Assembly (NCBI RefSeq): GCF_018143015.1
Contig: NC_054751.1
Span: 28,006,783 to 28,070,782, forward strand
Source of the DNA: Lytechinus variegatus
Taxonomy: Eukaryota > Echinodermata > Echinoidea > Temnopleuroida > Toxopneustidae
Length of the DNA stretch: 64,000 nt
Direction: 5' to 3'
Part shown: in pieces, positions 1 to 64,000 of the stretch
Position numbering within the stretch: position 1 is the first letter of the stretch
Layout of the letters: each line of letters starts with the position of its first letter
The notes under the pieces: model-generated
The model's database searches: none
Told to the model about the DNA's origin: nothing
What the model saw: only the letters and a program-made list of their open reading frames with translations
Position numbers and translations under genes: made by a program

Positions 1-59
1 ATCGTACTACGCACACATAGGTCAAGTAAATTCCAGTTTTCTTCTATATCCAACCAAAA

Positions 60-260
60 TATACATTTCTGGTTTATACATAATTATTAAATGATAATTT
101 ATCTTTACACTCACTTCTTGGGCGGCATTTCTCGGCAACTAAATTTCATCATAAGATGACTTTCATCTTTCAAACATCCCTTCAGCTTGAACATAACATG
201 GCTTCTGCGAACACGTTTTCTACAGAACAAATTAGCATAAATTCCGAACGACTTCATGGT
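60..260 (-). mobile_element. BEL/Pao retroelement 3' fragment (fossil)
   Basis: The minus-strand peptide near 111-190 ends in the same residues (REMPPKK then stop) as the end of the larger BEL/Pao pol remnant at 36690-36770, and the adjacent DNA is also similar. It is a short broken fragment of the same family, lying in POLL intron sequence. No terminal repeat could be delimited. Confidence 0.5.
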
Positions 261-1660
261 AGCCGTAAAATTTCCAATGGTGTCTCGTAAAAAGGAAAAG
301 GAAAAATTGGGAGATTCACAACAAAACAATAGGCCTTTTAAAGACTTTAAGATGACAAACATGCATGACCGTATGCATCCGGGGGCCACCGATCGAGAGG
401 GCAAAATTCACCCAAAGTGTGCACGAAATCTTTCAATTTTATTCTAGAAAATGCAAAAGCTCCCCCATCACCATGGGCGGAAATCCCAGGGGGACAGGGG
501 GGACGCGTCCCCCTACCATTTTGGAAAGGGGTACATAATATCAAATGTCCCCCTACTATTTGTGCTCTTTTATTATGGAAAAAATACATAATTTCAAATC
601 GAAATTATATCCTCGAATTTCGAAATATATATAAACAGATAGTTTTTGTTAAGAACTTGGTTAGGAAAAGAAAAGGCATACCGGCCCAACTATTCTCCAA
701 CTCTCATCTAGCCCTTTATACCAGCCAAAGAGTGATGACATTGATGACATCGATGGCCATTGTCAATTTCATAACTAATAAAAATGATGAAAAAAGAAAA
801 TCGCCTCTGAATTTAGTGCATAGACGGTTAGACGAGAATGTTCCATACCCAGTAAAATCATACCTTTGTTAATCCAATTCACTTTCCCTTTATTCCAAAT
901 TTACTTGGAATATACTGAGAATATTTTCATTGTTTGCGTACTCAGTATAAAGAATAGTTTTCATGAGTTATGATTAATCCTTCACAATGAACTTTAACTA
1001 TGCTTTATCCCCCAAATTTGTTTTTAAACACTCTATTAACGAGACTTATACTCCATTTTTACACAAAATTCCTGCCGTGGGAGGGGTCATCATAGGTAGA
1101 TCAAGGGGCGAAGCGGCGGAAGGTGAGGCGAAAAATAAGAAGAAAGATAGGACCGGGAAGAAAGTTGAATGATGGAAGGGAGGTGAATAATTGGGAAAAA
1201 AGAAAACTTTCAGGACATGTTATAAAAATAATAAAATCGCTTGCGCTTTGCATAAATACACAGCCATCTTTTTATTTCAAAACGTGCTTGATTTTTTTTC
1301 ACTTTTTTGGATCGAAATATATAAAATCAAATCATTTATCTAAGAAGATATCCATCTTTTTCATAATTTGTAGGTTTAGATATTAAAGAAAATTAGCTTG
1401 CCATTCGGTTTTAGTCTGAAATGTATTCATTAAAAGGTTAAACATTATCACACTGTAATAAGATGGAAAAGGGGCTTTTCAAAGGTATGTTTCACAGAGG
1501 AACTGTTCGTCAAAAGACGCCAGGCTTACTATGATAATATCATTGCTCCGTCAGGGGCAAAATTGTTCATTTTTGACAATAGAAATGACAATTTTTGGGC
1601 ATAAAAGTGCCTTCATCGTATACTTTTGTCCTTTAATTATTTAAAAATTTATCATTTTTC
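261..1660. other. POLL downstream intron, no gene seen
   Basis: Unremarkable AT-rich sequence. A short G/C-run segment at 485-560 resembles the poly-G repeat family seen elsewhere in the window. Open frames here have no recognisable domain. Confidence 0.4.
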
Positions 1661-1663
1661 TAC

Positions 1664-1775
1664 TTTCAGGGGGGCACATGGGGGGGGGGGCAAAATCTCG
1701 TTTTGCCCCCCAAAAAATTTATTTGGGGGGGGGGGCAAGTGCCCCCTGCCCCCCTCGCTTCCGGCGCCCTTGTTA
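1664..1775. repeat. Poly-G repeat family fragment
   Basis: Runs of 8-10 G flank CCCCC tracts and end in CGCTTCCGGCGCCCTT. This tail matches CGCCTTCCGGCGCC at about 34410, so both belong to one dispersed family with G-rich ends. Confidence 0.5.
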
Positions 1776-1784
1776 AAGATATAT

Positions 1785-1835
1785 AGAGAGAAATAGAGAT
1801 GGGGTGGAAATTCCACCCCATCTCTATTTCTCTCT
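1785..1835. repeat. Perfect palindrome, 25-bp arms, 1-base centre
   Basis: The left arm 1785-1809 (AGAGAGAAATAGAG...) is the exact reverse complement of 1811-1835, with a single A at 1810. No mismatch was found. It can form a very stable hairpin or cruciform. It lies next to the poly-G repeat fragment. Confidence 0.9.
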
Positions 1836-3570
1836 CTTTCTCCCGACAAAAAGGACAGGGCGCTAATTTTAATCACCTCATATTAGCAGAATGATAAATT
1901 TTGAACTAGAAAATAAAACAGACATTTATCACAATCAAATATGGGCATGTTCAAATGGGTCGCTTGATCAAAGATAAAAAAGGACACTGCAAAGGAACTT
2001 TCACTATGAAAAGGGGGCTAAGGGGGGGGGGGGGCAAAAAAACAACTTTTTTTAAAGTGATTATTCAACAAGATGTACTTGAGGAAGGGGAACATATTAA
2101 AAATGGGCACTGAAGGGATCGGGGTTCAACGGGCACGCGGTTTTGTAAACTAAGACACGTGATCGATCTTTCCAACACTCCATCTTCCCAACTCATCAAT
2201 CGCCTGAACTCGCTCTCCAACGATGAACATTTTGACTTACAAAAAAATTAGCACAACATATCTAAGTTAGACATTTAATGGTGGAAACTAAAAGTATAAA
2301 CGACCCAAAACAAACGGTGGAATGGATGCAGCGCACATGGGCAGTTTACCGGAGAACCACGTATGGTGCAATAATACGTTTGCGATTAAAAAATAGTTAC
2401 AGGCATAGTTTGTATTTAAATTATGATTAAGACTTTGGGGTAAAAAAAAATAATGATTTCATATTTTTGTGCATATCAGCAGCATGATTATTATACTTTG
2501 TATGTTGGTATGCCATTACTTCTATTTTTCGAACGTTAAGACTGTATCATTGCGCGAGTGAACCAATTTTCTTGCTGGACGGACAGAAACTATGCATGCA
2601 TCGCGGTCCTTGCATGCTAAGCATACCGTAATTTTTATTCGCTTACTTTTCTTATTTCAAGGTCGATTTTCTTCGTTCGAAATTGAAAATGGACTAGTAT
2701 TGGATGTCTGAATGTAATATGCCTTTGAAAACGTGATTAATATCGAATACAATAATTTCATTCCGAAGATCCTTCTACAGGCAGACAAGTCTTACGTAAT
2801 AGCACAGCGTTGTTTATCATTTCGTCCTTGGCTCAACGCTCATTTAGCTGGCCCGTGGTGGTGAAATCGAGACAAGGGGATTACCTGGCCAAGATGGGTT
2901 TATCGGGGTTGGAAAAGTTTCCAAACGCGAATCGGGGTATAAAACCGCAGTTTGCAGTCCGAAGTGAGGTCGAGAATCAAACGGGACATTTTCGTAATGA
3001 GGAATAATGACAGAACACAGGAATCAATAGCTGCCGTCAAGTTTTGTTTTAAAAATTACAAGAAGATAACAAAACAGGCAAGGAGGCTCTCTCGATCTTG
3101 GGACTGTTTAATTGCGTCATATACCTGCTTTGAAAGTCATTAATATTTTACATGCTTTAAAAGATTGCCTGGTTAGCCATAAAAAAACCCATGGAATCGA
3201 GTTTTTCTCAACTACTCAAATTAAAGCACAATTAAACTAAACAGAAGTTATGTTAATTAACTCATTGTGGTCCCTTGTAATACATGTAGGAGGTATCAAA
3301 CTTCTGCCCAGGGCAGCGTGGAATACCTGGATATAAATGATACATTTTGTGGTAGTCCATGACATTTCCGTTTTGATGCACCAACTACTGAGGCTTTCTA
3401 CCTCCAGCAAAAACTAACCAACCATGTGACCCATAGTTATCCTGAACGCGTAACATGAAATACCTGTCTGCATCTTTCTGACGTACTTCATTACCACGCC
3501 AGAAAAGAGATGATTCGTGAATGGCTAATCAGACATAACCCCTTGCCGCATGATATATTCTATAGAGCCT
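1836..3570. other. Intronic/intergenic sequence with an isolated TATA motif
   Basis: Mostly featureless. At 2938-2944 a consensus TATAAAA follows a GGAAAAGTTTCC palindrome. It is followed by mixed-composition DNA that could be an old promoter or terminal-repeat fragment. No coding exon was recognised on either strand. Confidence 0.3.
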
Positions 3571-4172
3571 TTAAAGGGGAATCCAGCCTTGGCCTTAAAC
3601 AGTTGTGTTGGGAAGGAGAAAAATAAATTAAACAGAATGGTGAAAGTTTGAAAGAAATCGGCCAAGCAGTAAAAAAGTTATAGCTGCTTTAAAATTGAAA
3701 TCACTAATACTATGTAGATTCCAAATTGGCAACTGGGTAATTAAATTATGACAAGGGGCAAGGACAACTTTCCCCATAGGCCATGTACTTTATTATCAGG
3801 GATTTGTGGTTTTCTCCTAAGTACCCATTCCCCCGGGGCAGTAATCTAAATATAACCCAGGTAGTATATTGTTTTATGTCCTCATGAAAGAAAAATATAA
3901 TTTGAAATAAAACTTTTGGGAAAATGACATTTTAGCCATAATATGTATTGGAGTCCGTGGAAGAGTAGTCCTTGCCTTACATCACTATGACATCACATAT
4001 GCGGCCAATTTGAAGTCTCCATGGGTAAAGTGATCACCAATATTTACAACTTTTAAAAATTCATAACTTTCTTGTTGTTTGTCCAATATTGTTCAAACCT
4101 TCACCTATCAACTTGTCTGATTTTTCTTTTTCTTATAAAAACAATTTTTTATTTGGGTTGGATTCCCCTTTA
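3571..4172. mobile_element. Inverted-repeat MITE, TTAAAGGGGAA family
   Basis: The left end TTAAAGGGGAATCCAGCC is mirrored by GGATTCCCCTTTAA at the right. Internal arms share the ATAACTTTCTTG motif and its complement. There is no transposase. It is related to similar elements at 30848, 32004, 34924 and 53818. Confidence 0.75.
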
Positions 4173-4936
4173 ACCCCAGTGATGTCTCCACGAAGTTCGA
4201 GCTGCTGCAGCAAAGAGAGCCTGGAAAGGTTGTGGTTTTTGTCCACAGCTTAAAGACAAACTTCCCTTCAGGTTGGAAAATTCAATCTTCAAAGAATCGT
4301 TGAAGATATCGTGAAAACTGAATCCCGGCAACTTCCCAAGTTGCTGCCAATGCCGCCGTGCTGTTGTCAGCAACAGTGACTCTTCTATCTTTTAAATTAC
4401 CTGTATAGGTATATATTGTCATTTTTGTATCACCTGCATAGCAAAGGCAAGATAGTAAACTCTGATAATTACAATTATTTCTTGATAAAAAGGAAACATT
4501 TAATAACCTTATTTTCACTCTTAACATGTCTAATACTCTATTAATTACTTGTTTCTATTTTTCTTAAATCTAAAATATGTGCTCTCTCTCTCTCTCTCTC
4601 CCTTTTTCTAACCCCCTCGTTGTCAAACATTGAATGTCCCTTTACCTTTTATTTCCTCTTCTGCTCATCTCATTCTCTTTCTATCTCTCTCGTCCCCCCC
4701 TACCTCTCTCATTCTTTCTCTGATTTCCATCTCTCTTTCTCATTAACCACCATAACTCTTAATTTCCCCATCCATTTGTCTTCTCCTCTCTTCATTTCTT
4801 GCCCTCTTTCTGGTCCCTTAACAACAAAGAAGAAAATAGTAACCAACCATTTTCATATAAAAAAGGCCAATGACCAGTTTACTGACTTAGGACTACTTGA
4901 TAAAAAAACAGGAGACCTGACAAACATAACAACAAC
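4173..4936. repeat. Pyrimidine-rich microsatellite region
   Basis: 4581-4600 is (CT)n, followed by a C/T-rich stretch to about 4810. The 115-residue frame here is compositional. No gene. Confidence 0.6.
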
Positions 4937-5620
4937 AGGGCCCCGTCTTACAAAGAGTTGCGAATGATCCGATCAGTCACAACTATGGACGGCCAGCAAT
5001 ATCAACATGTATTATGCACATCTGTTCAAGATATTAAGAGACCTTTCGTTTTCTGTGACGAGCCATGTGGATGTACGAGACTTAAGAATTATGGGAGCGC
5101 TGCGCATGCGCGAAGTAATCTGTGACGAGCCTTCTCGTTCACTTCCCAAATCTGTGACTCGTATTTGAGGGTTTTGACGTTCGGTGTCATAGTTCGTACA
5201 TGAAGTCATCCAAGCTTAGCAAAAATGAATGAAGCCGCATCGACATTCGAGTTTCGTTGATTCAACAGGGCTGGTAAACTGCAAATTACTGCTTGTTACC
5301 AGCTTTTCCATTACATTTAGTGTGTCCTGTTTTCAGACACTACATATCCGATAGATAATTGATGTTCTATTTCCAAACAACCGTGTTTTTTTCAGCTTTT
5401 TGTGCACAAGTGCAAATGTTGTCCCCACAGTCGCCTCACTGGTTCAAAGCGTGATACTACGCCTGATTCTCCGGCCGAGCATCGGCCCACGGCCCGCTCG
5501 CTATCACGCTGGTATATGCTGTGGCCTGGTACGGGTATGTCGACTTAAATCGAAACTGTTTTCATCAATGTACGAACGTGATACTAAACGAGCGGAGCCA
5601 CCACTTCCGGTGAACTAGGA
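4937..5620. mobile_element. MITE terminus and inverted repeat
   Basis: Starts with GGGCCCCGTCTTACAAAG, an end type also seen in the intact MITE at 18298. Inside, GTTCGTACAT near 5190 is mirrored by ATGTACGAAC near 5570, so a second inverted-repeat element may be nested. The exact limits are unclear. Confidence 0.45.
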
Positions 5621-5794
5621 TTACGTTGCAGTCGCAGACATTCGAAAGCTTACTATTTTCTAGCTATGATGTATATTCATGCATTCTTCATTGTTTTCTT
5701 GAAAATTCACTGCGCTTCTCTTTGTAAACTTACAAAGGACATTGTGCATCAGGGACAGAGGAATAAAAGTGAAAGGATATGCAATCTTCACAAG

Positions 5795-6046
5795 GCTATC
5801 ATCATTATCATCTGCATCAATGTCACAGTAATTATCATCATCATCATCATCACAGTTATCATCATCATCATAATCATTCTCACCATCACCATCACCATCA
5901 TCACAGTCACAATCACCATCACCATTGTCATCACAGTCACAATCATCATCATTATCACCACCATCATCATTATCATCATCATCATCACCATCATTATTAT
6001 CATCATCATCACAGTCACAATCATCAACATCACCATTATCACCATC

Positions 6047-6078
<32 letters not shown>

Positions 6079-6150
6079 CATCATCACCATCATCATCATC
6101 ACAGTCACAATCATCAACATCATCATCATCATCAGTCACAATCATCATCA
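5795..6150. repeat. ATC trinucleotide array
   Basis: About 350 bases of ATC/CAC/ACAGTCACA repeats. It creates long poly-His, poly-Ile and poly-Asp frames on both strands, none of which is a gene. It lies in POLL's downstream intron, about 280 bases past exon 6. Confidence 0.95.
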
Positions 6151-6425
6151 CATATTTCAAACAGTATTTTCCCTCTTATGAGGGGTTACTGACTCTCATG
6201 CAAAGATGACACTCCCTCCTTTCTGTATTGACCATCCTCCTAATTCTCCCTCTCACGTCCCTGGACCAATCACACATCTTTCCTTCTTCACCATATCTTT
6301 CCACTTCTAGATCCCAAGCTCTTTTCACAAGTTCAGTCTAATGCATGTCGGTGGTTAACTCCATGATAAGTGATTCCTACTTGATAGAACCAAGAACCTC
6401 AGAGAAACATACAACATTGACTCAC

Positions 6426-6594
6426 CCGTCTGCCGTAAGACATCTAGGATCTTGGACAGCGCCCCCTTGTGAGATTTTCCATCAGGATGCGTTATGAGGA
6501 CATCTACATCACCACAAGTCTGTTTTCCTCTCCGGTAGGACCCACAAACCACGGCTAGCATACCCGGAAACAAGGATTCAGCAGTCTCTCGTAC
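6426..6594 (-). CDS. POLL: POLL coding exon 6: palm with catalytic DVD
   Basis: This exon is 169 bases (56 codons plus one base). It encodes [18 protein letters not shown] and [11 protein letters not shown], which carry the GS motif and two of the three metal-binding aspartates. The acceptor is TATAG|GTACGAG. The donor G|GTGAGT leaves phase 1, and the next exon is not visible in the remaining 6.4 kb. Confidence 0.95.
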
Positions 6595-9500
6595 CTATAT
6601 ATCAACAAAGCAAATTGATTCTTGGTTGTCTCCTTTCTGTCATTTGAATCATTTTTTTCTTCTATGTATCATAAAGGGAAAAAAAATCCTGTCATTCTTT
6701 GGTTTTGCATTCAAATCTAATTTTTATGTAATGTTATTCTATTTAGCAATTTAGAGTATTTATTTATTGTAATTTTTCTATGATTCCCCTCTTCCATATT
6801 GTATTTTAAAGATATTTTTTATTGTGCAGGGCTCTTTTGTTCATGGGAGAGACTACCCATGGTAAATATCAAATACAAAAATAAAGGTTGCATAAATCAT
6901 TACTACACATTAACTCCCTTCTTGTAAATTGTAGTTTTCCTTTATTATAAGATATTAATAAGGTAAAATAAGTCTATAAATCCATTCAGGAATGCAATTT
7001 GAATCACACAGAATATGAATCACTTTTAAGAAAAAATATTAAATCTCTACAATATGTCTAATTGTTTTATTCCTGCTTTTTGCATTCAATAATTACATAC
7101 ATTTGTAAAATTTGGATTTTCCAACTTAGGTAAGCAGCTAGTACGTTTGTCAATGTATATGACACTTTATTACCATTTATTTATGTACCATTTTACGAGG
7201 CCACCATCATTTTCAAGCTTAACCGCTCATGATGATGGTCTCCTGCATTAATTTAAACTGCTATGTTCTTTTTTTTTCATTGAATATTGCTTCTTGTTAA
7301 TATTTATTTTTCATTGATTTACTATGACTTTTGCTTAATTGTTTTGTAAAACTTAATTGTATCACCTAGACGTTATGTTGCATATTTATCCTGAGTGCAG
7401 AAATAAAATCAAATAAAAAAATCTAATTACTTTATGTTTTTCATTTGTTATTGAAATATCATGAATTATGTTATGTTCTCATGTTATACTCTTCAATACA
7501 TTTTGTAAAGCACTTAAGGCCTGGTCTCACTGGCCAACGGATACAAAACATATAAAGGACACAGCGGATGTGCAAACTTTTGCGGGTGGCTCGATCCATT
7601 TCCAACAAATCCAGAAATGGACAAAATTGGCAAAAAATTGCAAAAATATAATGAAAGAGAACAGATGTGAGCTGAGGGGTAGTATGCACATGTAGCGCGG
7701 ATGTTAAACGATTGCTCATCAGAAACCATGTGGATGAAAATGGATGACTTTGCATCCTTTCTATTTCCATGCTGTTCCTTATCTTTCTTCCCTCTTTCCG
7801 TTATTCAACTGCAATGGATGCGAGTTACGAAGATGCAGAGAGGATACGGATAACGGACATGGAACCTTTGTTGCTCTTATATGTTGCAGATTTACATCGT
7901 ACTGGCGGAAAGCTCATCCGTTCTATAAGTTTTGTGCAGCTCAAAACTTTTTGCATGGATGAAATCACAGTGGACGGATGCTCGATGGATAGAGCGTGTG
8001 TAAAACGTATGCAATGAGTGCACAACGGATGCATAGCGTTTTCCAACGGATGGCAAGATTTTTTACATTTTACATCTGCATTGCATCCGTAATTGCAGTG
8101 GGACCGGGCCTTTAGAAACATTAAAGCACTCTAGAAACCTATCATAAATCACTATTATTAGAGCTTGTCATTTCAGTTTTTATTTAAAATTTTAATTTTG
8201 ATTTATTAAAGTCAGGCTTTTGTGAAGTGCAACTGACACATCAATAACACTTCATTCATCCCAAGAGCAAGAGGAAGCACTTAAAATATAATTTTCATTG
8301 AGAAAAAAAAAAACTGAAACAAGACAACCCTTTTAAATACAAATCAATTCGAAGAACTGATTATTGCATCATGGAAAACCATGAAGAGCACTTGTAAGAA
8401 ATAGCATCTGAAAAGAAAATCTTTTTGAAAGAGGTATTTTCATCTCAGCTACTGTGCACCATTAAGTGATGAAAACTGCTTTCATTTTCTGTGTGACAAC
8501 ATGAACATAAATGATACATGGTTTAAGAAAAGCATTTTTATCTCAAGTTGATAACTGATAGTATAACACAAGCACTGCAGTCAGGGACGGATCCAGCTTT
8601 CGCCAATATATAAAGAGGTGGCCCTCAAATTTTTTTCACCCATATTTTGTCTGATCGGCCACTCAAAGATGATTTTTGTTGGTATATTTAAAGGGGAAGT
8701 CCTAACAATCACTTCTCAGATTTTTTGTATAAAACAACATATGTTGTATAAAACAACATATATCAATATATAATAATCTCATGAGCCCTAACAAAATAGT
8801 GCGAGCGTGAAGCGCAAGCTAATTCTTTTTTAAATTTCATGTATCTTATCCTGAAAATTGAACATTCTGAGCAATGTTCTTCCTAAGCGCAAGATGAAAC
8901 CTGTCAATTTAAAAAAAGGGACAATTTGATTATTATGAATTCATGAAAATGTTCTCTTATTTATTAATCTACTAAGCCTTCTAATGAGAGCGCAAAAATT
9001 GTTAATATCAAGGCCTGAAAACTAGAAATTTTAAGCACGTTTGTAATTCTGAATAGAGTAGTTTGTTAGAATCAATATACATAAATCATTTGTCACCAAT
9101 AAAAACGTGAGATATGTTTTGACATTCACACCTGAAAAAGGATATTTTATTAACTTTATGGAATTCAAGCCCAAGAAGAAAACAGGTACTTGACAAATCA
9201 AATCATGCAAGTGTGAGCTGAATATGTTGTTATTCATACCATAAAACAGACATTTTACAGAGCAGTCTTTTTATTAAATCAAATTGTGAATCAAACAATA
9301 CAATGAAAGCTCCATGTCCCAAGCAGAAATATATTTTGTAATATTGACTTCAAAACTTGATATTTTAAGCTCCAATTCAGCCTATATTGAGCAAGATATG
9401 TATATCATCGAACATGCGGAGTGAGCGTAAAGAGCAATCAAAAATTTTATACAGACTTAGTGACATGAAAGATATTATTTTAAAATTTTTCCCATAACTT

Positions 9501-10967
9501 AATTTTATTCACTCGTCTTCCTCCTCTTACTTTTCCTCTTCTTTTCTCCTCTACTTTCCCTTCTTTTTCTTTTCTTTCTTCCCCCCTTTTCCTGTTTTTG
9601 CTCCGCCAATGGAGGGGGGGGGGGGGGAGGTGTGGATCTGCCTATGGTAGTGATAGCCAATGTGATACAAATATGATATAACAACACAACAACATAAACT
9701 TCGCAGAGTATGCTGAGATAATTCCCACTAATTCTTCTTATACGAGCAAAAATCAAACATGTAAATATTCATGTTTCTTTTCCCAAAAATTGAACTATAA
9801 GTTATAAATCATAACATAGGTTACTATCATTATTTTTTTAATAACTATAGATCGTGTCATGATAATCTGGATATTTCAACTATTACATTTTTCTTGAAAA
9901 CTATGGAATACACACTGTTGATTCACAAACCCGTGTTATGTGACACTATCATCATTTCCCGATTACATGTACCTTCCTGATTTACTTTAAAACGGAAATG
10001 ACAAATGTCAAAAATGTTCTTCAAAGAAAGTAGGATGTGGCCTACTAAAAAACATTGTACTTTCACTGGGTTCATTATAGTGACTACATGTAATAAAAAT
10101 CAATTAAAGGCATTCATTTCTGTATCAAGAATATCATTACAACAACTAATAATAATAATATGCAACATTTATATAGCGTTTTAAAGATTAAATACAGTAG
10201 TTGCAGCAAACAATTATTTCATGAGAAAGTTTTTTAATTTAAGGTTAATTGTCAAAACATTCTCATACATCTAGATCTGTTACATTAATGTAAACTTATC
10301 TTTGTAAAATCATGAAATCAGCTAAAAAATTGATAATTCTGATGATCATTAACACAGTAAAGCAAATGTGTGAAATTGTATTAATTTTGCTTCGAAAAAT
10401 ACCAGACATTTGATTGAATCCGTGGTTATTTTAAATATTTCTCAGTAATTACGTATTTTCTTCCACAGCTATTTGGCACATATTTTATTTATACAAACAC
10501 TTTGGTGGTAATTTTATTTGATTCTGTTCAAACTAATTTTGAGATTGTTACCATAACTGGTATTTATCTTTAATATAATGTTTCCGAGCACTGCATATTA
10601 TTATCTAATCGTTACATAAATATGAAGCATATCATTGTCATACATGTAGATGATGTTTATACATGCTGATAATCATGCTAACTGACTTTGATGGTGATTC
10701 CTCCTTGCCTCATTGCCTGTATCATTAATATCGGCACCGACATCATCATCAATGTCATGGCTAACAACACAACTATTACAATTCAAAATCATCAATCTCA
10801 TCATCATCATTAGCAGCAGCAGCATCACCACCACTTCTGTAACCACCATAATCATCAATTATCACCAGCAGCAGAAGCAGCAGCAATATCATCTTCAACA
10901 CCGATACCATCATCATCATCACCATCATCATCATCTTCTTCATAATCATGATCATGATCATCATCAC

Positions 10968-11033
<66 letters not shown>

Positions 11034-14000
11034 CATCATCACATCATCATCTTCATCATCACATCATCACATCATCATTATCATCATCATCACATCACCA
11101 TCAACATCACCATCAGAACTATCGTCTTCTTCTTTGTTACCACCACAACCATCATCACCATCACCAACATCACCACCACCTTCATCATCACCATCATCAT
11201 CATCATCAACAACTCCACCATTAATAATCTTCAACAGAAAAAAAAAGCAGCAGCAACATCATTATCCTCAAGACTAATAACAATATCATCTTCATCATCA
11301 TTACCATTTACTTCAAATTTTTTAACCGTCCTCACGTAACCCGAATCGAATCGTTCCATACTTACAGTCCTTTCAATCTCTCCTGCTTCTTCTCTTGGCA
11401 TTCTTTCCAAGAATTCATGATAGTGTTTCAGACCAATCTGTTGCTGCTTGCTCAGCTTGGCCTTTTCTCTCAAATCCTCAAGCGTCCGGAATCCCTGATA
11501 CAAATAAAAGATTAAGCAAAAACAAAAAAAAATTATTAAACATTCTTCAACAAGTAATATACTTTCTAATATATATCAAAATCAACAATAGACACCACAT
11601 ATGATTTAAAATACAAACGAACAGAAAAACTGTTATTCTCTGTCAGTGTAAAAAACAAATCGCTGAGTTTCATCATTCTACGTTCTCATGGCCACATCTT
11701 ACTGATGTCCATACATACACTAGTGTAGAAATTTAAAGGAAAAAAAAGCATGAATGACATCGACACTATTTGATATTGGTAATATTGAATGGGACTAAAC
11801 AGGGGCCACGGTTTTAAAGTAGGGGGGGGGCCTGACCTTGCACCAAATCACGATCATATGGTAATTTTACATTTTGTACACGGTTTTGGAAAAAAGTGGG
11901 GGGGGCTGAATCCCCAGCTAAAAATGAAATACATAAATTTCTTTAAAAGCTCTCTGACATCAATCTATCAAAAAGATCCCTCCATGGAATAAGTTTTTAG
12001 ATGTACTGTAAAAGAAGGAAAACAGCAACAAAAAATAAGTAAATATATTGGTATTCTGATGAACTTTGTCTGTATACCCTGTGTTGATGGAACAATTGGG
12101 AATGGAAACTTATTCACAAAATATTTTTTGTCTGTTTTTTTATCTATTTAAAAAAAAAACAAGAAATCTGAAGAAATATTTGTATCAAAGGAAAATGGAT
12201 GCCTAATTCAGTGGATCAAGTATTGCTCTGGACAAATTCTAATTCAATTTTTTTAAAGAGTTTACTGCCCATAAAATTAATAGAACTGTGAGAATAAAAT
12301 ATGTGCAAGATGTATCCTGAGGTGTTTGCTAGATTGGTTAAAACATATTACATATCATTGATTTCTACTTATGATGTACTAACTTGGACCATGGACCGAC
12401 TGGCTATTAATGGAAAGAAAACACTAGAGGGCACTCTACCAAAAATACACGAGGAAAAATTGATTCCATTTCGATATCAAATGACTTTTCCCCTAATTTG
12501 TTCTTTATTTGGTAAATCAGATTGCTCTCTAATTTGATTCAAATTAACTGCAAAAATGGAAATCAAGCGAAGGAACAATACGAGTATTATGGGCATAATT
12601 CATGACCTATCGCACTTGGCTGCTTTTGACCAATAAGTAACCCCCTTTACAATAGCCCAGTTCGTAGTTACTTCATGGGCAATTTTGGTCAAATGACCTT
12701 TCATTTCTTTCATCATGATATGCAGATTTCAAAGCAAGATATTACGTAAGCTTGCCTTACATAGCAGGATGAAGAAATTGAATAGACCAGGTGACTAGAA
12801 TAGCACACCAATGAAAACTTAATGAAGGTATTTGTTGCATTCCTACTTTGAATGCATGTCTTAGCATGTTGCACAATGTATTTGACAAACTGTGAAATAC
12901 CAGTCGTTCGTGGAAGCATGGTTGTTTTTTGTGGATGTAAATGAAAACGACAATTGAAAAGAATATATGAATAATCAAGACATCAAAGTTGGTGCTTATC
13001 TCATTAGATTTTATATCACCATGTCACTTTAGAACAAATGACCTTTTTCTGATCATGCGTAGAATCTTTTGATCATGCGTAGAAAGGAACTACGAACTGG
13101 CTTACTGACTTTCGAATCTACAATTCTCGATTAATCCAGTCGCCGTATGAAAAAAATCAGGGATAAACCTCAAACAAACGTAACAGAGATAATTTCAGCA
13201 GCTACGGTTTTCCAGCTCCCATATTCTATTGAGATCTGAATAGATCTAGGCCTGCTCTTGTTTTATCTGTTGGACCCAATCCCTAGCGACCGTTGGGCTA
13301 GCTCCCCATACATTACTGAATACCAGTACATAGATCTAGGCTTTCTCTTGTTTTACATGTTGTACTGTTGGTCTAGCTCCCCATGCATTATTTAATACAC
13401 CTTATGACCTCTTGCTTTACCTGCTGGATCTGTTCCCTAGCGACCGTTGTTCCAGCTCCCCATACATTACTGAACAGATCTATGGGCTATTGCTTTACCT
13501 GTTGGACCCATCCCCTGGCTACTGTTGGTCCAGCTCCCCATACATTATTCCATAGATCTATGACCTCTTGTTTTTTTCTGTTGGCCCCATTCCCTTGTGA
13601 CCATTGTTCCAGCTCCCCATACATTATTGAACAGATCTATGAGCTATTGCTTTACATCCCCTGGCTACTGTTGGTCCAGCTCCCCATACGTAATTCCATA
13701 GATCTATGACCTCTTGGTTTTTTCTGTTGGCCCCATTCCCATGTGACCATTGTTCCAGCTCCCCATACATTATTGAACACATCTATGGGCTATTGCTTTA
13801 CCTGTTTGACCCATCCCCTGGCTACTGTTGGTCCAGCTCCCCATACATTATTCCATAGATCTATGATCTCTTGTTTTTTCTGTTGGCCCCATTCCCTTGT
13901 GACCATTGTTCCAGCTCCCCATACATTATTGAACACATCTATGGGCTATTGCTTTACCTGTTTGACCCATCCCCTGGCTACTGTTGGTCCAGCTCCCCAT

Positions 14001-17000
14001 ACATTATTCCATAGATCTATGACCTCTTGTTTTTTTCTGTTGGCCCCATTCCCTTGTGACCATTGTTCCAGCTCCCCATACATTATTTAACACATCTATG
14101 AGCTATTGCTTTACATCCCCTGGCTACTGTTGGTCCAGCTCCCCATACATTATTCCATAGATCTATGACCTCTTGGTTTTTTCTGTTGGCCCCATTCCCT
14201 TGTGACCATTGTTCCAGCTCCCCATACATTATTGAACACATCTATGGGCTATTGCTTTACCTGTTTGACCCATCCCCTGGCTACTGTTGGTCCAGCTCCC
14301 CATACATTATTCCATAGATCTATGATCTCTTGTTTTTTTCTGTTGGCCCCATTCCCTTGTGACCATTGTTCCAGCTCCCCATACATTATTTAACACATCT
14401 ATGAGCTATTGCTTTACATCCCCTGGCTACTGTTGGTCCAGCTCCCCATACATAATTCCATAGATCTATGACCTCTTGGTTTTTTCTGTTGGCCCCATTC
14501 CCATGTGACCATTGTTCCAGCTCCCCATACATTATTGAACACATCTATGAGCTATTGCTTTACCTGTTTGACCCATCCCCTGGCTACTGTTGGTCCAGCT
14601 CCCCATACATTATTCCATAGATCTATGACCTCTTCTTTTTTTCTGTTGGCCCCATTCCCTTGTGACCATTGTTCCAGCTCCCCATACATTATTTAACACA
14701 TCTATGAGCTATTGCTTTACATCCCCTGGCTACTGTTGGTCCAGCTCCCCATACATAATTCCATAGATCTATGACCTCTTGGTTTTTTCTGTTGGCCCCA
14801 TTCCCATGTGACCATTGTTCCAGCTCCCCATACATTATTGAACACATCTATGAGCTATTGCTTTACCTGTTTGACCCATCCCCTGGCTACTGTTGGTCCA
14901 GCTCCCCATACATTATTCCATAGATCTATGACCTCTTCTTTTTTTCTGTTGGCCCCATTCCCTTGTGACCATTGTTCCAGCTCCCCATACATTATTTAAC
15001 ACATCTATGAGCTATTGCTTTACATCCCCTGGCTACTGTTGGTCCAGCTCCCCATACATAATTCCATAGATCTATGATCTCTTGTTTTTCTGTTGGCCCC
15101 ATTCCCTTGTGACCATTGTTCCAGCTCCCCATACATTATTGAACACATCTATGGGCTATTGCTTTACCTGTTGGACCCATCCCCTGGCTACTGTTGGTCC
15201 AGCTCCCCATACATTATTCCATAGATCTATGACCTCTTGGTTTTTTCTGTTGGCCCCATTCCCTTGTGACCATTGTTCCAGCTCCCCATACATTATTGAA
15301 TAGATCTATGGGCTCTTGCTTTACCTGTTGGACCCATCCCCTGGCTACTGTTGGTCCAGCTCCCTATACATTATTCCATAGATCTATGATCTCGTTTTTT
15401 CTGTTGGCCCCATTTCCTTGTGACCATTGTTCCAGCTCCCCATACATTATTGAATAGATCTATGACCTCTTACTTTACCTGTTGTACCCATTCCCTGGCT
15501 ACTGTTGGTCCAGCTCCCCATACATTATTGAATAGATCTATGGCCTCCATATCTTCTCCTTTGCAGACATGGTCTATCTTCCTAAGGTGTCCACTTTCTA
15601 TGATCTCCAGGATCTTGTCTGCCATCTTGGTTCCAATACCAGGGATGGCACTGGCTTCCTGGAAAGAAACAGAATTTTCTTTTGTCATGGGAAAAATGCT
15701 GAAATTTTACCTCAAGCTGAAAAGATTCCTACTTATAGCTCCCAGACTCTATCACCAATAGCTATCAATTACTAGTGGTGATCAGTAACATCATTCAGAC
15801 TTGTAATATATCACCACTGGTGATTGAAGCACCAACACAATTGGCAATCATGTGGAATTTCAAACACTCACTGGTTAGTTTGGTATGGGTACTGTTGGTT
15901 TATTATTCATTTTTACTTGTTCAAGCCTTGATAGGGTGTATTTCATAAAGCTTCATAAAAGCATCATGAGGTCAGGTCTGCTCAAAGGCTCTCTTCAGGA
16001 CTTGCGATATTGGTATTGGTACCAGTACTACCTGTCCAGGTAGGTGTGTTTCATAACGCTGCAGACCTTCATTTTTGAGGTGCGATCGCGCCGGCGTTCC
16101 TACCGCGCTCCTTAAAAAAAATAAGGAGAGCAAAAAATTGCGCTCCTCAAAAAAAAATTTAAAAAATAAAAAAAATTTGCTAAAATTTCACATTTCTGAT
16201 CTTTAAATCCATGAAATGGCCTTCTTTTTTCCATAATTCCTTGAAATTACTTTGATTTAGTTGAAATCTATCAGAAAATTGAAGAATATTCATCTCTTTC
16301 CCGACTCTGATTTTAATTTAATCTCGGTTAATATTGCAGTCCCATGTAGTCGAATATGTGGAGCTCTATTGAGCTCCTCAAAAAAATAAGGAGAGCGATT
16401 TATTGAGCTCCACGAAATTATAAACGTGAAGGACTGACGCTGTTCGTAAGTTAAGAGCTACTTTGAGAATGGCTGGTGAACCTTTCTTACATGCTAAATA
16501 ATCACCAATGAACATTCAATGGTGAATACCATGTACCACAAGGATAATCAATCATTCTTTGAGTCCCTCTTTAACTGTCAAACAGCTTTATGAAACGGCC
16601 CCCAGGTAGTGATCTAATAGTATCTGTCTCGAGTTGGCATCAGGAGGGCCATTCTGCTTCAAAATCTTAATATCCTTATTATGACTGCTGGTAAGCCTGG
16701 GCACCCGGCCAGCCCAAAGACTGGATTGGGTGTCATCAGCCTACATAGAACTCTTTCAAAACACTCCTCAAATCTTACCTTATTAAGCAGTCGTCTTAAT
16801 TCCATTTCCTGTTCTATCTCACTGTATTTTGCTACTTCTTTTTTCTCTTTTCTTTTTTTCTCTATATAAATGTTAATTATTATTATTGATGATGCCAGTC
16901 CTTATTCTGGATCAAGCAGACAAACCCTATGATGAGAGACATACAACGTTTCCTAAATTCCTTTATTCCCCTCTCCATCCGCAAATACAATAATCTTGTC

Positions 17001-20000
17001 ACCTTATATTTCTTTTCTTTCAAATGATCTTCTTCACTTCTCGTCTTTACTTTTACATCTTTATTGGAAAAGCATTTACATTATCCTGAAGAACTTCCCT
17101 TGTATTTGTCGCTTTCTACTGCAATTTTGTATAATTGTATCGATGCATGTGATATATGGAAACAAATTTCCATGTGGACAACAAAATGAATGTGAATGAA
17201 TTAGAAGCTTGGGATAAGGACCATTATTACATTTTACCTTTGATTTCTTGTTGCTTGCTGATAATATTGCATTCTTTCATTAAATAATACCAAAAACCTG
17301 AAATCATTGTTCCAATAAAGTCAGCTATCGAAAATCATCACACAGCATTGTCTTAACCCCTTGGAGACAAAACCAGGTGTTGTAAAATGTGTGTTATACC
17401 ATAATAAGCCAATCTCCAACAGTTTAAGGATTTTCTTACTCAGCTAACATCATGACCATCCTTCAGTACTGGTGGGCATCTCTTCATCAAAGCTTTCATC
17501 ATCATAATTACAATTTAGTAACCAAATTTCCTTGTAACACTTCTCAAACAAATATCAACAATCTTATTTGTCCTAATGCTTATGCCAAGATAATTTTGCA
17601 AATTGAAGAAATGGCAACGAGCAGTATAAACTTACTTCCCATGTAGTGACATCTTTGCCATAATTCTTGAGAGCTGATATAGCCTTTTTGTACCCAAGCG
17701 CTCTCCATCTGTCTTTCGTGTTCTCATAGGCCTTCATTAAAACCTGTGAGCAAAAAGCATACATAGTCATTAATAAATTAATTATTCACTGTTTAAACAC
17801 TCTTGAGACCAGATAAGCCCTTCAAACTGTGGGGAGTGACCACTGGCCACTCTGACCTTTTGACCCTAAATTTAAATCTGATCATCCTCACTTTTGCATG
17901 CATACATGAAACAAGTTTAGAGTTAAACCCTCGATCAGTTATTCAGTCATTGTGAGGATGAGATATTTTCACATACAGCGACCATTGTGACCTTGGACCT
18001 TTAACCGTATGACCTCAAAATCTGATGAAATCATGGTCCCTCCAACAAGAACAAAGTTTGATCATGGTCCTTCAGTAATTGCAAGAAAAAGATACTGACA
18101 GTTATGAACTGACCTTTTTGACCAGAGAACTGGGAGTAGAGACCTGCGGGTCACAGTTTTGTGTGCGCGTACTTCTAGGCAACCAAGATTGGCTAGCTCC
18201 TCCAAAAATGAGCCTTTGAATGTCATTGACAGATATATGGCACTATACAAATGCTATGCATCATCATCATCATCAACTTGATACCCTAAAACTAATCAGG
18301 GCCCCGTAACACAAAGGTTAGCGATTAATCGCTTACATGAAAGAAGAATTCTGATTGGTTCTATGTCAGTCTACTGAGCAAATGGCTGTGAGATGATGAT
18401 CTTGATAGGCAATTTCATTTAGCGATTAAACGCTAATCTTTGTGTTACTGGGCCCTGATCATCTTCACTTATATCATGTACATGACCATAGTTTGATGTT
18501 GATCCATCATACAGTCCTTTAGACATCATGAATATGAAAAGAGTAGAAAAGGAAAGGCAACCTCAAAGTATTTTTTGCCTCCCTCAACTTTGGTTGGTGA
18601 AGGCATAATCAAAATATCAAATATATAGTCCACTTGATATCCTTTAATAGGAAAAAGGCATTCTAACTGCATGAGCAGGCAAACAAATATATATATTTCA
18701 TTATTTCGTTTGGTTCACGCTTTAAAAACAATTTGAATAGTTAAATAATGTACTTATTTTGAGCTTTGTATCTATAACAGCAGGAAACTACTTAAGACTG
18801 ACATACTTTACCTCCAATTTGTCAGTAATATGTTCATTATGGGTTGCCTTGTAAGCTGTTGATGGTCTTGAACAAACCCAGTTTCCCCTCTGAAAATGGC
18901 AAAAGGAAAATAAATATGTGAGCAAAAATAAGTTTGAAGTAATAGTTATAGTTGTGAAAAAAGTAGTACCCTGCTAGATCACTTAGTAGTGGAAAACGGT
19001 TGAATGATAGCTGTAGTGACAGAGATGAGGGAAGGAGGAGCAGGGGGTGGAGCAGGAGTGGAGTAAGAGAAGAAAGAGAAGGGAGGAGGAGGAGAAAGAG
19101 GTGGAGGAAAAGGAGGAGGAGAAAGAGGAGGAAGAGGAGTAATTATTTTATTATCATGAATGATTTATAGCAAAATCAATGCTAAAAAAGTTCAAATACG
19201 ACGTCCATCTCTAGTACGTATGAGAAATAAAACAAGATACAAAACCCAAGCCCCATTATAACACAAAACCATAGGTGCATAGCTGTCAAAAAGATTTTGT
19301 TTGAGTATCATCAAGGCTGCATTTAACTTTGCACTATGGTCTATATGAATCCGTTTGTTTATGTAGCATAAAACTTATTCTGTACAAATCGGTACAAGAT
19401 AAACACTTACTGGTAGTTTGGATGGTGAGGTGTTAGGTGTAGAAGCATTAGAGGATGAGTCTGCATCAGAAGGCAACATCCTCCTCTCCTCTTCCTCCCC
19501 ACTCTCCCTTCCACCATCTTCATCATCGCTGGGTACATAGTTACTATCATCACTATCATAACCCTTCGCTACAGGCCACTTGGAGGGACTTGTGATGATG
19601 TTGGTTGATCCAGAACCAGGAATTCCCTTTGATGATGTCCCTGCCATTTCAGATCCTTGCAGCAGCTCTACCTTGCCATCAGAACTTCCAGTATCATCAC
19701 TCTTAATCGGTGTCTCTTCTTTCGGTGTGAACAACTTGAATTTTTCTGACCTCACAGGAGCTAGGATGAACTCCTCAAGATCAATCAATATTGATTCTGA
19801 TAGGCAAGAACTCAGCCACTGGGCTTTGACGATCTTCAGTTGATCCGGTACCTGAGACTCCTCGAACTTCATGATCCGACAAAACCTTGGGAATGTCATC
19901 TCCTCATCGACAATAACATGAGTTGTCTGATCATCGACTGCAGGCTTTACTGCAGCTCCATGCTTCAGCAATTGCTTCTTGAAGATATCTGTCCTTGCCT

Positions 20001-20141
20001 TCCCAAGCCCTGCTTGGAGGATGAAGACTTTCAGACCAGAGAACATTCCAGATGAACTACCAACAGAATCATTCTGTTTTTGTCTTTTATTGTTTGAGTA
20101 GGCATCACCCTCAGAGTTACGCTTCTTTGTAGCCATGCTAC
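6426..20141 (-). CDS. POLL: DNA polymerase lambda gene, six coding exons, 3' end missing
   Basis: Family X DNA polymerase, a nuclear enzyme that fills short gaps in base excision repair and non-homologous end joining. Exons in transcription order: 19411-20141, 18812-18889, 17636-17743, 15479-15658, 11366-11494, 6426-6594, all with GT/AG borders and a continuous frame. They give about 463 residues: BRCT about 31-125, Ser/Pro-rich linker 140-242, lyase domain with helix-hairpin-helix IPGIG and the expected Schiff-base lysine (K331, in GHLRK), then fingers, then palm with GSYRRGK and CGDVDV (D436, D438). From memory the human protein is about 575 residues, so some 110 residues are missing, including the third catalytic Asp and the thumb. 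I could not find the remaining exons at 1-6425, so they probably lie beyond the window. Polymerase beta is excluded by the BRCT domain; the close match of the lyase and palm segments argues against Pol mu or TdT. Confidence 0.95.
6595..7517. other. POLL intron 5, proximal part
   Basis: AT-rich intron sequence with no gene or repeat that I can delimit. Confidence 0.4.
7518..8110. mobile_element. Inverted-repeat transposon, TTAA-type site
   Basis: The end GGCCTGGTCTCACTGG is mirrored by CAGTGGGACCGGGCC. It is flanked by TTAA (7514-7517) and TTTA (8111-8114), so the duplicated site was probably TTAA with one later change. At 593 bp with no transposase it is nonautonomous, piggyBac- or Kolobok-like by target site. 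Many CGGATGC-type words recur inside. Confidence 0.75.
8583..9650. mobile_element. Poly-G / AGCGCAAGCT repeat element
   Basis: The ends CAGGGACGGATCCA and TGGATCTGCCTATGG are imperfect inverted repeats. The body has the recurring words GAGCGTGAAGCGCAAGCT and the tail a run of about 15 G. A related, longer sequence occupies 58290-60500. Confidence 0.6.
9651..10737. other. POLL intron 5, mid part
   Basis: AT-rich intron. A short (AAT)n plus GCAACATTTATATAGCG fragment at 10145-10185 belongs to a dispersed repeat also seen at 33218. No gene. Confidence 0.4.
10738..11240. repeat. ATC/CAG trinucleotide array
   Basis: About 500 bases of ATC repeats with interspersed AGCAGCAGC and ACATCATC variants. 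It lies about 130 bases downstream of POLL exon 5 in the direction of transcription. The 208-residue frame over it is low complexity. Confidence 0.95.
11366..11494 (-). CDS. POLL: POLL coding exon 5: fingers subdomain
   Basis: This exon has 43 codons ([34 protein letters not shown]), the fingers helices that contact primer and template. The acceptor is ATCAG|GGATTC and the donor ACT|GTAAGT, phase 0. It lies just beside an ATC-rich microsatellite block. Confidence 0.95.
11495..12652. other. POLL intron 4, distal part
   Basis: AT-rich intron with poly-G tracts at 11821-11830 and 11899-11906 belonging to the dispersed poly-G family. No gene. Confidence 0.4.
12653..13104. mobile_element. Inverted-repeat MITE
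   Basis: The left end AGCCCAGTTCGTAGTT is mirrored by AACTACGAACTGGCTT at the right, with AAATGACCTTT inside both ends. It is about 450 bp, noncoding and nonautonomous. Confidence 0.75.
13211..15552. repeat. Exon-derived tandem array (POLL exon 4 / intron 4 junction)
   Basis: About 30 tandem copies of a 67-79 bp unit run up to and include the last 74 bases of exon 4. On the minus strand the units read as degraded copies of [19 protein letters not shown]. Two alternating unit types exist. One keeps the exon-type end CAACAG|GTAAAG; I counted nine such copies besides the real exon. The other ends CAACAGAAAAAA. Four units form a higher-order repeat of about 303 bp, seen at 14202, 14505 and 14808. 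The 60-115 residue plus-strand frames are by-products of this periodicity. Confidence 0.93.
15479..15658 (-). CDS. POLL: POLL coding exon 4: lyase active site
   Basis: This exon has exactly 60 codons. It holds the helix-hairpin-helix ([12 protein letters not shown]), the lyase lysine in ESGHLRK and the second hairpin ([12 protein letters not shown]). The acceptor is TTTCCAG|GAAGCC and the donor is CAG|GTAAAG. Its last 74 bases plus the start of the intron are the parent sequence of a large tandem array that begins immediately downstream (13211-15552). Confidence 0.95.
15659..16035. other. POLL intron 3 beside exon 4
   Basis: The segment near 15935 (GGGTGTATTTCATAAAGC) resembles one end of the MITE at 16044, so a partial second copy may lie here. 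No gene. Confidence 0.35.
16044..16601. mobile_element. MITE with 8-bp target duplication, hosting another MITE
   Basis: The ends GTGTGTTTCATAACG and TTATGAAACGGCCC are inverted. Direct repeats CCAGGTAG flank it at 16036-16043 and 16602-16609. It contains the element at 16062-16436. Confidence 0.75.
16062..16436. mobile_element. Nested MITE with 6-bp direct flanks
   Basis: The ends CAGACCTTCA and TGAAGGACTG are inverted. Flanks ACGCTG occur at 16056-16061 and 16437-16442. The inside carries GAGCTCC and AATAAGGAGAGC words in both orientations. At 375 bp it inserted into the older MITE at 16044-16601. Confidence 0.75.
16610..17635. other. POLL intron 3, no gene seen
   Basis: AT-rich intron. 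Short open frames at 16681 and 16996 have no recognisable domain. Confidence 0.4.
17636..17743 (-). CDS. POLL: POLL coding exon 3: start of lyase domain
   Basis: This exon has 36 codons ([27 protein letters not shown]). They correspond to the first helices of the 8-kDa deoxyribose-phosphate lyase domain. The acceptor is CACAG|GTT and the donor is GAA|GTAAGT, phase 0 at both ends. Confidence 0.95.
17744..18297. repeat. POLL intron 2 with SINE-tail-like repeat
   Basis: The part at about 18215-18275 (GACAGATATATGGCACTATA, then CATCATCAT) matches sequence at 29540-29580, so it is a dispersed repeat end. The rest is plain intron. Confidence 0.4.
18298..18456. mobile_element. Short MITE with GGGCCC ends
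   Basis: The left end GGGCCCCGTAACACAAAGG and the right end CTTTGTGTTACTGGGCCC are inverted; the inner arms contain GCGATTAATCGC and GCGATTAAACGC. It is 159 bp and noncoding. Confidence 0.85.
18812..18889 (-). CDS. POLL: POLL coding exon 2
   Basis: This exon is 26 codons long. It contains WVCSRPS and ITDKLE, matching the segment that joins the linker to the lyase domain in vertebrate Pol lambda. The acceptor is AG at 18890-18891 and the donor is GAG|GTAAAG; both ends are phase 0. No long open frame marks it; it was found from splice sites and homology. Confidence 0.9.
18890..19410. repeat. POLL intron 1 with GGA-rich purine tract
   Basis: 19020-19135 is an almost uninterrupted (GGA/GAA)n purine tract. 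The remainder is AT-rich intron. No gene. Confidence 0.7.
19411..20141 (-). CDS. POLL: POLL coding exon 1: BRCT domain and linker
   Basis: Starts at ATG 20136, just downstream of a strong pyrimidine-rich acceptor (AG at 20142-20143). The true first exon is therefore probably noncoding and further upstream. The 242 codons begin with a basic, nuclear-localisation-like stretch (KKR, KRQKQ), then a BRCT domain containing [19 protein letters not shown] and QWLSSCL, then an acidic Ser/Pro-rich linker. The BRCT domain of Pol lambda is known to bind the Ku/XRCC4 end-joining machinery. The exon ends CCA|GTAAGT in phase 0. Confidence 0.95.
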
Positions 20142-23100
20142 CTGGGGGAAAATAACAGAATACAATGTTTATGAGTTGATCAGGAATAGTGGATATGCTT
20201 CAACTGCAATGCTGGTAGCTGATCAGGTGTAGCATTTTTTTTGTACATTTAGATTTTTCATTTGAGATTTTAAACTTTTGAAGTACAGTATGTTTTAATG
20301 ACTTTTTACATCATCCCCCCAGATATGAGCCCACTATACAGCTAGAGTGTTAACCCAGACCTGCAGGTTCCAGTATATGAACCATCTTCTATGGTGTTTC
20401 TGAACTGGAAAATATGATGAAGTTTACATGGGTGTTCATGGAGAAAAGCAAAAAAATAGTTTGAGATATCTTACAACGCCTACAAATCACCTATAGAATT
20501 GCATATTTATAGGTAATTTGTTCAACACAATGTCCCCTTCTACTGACCAAAATCTTTGTGAAGGTACATCCACTATACGATTTCTCTAATAATTGTGGCA
20601 CAGGCTGGCCTCTATCAATGACCGACATGCTCTAACCCACCTTAAGGGCACAATGTCTCGCATCAACCTATCTGACCAGAAGTTAAAGATAAATTCCAGT
20701 TCTGGTAACGATCTCAAAATGACTTTTTGCAGAATCTAATATAATGATCACCCAAGTGTCTATTTGTATGAATAAAAAATATGTGCCAAAAGATTCTGGA
20801 AGAAATTGTGTAATTGCTGAGAAATAAGCAAAAATAAGTGCGGATTCGGTCAATTCCATCAGGTCTTTATTCCAGCAATTATAATACACTGTCCCACGTG
20901 TGCCTATCTGTGAATTGGTGATCTTCAGTGTAAACATTTTTCAGCGTAGATTTCAAGATTTCACAAATTTCAGTTTATGTAACTGTACCAGATCTAGATC
21001 CTCGATGATATACTGACAATTAAGCCTGGTTTTACAGACTTTCTCATGAAATTAGTGTTTACTGTAACTACTGGCATTTCTCTTTAACTTGGCTCTCCAA
21101 ACTAAAAAAAGCTTCTGGCACAAAATGACCAATTTACCAACAAGATACTGTTGGACGTGGCTCTTGTCCAACAACCATCCAGTTCCGCACAGACCAAATG
21201 TTAAATTGACAAAGAGCGCAAACTTCTACGAGATGCTCTTCAATCCTCACCTCAAACTATCCTACTCAACACCTTATTTCCCCACAAAGGGTTACTAACA
21301 GTATGAAGACCTCAAAGTTTTACTCATAAACCACTTCATAAAACTGTTAGTGCTTTTTCAAATCTTGGCAAAAATATTGCAAAATAGACATCTACCGAAT
21401 GTCATAGTAATCCATGAATCAGTTTTTGAATAATAATCAAATGAATCTTGAATGAAATTCACTCTATAGTTAAATTTTGGCACAACACACAAATAACTGA
21501 ATCATGCTGAGGACTATATTTATACTGCCAAGTTTGAAAATGTAAGTTTATAGGAAATGAATGTTAAAGTGAAGTAGGGGAACAACAAAAGCTCAAACAT
21601 ACACATCAAATGGAAGTAGCATATGAAGATAAAGATGAACCAGGGACCCTCTCACATCCCTGGATGAACTAACTCAGGAGACACAATATAATAGATCTGA
21701 ACTTGATCAAGTCTGGTAGTGCATTGATTTATAAGAAGGGCCACTTTGCCTCACTAAAATCATATTACAGTATTCAAATTAATTACGGTAAGTAAAATCA
21801 ACCAATCAAAATAAAAAGAATGGAAGAACCAACGAAAAGAGTCCAATTCGTAAAAAAAAAGATAAGAGATAGTACTAGTAGATGGAGATGAATAACATGT
21901 TGGGATTATTAAGATTATTAAGAATATGGAACAAAAGAATCAGATGTGGGAATGTGATGAATGAACACATCTGAATAGGAAAGGAATGACAGGAGAAGCA
22001 GGTTTTAAAGTCACATGAAAATAGATGACAACATTAAAAGAATCAAGAATATAAACAAAGCTAAACTAAATACAATACCAAAGATGAAACTGTAATTAAC
22101 TATATCTAAAGACTAAACTTCTAAAGTAAACCCAATGCAATAATTGTAAAAATAACAGTCAGACTGCAAAATCATCACCTTGTTCATTGGATGAATGACC
22201 CAAGGTAGACTCTTATTCACTCTAAGCCTTATTGATGTAGGCCTACTTGCATGACTTGTACTAGTACCGGTACTTAGCAAGAAATATTATTTTAACCATC
22301 ACCATGACTGTGGAACATCCATTTTGCATGTTAATGTTTGGACCTCATTGGTACTAGGAGTGGATAAATTACCGGTAAAACTAAAACCAAGGCAGGACTG
22401 CCAAGTTGAGAATGAGATCATGAAGTGATAAACATGTCATTAGATTAAAAATAAAATAGTGTAGCATGTGGTGACTTTGTCTTTAGAGTGCAGGCCAATG
22501 ATGATAGGGTCAAAATGAGACAATAGAAATGCAAATTCTAGAGTGAGAAAGAACCAAAACAATCAATGTGAATGATCGAGTCTCATTCATGAACAATAAG
22601 ACTAGTCTAAGAGATGTTGGCAGCCAACTACCACTGCGTGCATGCAAACGAACTGCATTAGTAGCATGGCCCTGCCTTTTTACTTTGAACTTGAACTTGA
22701 GAAAAACTCTTTCTGTATTTAAAAAAATCACTCTTGTCATAATATAACTAATTTCTTTACATACTTAAGTTCTAAGAGATACTCTGAGTTTGATTTTAAA
22801 CAATACTGCACCTGAAATTTGCTTATTTTGGAGTGATTTCTGTAAAGCTGAGCTAAAGGCCTTAAAGGTCGGTGAGGATCGCTTGATTTCGATGGTCAGA
22901 TTTCAGGCAAAAGGTATTTCTTGATGCACATATGACTTTTCAATTAAACTAAAGAATATATAAATTTTGTAATAAAGTCCGAAAATTATAGTTGATATTT
23001 TTGTCTTAGATTTAATTACAATAAAACATGCGCTATGAGTAATTTTTATACAATTTAGCCTGTTCTAAACAAATAATATTTTACAAGTGACTGAAAAGAG

Positions 23101-23219
23101 AGAAGACGAAAAAAGAAAACACTCGTCACGCCACGCCCACTTTTTGTATCAATCTACGGAATTGCCCGAATTAAAGGCAAGAATATTATTCAAAAGAGTT
23201 GTGAATTCTCATTACTTGG
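20142..23219. promoter_or_regulatory. POLL-CUTC divergent intergenic region
   Basis: It separates the start codons of the two genes and must hold at least the CUTC promoter. There is no clear TATA box near CUTC. A CCACGCCCAC GC-box-like motif lies about 90 bases upstream of its ATG. The POLL acceptor at 20142-20143 shows that POLL transcription starts further upstream. The rest is AT-rich sequence with no coding exon that I can support. Confidence 0.5.
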
Positions 23220-23271
23220 ATGGAAATTTGTATTGATTCAGTTGAATCAGCTATTGCTGCCGAGAATGGAG
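23220..23271 (+). CDS. CUTC: CUTC exon 1
   Basis: ATG at 23220 is followed by G at +4. It encodes the first beta strand (MEICIDSVESAIAAENG). The donor is GGAG|GTAAAA, phase 1. No upstream acceptor sits close to the ATG, so this may also be the first exon of the transcript. Confidence 0.93.
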
Positions 23272-26200
23272 GTAAAATTACAAACATTTTTCGAAAATTT
23301 ACACCTAAGTTAACTTGTTCTTTGCTTTTCTTGACCCCTCGCTTGATTTCCCTCCGCCCTCCAGCAGGTATTTTACCACATGCACAGACGAAGAGATTGG
23401 AAAGAGCGGGCCGCGCGCCTGGGACTCATCGGCTTGCTTCGTAGAGTGAACATGCTGAATGGTATGATGGGGTGACCTGTGACCATAATTTGCGCACATT
23501 TTAAAAATCATCATGAAGTTGATTTTCAATCAAAAATTTCTCACAGCTCACACAAAATTAATCGAAATCATGAATACCAAACGGAAGGCAAGATCCTAAA
23601 GCCAAATTTGCTTGATCGACGGAATTATAAATAAAGTACTAAGTCAGAGCGGCGCTAATGCAGTTTCGCACCGGCCGATTACCAGCACACCTAATCACCA
23701 ATACTTGTTCCCAAATGTCATGACAAGTCTCTCAGTCACATTTCGATGTCAATATATCCACCACTTTTCAAAATATTGTGATCGGGAATGGCAGTATTTC
23801 GGCTTCGATCTCAACGTCGTTGATCGACACGGCGTAGACATCGCTTCGCGGATCGCTTGGATTCACCGTGCACCGTAATGTTGATATGAACTAAAGTTAG
23901 CAACCAAATCATGCGAAAATGTGGCTAACAAACTGCCAGCATGCAGCATGCGAATCTATGTTCGCATGATTTAGTTGCTAACTTCAGTTCATATCAACAT
24001 TACGGTGCACAGTGAATCCAAGCGATCCGCGGAGCTATGTCTACGCCGTGTCGATCAACGACGTTGAGATCGAAGCCGAAATACAGTCATTCCCCATCAC
24101 GATATTTTGAAAAGTGGTAGATATCTTGACATCGAAATGTGACTGAGAGACTTGTCATGACATTTGGGAACAAATATTGGTGATGAGGTATGCTGGTAAC
24201 CGGCCGGTGCGAAACTGCATTAGCGCCGTCAGAGCTACCACCAAGTCTCACGCATGATTTATGCGTGAGTCTCAACTCCTCATGCAAGCATTTTGGGACT
24301 CTTGTTCATCCCCTCAAATCTCTGTCTCACGCAACTATCACAGCCTATCCCCATATACATTGTACACAATGTCTGTGATCTCACTCAGATTCACAGAAAA
24401 TCTCACGCATAGCTGGTCTTTGAACTTGGCATCTCTGCTAAGTCTATAGATATCTAAATCTAGGTCATAATCATAGACAGCTGGCAGCCGTCTGTTTTGA
24501 GGAATTTTTTAAACATTTTTTTTCAATTTCTCCTCGTACACAGACGGCTCGCTATCGTGCAGCCACCATTAGGGGACTTGCAATGCAAAATCCCCCTGTC
24601 GCGGCTCTTCAAATTTTGTCTTAAATTAATAAAAATTTTGAAAATTAACGCGACCAAAATGCAAATTTATATTTCCTCTTGGCATTAATTGCAAAAAACA
24701 GAGAAAAATGAAGTTAAAAGAAACAAAAACAGTGACTTACCTCGGCTGTCGCGCAAATTCACTTCCCCGTTTAATCCGATCTTAAGTACATGAACATATG
24801 GCCATGGAGTCCCCTGTACAGATCGCGCTAGAACTTCGGTCTCTGTATTTGGTGAGTGAAGCCAAACAGAGTTCAGCTGAACAACCAACAAAACAGAGAC
24901 TGAAGATTTTGGTCTAGGTCATTCAAGGGTTTCTCTGGTATAGCGATCTCAAAATTCCATGGCGATCGACTAGTGCGCACTGAAAAAGTTTCTTAAAAAG
25001 TGTGACCTTAATCTGCGCATAATCATTTTGCAAGACTTTAGAAAAGAAATCAAGCAGACAAAGGTAACATAATTGTATCAGGTGGAGGTTAAATGCCATA
25101 AATTTGACTATCAGTAATTGGAGACCTCTGCTTGCAAACTGGCGATTTCTTAATGCTTGTCAAGAACATCAGATATTCTCGGAGCAGATGCAAAATACAA
25201 CAAAGTTTGCCAAATAAATGTTTTGCCAATATTTTCACAAATAGAGACCTTACCTACAAGATAATTACCATATTGAGTAATTTGAAGTCGCTCTTTCTTT
25301 TGGTGATATCAGTTTTTCAACATATATTTATTAGTTACTTAAGATATTGGAGAGTGCATAAAATTAGGTAACGTGCAAATTAAGGTCACACTACTGTAGT
25401 ACGGGGTATTTCACATCCTAGTATTCTTCAACAGAGGCAGCCCAGCTGACATGTTATCAGGTTTAGAACTTACTGGCCAACTCCCAGTTTTCAATTACTC
25501 AGAGCCTTGTTGCATTCTTGGTAACATTCCAGGCAAATTAGTCAAGGCACATCAATATTCATACAAATGTAAATTAATATAACAAAGTATAACTGAATAT
25601 TCAAATATACAACAAAATATATATATTGACTATTCAAACTATATGCAAATTATTATTTAAGCTTGAGTGCATCAACTTAAATTATAACCAATCAGAAAGA
25701 GAGGGAGAGAGAGGAGTGAAGAAAGCTGTATGAGGGATGGTGGAGTGATTTAATACAAAAGAGCCTTGTGTGAGGAGTGTACAGCAGTTACGAGAGCTGT
25801 ACAGAGTTAGATGAAAAGGGTGAATATAAATGAGGGATGTTCTATTAGAGAAAAAGGGATGATTCATGAATAAGAGTGGAAAGAAATATAAGTACAAGTT
25901 TAATCCCTACACTTCCATACATTATCAACTAATATATGGTTTTATTCCGGTCAAATTTTTTGGCAGCGAGGTGAGTTTGAGTCCCAAAGGTACAGGTAAG
26001 AAACACTAAAATTGAGAAATCTGAAGTGAACAAACCGGAGGTCTCAACAACCTTTTGTTATTTTGGGAGGGGGGGGGGTGCATATTGAACTCTTTCCTGA
26101 AATTGACCTGTCACACAATAATCTACCTATTGATTGCAGTTGATCAACAAAAGGAAGAAGGAGAAAAGAGATCAACAACAATAACTGAGATTGACTTGGT

Positions 26201-29200
26201 TTAGATCTACCAGTAATTTGCAATTATGTAACATCAATTGGCCACTTTTGCATGGTGGTATAGGGGTACCGTAGCCTAAATTTTGTTTCATTGAGATACT
26301 AAATATTTGACATCACAGAACCTATTACCGGTACATGTGGTTTTGGGGTTCAATGACTTATTTCTTAATTGAAAGTGGGTCAAATTTGAACTTTTGAATT
26401 TGAAGGATACAAAATTAACCTAATTAAAATAATTAATGCCTATTTGTGTGGACTATTCATGGTGGAAGTTTGATGAATTTTAAGAAAATATGATATGATT
26501 GAATCTATGTAAAGTGTTCAGTATTACGATCCATACACTCAAGTCCAAGTTGAGGCTTTTTATGATGAGAAAATAGTGAAAGGAATCACGTCAATGTCCA
26601 CACAACCCAGACACGAGGGTTGAGGTTTCGTGAATTCTTTTATTGACCAACCAAAACAGTCTTGGTCAGAACACTACATCCCCATTTGCTTCAACATCCT
26701 CAGCCTACTGTATGTTTAACATGAAGGGAAGTCCCTGCAGAAGTCTTCTGTCTCAAAATCAAACTCTTCTTCAGGTGCAATTACCCTCATCCAACTAAAA
26801 CAGTAGGAATGTCCCTGCTAGTGACATTGTCATCAAGAGTCACTGGACTGTGTAGTGCAGTGGTGCACTTCAAAGTACAGAAGAATCCCTAAAGGGGATA
26901 CATGAATTGGCATTAGTGCTACCACTACATAGGCAGGATAGAATTAGCCAATGAGCAGAGAGGGAAATGGTTAAGGCAAAGTTGGCATAAGTAGAAAGAG
27001 GGAGAGAGAGTACTAAAGAGATTCAGATTTCTTTCCAACAGAAATTACATAAATATTGGTACAAATAATTTTTTATTAGAAAATAACAAATATTTATGAT
27101 ACAAAACATTAATGATAATATATAATGATAATACCAAACATTTTGTAGACAAATTATAATATATAGTTTAGAAAGAAGAAAGGTATCTGTGGAAAGTTGA
27201 CAGTAAAGTGAAACATATATGTTTATATTATACATATTTAAATACTACACGTATTGAAATTAAATAATAACTAGATTTTTAGAAAAATTGTACAAAAAAA
27301 AAAAACAATTTACAAGAATAGCAAATTCAAAGTTACACTATGAATGTTTTATATTCTCAATTTATCTTAATCATCTTATTTATTCATGGACTTAATTGAC
27401 CTTTGACATTCGCATTTTTGTTATTTACAGGGGCATCTAGAGTTGAGCTTTGTTCAAATTTGTTTGAAGGGGGAACCACTCCAAGCATTGGTGAGTATAT
27501 GAATTAAGTAAAATTTTCACAAACACTCCTGGTAATAAATCAATTCACCACAAAAACTTAACATTAAACATTAAGTACAGGGAAAAACGTTCATCTATTC
27601 ATGGGGATGTTCAAAGTCACTTTAAAATCGCATAATTTCTGCAAAAAGGGGGAAAACTTGTTTGTTTTCTGAATGGAGACTGGTCAGTTAGCTCTTTCTT
27701 CTTTATTCATTTCTGTCACAAACTGTAAAATTTGAAATTTACATGATAGGTTTTGACGAGTGATGGCAATTTCGAACTCTAAACATTATCCCCTTGTGGT
27801 CTTACCTTTAAATGACAATCATCGATTCTCTCATGTGCATTTGACTAAATTGCACATATAACTATTTTTGTGAAAAATAAGCGAAACATTAAAATGTCAT
27901 AATTTTATTTTACATAAGATTTTGATGAAATTTTCAGCATTATGCTTGTCTGATTTTTCTCTATTGATTCAAATCAACATATTTCTGTGGTGGACTTGAT
28001 CTTTAAATACTTTCAAGTGATAAGCAGGGGTGGTATTCTGTAACTCTGTCATAACTTTTGTCATAAATTTTGTCATTTCTCTCCGAGATATGACACAGCT
28101 ATGATTGTCACAAATCGGTATTCTGAACATTGTCTTTTCCCTGTCATATCTCTCAAAGTTCCCACCCATCTTTTCGGAAGCGAGCCAATCAAAATCATCG
28201 TTAGTTCCCAGTTGGAGCCCTTCTAGCCAATAGGAAAGCCCCATGGCAGGTAGGGCGTATCCCCAAAACAGTTGCTGGCATCGCGCAACTACGCGTATAT
28301 TGATGCGCCCTTCTAGCCAATAGGAAAGCCCCATGGCAGGTAGGGCGTATCCCCAAAACAGTTGCTGGCATCGCGCAACTACGCGTATATTGATGCGCCC
28401 TTCTAGCCAATAGGAAAGCCCCATGGCAGGTAGGGCGTATCCCCAAAACAGTTGCTGGCATCGCGCAACTACGCGTATATTGATGCGCTTAATTACAAAG
28501 AGAGACAGGGAGCTGTGAAGAATTTTAGAGGAGAAGTATAAAAGTAAGGAAAACAGAGAAAAAAAGGAGGAATAAATATGTAGGGCCTAACTAACTGTAG
28601 CATGAAAATATAATTTTGAAAATTGTTATGGAAGATGAGTGAAACTAATACCACAATCTAATCTAAATAATATAATTGTTTGCTTGACATTCAGTCGGCA
28701 GGGTATTGGGATATTTGGTACTAAAAGATATGACAAAATTTATGACTGCTACCCCCCTGTCATAACTTTTGTCATATCTTTTGCTTGTATAAAGGATTAC
28801 GCGCATTTAAAGCCACATTTTTTTTGCTGCGCGCTAAATAAAATTTATGACAATTTTTGTGACGAAAGTTATGACATCCACCAGAATACCGATTTTGTCA
28901 TATCTCTGAGATAAGATAAAATATGGAGAAAAGACAATGTTCAGAATACCGCCCCAGGATATTATTATTTGAAAAGCCCAAGTTTCTTTATTATTCCTTG
29001 TCAACAACCAATCTGTTTACTACCGGTAGTCATTTCAGCATCTTTAAATTTGCATTATTGTCTTTTCTAAACGCCAGTTATTCTATGTAATTTGAATTAG
29101 TTGAACTGTTTATGGTCTAAATTTTCATTTAGTGAAATATTATGAATAGACAAAGTAGATATTAGACATCTATGCACTAGACTAAATGAGGGTTAGACCA

Positions 29201-32200
29201 ATTGAATATTAGACCAAGCGATGGGTGGACCAAACAGTAATTAGACTAAATTGACAGTAGATCAAGTGGGTTCAGACTAAATAGATTCAAACTAAAATGA
29301 TTTCGAATGTTATTTTCTCTACAAATAAAAAATAAGACCTTTAAATCTGAGCTAATTTAACTTATATACCTATCTTTTGTAGCAACTATGTGAATAATGT
29401 CTGGCGTATTGGGGAGCTGGTGTCTTTGGTTGTTTTACAAATAAAATATACACAGGTTGTTCATCATCATTTAACCGTGGAACATGAATATGTTGAATAT
29501 TATGTGACATATTCGGGAGCTGGCACCTTTGAATATTTTGACAGATAAATAGTGCTATACAAAGGCTGTTCAGCGCATCATTTAACCGTGGAACATGCAT
29601 TATTTCTTCTCTGCCCCTTATCTTACACAATATCCCTCCTTCTTACCCCCAGGAATGCTCCAGGTGATCAAGAAGGAATGCCCAGATCTTCCTGTCTTCA
29701 TTCTGATACGCCCCAGAGGAGGGGATTTTGTTTATAGCATGTTGGAGATGGAAGTGATGAAGCAGGACATTAAACTGATGAAAGAGCATGGAGCGGATGG
29801 CTTCGTGCTTGGAGTTCTCACAAGGTACCTGGGATTTCAAAGTTGGTGTTGTCCGTTTGGTGTTTATAGTTTGGACTGACAATTACATCAATGAAGCACA
29901 TGTCCGTTATTATGAGCGTTTTATTTTTTTGTTTTAGCTTTGATCATTGTTTATTTTCCTGTATTAAATGTCCTAAATTTCTCCCTCATACATGTACATG
30001 TTTGCTGTATGTAAATAATGAATTTCATTCAATCATTTCAATATTTGATATGTTCAGAGTTGATTTATTTATACTTTTTTACTTGATTATAAAAAAAATT
30101 TGAATTGAAAATCCCCCAAGAGGAATCTTCAAATGAAGTCTATAATGAAAATAACATACAGGAATCGTTACGTTTAAAAATCGTTACGTTTAAAATCGTT
30201 ACGTTTAAAACGTTTGCATTTAAAACTCTCCCTTCCCCTAAAACAAGAATTATATGATTTTTCAAATTCATTATACATAGTGAATTTTTTTATATAAAAA
30301 GCTGTGACTATCCTATTTGAAATATATTTAAGGGATTTAATTCAGGTTTCATTTTAAATCACTTTGATACCCTATGGCTTGGGAAAGAAATGGATGAAAG
30401 TTTATCTACAAGAATGAAAGTTATAAGCCTAATGTCTATGATTATTTCCAACTGATGAAAGTTTGTATAGAATCAACCAATGGATTTCAAATATAGGATA
30501 TTTTTGTTGTTAAATAAAAATAATGATAATAATAATGATATATTTCCCGATGGTAGCCACTTCAGTTTCAAAAACTGTTCTCCCAGCGGGCCCTGCTATT
30601 TTATTTGAAATCCCGGCTAAGCTAGGCTACCTACTTTGGTGCACACAGCTCTTTGAGGAATTACTTCCTGTCGGTACCCATTTGCCACACCTGGGTCGAA
30701 AGCAGCACACTGTGGATGAATTCCCTGCTGAATATAGCATTCTATTTCTCAACATAGCAACTATCAGACTTTTTATTGCCAATAAAGAAAATGATGAAAG
30801 CTTATTATCTGCTGCAAGTTACTCTTTTGTATGCATTATCACTAACCTTTAAAGGAGAATAAAACCTTTAGAACAAGATAGCTTGTTAGAACAAGATAGC
30901 TTGCCAATGGAAGGATCTCCATAATATTAGTGATTGCAATATTCAAATGCTCATAACTTTCTCATTGCTTGTCCGATTTTTCTCAAACTTTGTTGATCTG
31001 TTTCTTTGATTTTTCTGTTTCGACACAGGCCTACTTATTCCAAAGGTTTCATTCCCCTTTAAGAAATTTGTGGTTTTGGTTGTTTTTATTCTCTATTGAT
31101 TGATTACTTTTTTTGTTTAGTGATGGAAATGTTGACAAGGACAAGTGCAGAGAGTTGATGGGTAGGTTAATTATTTCTAATTTTGTGGATAATGCTTGAA
31201 TTATTATCAAAATTGATATTTAACAACACACTATGTAGGATCATAATAATAATGATATAGTGGTATATTTACCCAGGGTAGCCACTTCAGTTCCAAAAAC
31301 TGTTCTTCCAGTGTGCCCTGCTATTATTATCCTGACTTTAGCTAGGCTGCCTAGGTGCTCAAGCATTCAAGGAATTAATCCTGCTGGGTACCATTCACCT
31401 CACCTGGGTCGAGTGCAGCACAGTATGGATAAATTTCTTGCTGAAGGAAAACACGCCATGTCTGGTATTAGAACCCATTACTCTCTGTTTGATTATGCAC
31501 CTTATGATTAAAAAAAAGTAAACATGCATGCAAGTCACATGTGTGTGTAGGAAATATTTAATTCTGCAAAAGTCACATTTAAACAAATTAAAGTTAGAAA
31601 GTATGATTTACATTTTATTTTACATAAACACCATTGTTAATACTCCTGCTCTTGTTACATATAATCAAATAGTTATGTTAGAATTTTGTATCTCTTAAAA
31701 CATTTTTGGGCTAGAAGTGTACGGTTTACCTATAATTAGCATTGTGTGATTGATGTCTTCTGTCTTCGATTTTTGTATGTTACCATTTAGAGGAGTATTC
31801 TTTCATTCATTTATTGGAGTATTCATTTGCTTATTTAGACTGAGTTTTTATCTTTGATTTTGTTTTTTAACCGAAACAATTGACACTTTGTGTTTGTTTA
31901 TTTTTCATTTAGATCTGTGCAGACCACTCCCAATGACATTTCACAGAGGTAATTCTATTGTTTACTTGGCTACTTTTAATAAGAAGATTAATTTTCTATT
32001 TTGGGATGATGTGGGCTGAAAATATGTATATCTAAATAAATAGAGTAAAATTCACATATCAAAATCGTGAAAATGTCATCAAAATCTAATAACAAATAGG
32101 GAAGTTCTTGAATTTTACAGTTTAGTAATATATTCTTAAAACAGTTAATTTCATGTCGTAATGAATATTCATTAGATGGGCTGATGATATCACATCTCCA

Positions 32201-35200
32201 CTTTGCTTTTTCTACTGTTATTAAATGAAATCATACTTGTTTCATTTTTTCATACATGCATGAATGATATGTCTCCCTTATAATGAAGTAAGTTAAAGCA
32301 ATGAATATCCAATACATATAATCTGTTGTTATTCCAATATTTTTGGTACTTGAAGGAACAAAAATGGAATAAACCTAATTTCATGAAATAAAATACAGAA
32401 GAACAAGTGGGAATATGACATCCGTTTGCTCATTGAATATTAATGAAGACATGCCTAGAACTGTTTCACTGGAGTAATGCAAAAAAAAAAAATTTTGAAA
32501 ATGCCATAACTTTGTTGTTCCTTGTCTGATTTATATCAGATTTTCAGTATTTTGTTTGTCTGGGTTTTTTTTTCAAAATTTGTTAAAATTGTATTATTTT
32601 CAGCCTTGAGTATCCCTTTAACATACATTAATTGATGGGATGGGGATAGGGGATAAATGAATTACTATTGTGTGATTGATTTACCCTCATTTTTGTTCAA
32701 TGTAATGTTAGCAGGCAGCAACCTCAAAAAAAGACTTTATTAGCCCCCGCCCCCACCTTCAGCATGTTTGTGCAACTTCAAGTTTTAAAATATGTTAGAT
32801 TTCTTCTATATGTAAAAGGGATAGGTTTTAGCAAATTTGTTGAGATGAGTTTCAATCCCTATATTATGAATCGTGTTGAAGGCATTCTTTTCACTGAAAT
32901 GCAAATTTGTATAGGACCCTTTGTTAAGAATTGTTTGTTTGAAAAATGCTCTGTAAACATAAGTGAGCTTTCCTTTCTTCTCTCTCTCTATGATTCTTTC
33001 TTTCACTCTCTTTACCATATCTCTCTCTCACACACACACACACACATATACACACACAATTTATTCTCTATCACCCTTCTTCTCTGTATCATTCCCTCCA
33101 CACATTCTATTTCTGCCACTTTTATTCCCCACATTCTATTTTGTTGATCTCCACTTGTCCTTTTCCTATCTTTATTCCTTCTATTCTCATCTCTCTCAAT
33201 TTCCTCTTCTACCTTAAATGATAATAATGAGATATGTATAGCACACTTTCCATCTTGATTAGATGCTCAAAGCGCTTCAGAGCAGAACAACAACAATAGC
33301 TATTATACATTTTTTAACAATAAGTCAATGTCTATCAAAAAGCACTCTTAAACAAGCATGTATATGTTTTCAGGTTGCCCTTGAAGGTGGTTGCAGAAGT
33401 CTGGGTTTTCAAACTCTGTGGAAGGGAATTCCAAAGATTAGGCCCTGCATGAGCAAAGGCCTGTTCCCCACATGATTTCTTAACAACTGGAATTTGTAAG
33501 AGTTAAGATGATGAGGATCATATTGTTGTTCGTAAGGGTTGGTAATTATGCATCAAAGACTCATTGTAAGATGTAACTGAGAGAAGTACATGTACCCCTC
33601 TTGGTTTTTTATTCTCATCATGCTTTATCATTTCCTTGTTTCTCTATACATTTATTTTCTTTGTTCAGCTTTTGACATGTGCACTGACGCTCATGGCGCT
33701 TTGGAGGATATCATCTCCCTTGGTTTTGACCGCTTGCTGACCAGCGGTCAAGAGTCAACAGTCTTAGAAGGGCTACCCTTGATTGCTGACCTAGTGACTA
33801 GGGCAAGAGGAAGAATAGTCATCATGCCTGGTCAGTTGAATTTTAAACACGTTGTTTATAAGCCCATCACTCTATCAAATACATGTACTGTTTAAACTTT
33901 TTAAACAAGTTGTTTCAAAAGTTTCAACAATTTATTACAAACCACTTTTTGTGTTTATAGTGATATATTGACATTTATAGCACATATTTTTATTGCTTAA
34001 ACAATGTGCTATTTTTTCTGTTGTATAGTGATTAGAGCATTGGAATCATGTTGTGAGTTCAATCTCTGCTCAGCCGTTATCCCCACTTTAATCGATCAAT
34101 TTTTCCTGCTATGGAGTACCAAAGTGATGATGTCACAAAAAACTTTGTTTTTGCATTTCAGCGTTTTTGATACCATATTTTGGTAGTGATGAAATAACTC
34201 CACAACCCAATTTTACATGGAAACATTGGGGGCGGAAGCCAAAAATTTTGGGAGGGGACAACAAAAAAACCAAAAAAAGAAAAAAGGTTCTCAACCCAAA
34301 AATTTTAGGGGGACATAGGAAAATAAATTGACAAGCAAAAAAAAAAAAGGTCATCAAAACAAATTTAGGGGGGGCATCCCCCCCTCCTCAAATTTAGTCC
34401 CCCCCCCCGCCTTCCGGCGCCTATGCATGGAAATGCAAACATTTGTTAGAGTGCATGCGAAACCAGATGCCCTTAAAGCCCCACTTGGAGTCCTCCTCGA
34501 CTGCACATATCTGGCCAGGCTTACTACCCATAATGCAACATTCAGTGTAGTCTTGTAATGTAGGCCCGTTTGAATGATAATACATTATATCGGGACTCAA
34601 TGCAATCTTATCACAATAATAAGGTTACCAAGTAGCAAAATAAGTATTGAAAATATTTTACAGGACCAAGATGAAAAGTAGTGTCCTGATGTACAAAATA
34701 TATATTTTAATACTAGTATAAAGAAAGATATGAAATGATAAAATAAATCAACAAATTTAGCACCAATTGTCTAAACTATGCTTTATCATTGGATCATTCT
34801 CAATATATGTGTTGAATACTTAATTTCAATTAAACATGAAATCTATATACTGTCCATGGTTTAATCTCAACCCCTCCACCTCCCTCACCCCCCCCCCCCT
34901 GGCCCTTGGTTTAAACATATCTATTAAAGGGGAACGAAATCTTTGGAATAAGTAGGCTTGTGTTGAAACAGAAAAATCAAAGAATAAGAACAAAGTTTGA
35001 GAAAAATTGGCCAAACAATGAGAAAGTTATGAGTATTTGAATATTGCAATCACTAATACTATGGGGATCCTCCCATTCCCGATGCGACAAGGATGTGTGA
35101 TGTCACATGTGAACAACTTTCCCTTTGATGGACTATAAAATACCCCCAAAATGTCTCTTTCAGCTTTTTCTTGTGGTGATACAAACTCTTTATCCATGAT

Positions 35201-35750
35201 GTATTCTTTAAAAATCTGTATTACATGCCATCCTGTATAAAGAAGAGATGATCTACTGATAGATGTGATAAAAGAGGCAATTTAAGTGAAATATATACTA
35301 ATGCAATGGGGAGAGTTGTTCACAAGTGACATACATATTTGTAGATTGCCAATTTGAGGATCTCCATAGCATTAGTGATCGCAATATTCAAATGCTCATA
35401 ACTTTCTCATTATTTGTCTGATTTTTCTCAAACTTTCATAGATCTGTTTCTTTGATTTTTCTGTTTTCACACAAGCTATCTTGTTCCAAAGGTTTCATTC
35501 TCCTTTAAATTTGGACCAATGCTTTGTTTTTGCAGGTGGCGGTATAACAGAGCGCAACCTCCAGAGAATCTTGGACGGTAGTGGGGTGAAGGAATTTCAC
35601 TGCTCCGCCCGAACATCCCGCCAATCACAGTCAACTTACAGGAACACAGCCGTCTCCATGGGAGCAGCGCTCAGACCTCCAGAATTCACATTGAAGTGTG
35701 CCGATAGTGATCTCATACGGAGACTCCGTGGTATACAGACTGAAAGATGA
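23220..35750 (+). CDS. CUTC: Copper homeostasis protein CutC homologue, complete gene
   Basis: Exons: 23220-23271, 27431-27490, 29653-29824, 31121-31161, 31913-31948, 33669-33830, 35536-35750. They total 738 bases, giving 245 codons plus a TGA. All borders are GT/AG and the frame is continuous. The CutC family forms a TIM barrel; the human protein binds Cu(I). Family motifs in order: MEICIDSVESA, GGASRVELC, GGTTPSIG, LIRPRGGDF, GADGFVLGVLTSDG, CRPLPMTFHRAFD, LLTSGQ, VIMPGGGI and EFHCSAR near the C-terminus. It lacks the N-terminal extension of human CUTC and starts at the conserved core. The cysteines in VELC and FHCS are candidate copper ligands (inference). Confidence 0.96.
23651..24227. 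mobile_element. Foldback MITE with 8-bp target duplication
   Basis: Two arms of about 280 bp are near-perfect reverse complements, meeting around 23940. Ends are GGCGCTAATGCAGTTTCGCA and its mirror TGCGAAACTGCATTAGCGCC. Flanking direct repeats GTCAGAGC lie at 23643-23650 and 24228-24235. It is noncoding. The 8-bp duplication and GG start could fit Merlin, hAT or Mutator-like transposases, none of which is present. Confidence 0.92.
24236..27430. other. CUTC intron 1, remainder
   Basis: AT-rich intron. It holds a run of nine G at 26066-26074 and the candidate minus-strand exon noted at 24741-24960. No other gene was recognised. Confidence 0.4.
24741..24960 (-). other. Candidate POLL 5' exon inside CUTC intron 1
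   Basis: On the minus strand a strong donor, CCGAG|GTAAGT, ends a segment richer in CpG than its surroundings. POLL needs an upstream exon to join the acceptor at 20142, and this is the best donor I noticed in that direction. If correct, the 5' ends of POLL and CUTC overlap. The exon start is arbitrary. It could equally be an unrelated transcript or chance. Confidence 0.3.
27431..27490 (+). CDS. CUTC: CUTC exon 2
   Basis: This exon is 60 bases and encodes GASRVELCSNLFEGGTTPS. The acceptor is TTACAG|GGGC and the donor is ATTG|GTGAGT. It contains the conserved GG(A)xRxELC motif. Confidence 0.95.
27491..28026. mobile_element. CUTC intron 2, half of a MITE
   Basis: About 27888-28008 matches the right half of the MITE at 53818-54352, with ATGTCATAA, TTTTGATGAAATTTT and GTGGACTTG words in the same order. 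The left half is not evident. Confidence 0.5.
28027..28955. mobile_element. Inverted-repeat transposon with internal 90-bp triplication
   Basis: The ends GGGGTGGTATTCTG and CAGAATACCGCCCC are inverted, and GGTATTCTGAACATTGTC recurs inside as a second inverted pair. It contains three 90-bp tandem copies at 28217-28486. No transposase. A relative starts at 62732. Confidence 0.8.
28217..28486. repeat. 90-bp tandem triplication
   Basis: Three virtually identical copies start at 28217, 28307 and 28397 with GCCCTTCTAGCCAATAGG. Because 90 is divisible by three, frames stay open across the copies, which produces spurious 86- and 151-residue frames on the minus strand. Confidence 0.95.
28956..29372. 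other. CUTC intron 2, no gene seen
   Basis: AT-rich. 29160-29290 has loose repetition of the words GACCAA and AGACTAAAT. Confidence 0.35.
29373..29600. repeat. Tandem duplication, about 111 bp, before CUTC exon 3
   Basis: CATCATTTAACCGTGGAACA occurs at about 29464 and 29575, and GGAGCTGG precedes each copy. The unit resembles a dispersed short repeat also found at 18215. Confidence 0.7.
29653..29824 (+). CDS. CUTC: CUTC exon 3
   Basis: This exon is 172 bases with acceptor CCCCCAG|GAATG and donor ACAAG|GTACC. It encodes the LIRPRGGDF strand-loop and the KEHGADGFVLGVLT strand of the barrel. A duplicated repeat lies just upstream at 29373-29600. Confidence 0.95.
29825..30520. other. CUTC intron 3, first part
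   Basis: AT-rich. AATCGTTACGTTTAAA is repeated three times at 30165-30215. No gene. Confidence 0.4.
30535..30760. mobile_element. SINE-like dispersed repeat, copy 1
   Basis: It shares GGTAGCCACTTCAGTTTC, then CTGTTCTCCCAGCGGGCCCT, then CACCTGGGTCGA with copies at 31262 and 59855. An ATA-rich microsatellite abuts it. A tRNA-derived SINE is likely from copy 2 but is not proven. Confidence 0.5.
30848..31062. mobile_element. Internally deleted MITE, TTTAAAGG family
   Basis: The ends TTTAAAGGAGAATAAAACC and GGTTTCATTCCCCTTTAA are inverted. It is a shortened relative of the full element at 34924-35508. Confidence 0.75.
31121..31161 (+). CDS. CUTC: CUTC exon 4 (short)
   Basis: A 41-base exon encoding DGNVDKDKCRELM, between acceptor TTTAG|TGATGG and donor ATGG|GTAGGT. 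It joins in frame to both neighbours and matches the DGxID segment after the VLT strand. Confidence 0.9.
31245..31500. mobile_element. SINE-like dispersed repeat, copy 2
   Basis: Begins after an (AAT)n stretch with GGTAGCCACTTCAGTTCC. Near its end (31465-31480) TGGTATTAGAACCCA resembles a degenerate reverse tRNA B-box, suggesting a tRNA-derived SINE in minus orientation. Confidence 0.5.
31913..31948 (+). CDS. CUTC: CUTC exon 5 (36-base micro-exon)
   Basis: It encodes CRPLPMTFHR, the most conserved CutC signature, between acceptor TTTAG|ATCTG and donor AGAG|GTAATT. At 36 bases it is unusually short. Confidence 0.93.
32004..32622. mobile_element. MITE, GGGCTGAAA subfamily
   Basis: The left end GGGCTGAAAATATGTAT is loosely mirrored by AATTGTATTATTTTCAGCC followed by CCCTTTAA. 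Inner arms carry ATGTCATCAAAATC and its mirror. A left-half relative is at 40530-40655. Confidence 0.6.
32990..33217. repeat. CT / CA microsatellite region
   Basis: (CT)n and (CA)n tracts around 33022-33060, then pyrimidine-rich DNA. It lies in CUTC intron 5. The 127-residue frame over it is compositional. Confidence 0.75.
33218..33480. repeat. Dispersed short repeat
   Basis: Starts ATGATAATAATGAGATATG, followed by CTCAAAGCGCTTCAGAGCAG, an element type also recognisable at 10145. No gene. Confidence 0.4.
33669..33830 (+). CDS. CUTC: CUTC exon 6
   Basis: This exon is 162 bases with acceptor TTCAG|CTTTTG and donor CCTG|GTCAGT. It encodes AFDMCTDAHGALE, LGFDRLLTSGQ, LEGLPLIADL and GRIVIMPG. 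Confidence 0.95.
34220..34430. repeat. Poly-G repeat family copy
   Basis: Begins GGGGGCGGAAGCC and ends GCCTTCCGGCGCCTATGC, an imperfect inverted pair, with several G and A runs between. It lies in CUTC intron 6. Confidence 0.55.
34924..35508. mobile_element. Full-length TTTAAAGG-family MITE
   Basis: Inverted arms of roughly 200 bp run from TTAAAGGGGAACGAAAT to GGTTTCATTCTCCTTTAA, including AATCACTAATACTATGG and its mirror. It is 585 bp and noncoding, and ends 27 bases before CUTC exon 7, so it supplies sequence close to that acceptor. Confidence 0.85.
35536..35750 (+). CDS. CUTC: CUTC exon 7, C-terminus
   Basis: Acceptor TTTGCAG|GTGGCGG. It encodes GGITERNLQRIL, EFHCSAR and a C-terminal tail ending RLRGIQTER, with TGA at 35748-35750. 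Confidence 0.95.
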
Positions 35751-36689
35751 TAGACTGCCAACCTTTTCATGCAATAATCGATCAATCTCAGGGGAGAAAC
35801 GAGTCTGTTTTTTAGTTATTGGACCTATTAATCAGGTTTAGCTTCAAGTATCGAATTTATATACTAAGGGCCACTGCACACCTGATTTTGGAATAAAACG
35901 TAGAAGAATTTGATGCTAATATTGAGACATGGAATACATGTATCTTACTGTGTAATATTCAAAAACATTGTACTAATACCTATGTATTATCTGTGGCTAT
36001 GCTATTGCCCTTATTAAAAATGGAAGTTAATTTCATATCGAGTCGTAATGACGTCATAGCAATTATATGATCGGCTACGATTTGAGACTCATTTGGCCTT
36101 TACTCCTAAATAAAGGCTTGCAATCGTCCAAAATTGTTATATTAGTATTCTTTCAATTAATTTGGAACCTCAAATAAAATCATACTTTACATTTACATTT
36201 TCAGAAAATGAGCAAAATATGATTCATCTCAAAAATGGATCATGGACCGGTTGTAAGGTGTGTGGTGGCCTTTACTGGTATGCAGTTAAGCAGGCCGGGT
36301 TTGTTGAAGTGAAAACTTTGTTGTAGGAACTCAACCCCCCTCTCCCCCCCCCATTTCCACAGAGATGATGCTTGTCTAGAGGGTCTTATCCACAAGAAAA
36401 TATGTGAAAATACAAATGGGGTATATTTTACTGATTAAAAAAAATGCTGTGTAATTATCTATTGCTGTGTTCCTGTCATGTATCAGCACATTGAAATGTT
36501 GAATGTCCATTCAAAAACAAATCCATGTTATTCTTTGCTGGTGTTTATTTTTTATTTTTTGCCAAATCTTGATTGGATTACTGAGATTGGAAGAACAGAA
36601 TTCACCAAGAATACCACTTTGGAATTGGATATGCTGCATTAGTCTGCAATTTCATTCAATACAATTACCATATGATAGTTTCATCTTTG
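35751..36689. other. CUTC 3' flank
   Basis: AT-rich with two AATAAA motifs noted separately. Part of 36450-36689 may be the 3' end of the adjacent BEL/Pao element, but no terminal repeat was delimited. Confidence 0.35.
35892..35897 (+). promoter_or_regulatory. Candidate CUTC poly(A) signal
   Basis: A canonical AATAAA lies 142 bases after the stop codon. A second AATAAA at 36109-36114 is an alternative. The distances suit a short 3' UTR; neither is proven. Confidence 0.45.
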
Positions 36690-37515
36690 CACTCACTTCT
36701 TTGGCGGCATTTCTCGGCTACTAAATCTTATTATAATCCACATTCCACTTTTTAAGGCTCCAACAGATGCAGAACATCTAATGTCCAATGCTTCCAAAAG
36801 GAGTCGACGATTTGTTGGACGTATTCTACCTTGAGGTACATCACGCGATGCTCTACCCGGTAGCATGTCGTTTGGGAAAATGTAACTTCCATTATCAGGA
36901 TCGTGGGGAATTCTACCAATTGGTCTCTGATTGATGAGGTTAGCTTTATCTATTAAACACGTATAGGCCTATAGCTCAAATGGTGTCAAAAGCTGTCCTG
37001 CGATGGCTTTCTTTTAGGAGTATTTTCAGCTTTTCACAAGCGATTCCGCACCTCCGTTCTGGTGAGGCGCTGAAGGAGTGGTGAATTTCCAAACAGTTCT
37101 CATATTTGCACAGAATTCAGCCAGGTTCTGTGCATCCTAACCTCTGATTACCTCGCACAGCTCTCTGTCGGCACCAACAAACTGCGTACCGTTGTCACTC
37201 AATAGATAGGCAGGTTGGCCTCTAATTACAAAGAACTGTCTATTCACTAGAAGAAAGGCCATAGTGGAGCAGTGGGTAGCCATCTCCAGATGTACTACTG
37301 TTGTGTTAAGGCACATGAAAATTACACTGTACAATTTAATAGCAGTGCATTACGGGTAATCTTCACTCTGTATAGACCAAACTAATCAACAGATGTATTG
37401 TAGAATTTGGGAGTCTGGGGGCTACTCTATTCTGAGGTAACTATGCCATCAGCTGTTTCTCAGCTGCATATTCAATCTCTCTTCACTTTGTGCATCTGAA
37501 CTTGATGGTTTTTTG

Positions 37516-38554
37516 TCTCACCTGCATAGCAGAGTGAGACTATAGGCGCTGCTTTTCCGACGGCGGCGGCGGTGGCGTCAACATCAAATCTTAACCTGAG
37601 GTTAAGTTTTTGAAATGACATCATAACTTAGAAAGTATATGGACCTAGTTCATGAAACTTGGCCATAAGGTTAATCAAGTATTACTGAACATCCTATAAG
37701 AGTTTCATGTCACATGACCAAGGTCAAAGGTCATTTAGGGTCAATGAACTTAGACCATGTTGGAGGAATCAACATCAAAATCTTAACCTGAGGATAAGTT
37801 TTTGAAATGTCATCATAACTTAGAAAATATATGGACCTAGTTCATGAAACTTGGACATAAGGTTAATCAAGTATCACTGAACATCCTGCATGAGTTTTAT
37901 GTCACATGACCAAGGTCAAAGGTCATTTAGGGTCAATGAACTCTGGCCGAATTGGGGGTATCTGTTGTATTCCCATCATAACTTTGAAAGTTTATGGATC
38001 TGATTCATGAAACTTGGACATAATAGTAATCAAGCATCACTGAACATTTTGTGCAAGTTTCAGGTCTCATGATTAAGGTCAAAGGTCATTTAGGGTCAAT
38101 GAACTTTGGCCGAATAACTTGGACATTAGAGTAATCAAGTATCACCGAATATCCTGTGCACATTTCAGGTCACATGACCAAGGTCAAAGGTCAATGAACT
38201 TTGGCCGAATTGGGTGTATCTGTTGAATTACCATCATAACTTTGAAAGTTTATGGATCTGATTCATGAAACTTGTACATAAGAGTAATCAAGTATCACTG
38301 AACATCCTGTGCGAGTTTCAGGTCACATGATCAAGGTCAAAGGTCATGTAAGGTCAATGAACTTTGGCCATGTTGGTTTTTTTTTGTTGAATAACCATCA
38401 TATCTCTGTAAGTTTATTGGTCTAGTTCATAAAAAGTGGACATAAGAGTAACCATGTATCACTGAACATCTTGTGCGAGTTAGAGTAGTTTTCAAAGTCA
38501 GCACTGCTGCTATATTGAACTGCAAGATGCAGGTGAGACGGCCAGAGGCATTCC
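37516..38554. mobile_element. Insertion with 16-bp target duplication and about 180-bp internal repeats
   Basis: ACTTGATGGTTTTTTG occurs directly at 37500-37515 and 38555-38570. Ends TCTCACCTGCAT and ATGCAGGTGAGA are inverted. The body has about five degenerate copies of a 150-190 bp unit containing GACCAAGGTCAAAGGTCA. The long duplication suggests target-primed insertion (LINE/SINE-like), although inverted ends are unusual for that. No coding sequence. Confidence 0.85.
37721..38346 (+). promoter_or_regulatory. Five DR1 nuclear-receptor-type motifs
   Basis: AGGTCAAAGGTCA occurs at 37721-37733, 37913-37925, 38076-38088, 38181-38193 and 38334-38346. It is a perfect direct repeat of AGGTCA with one spacer base, the known site type for RXR/HNF4/COUP-TF receptors. 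Three copies continue TTTAGGGTCA, giving a DR4-like spacing. Function is not shown. Confidence 0.55.
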
Positions 38555-39706
38555 ACTTGATGGTTTTTTGCAAGTTTGTATCCCTGCAAAATCCAGTAGC
38601 ATTTTCTTACTTTTGCCAGTAGTGGATGCTACTCCGCTGTGACCTTCCTGATGCATCTCACTAGTTATGAGCCATGATATCCTGTCTTCACATGGCAAAA
38701 GTACTGGATGTCTTATATCATACGAGAGTAGAGATCTGTCCGTTCTGCCACCAACTCAACTGATTCCCTTTTAATAGTATAGGGACTCGAGGTCTTGAAT
38801 TCCCCCTTGTCAAGGCGTGCTTTCAGGGTGGTTTGAGCTCCTCTGATCAGCATATTCTCTCATTCTTGTATCTCCTCTGGTGTCAAACATTGGCTGCCAT
38901 CATCACTCTTGTCAGCATTTTGTGCATTCTTTAACTTGTGCACAAAACTTAGTACATAGGCAGAAAATCAGAAAGACCTTTTGATTTTCCACTTAAAGTA
39001 CAGCTTTGCCATCACCAGTTGGCCATTCATTATCTGTAGTATAGAAAAAGTCTGGTCCTTTCAGCCTTCTGTTACCCAATTTTGCTGTTGGCAGCCCTCT
39101 AGACACATCATCAGCGGGGTTGCAACTCCTGGGAACATAATGCCATCGAGCTGGGTCAGACTGACTTTGTACTTCTGCCACTCTCACTGCGATGAAAGGC
39201 TTATATCGCTTTCTTTGAATCTGTCTTGAAAACCAACTGGTCATTCTTTAGTTGTAGCTTTTCTCCATGGTGGAGTGAAGTCTTGTTGCCAATACAGCTG
39301 CTTAAAGTTAAAGGCATGGCATAGTTAACTTCTTCAACGGTGGTACACTTGACTTGGCAACCACAAACCTCGATCACTTCATATATCCCCTCTTCAAGCT
39401 GCCGTCTGAGATAGATACATGACTGGAAACCATCCTGAGAAGCATCTGCAAATACACAGAGCATGGGATTGCTATCAACTCTTGCTGGTATGAGGTTTCA
39501 GTCAATTCTAACCTCACTCTACTCTTTCATTTCCTTCCGATCTTCTGGTAGTTTTTCTGTCCCATCCATAGCCTTTTTCCCAGAGCCTTTCTAATACTTT
39601 CTTAGCACGAACCAGAAATGGCAACAAAAGTCCTAGCTGGTCAAATACTCTTGCTATCTGGCTCAATATCTGTCTCTTGCTGAGGCTATTAACTCTTTAA
39701 GCGCCA

Positions 39707-39763
39707 TTGGCAGCTATTTGTGCCCATAGGCCACTCGTGCCGGTGGCAGCTATTTGTGCCCAA
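39707..39763. repeat. Subterminal 18-bp direct repeat
   Basis: GGCAGCTATTTGTGCCCA occurs twice, about 39 bases apart, just inside the left end of the composite insertion. It could be a transposase binding site. Confidence 0.6.
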
Positions 39764-40389
39764 GTAACTTTTTTTTGTTTAACCAATTTTACAGCCAGAA
39801 AATCAACACCATATTCTGTGTTTTTTATGTTATACTGGCAAGGAATTCACAATTCATTTTATCATATAAAAAATAGTGGTTTACATAGACATTTTTTGAG
39901 TAAAATTGTATTTTTGCATCATTATTTTGAAGAGTTGATTTTGGATATTGCCGCGATCTGAATCAAGATTTCCCCTATAGAAACATGTGATATAACGGTT
40001 GTGTGTAGCAATACACGTACTTCTATGGGCAGAGCAAAGGCGAGTGTGCGAAGGCATTCAGCTCGGAATTGACCAATGACAGAGCGGTACGATGATCCTC
40101 ACCCAGCACTACTCGCCCATTCGCTATTGTTACATGAATATTCATGAGCTATCGATCGGGTCTTTTGCAGGCCGGTATGGTAGTATTCTTGTGTCAAGGC
40201 TTTTTTGTGCCTGCAAATGTGCACGGTTTGGGGGAGATTTTTATTTTTTATCAATTTTTTTTTTTTTGGGGGGGGGGGAGGTTTTATACTTTGTTTTTTT
40301 GCATTCTCACAAAATTGTTCTCGTTATGAATATATGAGTAAAGAAGGCTGTCATTTCCAACTCTCGTCGCACTGCAATCATCACACTCA

Positions 40390-40655
40390 TTGTTTATTTA
40401 TTCATTTATTATTGTTATTATTATCATTATTAGTATGACTATTATCATTATCATTATTATCATTATTGCTATTTTAATTATTATTATCATTTTCGATATT
40501 TTTCTCCTTCACCTTATTCTTATTATCATTAAAGGGATAGCCCGGGCTGAAAGTATTTATAGTTTTATAAATAGGGCAGGATTCACTGAGCAAAATACCG
40601 AAAAATTCATCAAAATCGGATAACAAATAACAAAGTTATTGAATTTTAAAAGTCA
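40390..40655. repeat. ATT microsatellite and half MITE
   Basis: 40400-40530 is a (TTA/TCA)n tract. 40530-40655 matches the left half of the MITE at 32004 (TTAAAGGGATAGCCCGGGCT). Confidence 0.6.
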
Positions 40656-42672
40656 ATGCGGCAAGGGCGAAATAAAAAGTATGATGTGTGTGATCTTTTA
40701 TTTACAAAATTCTGTGAATGTCATGCATTTTCCGCAATGCGTTTTTTTTTTCATTCTTCCTCATTTGTTTTATTAGCGAGAAATAATTCATATTAATCAA
40801 CGTATCATTTGTTCCGATGATGCGCTTTCTTTTGTTTCTCCTTTTTGCCAGCAAAAAGATAATGGGTATATATCCCTACACGCTGAGCTCATATGGCAAA
40901 TCTGGTAGCATAAACTGGATTACTACTAAATGAAAAAAAAATATATCAAGCAAATTTGATAATTGAAAATGTTAAATGTACTAACATATCGATTATGTTT
41001 ATTGTGCATAAGTCCTACCGCATGATAAAATATTGACAATGCACGTTATAAAAAGTTTAGTGGTGTCATTTATATATAATTTGAACAGCAAATGGTGTCC
41101 ATTTCATTTTTTTTCAGGAAAGGGGAAGTAAAATTAATCCTTACCAGATTAATATTTTCAATGACGGGGTAATTATCGATATCACAAATAAGAGGTGTAG
41201 TAAATATAATTTCTGATATTGTCGAAAGCAATATCTTACTTTTCCGATAGATGATCCATTACAGACATATTATTTGAATAAACAAAGGTTCAACAAATTA
41301 TAAAGATCTAAATTTCTACAAATTGTTAGTAATTTCTACCTTCACACCCCATCGCTTCGTTATTTCTTTTTCCTCGTTTATCTTTCAATTTTCTTTATGT
41401 TTGATTTGTCAAGAATTATATAGCCTATACATTTCTTCAATCTTAAATTTCATCTTTATCCTTTATTTCTAAATATGCAAAGTAGGCTTCAGCTACAAGT
41501 TGATTTATTTATTTTAAACTATTTGTTTTTCTTTATGCTTTTGATAAGTGGAAGTAACGATGCCAGTGTTTGTGCTGGTGGTCGTGGTGGTGGAGGTGTG
41601 CTGTTCCCCCTTGATTTCTTGTTATCATTCTCGACATTATCCATGGCATCTTTACCATCATCCCTATCATCATCATCATCATTTAGATTACGGGAAATTT
41701 GACGCATATTGTTGATGCTAAATGTCTTAAAGTCAAAACAAATATTTGAATAAAAATTATGTATTTTAATGGCAATAAGTAGGCCTGGCAATAAGTCAAT
41801 GGAAGGTGTTGGGGAAAGAGACAGAGGAATTTTAATCTTGATCTCAACGGAGAGAAAAGCTATTGTTCGTATCGGAACCTTTGAAAGTATTAAATCAAAA
41901 GACGCGCGCGTGGCCCGATTTCTATAAACATCCTGTGCTAAATTGCTTTCCTCGATAATAGGTCAGGAGGGAGCGCGGATTAGACATTCCTCATGAAAGG
42001 GAGTCTGGGCATCTATTGTTTATGACTTGGTGGCATGAACAATAAAATGTAGTCGCTATCAGACAGGTGGCTACTTTGGTTGAACATTATTCTTTTTAAT
42101 GCCGAAACAGATATAATGAATATTTCATCCCCATCATGAAATGTCCACATGTGAATTTTACCTGTTATATTTATCGTTCTTTCACTGTTCAGCTACGATT
42201 TTATATCAAATAGTGATCCCATTGGGCTTCCTGGCATGTCGACGAAGACCGTTGCCTTTTTTTTCAAACCGCTTACTATGTAGGCTCGCTCGCTGAATGA
42301 AGCCTATAGTTTGATAATAATCAATTATTCAAAGGCAAAATATGCAATGAGGCCCTTTTCTTGTCTCAGATTGTCATTATATTTTCATATTTATATCGCA
42401 TTATATTTTCCACAAGAAAAAGAATATCCGGCATCTATTGTCAATTTCTTGGCATGTACAATATGCATAGTTGGCTCAGATAATATCCTTTCATAGATGA
42501 GGCTACAAAGATCAGATATGATCATATTTAAAAATATTTTTTCCAGAGATCTTTATGTCCTCTCTATACAAATCATCTTTATTTCATAACAAAATATACA
42601 ATTTACCCAGGTCCTTTGCCGGAAATAGTGGCGCAAAGTCCGCTTCACTGGCAATATGCAGGATTATGGAGT
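40652..42672 (+). repeat. 2-kb direct repeat, copy A
   Basis: Closely similar along its length to 47367-49456, from GGCAAGGGC to GCAGGATTATGGAGT. It includes an (ATC)n patch and a GGTGGTCGTGGTGG-like stretch. No recognisable coding sequence; frames over it lack domains. Confidence 0.9.
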
Positions 42673-42673
42673 G

Positions 42674-45600
42674 TATATATATATATATATATATATGATT
42701 CTATTTAGGATTCTATTTAGGATTACGATTATCAGTATTACGAATTTTGCATGCATTGCATGTGTGAAGATTTTTTTGTTTTGCACAATCCATTATGATT
42801 AAATATTGCAGCTCCCTTTTCCCTTTCTTTTTTTACCGATACCACCCCACGAAGGGTGCATTAATTTATTAATTAATGAATTTTGAAAGTATTGTGTTGC
42901 TCGACAACCATTCAAATACATGAAATGTTATGAACGTGTTTACTGTTGCTACCCCGACGAAAAATGTTTGTTGATATACATCGTGTCCCACAAAAATGCA
43001 ACTCTCTTTTTAGTTTGGCATAATGTTTAAGTTATAACGTTAAATTGTATACCTTTTTTGCACCCGTAAACTAGTATTTATTTCCCAAAACTGGATTAAA
43101 TTTCGCGTGATATGGTCCAACAATTACAAAGAAATAAGCATCTTTCATATTAACTCTCTAGTTTACAATGGAATAAGGTCAGTGGTTCGAATGCCTTCGA
43201 ATAACTACGATTCTGTTAACCCTCCTAATGCGGGTGCATTTTCAAAATAATTTCACCCTGCCATTCTCAAAACTTACAAAAACGTAAAAGAAACTGTTGG
43301 AAAATAACTTGCTTTGATTTCATAAGATCTATTCCTTTTAATCATGTGAATCATTAATTGTCCTAATTTCCAAACCAAATAATAATAATATGCCTGCTTC
43401 TTTAGTCACTGGGTATCGGTTATATGATGAGTTGGGGTGAATAAATTGATTATTTCCCCACGCCTCCGACTTACATGTCTTTAACCAATCGAAAAATACC
43501 GTCTGTCTTCCCATTATATCATTTGCATAAAATCCTTCTTGTGCTTTCCAAGATTAATAATAAAACTTCGTAGATAAGAATTACAATCAGAATCAATTAA
43601 TATAAATTGTGCATCAAATCAGAACATCGCCTGTATTATAAACTATTTATCAAATCGATAGTCGACTTTCCCGCCATTTCTTCCTCATGATTCTATTTAG
43701 GATTACGATTTTTATTAGTATTATGAGTCTTGCATGCATTGCATTTGTAAATATTTTTCTTATTGTTTTGCTTAACAACAATTCAATATGTTCAAAGGTG
43801 GCAGCTCCTTTTTCCGCTCTTTTCACGGATGCCACCCCACGAAGAGTGCATTAAACTTTGAAATTATTGTGTTGCTCGACAACCATTCAAAATACATGAA
43901 ATGTGCTGAACGGTTCTACTGTTGCCAACCCGACAAAAAAAAATGTTTCTTGATATACAGCGTGTCCCACAAAAATACAACTCGCACTTTAATTGGGTGT
44001 AATGTTTAAGTTGTAACATTAAAATTGTATACCTTTTTGCATCTGTAAACTAGGATTCATTTACCAAAATAGATTAAATTTCACGTGATATGGTCCAACA
44101 ATCACAAAGATGTAAGCATCTTTCACATTAGCTCTCTAGTTTACAATGTAATTACGGTCAGTAGTTTGAATTCCTTGCCATTCTAACTACGATTCTCCTT
44201 ATCCACCTGGGGTGTGTTTCATCAACATTTTTGTCCGACAAGTTGTCAGATCTGACATCTTTCTCTGACTCTGATTGGCTGTGAGGCACTGTTACTATGG
44301 TAACTGTCGGATAAAATGGGACTTGTCGGATAAAACGTCCGACAAGTCCTTTCATGAAACGCTCCCCCGGTGTGGGTGCATTTTAAAAACAATTTCACCC
44401 TGCCATTCTCAAAACGTAAAAAAACGTAAAAGAAACCGTTGAAAAATTACCTTTTTTGTGTTTCATAAGAAATATTCCTCCAATCGTGTGAATCCTTAAT
44501 TGTCCTAATTTCCCAAGCCAACTAATTATCTGGCTGCTTCTTCAGTCACAGGGTATCGGTTATACGTTTTGAATGTTTGTTGGTGAAGAAGTGGATTATT
44601 AAACCGATTCAAACACTTCCGACTAACATGACTTTAATCAATCAAAAACTACCGTTTATCCTCCCATCAGTACATCTATCTTTGCATAAAATGCTTCTTA
44701 TGCATATGAAGGTTGATAATAAAAATTTGCATAAAATGCTTCTTATGCTTATGAAAATTGCATAAAATGCTTGTTGTGCCTATAACGGTTGATAGTAAAA
44801 ATTTGCATAAAATGCTGGTTATGCTTATGAAGATTAATAATAGTAATTTGTAGAGTCATGCGATTGTAAGATTTATAATCAAAATAAATCAATCTAAATT
44901 TTGCATCAAATCAGAACATCGCCTATATCATAAACTGTTATCAAATCAAAAATCGACTTTCGCGCCATTTCCTCCTCATGATTCTATTTAGGATTACGTG
45001 TACTAGTATCATGAGTCTTGCATGCAATGCAAGTGTAAAGATTGCTTCTTTTTTTTACTGTTTTGCACAATGACAATTCAATATGCTTAAATGTGGCAGC
45101 TCCCTTTTCCCTTTTGTTTTTTCTACCGATGCCACCCCAACGAAGAGTCTATTAACTAGAATTTATTTTCTAAAAATATAATTTCACGTGATATGGTCCA
45201 CCAATCACAAAGATATAAGCATCTTTCATATTAGCTCTCCAATTTACAATGAAATATGGTCAGTAGTTCGAATGCCTTGCCATTCTTACTACAATTCTGT
45301 TAACCATCCTAATGCGGGTGCATTTTCAAAATAATTTCACCTGTCGTTCTCAAAACGTACAAAAACGTAGAAGAAACCGTTGGAAAATAACCTGCTTTGA
45401 TTTCATAAGATCTATTCCTTTTAATCATGTGAATCATTAATTGTCCTAATTTCCAAACCAAATAATTATATGCCTGCTTCTTTAGTCACCGGGTATCGGT
45501 TTTGATGAGTTGGGGTGAAAAAATTGATTATTTTCCCATGCCTCCGATTTACATGATTTTAACCAATCGAAAAATACCGTTGTTGTGCTTATGAAGGTTG

Positions 45601-47190
45601 ATAATAAAACTTCGTAGATAAGAATTTCAATCAGAATCAATTAATCTAAATTGTGAATCAAATCAGAACATCGCCTGTATTATAAACTGTTTATCAAAAC
45701 AATAGTCGACTTTCCCGCCATTTCTTCCTCATGATTCTATTTAGGATTACGATTTTTATTAGTATTATGAGTCTTGCATGTATTGCATTTGTAAATATTT
45801 TTCTTATTGTTTTGCTTAACAACAATTCAATATGTTCAAAGGTGGCAGCTCCTTTTTCCGCTCTTTTCACGGATGCCACCCCACGAAGAGTGCATTAAAC
45901 TTTGAAATTTTTGTGTTGCTCGACAACCATTCAAAATACATGAAATGTGCTGAACGGTTCTACTGTTGCCAACCCGACAAAAAAAAAATGTTTCTTGATA
46001 TACAGCGTGTCCCACAAAAATACAACTCGCACTTTAATTGGGTGTTATGTTTAAGTTATAACATTAAAATTGTATACCTTTTTGCATCCGTAAACTAGGA
46101 TTCATTTACCAAAATAGATTAAATTTCACGTGATATGGTCCAACAATCACAAAGATGTAAGCATCTTTCACATTAGCTCTCTAGTTTACAATGTAATTAC
46201 GGTCAGTAGTTCGAATTCCTTGCCATTCTAACTACGATTCTGCTAACCCACCTGGTGTGGGTGCATTTTGTAAAAACAATTTCACCCTGCCATTCTCAAA
46301 ACGTAAAAACAAAATGTAAAAAACCGTTGAAAAATGACTGTTTTGTGTGTTTCATAAGAACTATTCCTTCAATCGTGTGAATCCTTAATTGTCCTAATTT
46401 CCCAAACCAACTAATTATCCGGCTGCTTCTGCAGTCACATGGTATCGGTTATAAGTTTTGAATGTTTGTAGGTGAAGAAGTGGATTATTAAACCTATTCA
46501 CACGCCTCCGACTAACATGACTTTAATCAATCGAAAAATACCGTCTATCTTCCCATCTTTACATCTATCTTTGCATAAAATGCTAGTTGTGCTTATGAAG
46601 ATTGATAATAACGATTTGTAGAGTCATGAGACCGTAAGATTTTTTTTATCAAAATCAATTAATCTAAGTTGTGCATCAAATCAGAACATCGCCTGTATTC
46701 TAAACACTTTATGAAATCGATAGTCAACTTTCGCGCCATTTCGCCCTCATTACGATTACTAGTATTATGAATCTTGCATGCATCGCATTTGTAAAGATTT
46801 TTTGTATTGCTTTGCACAACAACAATTCAATATGCTCAAAGGTGGCGGCTTCTTTTCCCCCTCTTTTCACGGATGCCACCCCACAAAGAGCGCATTAAAC
46901 TTTGAAAGTATTGTGTTGCTCGACATGGTTGTACTGTTGCCACCCCGACAAAAAATGTTTGTTGATATACAGCGTGTCCTACAAAAATGCTACTCGCACT
47001 TTAATTAGGTGTAATTTCTAAGTTATAACATTAAACTGTATACCTTTTGGCAACCATAAACTAGAATTCATTTTCCAAAAGTGGATTAAATTTTACATGA
47101 TATGGTCTAACAATCACAAAGATGTAAGCATCTTTCATATTAGCTCTCCAATTTACAATGAAATGTGGTCAGTGGTTCGAATGCCTTGAA
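42674..47190 (+). repeat. Higher-order array of about 1-kb units
   Basis: Five units begin with a GATTACGA or GATTCTATTTAGGATTACG anchor at about 42710, 43690, 44980, 45733 and 46745. Each carries GGCAGCTCC, CGATGCCACCCCA-type and AGCGTGTCCCACAAAAAT-type words. Units 2 and 4 are the closest pair, so a two-unit higher-order period of about 2.0 kb is likely. Unit 3 is shortened and unit 5 truncated. A 55-bp sub-repeat (TTGCATAAAATGCTTCTTAT) occupies 44690-44830. Confidence 0.85.
44211..44366. mobile_element. MITE inserted in one array unit
   Basis: The ends GGTGTGTTTCATCAAC and TTTCATGAAACGCTCCC are inverted, and GTCCGACAAGT occurs in both arms. The homologous units at 43225, 45310 and 46250 lack it and show the empty site CCACCTGGTGTGGGTG or a variant. 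The flanks CTGG and CCGG suggest a 4-bp duplication. Confidence 0.85.
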
Positions 47191-47366
47191 TACAACATGC
47201 AGACTGCTTGTATACATGTATACGTATTTTCTAAAGACCTATGGCAGTCCCATATCATTGTCTACAAATCTCAAATTTAACCTTAAGTAGGCGGGACTAT
47301 TTCAAAGTCTATGAAGACTATGAAAGAAACCTAAATATTATTTTGATCATCAACAAAATATATGTT

Positions 47367-49456
47367 GTCAATGTGGCAAGGGCAAAATAAAAAAATATGA
47401 TGGGTGTAAGGAAGATAAAAAAACAAAAGATAAATGTGAGTGAGCGAATCAAGCGAGTAAATGCACTTTTCATGATATTTTATATACACAATTCTGTTAA
47501 TGTCATGTATTTTCAGTAATGCGTTTTTTTATTCTTCCTCATTTGTTTTATTAGCAAGAAATTTAAAATTTATATCAATCAATGTATCATTTCTTCCGAT
47601 GATACGCTTTCTTTTGTTTCGCCTTTTTTGCCAGCAAAAAGATAATGGGTATATATCCCTACACGCTGAGCTCATATGGCAAATCTGGTAGCATAAACTG
47701 GATTACTACTAAATGAAAAAAAAATAATATATCAAGCAAATTTGATAATTGAAAATGTTAAATGTACTAACATATCAAGTATGTTGATTGTGCATAAGTC
47801 CTACCGCATGAATAAAATATTGACAATGCACGTTATAAAGAAGTTTAGTGGTGTCACTTATATATAATTTGAACAGCAAATGATGTCTATTTCATTTTTT
47901 TTCAGGAAAGGGGAAGTAAATTTCATCCTTACTAGATTGATAGTTTGAATGACGGGGTAATTATCGATATCACAAATAAGAGGTGTAGTAAATATAATTT
48001 CTGATATTGTCGAAAGCAATATCTTACTTTTCCGATAGATGATCCATTACAAACATATTATTTGAATAAACAAAGGTTCAACAAATTATAAAGATCTAAA
48101 TTTCTACAAATTGTTAGTAATTTCTACCTTCACACCCCATCGCTTCGTTATTTCATTTTCCTCTTTTATCTTTCAATTTTCTGTATGTTTGATTTGTCAA
48201 GAATTATATAGCCTATACATTTCTTCAATCTTAAATTTCATCTTTATCCTTTATTTCTATATATGCAAAATAGGCTTCAGCTACAAGTTGATTTAATATT
48301 TTAAACTATTTGTTTTTCTTTATGCTTTTGATAAGTGGAAGTAACGATGCCAGTGTCTGTCCTGGTGGTCGTGGTGGTTGAGGTGTGCGTTTTCCCCCTT
48401 GATTTCTTGTTATCATTCTCGACATTATCCATGGCATCTTTACCATCATCCCTATCATCATCATCATCATCATTTAGATTACACGAATTTTGACGCATAT
48501 TGTTGATGCTGAATGTCTTAAAGTCGAAACAAATATTTGAATAAAACATATGTATCTTAATGGCAATAAGTCAATGGAAGGTGTTGGGGAAAGAGACAGA
48601 GGAATTTTAATCTTGATATCAACGGAGAGAAAAGCTATTGTTCGTATCGGAACCTTTGAAAGTATTCAATTGTCAAATCAAAAGACGCGCGCGTGGCCCG
48701 ATTTCTATGAACATCCTGTGCTAAATTCCTTTCCTCGATAATACGTCAGGAGGGAGCGCGGATTAGACATTCCTCATGAAAGGGAGTCTGGGCATCTATT
48801 GTTCATGACTTGGTGGCATGAACAATAAAATGTAGTCGCTATCAGACAGGTGGCTATTGGTCGAACGTTATTCTTTTTAATGCCGAAACAGATATAATGA
48901 ATATTTCACCCCATCATGAAATGTCCACAGAGTGAATTTTACCTGTTATGTTTATCGTTCTTTCACTGTTCAGCTACGATTTTATATCAAATACAAATAG
49001 TGATCCCATTGGGCTTCCTGGCATGTCGACGAAGACCGTTGCCTTTTTTTCAAACCCCTTGCTATGTATGCTCGCTTGCTGAATGAAGTGAAGCCTAAAG
49101 TTTGAAAATAATCAATTATTCAAAGGCAAAATATGCATCTTGTCTAAGATTGTCATTATATTTTCATATTTATATTGCATTATATTTTCCACAAGAAAAA
49201 GAATATCCGGCATCTATTGTCAATTCCTTGGCATATACGAGATGCATAGTTGGCTCAGATTAATATCATTTCATAGATGAGGCTACAAAGATCAGATATG
49301 ATCATATTTAAAAATATTTTTCCAGAGATCTTTATATCCTATCCTCTCTATACAAATCATCTTTATTTCATAACAAAATATACAATTTACCCAGGTCCTT
49401 TGCCGGAAATAGTGGCGCAAAGTCCGCTTCACTGGCAATATGCAGGATTATGGAGT
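47367..49456 (+). repeat. 2-kb direct repeat, copy B
   Basis: Partner of 40652-42672. It has about 70 extra bases near its start and small indels throughout. Confidence 0.9.
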
Positions 49457-49805
49457 ATAAACACAAAATGAGCTACGTGCAGTACATAAGAAATCTTAGT
49501 ATGGGGAGATGTGTAACTATAAAAGGAATGAATTATGTAGACAGATGCCACAGGAAGAGAAACTTAAAAGCGAAAAAAAAACACGAGATGAAAAAGAAAG
49601 GAGAGAGAGTCCAGAGATTACGAGAGATGGATGGATAGATAGATAGAGATGTGAGATCAGTTACGTAATAATGATAACGTATGAATATTATGCTAGAATT
49701 ATGTTTTGTAATAAATACATTTAATTTTGTATTCAACCTGGGTCATCACAAAAAGGGCTAAAAATCAACATAAACACCTCCACCTGACCTCACAATTTTT
49801 AGGCG

Positions 49806-49830
49806 GGGGGGGGGGGGGGGGGGGGGGGGT
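49806..49830. repeat. Poly-G tract
   Basis: More than 20 consecutive G, the longest of at least eight G runs in the window. Confidence 0.95.
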
Positions 49831-50008
49831 GGGGTAGATCAGATATACAGAACAAATAGGCTTTTGTCATTTGGAAAATTTGTATTGATTTTTAGTTTGT
49901 AACTGATCTGCATTTCCTCTTCTTGATTCACGATTTCTTTTCTAGTTCTGTGTACTTTGCCAAGAACGCCCACATCATTTTGTGGGATTTTACACCCCAA
50001 ACCTGTTA

Positions 50009-50324
50009 TACCCCTTTCATAAACCCAATTATGCGGCTAATAGCAGCATAATTTGGTCGTAAAATCGGAAGAGAGACAGAGTTATCTGCATTATTTTCAT
50101 TTTTACTTTATGAACGCATTTCGAAAGTAATGCGGGTAATTGCCATGGAGCGGTCACAAGGTCACCCTTTTCAAATGCAACCGCATCGGAGAGGGTGTGT
50201 GAGGTTTCCATGACGATTATCCTCCTTTTTCAGGACGGGCGCTTGTAAAAATAATGCTGATTATTTTCGGAGTTTATGAACGCAATTTTTATTGAATTGT
50301 CCGCATAGGTTTATGAAAGGGGTA
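50009..50324. mobile_element. Harbinger-like MITE with TTA duplication
   Basis: The ends TACCCCTTTCATAAACC and GGTTTATGAAAGGGGTA are perfect inverted repeats. TTA flanks it at 50006-50008 and 50325-50327. A 3-bp TWA target is typical of PIF/Harbinger elements. It is 316 bp and noncoding. Confidence 0.88.
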
Positions 50325-51340
50325 TTAGTATTGAATCTATATATCCGGTCCCTCTTTATCTATATTTCAATATATCATCTTTAGTTTTCTATATTTTGTC
50401 TCCTTGTGACTGGCAATAACTTTGTTACAGTATGAAAGCCCCTATGTACGACGAATAGACCCTGACAAAATATGACCAAACTTTACACTGATTCATGCTA
50501 TAGAACGATAGTTGAGTGGGTCACAAATGTTTGTCGCCGACACTGGATAGAAATCGCCTACATTATCCAAAACAGTATATAGTTGAGTGCATCGCACAAC
50601 ACAAATCGTATCCAGATTACGATTTTTCTAAAGCATGTTTTGCATTACGACAATATTGGCAAGAATTGAAATGACATAAAATTTACTCTGCACTAATAAT
50701 TTTGTCGCGGAATACCGCGCATTCTAAAAAATTACAGGGTCTTGTTTTGAAGACTACACGAATGTAAGGGTACGGTTGGCTGCACTGTGAAGATACATGG
50801 CTCTAATATATTATTGTGTATGTTTGCGTGGGGATCGCAGCTGTGCTGTGATTGGTCACTTGATCGACGACAATGCTCTTTTTTGGAAAAGGACGGTTTC
50901 AATTGTGTGTGTATAAACCCTCTCGTATTTCAGAGGAAATAACTTGAATAGCAAAATAGTATTTCATTCAAAAGAGCAATATTTTTCACATTTTTGTTTA
51001 TTCAGCTACATCGATAGATACGTCATTTGAAAGGATAAACATTGAACTTTCAATTCATTTTCTTAATTTCTTGGTATCTCTACAATTCCTTGGGTTATTT
51101 ACTCTTTGAAATGTTCATGAAATCATAATTTTCTAGGTTTTACTTATTGACAAAAACGATGTAAAATATTTTATCTTTTCTCAATTTTTCCAAACGCAAA
51201 TTTGAAAGGTCATAACATGATCATAAAGTCCATGAACCATGCATCATTTCATGTATAGAAGGTTTCATTATACAATGTACGGGTAAAGAGTTATGACCGT
51301 TTTAAAATCAGTCTTTGCTTTCGTTTCGGTCAATTTAGGA
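50325..51340. other. Right part of the composite insertion, no gene seen
   Basis: AT-rich sequence without a recognisable repeat or coding exon. Confidence 0.4.
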
Positions 51341-52299
51341 TTCCTCGAATATCCCTGGCACTAGAGGGGTATTGGACCTGGCATTTTGTCTGTCTCATCT
51401 AGATTCATCTTTACTCTGTAGGAGAACATATCAGAACTATTCTCCCTTACTGCACCCAGTACCTTCTCCTCTGTTATAGCTTCAAGAAGTCTCATCTCTT
51501 TATCCTTCTAGGTATTTGCTCCTGATGGTTGATTGGACAACCATCCTTCTACTTTAACTCCTCCTGCAACTAGAACCTGGTCAATCTCTTTTGTGAGTCT
51601 CTCAGCTACCTGTTCATCAGCAACTGACTCACATATGTCATCCATGTAGACATAGGTTTTTGGTTCAGCTTTGGGCAGCTTCTGGGTGTCTTCACTCTTG
51701 CTTTCTCAGCCATATTCCTCAGCGCAATCTGAGCCATGGCTGGTGCAGGTCTATCCCTAAAGGTTAGAGCAGTCTTAATTTAGGTGTCTGGTGGCCAGTT
51801 TGTTTGCATGTTCTGCCGCAAGAATGGTCTGACTCTGGCACTAGAACTAATACATTTTAGATATATCACCACACACAGCTACTTTCCTTTCTCTGAATCA
51901 AAGTAGAACTCCTAGGAGACTGTTAAGGAGATGTGGTCCTATCAGTGTGTGGCTTTGAAAAGAAGCAGAGGAATGAAACACTATGGGTACTGGAGTACTC
52001 TTCTTCTCCAGCCGCAGTACTATGTGATGCATTATCGATATACCCAAGGACTACTTGACTGTCTGTCTAGAATGTATGGGTAGCCTCTTCAAGTTGTAGT
52101 TGTATTTATTTTCCATTCATAAAAACATGCACAATACAAACAAAATACATCAGATATAATTACAAAATAAAATAAATACATTATGAATGGCTGGATTGCC
52201 CATTCAGAGTGGTAATTATTACCACTCTGTTCTGCCTAGGGATCCAGAACATAGTAAAATAGATCAACTTGTATTATAAACATCATTAACAACAGAAAA

Positions 52300-53000
52300 G
52301 TCACCACTTGCTCCACCTCACTTGTAACCTGCTTCTCCTCAGCCACAACTGCTCCTTAGTCAGAATTCTTTTTCCTCGATCACCACCTGCTTGTCTTCAG
52401 TCACAATTTTCTCTTTAATCACAACCTGCTTCCCCTCCACCCAAACTTGCTTTTCTTTGTCCACCTGCTTCTCCTTTGCCCAGATTGTTCTCGTCAGCCA
52501 CAATTACCATGTCTCCTCTTATCTGTTGTGTGATTACCCGATCTGTTTCGGCCACACCAACTTTTTATTGAACTAGTCGATCAGATTCTCCTGAATATCA
52601 TACAAGAATGGTTTATTACTCAAAAGTGGTGACCATCTGCTCCTCAGCCACAACTTAACTCCTTGGCACATCTTGCTCCTCGATCCCAGGCTCAGCTACA
52701 ACTTGCTCCACCTCAGCTGCCACCTAGTATTCCTTGGTCCCAACTTGCCCCTCCTTGCCACAATATGCTCCTTGGCTGCCACTTCTGTTTTACCTCAGCC
52801 ACAACTTGCCCCTCCTTAGCCACAACTTTCTGCTTCACCTAGCTCGATCTGCCAATCTTGCCTGTTCCCCGGCCACCACCACCTGTCTCCTCTCTTCTTT
52901 TGCTTCGTGATCGACTACCTGATCTGTTACCGACACACCAGCTTTTTCTTGGGGATACTGAATGAACAAGTCAACCTAAATATCCTACAAAAATGAGTTC
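52300..53000 (-). repeat. Degenerate tandem repeats with a coding-like minus strand
   Basis: Two halves (52300-52620 and 52650-53000) end in similar sequence (CTGTTTCGGCCACACCAAC and CTGTTACCGACACACCAGC). Within them CCACAACTTGCTCCTC-like words of 24-39 bp recur. Read on the minus strand, one stretch gives KEKQV and EGKQVV repeats, like a decayed charged repeat protein. Frames are interrupted and no family was recognised. Confidence 0.55.
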
Positions 53001-53817
53001 TCCTCAAAAGCAATCATGCCCACCAAGTTTTGTTGAAAGTCAGAGACAACTAGGCTCTCTGAATATAAAGCAGAATGATTAAAAAAGAAACAGGCTAGGA
53101 TATGATGTGCAGCCATTAGAATCGTCATCATCATTTATGCACTAGTAGTAACTTTCCCTCTTTGGAAGGGTTAGGCCTACTGACCCTTGTGCCATGATGA
53201 CATTCTCTCCTTCCACTTCTGTCATGAGCACCCTCCTCATTCAGACTAACATTATTTACTTTACTTTTTCACCCATATCTTTCCATGTAATTTTTTGACA
53301 TTCCCTTTCCTCTTGTGCCATACACTTCTATATCCTGTGCTTTTTTCACAGATTCTGCAATTTATATTTTTCAAATTCAATAATATGCTTCTTAAATATA
53401 AGCATTCCACTTTTGAATTAAACACGGTACAGCAATATTCTTGGAATAAGAGCTCAATTAATTTCATCTGGATTTTTCTCTTCAATTTCATTACAAATAT
53501 TGTTTTGTAAGATAATTTTTAATTTTGTTGCTTCTCATCAAACCGCAACTTGTGTCCAAAATTCAATGATCCATGTAAATGTTTAAAGTAATATGAATAA
53601 GCTTGTTCATATATTTTTGTAATTCCTTCAAATTATCCATATGCACTCTAAAAAAGGATTCATCAAAATAATCAATCCATTGGTTAATGGCCTTATGTGT
53701 AATTCTTAAAAAAGTCAAAATCAACCAACATTTGCTAGATTCTATCTAGTGATTTTCTTAATTTAGTATTTGAGGGCTGGACACATACACACTTAATGGA
53801 TATTTTGATTGGTCCTT
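53001..53817. other. Intergenic, no gene seen
   Basis: AT-rich, without repeats that I can delimit. Confidence 0.4.
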
Positions 53818-54352
53818 TTTTAAAGGTCCACCCCAGAAAAAATGTTGATTTAAATCAATGGAGAAAAATCACACAAACATAACACTGAAAATGTCATCAA
53901 AATCTGATGTAAAATAAGAAAGTTATTAGATTTTTTTATTTTTCACATAACAGTTATATGCACAACTCAGTGATGATGACCATCACTCACTATTTCTTTT
54001 GTTTTCTATTGTTTAAATTATACAAGATTTCATTTTTTTACGGATTTGACAATGATGACGAAACTTGAGAAAAACACAAAATTCACATGTTCAGGGAGGA
54101 ACAAAGCTTTATTTCACATAAAAGAAAAATAAAAAAAGAAAAGGAGAAAAGTAAAGAAATAGTGAGTGTATGATGTCATCAGTCCCCTCATTTGCATACT
54201 GACCAGGATGTGCATAACTTGAGTCAAGCAAAACTTTAGAATGTCATAACTTTCTTATTTTACATCTGATTTTGATGAAATTTTTAAGTGTTATGCTTGT
54301 AAGTTTTTCGCCTTTTATTCAATTATACTTTTGCTGGAGTGGACTTGTGAGG
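53818..54352. mobile_element. MITE, GGTCCACCCCAG subfamily
   Basis: The left end TTTAAAGGTCCACCCCAG is mirrored by GCTGGAGTGGACTTGTGA. About 95-bp arms include TCATCAAAATCTGATG and its mirror. Confidence 0.78.
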
Positions 54353-54423
54353 GTTCAAATTCAGTAATTTAATGATATAAAGGGATTATTTATCCTGCTA
54401 GCTCTGCTTTTTACTAGGCATTA

Positions 54424-54820
54424 CCCCCAGGGGGGGGGGGGGGCAGTCAAATATATTGCTGTACACATGCGTGACCCAAAAAAAGGAATGAAAGGGGTGT
54501 TTTTCAGTGTTGGATGAGGGCCACGCCTGCACTCATTAAGGGTAACAAAAACACAGATTTTCAAGAAAAAGGGTGGTTTTGAAACTGGTCAATGGTCAAT
54601 CGCAGGGTCAAACGTATTGAGGGTATGTTTTTTTTCCAAAGCTTTTTTTTTAAGACTAGCCATAGGTGTTTAGGGTATGTTGTTTCCCAAGCCTTTTCCC
54701 AGGGGTCATATTCTGGCGACAACTTGTTTAGGGGCCAAAATGTGTAAATAAAGCCCGCAAAAAACCTTGTTTAGGGAGTGTTTGGAAATAATTTGATCAC
54801 GCATGTGTACCGTGGGCTAT
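54424..54820. mobile_element. Inverted-repeat element with poly-G end
   Basis: GTACACATGCGTGACC near the left is mirrored by GATCACGCATGTGTACC near the right; the left end also has 14 G. Noncoding. Confidence 0.65.
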
Positions 54821-55737
54821 TCCTTTCAATTCTCTCATTTTGTTTTTATTAGCCTTTATCATTAACGTACTGTGCAATACTAGTAGTGATCTATATACAT
54901 ATTGCATGTAATGTCACTATAATAATGTTGTAGAATCTGTATCATCACTGTAAATCTTTACAAAATGTAAGTGGAAAATTTGAATAAATTTGGATTGAAT
55001 TGTATTTCGAGTGTTAAGAAACTGCTACATTATTCGGCATCATAAGTGTTTGTATATTTGGAGGGCAAGTCCACACCAACAAGATTTAAAGAGGGAGTGA
55101 ACTGTGTGTGGTCTCTCATTGACACTGTGTTATAGATACATCGTCTTAAAATATATATTTTCATATATCTACTAATACTACAGAGAATAAATTGACCTAT
55201 AATTGTATTTGTATAGAGAAACTAAAATGTTTTTAGAGGAAAAGTAATTGTCTTGCTACTTGGTAAAATAATTATTGCAGTATAAATGTATTGAGTAGTT
55301 AATTAGCATTTTATCATTCAATTAGTTCTATATATCTAGACTACACTAGCATTATGGGTCAGGAAACTGGCCAGGTATGAGTAGTTGAGGACTCGAGATG
55401 GTGCTATTGGTGTATCTGCTTTAAGGAAAAAAACAGCTCAATATTCAAAATATTATTTTCTCTTTGGCAAGAATTGTTCTTTAATATAAAGTCTGATTCA
55501 TTTAAAGATATCTTTTCAAATTTGAATAGACTACCGGCCTACCTATAGATTTGCATAGAGCATGAATCAGTACATGCCTTTTCCAGAATAATAAAATGAG
55601 AATGATTCCCAATGATGATAATCAAAATGAAAAATTTTGAAGAAAAAATTAAACTGAAAAAAAAAATGGTTTTAAAATCTATTGAGATATCATTTTGCAT
55701 GATAACATGCCTGATCTTGTCTAAAATAATGATACAC
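54821..55737. other. Intergenic, no gene seen
   Basis: AT-rich sequence with no delimited feature. Confidence 0.4.
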
Positions 55738-55867
55738 CTGGGGGCAGTAACGGACCGTGACCCGGACAAGACAAAGCATTGGGGGGCACTGCATTGTCTG
55801 TGAACAATGCAGTGCTCCCCCTAATGCTTTGTCTCCTCCGGGGTCATGGTCCGCCACTGCCCGAGGG
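55738..55867. mobile_element. Short foldback MITE
   Basis: The arms CTGGGGGCAGTAACGGACC and GGTCCGCCACTGCCC are inverted, as are GACAAAGCATT / AATGCTTTGTC and CACTGCATTGT / ACAATGCAGTG. It is nearly one hairpin, 130 bp. Confidence 0.85.
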
Positions 55868-56033
55868 AATGATTATTTTTTTTAAAAATGTACTGAAAAA
55901 AAGACAATGGAAAATGGTCTTGGTACCATGCAATAAGCTAGGATGAGCTTCCTTTAACTGAAAGCTTCAGTTCTGCTGAACTATGTCTTGCTTCACACAA
56001 AACTAATAAAAAGGGACCCAAATATGTATTTAT

Positions 56034-56110
56034 ACAGTTGAGGCCAGAAGCTTACCACCCTGGAAATACAAAGAAAAGTTGACACTTGCCAAACATCATA
56101 AAATTTACTG
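56034..56110. mobile_element. Possible Tc1-like terminus
   Basis: TACAGTTGAGGCCAGAAGCT resembles the CAGTTGAGGCCAGAAGTTTA end of Tc1/mariner transposons, with the TA target present. No matching right end was found. Confidence 0.4.
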
Positions 56111-56454
56111 TATCTTGTAAAATATGTTTGCTCTCATGAAAAATTTGATATCAAACAAATGAGTATGCCATGCCCCTTCATCACATTTCTATGTAATCAG
56201 GAGCAGAAAATATTTAGGTGTCATTAAAAAAAATTCATATTTTTGACAATTGAAAATAAAGACTTGACTAAAACATTTCAAACTTTCCAGCAGCATCCCA
56301 ATCATGTGAAAGAGCTTAATGCCCTTTCATTTGATATGAAATATACCCATATATGTATATAACAAAACAATGCTGACGATAATGCTTTGATTGACAATAA
56401 ATTTCTTATTATTCACTCAAATTTCTGACGGTTCTCCGTCTTCTTCAGGAGTTT

Positions 56455-57175
56455 ACAATGTGTGGTATCAGATTAATCAGAGAGCACATCCTCAGACAGA
56501 TGTTGCTATGATAACTGGCTGAGGATGTGCGCCCTTCACAGCAACAAATAGTAACACTTGTTTGGGATGATCAAATTGTTACGTAACAGTAAAGAAAATA
56601 TTGCGCAATATCATTACTCGTTATGTAACAATAAGAAAAATAAGTGATGAGATGATGGAACGAAGATCAAATTGGTTTAGAGAAAATGATTCTCCCCGGA
56701 AAAATATAAAGTACGAATAGGTATTTTTTAGTAATAAAAGAAATTCCTTTTATCGCTCGACAATAAAAGGAATGAAAATACGAATAGGTAAAAATACGAA
56801 TATCAATAAAAATATGAATAAGTATTTTTGAGCAATAAAAGGAATTTCTTAAATAGGAATTTTTGAATAGGTACTTTTGAGTGATAAAAGGAATTTCTTT
56901 TATTGCTCATAAATACCTATTTGTACTTGATAGTTTTCAGGGGAAATCGTTTTCTCTAAAGCAATTTGATCTTCGTTTTATCATCTCATCGCTTAATTCT
57001 CTTATTGTTAAGTAACAAGTAATGTTATTGCGCAATATTTTCTTTACTGTTACATAACAATTTGGTCATCACAAACAAGCGATACTCTGACTATATTTGT
57101 TTCTGTGAAGGGCGCGTATCCTCAGCCAGTCATCAAAGCAACATCTGTCTGAGGATGCGCTGACCACACATTGTT
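56455..57175. repeat. Large palindrome, arms about 340 bp
   Basis: CATCCTCAGACAGATGTTGC at left is mirrored at right by GCAACATCTGTCTGAGGATG; further mirrored words include TATTGCGCAATA and GAAGATCAAATTG. The centre near 56845 is rich in AATAGGTATTTTTGAG. Arms have diverged moderately. Confidence 0.85.
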
Positions 57176-59839
57176 GTTGCGATACTGCATAACAATGAAA
57201 ATTTAGTTTTTAATTTGACTTCCTTTTCGTTAATGACAGGAAATAGATAATTCAACAAAACAAAAGAGAAACATGATCTAATTGCCTTGAAGAGTTAGAT
57301 GTGCAATCCAAGGTTATGATATAAATCCAAATAAAATCTAAGTAGTTGGCGAAGATTCCTTTAATTTAAGTTGGCGATGAAGGTGATGAATAACAAGAGT
57401 CACTGTAACGAGTTGAAATGTCTGTGAAGACGATGTTGATGATGATGATGATTAACAGTCAATTTCAGCAATCCATGGGTTGGAAAGCATTCATTAAGAC
57501 AGCTTGATGACAAATGTATTCCGGTTGGCAATAAACTATGCTCTAACTTGAAGTCTGGTGTGGAATTTTCACTATTCTGGAAGCTTCTTATTGTCTACAA
57601 AAAGAACATTCTGCCAATTTTTAGAGCAGTCTAATCAGAACATTCTTGAATAAACTCAGTGAAATTAACAATGTAAACAACATAGCTAATCCTATTGTCA
57701 TTTTCACTGCCACTGGCAGTCGGTTACACTTCGTATTTCCGAAGCTTCGTAATTCCGAAGGTTCTTTATTCCGAAGGTTCGTAATTCCGAAACACGTAAA
57801 TTGCCTATACCTCGATGTTCGTTAATCCGAAAACGAAAAAGGGTTCGTTAATCCGAACATTTGTGGCGTAATTCCGACGATTCGTTATTCCGAAGGTTCG
57901 ATAATCCGAAAACGAAATAAGGTTCGTTGTTCCGAAGGTTCGTTAATCCGAAAACGAAATAAGGTTCGTTGTTCCGAAGGTTCGTTAATCCGAAAACGAA
58001 AAAAGGTTCGTTATTCCGAAGGTTCGTTAATCCGAAAACGAAAAAAGGTTCGTTATTCCGAAGGTTCGTTGATCCGAAAACGAAATAAGGTTCGTTTTTC
58101 CGAAGGTTCGTTAATCCGAAAACGAAATAAGGTTCGTTAATCCGAAAACAAAATAAGGTTCGTTTTTCCGAAGGTTCGTTAATCCGAAAACGAAATAAGG
58201 TTCGTTAATCCGAAAACAAAATAAGGTTCGTTAATCCGAAAACAAAATAAGGTTCGTTAATCCGAAAAATGAAAACCGGGAAAGCAGAGGCAAGGGGAGG
58301 GGGGCGGGGGACACTGTTGCCGTTCAATTATCATATGAGGATGGGAAGGCAAGGGCGGCCGAACGAATTTTCGTTGGGGGTAAAGCCAAAAAATGAAACT
58401 CATACGTCAAAATTGGGACTGTGGTGATATTTTCACCTTAAGATTATCATCTGCTTGAAGTCATTGTCTGTTTGATAGTGATTAAGTAGAGAATAGCTTT
58501 TTTGAAGTGACTTCTTATTATGGCAAAATGTATATTTAGGCTTTATTTTTCGGGAGAGAGTATAATGAGCGAGCGGCTTGGTAAAACAAATTCAAAGGTG
58601 AAGTTGTATAACGTTTTTTGTGGTCAGTTATTCTTAAAATGGCATTATTGCGAGGTGTTGCGAGCGTGAATCACAAGCTAAACTTTAGGTTATTTCAATA
58701 AAAAATGAAAATTAGTTTTTAAAAATCCGAGCAGATTTCTGCTGTCATTAAAAAGATGTGCATCTAACTAAAGAATTAACACGAGCGCAAAACGCGAGCT
58801 TAAACATACTGACCAGAAAAGGAACGTGTTAAAGAAAGCATTTAGTGACCTCTTTAGGATGCATATTTCACCAATCGAATGAGAGTGCGAAGCGCAAGCT
58901 GAAATTTTTCAATATTCCAGCCTGAAAACTTAACTTAACTTGTATACTTTAAAAAGAGTATTTTATTTCGAAAAAACATGAAAAACGGCATATTTGTTTT
59001 TGAAAAAGGAACTTTCCCATTTTGGAAAATATTAATTCCCCTGTTTTTTATTCCATTTTTGATGCCCCCTGCCTCCCTCCCGGCGGATCCAACTTTCGTC
59101 AAATAGAGGGGGGGGGGGGGATTTTTTTTAGCCATATTTTCCTTGATCGGCAGTTTAAAGTTGATTTTGGTTTGTTTCTTTGAAAGGGTAGTCCTAACAG
59201 TCAATAATTAGCTTTATCCTTATAAAATAAAGTAAATATGTAATAACATGATAAACCCTTTTTAAATAATGCGAGCGCGAGCTATATTTTTGTTAATATG
59301 ATGGGCAATATGTTTGTGATCTTCAAAGCGAGATGCCTATGTAACTAAATTTAGATAATAACTGCTAGCAAGAAGCGCGAACAGAATTTTTAAATATATA
59401 AGCTCTGATCTGATCTAAAGGGGACATTTTAAGAACTTTTTGCAGTTAGCCATGAAGACGATCGTGTTTTAGCCAATGGCGGCGGAACGTATTTTTGGGG
59501 GGGAGGGGCAAAGTAAAAAAAAAGGGGCCAATAGGGGCAATTTGGTGCAAACGGATATTTTCACCATTAGATTATCATCTGTGTAAAGAGGTTGTGTGTT
59601 TTTGTAGTAACTAAATTGAGCACAATTTTTTAAGTGATCACTAAACCTGCTAAAGTTATATATTTACGTTTCATTTCTGCGAGCGTAGAGAGCAAGCGGT
59701 TTGGGGGAAACAGTCAAATCTGAAGATGTAAAATTCACCTTTTTGGTCAATACTGTGAAAAGGGCATCCTTGTGAGATGTTGCGAGCGAATCACGTGCTC
59801 AATCTTTTGGAAATTTCATGTGGGCCTAGAATGATGATA

Positions 59840-59905
59840 TTGATAAAGATATCATTTACCCAGGGAAGTCACTTCAGTTCTGAAAACTATTCTCCCAGCT
59901 ATTAT
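59840..59905. mobile_element. SINE-like repeat fragment, copy 3
   Basis: GTCACTTCAGTTCTGAAAAC and TATTCTCCCAGCT match the heads of copies 1 and 2 in the CUTC introns. Confidence 0.5.
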
Positions 59906-60176
59906 TATTTTTTTTACAAGAATGCTATAGAATGTCCAGTTTTCAGGTTGGAAAATCGGAAAAATTTGGCTCACGTTTCTCGCTCGCATCAAGTATTGTT
60001 TATTGAGGAACTCATTCTATTCCTGGTTACAAAAAAGAAGTATGAAATGTCCAGTTTTCAGGTTGGAATATCACAAATTTTAAGCTTGCGGTTCGCGCTC
60101 TCATTATTTAGTTCGTGAGATATATATTCTATTCATGAGTCACTAAATGCAGTCCTTAAAAGATTACTTTCTGAAG

Positions 60177-60330
60177 CCTGTTGCATAAAACTTTTTACCT
60201 GAGAAAACTCCGGTAAAAACTGAAAACTAAGGTTAGTCTGATTTCCGCCAATTACTTTAGCACAGGGCAAAAACTCCTGTAAAAACAACCTGAGTTTTCT
60301 CAGGTAAAAAGTTTCATGCAACGGGCCCCA
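60177..60330. mobile_element. Short MITE inside the foldback centre
   Basis: The ends GTTGCATAAAACTTTTTACC and GGTAAAAAGTTTCATGCAAC are inverted, continuing into TGAGAAAACTC and GAGTTTTCTCA. 154 bp. Confidence 0.88.
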
Positions 60331-62039
60331 GGTCAGTATATAAACAAATTACAACTCGCCCTCGCATTAATTCTTTAGAAAGATACACATCTTTCTCACG
60401 ATTACAAAAAATGCTCCGAATGCTCACTTCACGTCTTGTTACATGAAATGTCTACTAGTTTCAGCTTGCGATTCGCGCTTTCAACATCTCACAAGTATCA
60501 TTATTAGTATTATTTTTATTTTTATTACCAGCAGAAGCTGTTATTAAAAATGACATCCCCTCCAATACAAATCCTATTATCTAGAGGTTGCTCGCACGCT
60601 TCCAACATACTTGATCCCCTGCATCTTTAATTAAACCATTTGCTTATAGGCAGCAATTGCTCAGATAAAATCGAAATTAGCCTATGCTTGATCAGGGCGC
60701 CATTCTTAATGAAATACATGTATGCTTTGGCCCCAACACACATCATCGATCGTTATTACTATCATTGCATAATATCGTGTAATCTTGTAATGACAACATC
60801 GTTTTTGTTACCAAAATGAATTATTTTCATTTTCGGAAATACGAACCTTATTTCGTTTTCGGATTAACGAACCTTATTTCGTTTTCGGATTAACGAACCT
60901 TATTTCGTTTTCGGATTAACGAACCTTATTTCGTTTTCGGATTAACGAACCTTATTTCGTTTTCGGGTTAACGAACCTTATTTCGTTTTCGGATTAACGA
61001 ACCTTCGGAATTACGAACCTTATTTCGTTTTCGGATTAACGAACCTTCGGAATTACGAACCTTATTTTGTTTTCGGATTAACGAACCTTCGGAATTACGA
61101 ACCTTATTTCGTTTTCGGATTAACGAACCTTCGGAATTACGAACCTTATTTCGTTTTCGGATTGACGAACCTTCGGAATTACGAACCTTCGGAATTACGA
61201 ACCTTCGGAAATACGAACCTTCGGAATAACCGAACCTTCGGAATTACGAAGCTTCGGAATTACGAATGTATGCGCTGGCAGTCTATTGTCTATCTTAGTA
61301 CATTCCAGAAATAACAAAGATTATTCTTTCTCATTAATAGCATGCCTAACAAAGCTTTACTGAGACATTCTGGAATATATTCTAAATCATTATATGCTAT
61401 GAATAACCTTAAAGAGGAACTAACTAATGTTATTGCTCTTACAATTCTGATATATAACATTGTAAACTCCTGAAGAAGACAGAGGAGCAGCAAAAATTGG
61501 AGTGAACAATAAAAACTTTATTGGCAATCAAATCATTATCGTCAGCATTATTTTTTTTACCTCACAGAAGCCAATACATGAAAACTTTAAGATGTATATA
61601 GGCCTATATATATATATATATATAGGTGCATATTTCTGCTTTATAAATCAGGAACAAGTAGTTATAGTCAGTGATGGAATGATCACAAAATTTTGAGGGG
61701 GCCAGATATATATGCCGTGGGCCAAAATTTCTAAAAAGCTGGAAGTGATCGAGCTGCATGTGAGCAATTTTTAAATATTTTTCTCAATAAAATCCATTTA
61801 AAAGAAATAGTTTTGAAATATTTCAGATTATGATATCATATTCTATCGTTTTCACTTTCCTTTTTAATTTTTTTTTGAGGGAGGGTGGTCCATAGCCCTC
61901 CCCCACCTGTATGCCAGTGGTAAATTATTTCTTTTTATTTTGTCTTGGAAATCAACCGTTTTTATTTCAGAATAAAAAAAGTAAATCCTGGTAGGCTTTT
62001 GTATTAGGCGTGATTAAATAGGGGAAGTGGGAGTTTCCC

Positions 62040-62600
62040 TGATTAAATCACGCCCCTGGTAAGTCCGTCCTGGGATACCGCATCACGTGCAACCTAGGCG
62101 ATCGGTCAGGTGACCGATAAACACAAGTTACATCAGGCTTCGGTCACTTCGGTGTGTCTCTTGAAGTTGAAGTACGAAAAGTGTGAAGTTATTACGCTGT
62201 TTGAAGTTTTAGTTGACCACTCCAGCAGCAAAATGGATAAATTGTAAGTTGGCACACTTCTGTATTCTGGTATTTGACCCTATTTTCGGAGGATTCTTCT
62301 GAATCACATCACGACTTAGCTTCGTTTTCCTTTCTCGGGAGCGCCGCGCCTGTTAATGTCAATGCTTCCGCTAGCCGCTCGGCCAGCGCTCCGGGCATGC
62401 CGGGCCGGATCGCGTCACAGCGGCGATGGCGACAAACAGCTGGCTGTCTACCGTATTCTAGTAGTACTACTAGTCTAGGCCAGCTAGAGGCTCAGGAGTT
62501 AAAGCCTTCTGTTCTGTCGCAACAGCGGACTTTCAGCTTTGTTTTTGCGGCGGAACATTCATTGGCAAGAGTTGGATTGTGTGTGTGTGGGGGGTAGCAT
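62040..62600 (+). promoter_or_regulatory. CpG-richer segment, candidate promoter
   Basis: CpG and GC content rise clearly above the surrounding AT-rich DNA. It spans a short ATG exon with a consensus donor. It may be the promoter of a plus-strand gene continuing beyond the window. Confidence 0.4.
62233..62243 (+). CDS. Candidate first coding exon of a gene extending past the window
   Basis: AAAATGGATAAATT|GTAAGT: an ATG in good context encodes MDK plus two bases, followed by a perfect donor, after about 190 bases of 5'-UTR-like sequence. No downstream exon was recognised before 64000, and the protein cannot be named. Confidence 0.3.
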
Positions 62601-62731
62601 GTATGCGAGGTTAGCTATGTCAAAGTCCTAACTAAGTTAGACTAGCCAGGAGGCAGGAGGCTTCTACCGTTCTAGAGAGTAAAAATCATTTACTAACGTA
62701 AGGTTACTCTCATACGAAGCCAGGGATGGTA

Positions 62732-64000
62732 TTCTGAAAACGTTCTTATCTTTGTTCTTATCTTTTATCTTATCTCACTGAGATAAGAAGATGCTAAAAT
62801 CATTGCAAATCGGTATTCTGAAAATCTTCTTAACGCGTTCTTATCTCTGTAAGGACTGCCTCCTTATCTTCAACACGCCCATTTTTAGGATATTACCAAT
62901 CAGAATGCGCTTTATATTGTCAGTTTAACCAATAGAAGCGTTCCTTATGTCAAGAGAATCAAGGGCGCTGCGCGTATACTGTTTCTGGCCCATTGCGCGA
63001 AATAGGCATTTTATACGCAATGACTGATTGAAATTTCGAGACACGTGCACAAAATAAAGAAAGAGAGTAAAGACAAAAAGTATATAAGCAGGTATGAATA
63101 ATTAGAATAAAGCAGGAAGAAAGATCTAAGTAAAAAGACAGAAAAGGGTCAGAATGAAGCAGAAATGAAAATAATGAAAGAAAGCAAGCAAAAACAAATT
63201 AAAAGAAAATAGAAAAATTAAAAGAAGGAAAAAAAAGAATCAATAAAAGAAAGAAAAAGCAGAAAGAAATAGAACGATTATCAATGATAAAGTGAGGAAG
63301 AAAAAAATGAAGGAAAAATAAAGAAAGAAAAGAAATGAAATAAACTTACAGGTAAACTAAAAAAGGACGAAATATAAAGATTTAAAAGGATGAAATGAAG
63401 GAATAAAGAACCGAAAATAACGGGAAAAAAAGTATGAAAGAAAGAGAAAAGGAAGGAATGAAAAATTAAAAAAGTAAAGGAAGAGAGAACAAAGGTAAAT
63501 GGAACAAAGAAATAAAGAAAGAAAGAAAGAAGGATAAGAGAGAAAATATGAAAGGAAAATAAAAGCAAAAAATAAAGACTAAAGAAAGATATTAGAAAGT
63601 TAAAAAAAAATAGAAAAAGAACGAAAAGGAAAAATAAAAAGGCAGGAAAAATGAAGAATGAATGAAAAAACAAACAAAATATTAATGGAAAGAATAAGAA
63701 TGAGTGAAAGAAAGAAAAATAAGGATGAATAAAAAGATTACAAACAATAAAGTGAAAATGAAAGAAGAAAGAAATGGAAAACAATGAAAGAAAGAGAGAA
63801 AAGGGAAATAAAATGAAATAAAGACATAGTAAAGAAAAAAAAAGGAAAAAACGAAAAGGGAAAATAAAAATGAAAGATAAATTAAACAAAGAAAAAAAAA
63901 GCTAAAAGGGGAAATAAAAAAGAAAGATGAAGAATAAATGAAACAAAGGAAAAGAAAAAGTAGAAATTAAAAAGATTCAAAACAATAAAACAAAAAATAT
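62732..64000. mobile_element. Relative of the 28027 transposon, left end only
   Basis: GGGATGGTATTCTGAAAACG and the internal GGTATTCTGAAAATC copy the arrangement at 28027, followed by a CCAATAGAAGCG segment like CCAATAGGAAAGC there. The right end is not in the window. Confidence 0.55.
63050..64000. repeat. Long purine tract (A/G-rich)
   Basis: About 950 bases of almost pure A and G (AAAGAAAGAAAG, GGAAAAATAAAG words), reaching the window end. The Phe-rich 202-residue minus-strand frame is the complement of this composition, not a gene. A shorter A/G-rich stretch sits at the same place in the 28027 element. Confidence 0.9.

Follow-up and report, generated by a model that had tools for sequence, protein, structure and literature searches.

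A tandem array in intron 4 of Lytechinus variegatus POLL, probably seeded by the end of exon 4

In the window (the whole 64,000-nucleotide stretch analyzed here), intron 4 of POLL, the minus-strand gene of the DNA-repair enzyme DNA polymerase lambda, holds a tandem array whose units resemble the end of the preceding exon, splice donor included. Where did this array come from, and would its donors change the POLL protein or the amount of its message? We put the probability at about 0.7 that it is an exon-seeded minisatellite which, judged by its letters, would be mostly silent and have poison-donor potential. Most likely, it is a tolerated repeat array that preserves old versions of the exon.

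Exon 4 and its tandem copies

The locus comprises the following features:

15479..15658, minus strand: POLL exon 4, 180 nt, phase 0 at both ends (acceptor, donor and frame; PDB and Pfam match)
15479..15541, minus strand: the seed, i.e., the last 63 nt of POLL exon 4 and the exonic part of unit u00
15473..15481, minus strand: authentic exon 4 donor CAG|GTAAAG, followed by TAAGAG
13196..15463, minus strand: tandem array in intron 4, units u01-u29 and a decayed relic (~13196-13229)
13562..15463, minus strand: units u01-u25, B strictly alternating with A or C, with u26 (type A) next
13252..13483, minus strand: old diverged units u27-u29
11362..11494, minus strand: POLL exon 5, the next exon, end approximate

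After excision at the motif TATGGGGAGCT, 30 units were aligned, counting the exon (u00-u29); the relic, by direct reading, is a decayed further copy at the end that an earlier note had given for the array. The alignment agrees with the roughly 30-fold intronic amplification of an exon end described in that note, and u01 directly follows u00 (the exon end), so that the array abuts the authentic exon, as had also been stated. The 78-nt unit consists of the last 63 nt of exon 4 and the first 15 nt of intron 4; its exonic part, previously given as 74 bases, measures 63 nt (a few more if the boundary microhomology is counted). Gaps aside, the exonic parts of the 29 extra units share 79-94% identity with the exon, 16 distinct exonic stretches occur among the 30 units, and the palindrome ATAGATCTAT is found 16 times in the exon end and array and 0 times elsewhere in the window. 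The extra units comprise eight of type A (donor kept), five of type C (A minus 11 nt, leaving GAT|GTAAAG), 13 of type B (GTAAAG changed to AAAAAA or similar) and the three old diverged units, among which u27 has kept its donor. Tandem Repeats Finder placed the array at ~13363-15547, with periods of 157, 78 and 303 (scores 3440, 1860 and 3497, respectively). Four-unit blocks of 303 bp have been amplified, and five of these differ from each other by 0.7-4.3% in this one assembly, which is suggestive of recent change.

The units are homologous to a conserved coding exon, lie in the same gene and occur at one genomic place, the features by which we class the array as exon-seeded. A whole-genome DNA search returned at least eight matches, all inside the POLL intron 4 array. 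Using blastn, the last 63 nt of exon 4 gave 30 matches in the window and its 20 kb flanks (exon included) versus 0 in 20 stretches of 10 kb drawn at random from the same genome; for the first 117 nt there were only self-matches in the window and flanks, and one chance-level match (E 0.71) in the random stretches. These results bear out the proposed origin from the exon. A dispersed repeat is unsupported for this array, which was found at one place only. Over these 20 random stretches, which amount to 399,640 strand-positions, the exact 9-mer donor occurred once. Genome-wide, the donor-spacing pattern had 340 matches versus 76 for the reversed pattern, and since some of the matches listed, all outside C12, are arrays elsewhere in the genome, POLL is not alone in having donor-like arrays; among the matches listed on C6 are some that look like zinc-finger linkers. 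A literature search, mostly of papers available without subscription, returned no report of the POLL intron 4 array.

A pseudogene or truncated gene was suspected because no later POLL exons were found in the 36 kb beyond exon 6. This was rejected: a thumb-domain search located the last POLL exons on that strand as well, farther downstream, the final one being open and having a stop. A search outside C12:27907101-27976782 did not recover one exon that should lie between exon 6 and the exon at L040:2331-2444. Using Pfam, the repeated stretch of exon 4 was assigned to the fingers domain (PF10391), and not, as the earlier note had it, to the second hairpin of the lyase domain; the lyase-side HHH_8 match stops at residue 25 of exon 4.

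Extra donors and their predicted outcome

By alignment, CAG|GTAAAG is retained in nine of the 29 extra units, in line with the earlier count of about nine, and GAT|GTAAAG in five more. The nine exact donors are:

15319..15327, minus strand: extra donor CAG|GTAAAG, u02
15162..15170, minus strand: extra donor CAG|GTAAAG, u04
14861..14869, minus strand: extra donor CAG|GTAAAG, u08
14558..14566, minus strand: extra donor CAG|GTAAAG, u12
14255..14263, minus strand: extra donor CAG|GTAAAG, u16
13952..13960, minus strand: extra donor CAG|GTAAAG, u20
13796..13804, minus strand: extra donor CAG|GTAAAG, u22
13493..13501, minus strand: extra donor CAG|GTAAAG, u26
13415..13423, minus strand: extra donor CAG|GTAAAG, u27

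In each of the nine extended exons, the 60 codons of exon 4 are followed by Val, Lys and a stop at codon 63, which leaves the earlier suggestion of a longer product disturbing the fold without support. Because each stop lies two codons past the normal junction, use of an extra donor should give a truncated or decay-prone message, not a longer protein. The first downstream unit, u01, has lost its donor, the first intact competing donor yields a 334-nt exon, and TAAG follows the real donor only. By a crude measure, the real acceptors of exons 4 and 5 have pyrimidine shares of 0.65 and 0.71, and no acceptor-like site in the repetitive core matches these; the best shares in the array, 0.59 and 0.53, both belong to its distal old end. 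Units acting as separate exons are therefore unlikely, the core being without a good acceptor. We infer that splicing relies mainly on the donor next to the exon. If a downstream donor is occasionally chosen instead, the message would gain Val-Lys-stop and should be degraded, so the array would lower POLL expression only weakly, if at all.

We give almost no credence to the idea that array donors or units produce longer or alternative POLL proteins. Many units do keep an open 21-codon stretch resembling the exon, but the nine stops already contradict simple extension, unit lengths of 67, 76, 77 and 79 nt break the frame, and a good acceptor is missing from the core. Human IFI6 (6-16) is alike in having tandem units at an exon end that offer splice donors, in an array abutting the authentic exon. 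Its unit is ~12 bp, with extensions in frame that yield in-frame isoforms, whereas the POLL unit has 78 nt, is mostly exon sequence, runs into a stop in all nine extensions and carries candidate donors only. According to the accessible part of the published account, the IFI6 minisatellite, reportedly described by Turri et al. in 1995, has multiple splice donors and its downstream units serve as donors (PMC4526556).

It is also unlikely, if less so, that the extra donors compete measurably and that array length, through degraded messages ending at codon 63, tunes the POLL level. The nine identical 9-mer donors, each of which leads to an early stop, favor this, and a downstream donor can act in such a way: in Hps1 exon 18, as far as the available text describes, an alternative downstream donor is coupled to decay under Ptbp1 control (PMC4222953). 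There, as predicted for POLL, the upstream donor leads to protein and the downstream one to a premature stop and a decay-prone message. In that account Hps1 has one downstream donor under Ptbp1, whereas POLL has nine and no known regulator. The Hps1 switch also has pyrimidine-rich elements between its two donors, whereas direct reading of POLL found no long pyrimidine run in the stretch from the real donor to the first extra one. The VNTR of TERT intron 6 is likewise a long intronic tandem repeat in the gene of a DNA-synthesis enzyme, and in the accessible parts of the reports this array can set splicing by copy number (PMC3948165, PMC11830802), as may happen here. The TERT repeat, according to the same sources, is separated from the junctions by >1 kb and works through RNA pairing or a G-quadruplex, whereas the POLL array touches the exon and carries donors. 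As for RNA structure within the POLL array, one 303-nt block folded no better than shuffles (z -1.23; 15 of 100 shuffles folded as well or better). Measurable competition is opposed by the donorless nearest unit, by competing exons of at least 334 nt, and by the donors themselves, which are lost outright in 13 of the 29 units and weaker in five, with no visible preservation; their identity among A units reflects recent amplification.

That A units are spare exon ends, which exchange or conversion could swap into exon 4 with splicing intact, seems to us quite improbable. In its favor, frame and donor are intact in A units, and the exon occupies an A position in the alternation and clusters with A, C and u28. 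The exon is, however, without the TGG and GGA codons specific to A, which leaves no sign of a recent replacement. A wrong copy number or order in the assembly is very improbable: tandem arrays are error-prone and the assembly seems to contain duplicated regions, but the 16 distinct exonic stretches, the unique flanks and the ordered divergence, with its old diverged units, argue for a real array.

Origin of the array and a second array at the last POLL exon

The array probably began as a short tandem duplication that spanned the junction of exon 4 with intron 4 and took place between the near-matching bases GAGGCCATAGATC (exonic) and GAGGTCATAGATC (intronic). It would have placed a second exon end and donor inside intron 4; the gene would still work because one complete exon end remains beside the exon. 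The living exon probably deposited copies more than once, the oldest now being furthest out. Unequal exchange or slippage would then have amplified first a pair of units, A with a donor and B with a dead one, and later a block of four units (303 bp). The unit alignment and the 303-bp blocks support the order proposed earlier, local tandem duplication and then four-unit amplification. The 303-bp amplification would be recent enough for individuals probably to differ in array length. A related process, described in the accessible part of PMC2891723, is intron gain through tandem duplication of a coding stretch that carries a proto-splice site. It too spans coding sequence and splice signal, and differs in that a new intron arises there, whereas in POLL an existing intron grows by copies of an exon end. 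Earthworm metallothionein has introns with minisatellites and a tandemly duplicated fourth exon; in the available part of that report, the minisatellite is not described as exon-plus-donor units (PMC12783039).

The old units agree with each other against the exon (u27 and u29, codons 4-21) at five sites, four of which are third positions and the fifth of which is Ser, as in human POLL. The deep fork of the unit tree has a support of only 74/82, and u28, which groups with the exon class, is flanked by u27 and u29, so that position along the array does not give a clean sequence in time. The last POLL exon, ~117 kb away, carries a second, independent downstream array with a 153-bp unit and six further copies (v1-v6), whose identities to the exon are, by distance, 93.5, 85.3, 76.5, 78.8, 71.2 and 80.3% (all six copies: Spearman -0.6, p 0.21, not significant; first five: Spearman -0.9, p 0.04). 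Third-position excess is nominally significant in v2, v4, v5 and u29 (copies not independent, p uncorrected) and not significant in v1, v3, v6 and u27. The old units and the second array resemble fossils of the exons in earlier states, and in both arrays the copy order, with the oldest farthest from the exon, together with the partial third-position bias hints, no more than that, at repeated seeding by the living exon.

Using blastn, downstream copies were found at two of seven POLL exon stretches, for which the fair figure is 1/6, the first being given beforehand. Exon-end arrays elsewhere were surveyed in profile matches judged by eye (overlapping matches <600 bases apart, not in one reading frame): 15 BRCT (one being POLL itself), nine thumb, 105 Helicase_C (150 of 176 candidates scored) and 111 RRM_1 (150 of 255 scored). 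Besides the last POLL exon, one cluster of three Helicase_C matches emerged (C7:18265856-18267020), and it was rejected because reading showed degenerate copies, three in number and spaced 416-434 bp apart, next to retroelement-like frames. Some nearby RRM matches (e.g., C1:61902714 and 61903228) were assumed to be separate RRMs of one protein. A PF10391 family search gave two matches, neither exon 4 nor the intron 4 copies among them; the method therefore misses short copies and yields no rate.

A bolder and improbable extension is that POLL is a heritable, length-variable splicing rheostat and that, more generally, exon ends in this genome repeatedly seed downstream arrays recording earlier exon versions, as seen twice in POLL. 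If true, each donor-bearing unit would be one more poison donor and array length would set the amount of POLL. At this locus the spliceosome faces one real donor and nine others that share its 9-mer, and picking wrongly would immediately terminate the protein; this makes POLL a natural test of donor choice. Since one gene has two independent arrays of exon-end copies, one may ask whether exon ends in this genome seed minisatellites more often than expected, and the old units together with the second array could let the history of an exon be read from its neighboring DNA.

The POLL exon 4 array

The window spans C12:28006783-28070782. A BRCT exon and exons 3, 4, 5 and 6 of the DNA polymerase lambda gene (POLL; exon numbering follows the earlier note) lie inside the window on the minus strand, and the joined translation of exons 3–5 matched human DNA polymerase lambda in PDB (E 6e-54). 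Exon 4 (15658-15479) is 180 nt long, begins and ends in phase 0, and terminates in CAG/GTAAAG. Intron 4 comprises 3,984 nt, of which a tandem array (hereafter, array 1) takes up about 57%. Its 78-nt unit joins 63 nt from the end of exon 4 to the 15 nt with which intron 4 begins; in the exon 4-5 query, the repeated part falls in the fingers domain (Pfam PF10391, residues 42-88). We excised and aligned 30 units counting the exon 4 end, with the 29 extra units numbered outward (u01 to u29); direct reading revealed a further relic beyond them, at ~13196-13229. The extra units comprise eight of type A (donor kept), five of type C (type A minus 11 nt, the donor now being GAT/GTAAAG), 13 of type B (donor lost), and three that are old and diverged (u27-u29). 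Nine of the 29 (the eight type A units and u27) carry CAG/GTAAAG, in agreement with the estimate in the earlier note. From u01 to u26, type B strictly alternates with type A or C, and units an even number of positions apart are on average 95-97% identical, compared with 70-71% for those an odd number apart. The proposed four-unit, 303-bp amplification was also borne out: the block A-B-C-B' is complete five times, with four blocks mutually 0.7-1.7% different and the exon-nearest block 3.3-4.3% from those four.

Exon 4 is the source of these units, as the earlier note had held: the protein it encodes is conserved as far as human, and the repetition is confined to the end of the exon. Slippage or mispairing could plausibly have occurred at the exon/intron boundary (exon sequence GAGGCCATAGATC, intron sequence GAGGTCATAGATC). 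The unit tree separated exon 4, A, C, and u28 from B, u27, and u29 with weak support (74/82). Within codons 4-21, u27 and u29 share five states that differ from the exon: four are at third positions, and the fifth is a Ser/Asn difference at which these old units carry Ser, as in human POLL. These states suggest, short of proof, that the exon was still evolving under protein constraint after shedding copies. The position of u28 breaks a simple age order of the units.

Genomic background of the array

To gauge chance background, we sampled 20 random 10-kb stretches from the genome assembly (869.6 Mb, 33 contigs); they contained nine non-overlapping arrays of period at least 30 and at least 2.5 copies (longest 1,407 bp). 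The 9-mer CAGGTAAAG occurred once per 399,640 random strand-positions, compared to nine extra copies in 2.3 kb of array 1. The unit was not found elsewhere in a genome DNA search (counts being lower bounds) or by blastn of the window, its 20-kb flanks, and the random stretches; a POLL exon 4-6 query gave one genomic match per exon. A looser spaced donor-like pattern had 340 genome matches versus 76 for a reversed control, so POLL is not alone in having arrays of donor-like motifs. Regularly spaced CAG/GTRAR arrays occur, for example, at C4:57329437 (~2.5-2.8 kb before a same-strand Helicase_C match), C1:15627327, and C4:60466369.

Other repeats and features were recorded alongside. Two arrays of 42-bp units, in opposite orientation and ~2.5 kb apart, resemble what might be a foldback element with repetitive ends, and a similar unit is present at 7201-7367 of another stretch (L013). 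Three degenerate copies, 416-434 bp apart, were seen at C7:18265301-18268000; we take them to be a helicase-like stretch with adjoining retroelement-like frames. Many of the BRCT and RRM_1 domain matches form equal-scoring pairs on one contig (e.g., C6:16160145 and 17323225), as would be expected had the assembly retained both haplotypes.

Other features in the window
57729-58268 and 60825-61266, opposite orientation: arrays of 42-bp units
28217-28488: 90-bp unit, three copies, 100% matches (TRF)
29586-29879, plus strand: open frame, presumably CutC-like

Predicted coding and splicing consequences

The nine extra donors share the 9-mer of the real donor (score 7.73 on a generic table). Extension to any of them adds GTA AAG TAA past the normal junction, and every extended message therefore stops at codon 63, so the longer product envisaged in the earlier note does not arise. 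A protein ending there would be without the remaining fingers, the palm, and the thumb. Unit u01 has no donor, and the first intact competitor would define a 334-nt exon; at the real site alone, GTAAAG is followed by TAAG, which creates an overlapping donor-like site as well as the stop. We infer that these three features should favour the real donor. Neither a good acceptor in the array 1 core nor an unusual fold in one 303-nt block was found.

In IFI6, downstream donors extend the message in frame. Of the systems in the literature accessed, array 1 comes closest in kind to the IFI6 donor minisatellite and closest in mechanism to the Hps1 donor switch and the TERT intron-6 repeat. In-frame extension is absent here, and array 1 is therefore not classed as an IFI6-type system. 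The accessible part of a study of earthworm metallothionein genes describes intronic repeats and exon duplications absent from transcripts (PMC12783039). We conclude that array 1 is genuine, a minisatellite seeded by the exon, and that it carries nine spare donors and is most likely silent.

A second array at the last POLL exon

Distal POLL features, outside the window
C12:27906831-27906944: further POLL exon, ~117 kb from exon 4
C12:27905538-27905693: last coding POLL exon, ~117 kb from exon 4, ends DYREPQERDY-stop
C12:27904697-27905493 (L040:197-993): array 2, exon-seeded, six partly decayed copies of a 153-bp unit

Array 2 lies downstream of the last coding exon, and its unit (period 153) consists of the last 109 nt of that exon plus ~44 nt. 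From near to far, the copies are 93.5, 85.3, 76.5, 78.8, 71.2, and 80.3% identical to the exon, a trend with distance that has p 0.04 for the first five copies and is not significant for all six (p 0.21); coding differences at third positions are 4/8, 10/15, 10/26, 13/24, 13/20, and 6/14. Both arrays thus share a location downstream of an exon end, most diverged copies at a distance from that end, and uneven traces of earlier coding states. Downstream copies were detected by blastn in two of seven POLL exon stretches. Among 231 matches listed from three families, searches of other genes gave one comparable cluster, of a different nature, and because family searches miss short copies, a rate of exon-end arrays is not derivable from them. 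Most surprising is the recurrence of this kind of event at a second site in POLL, its last exon.
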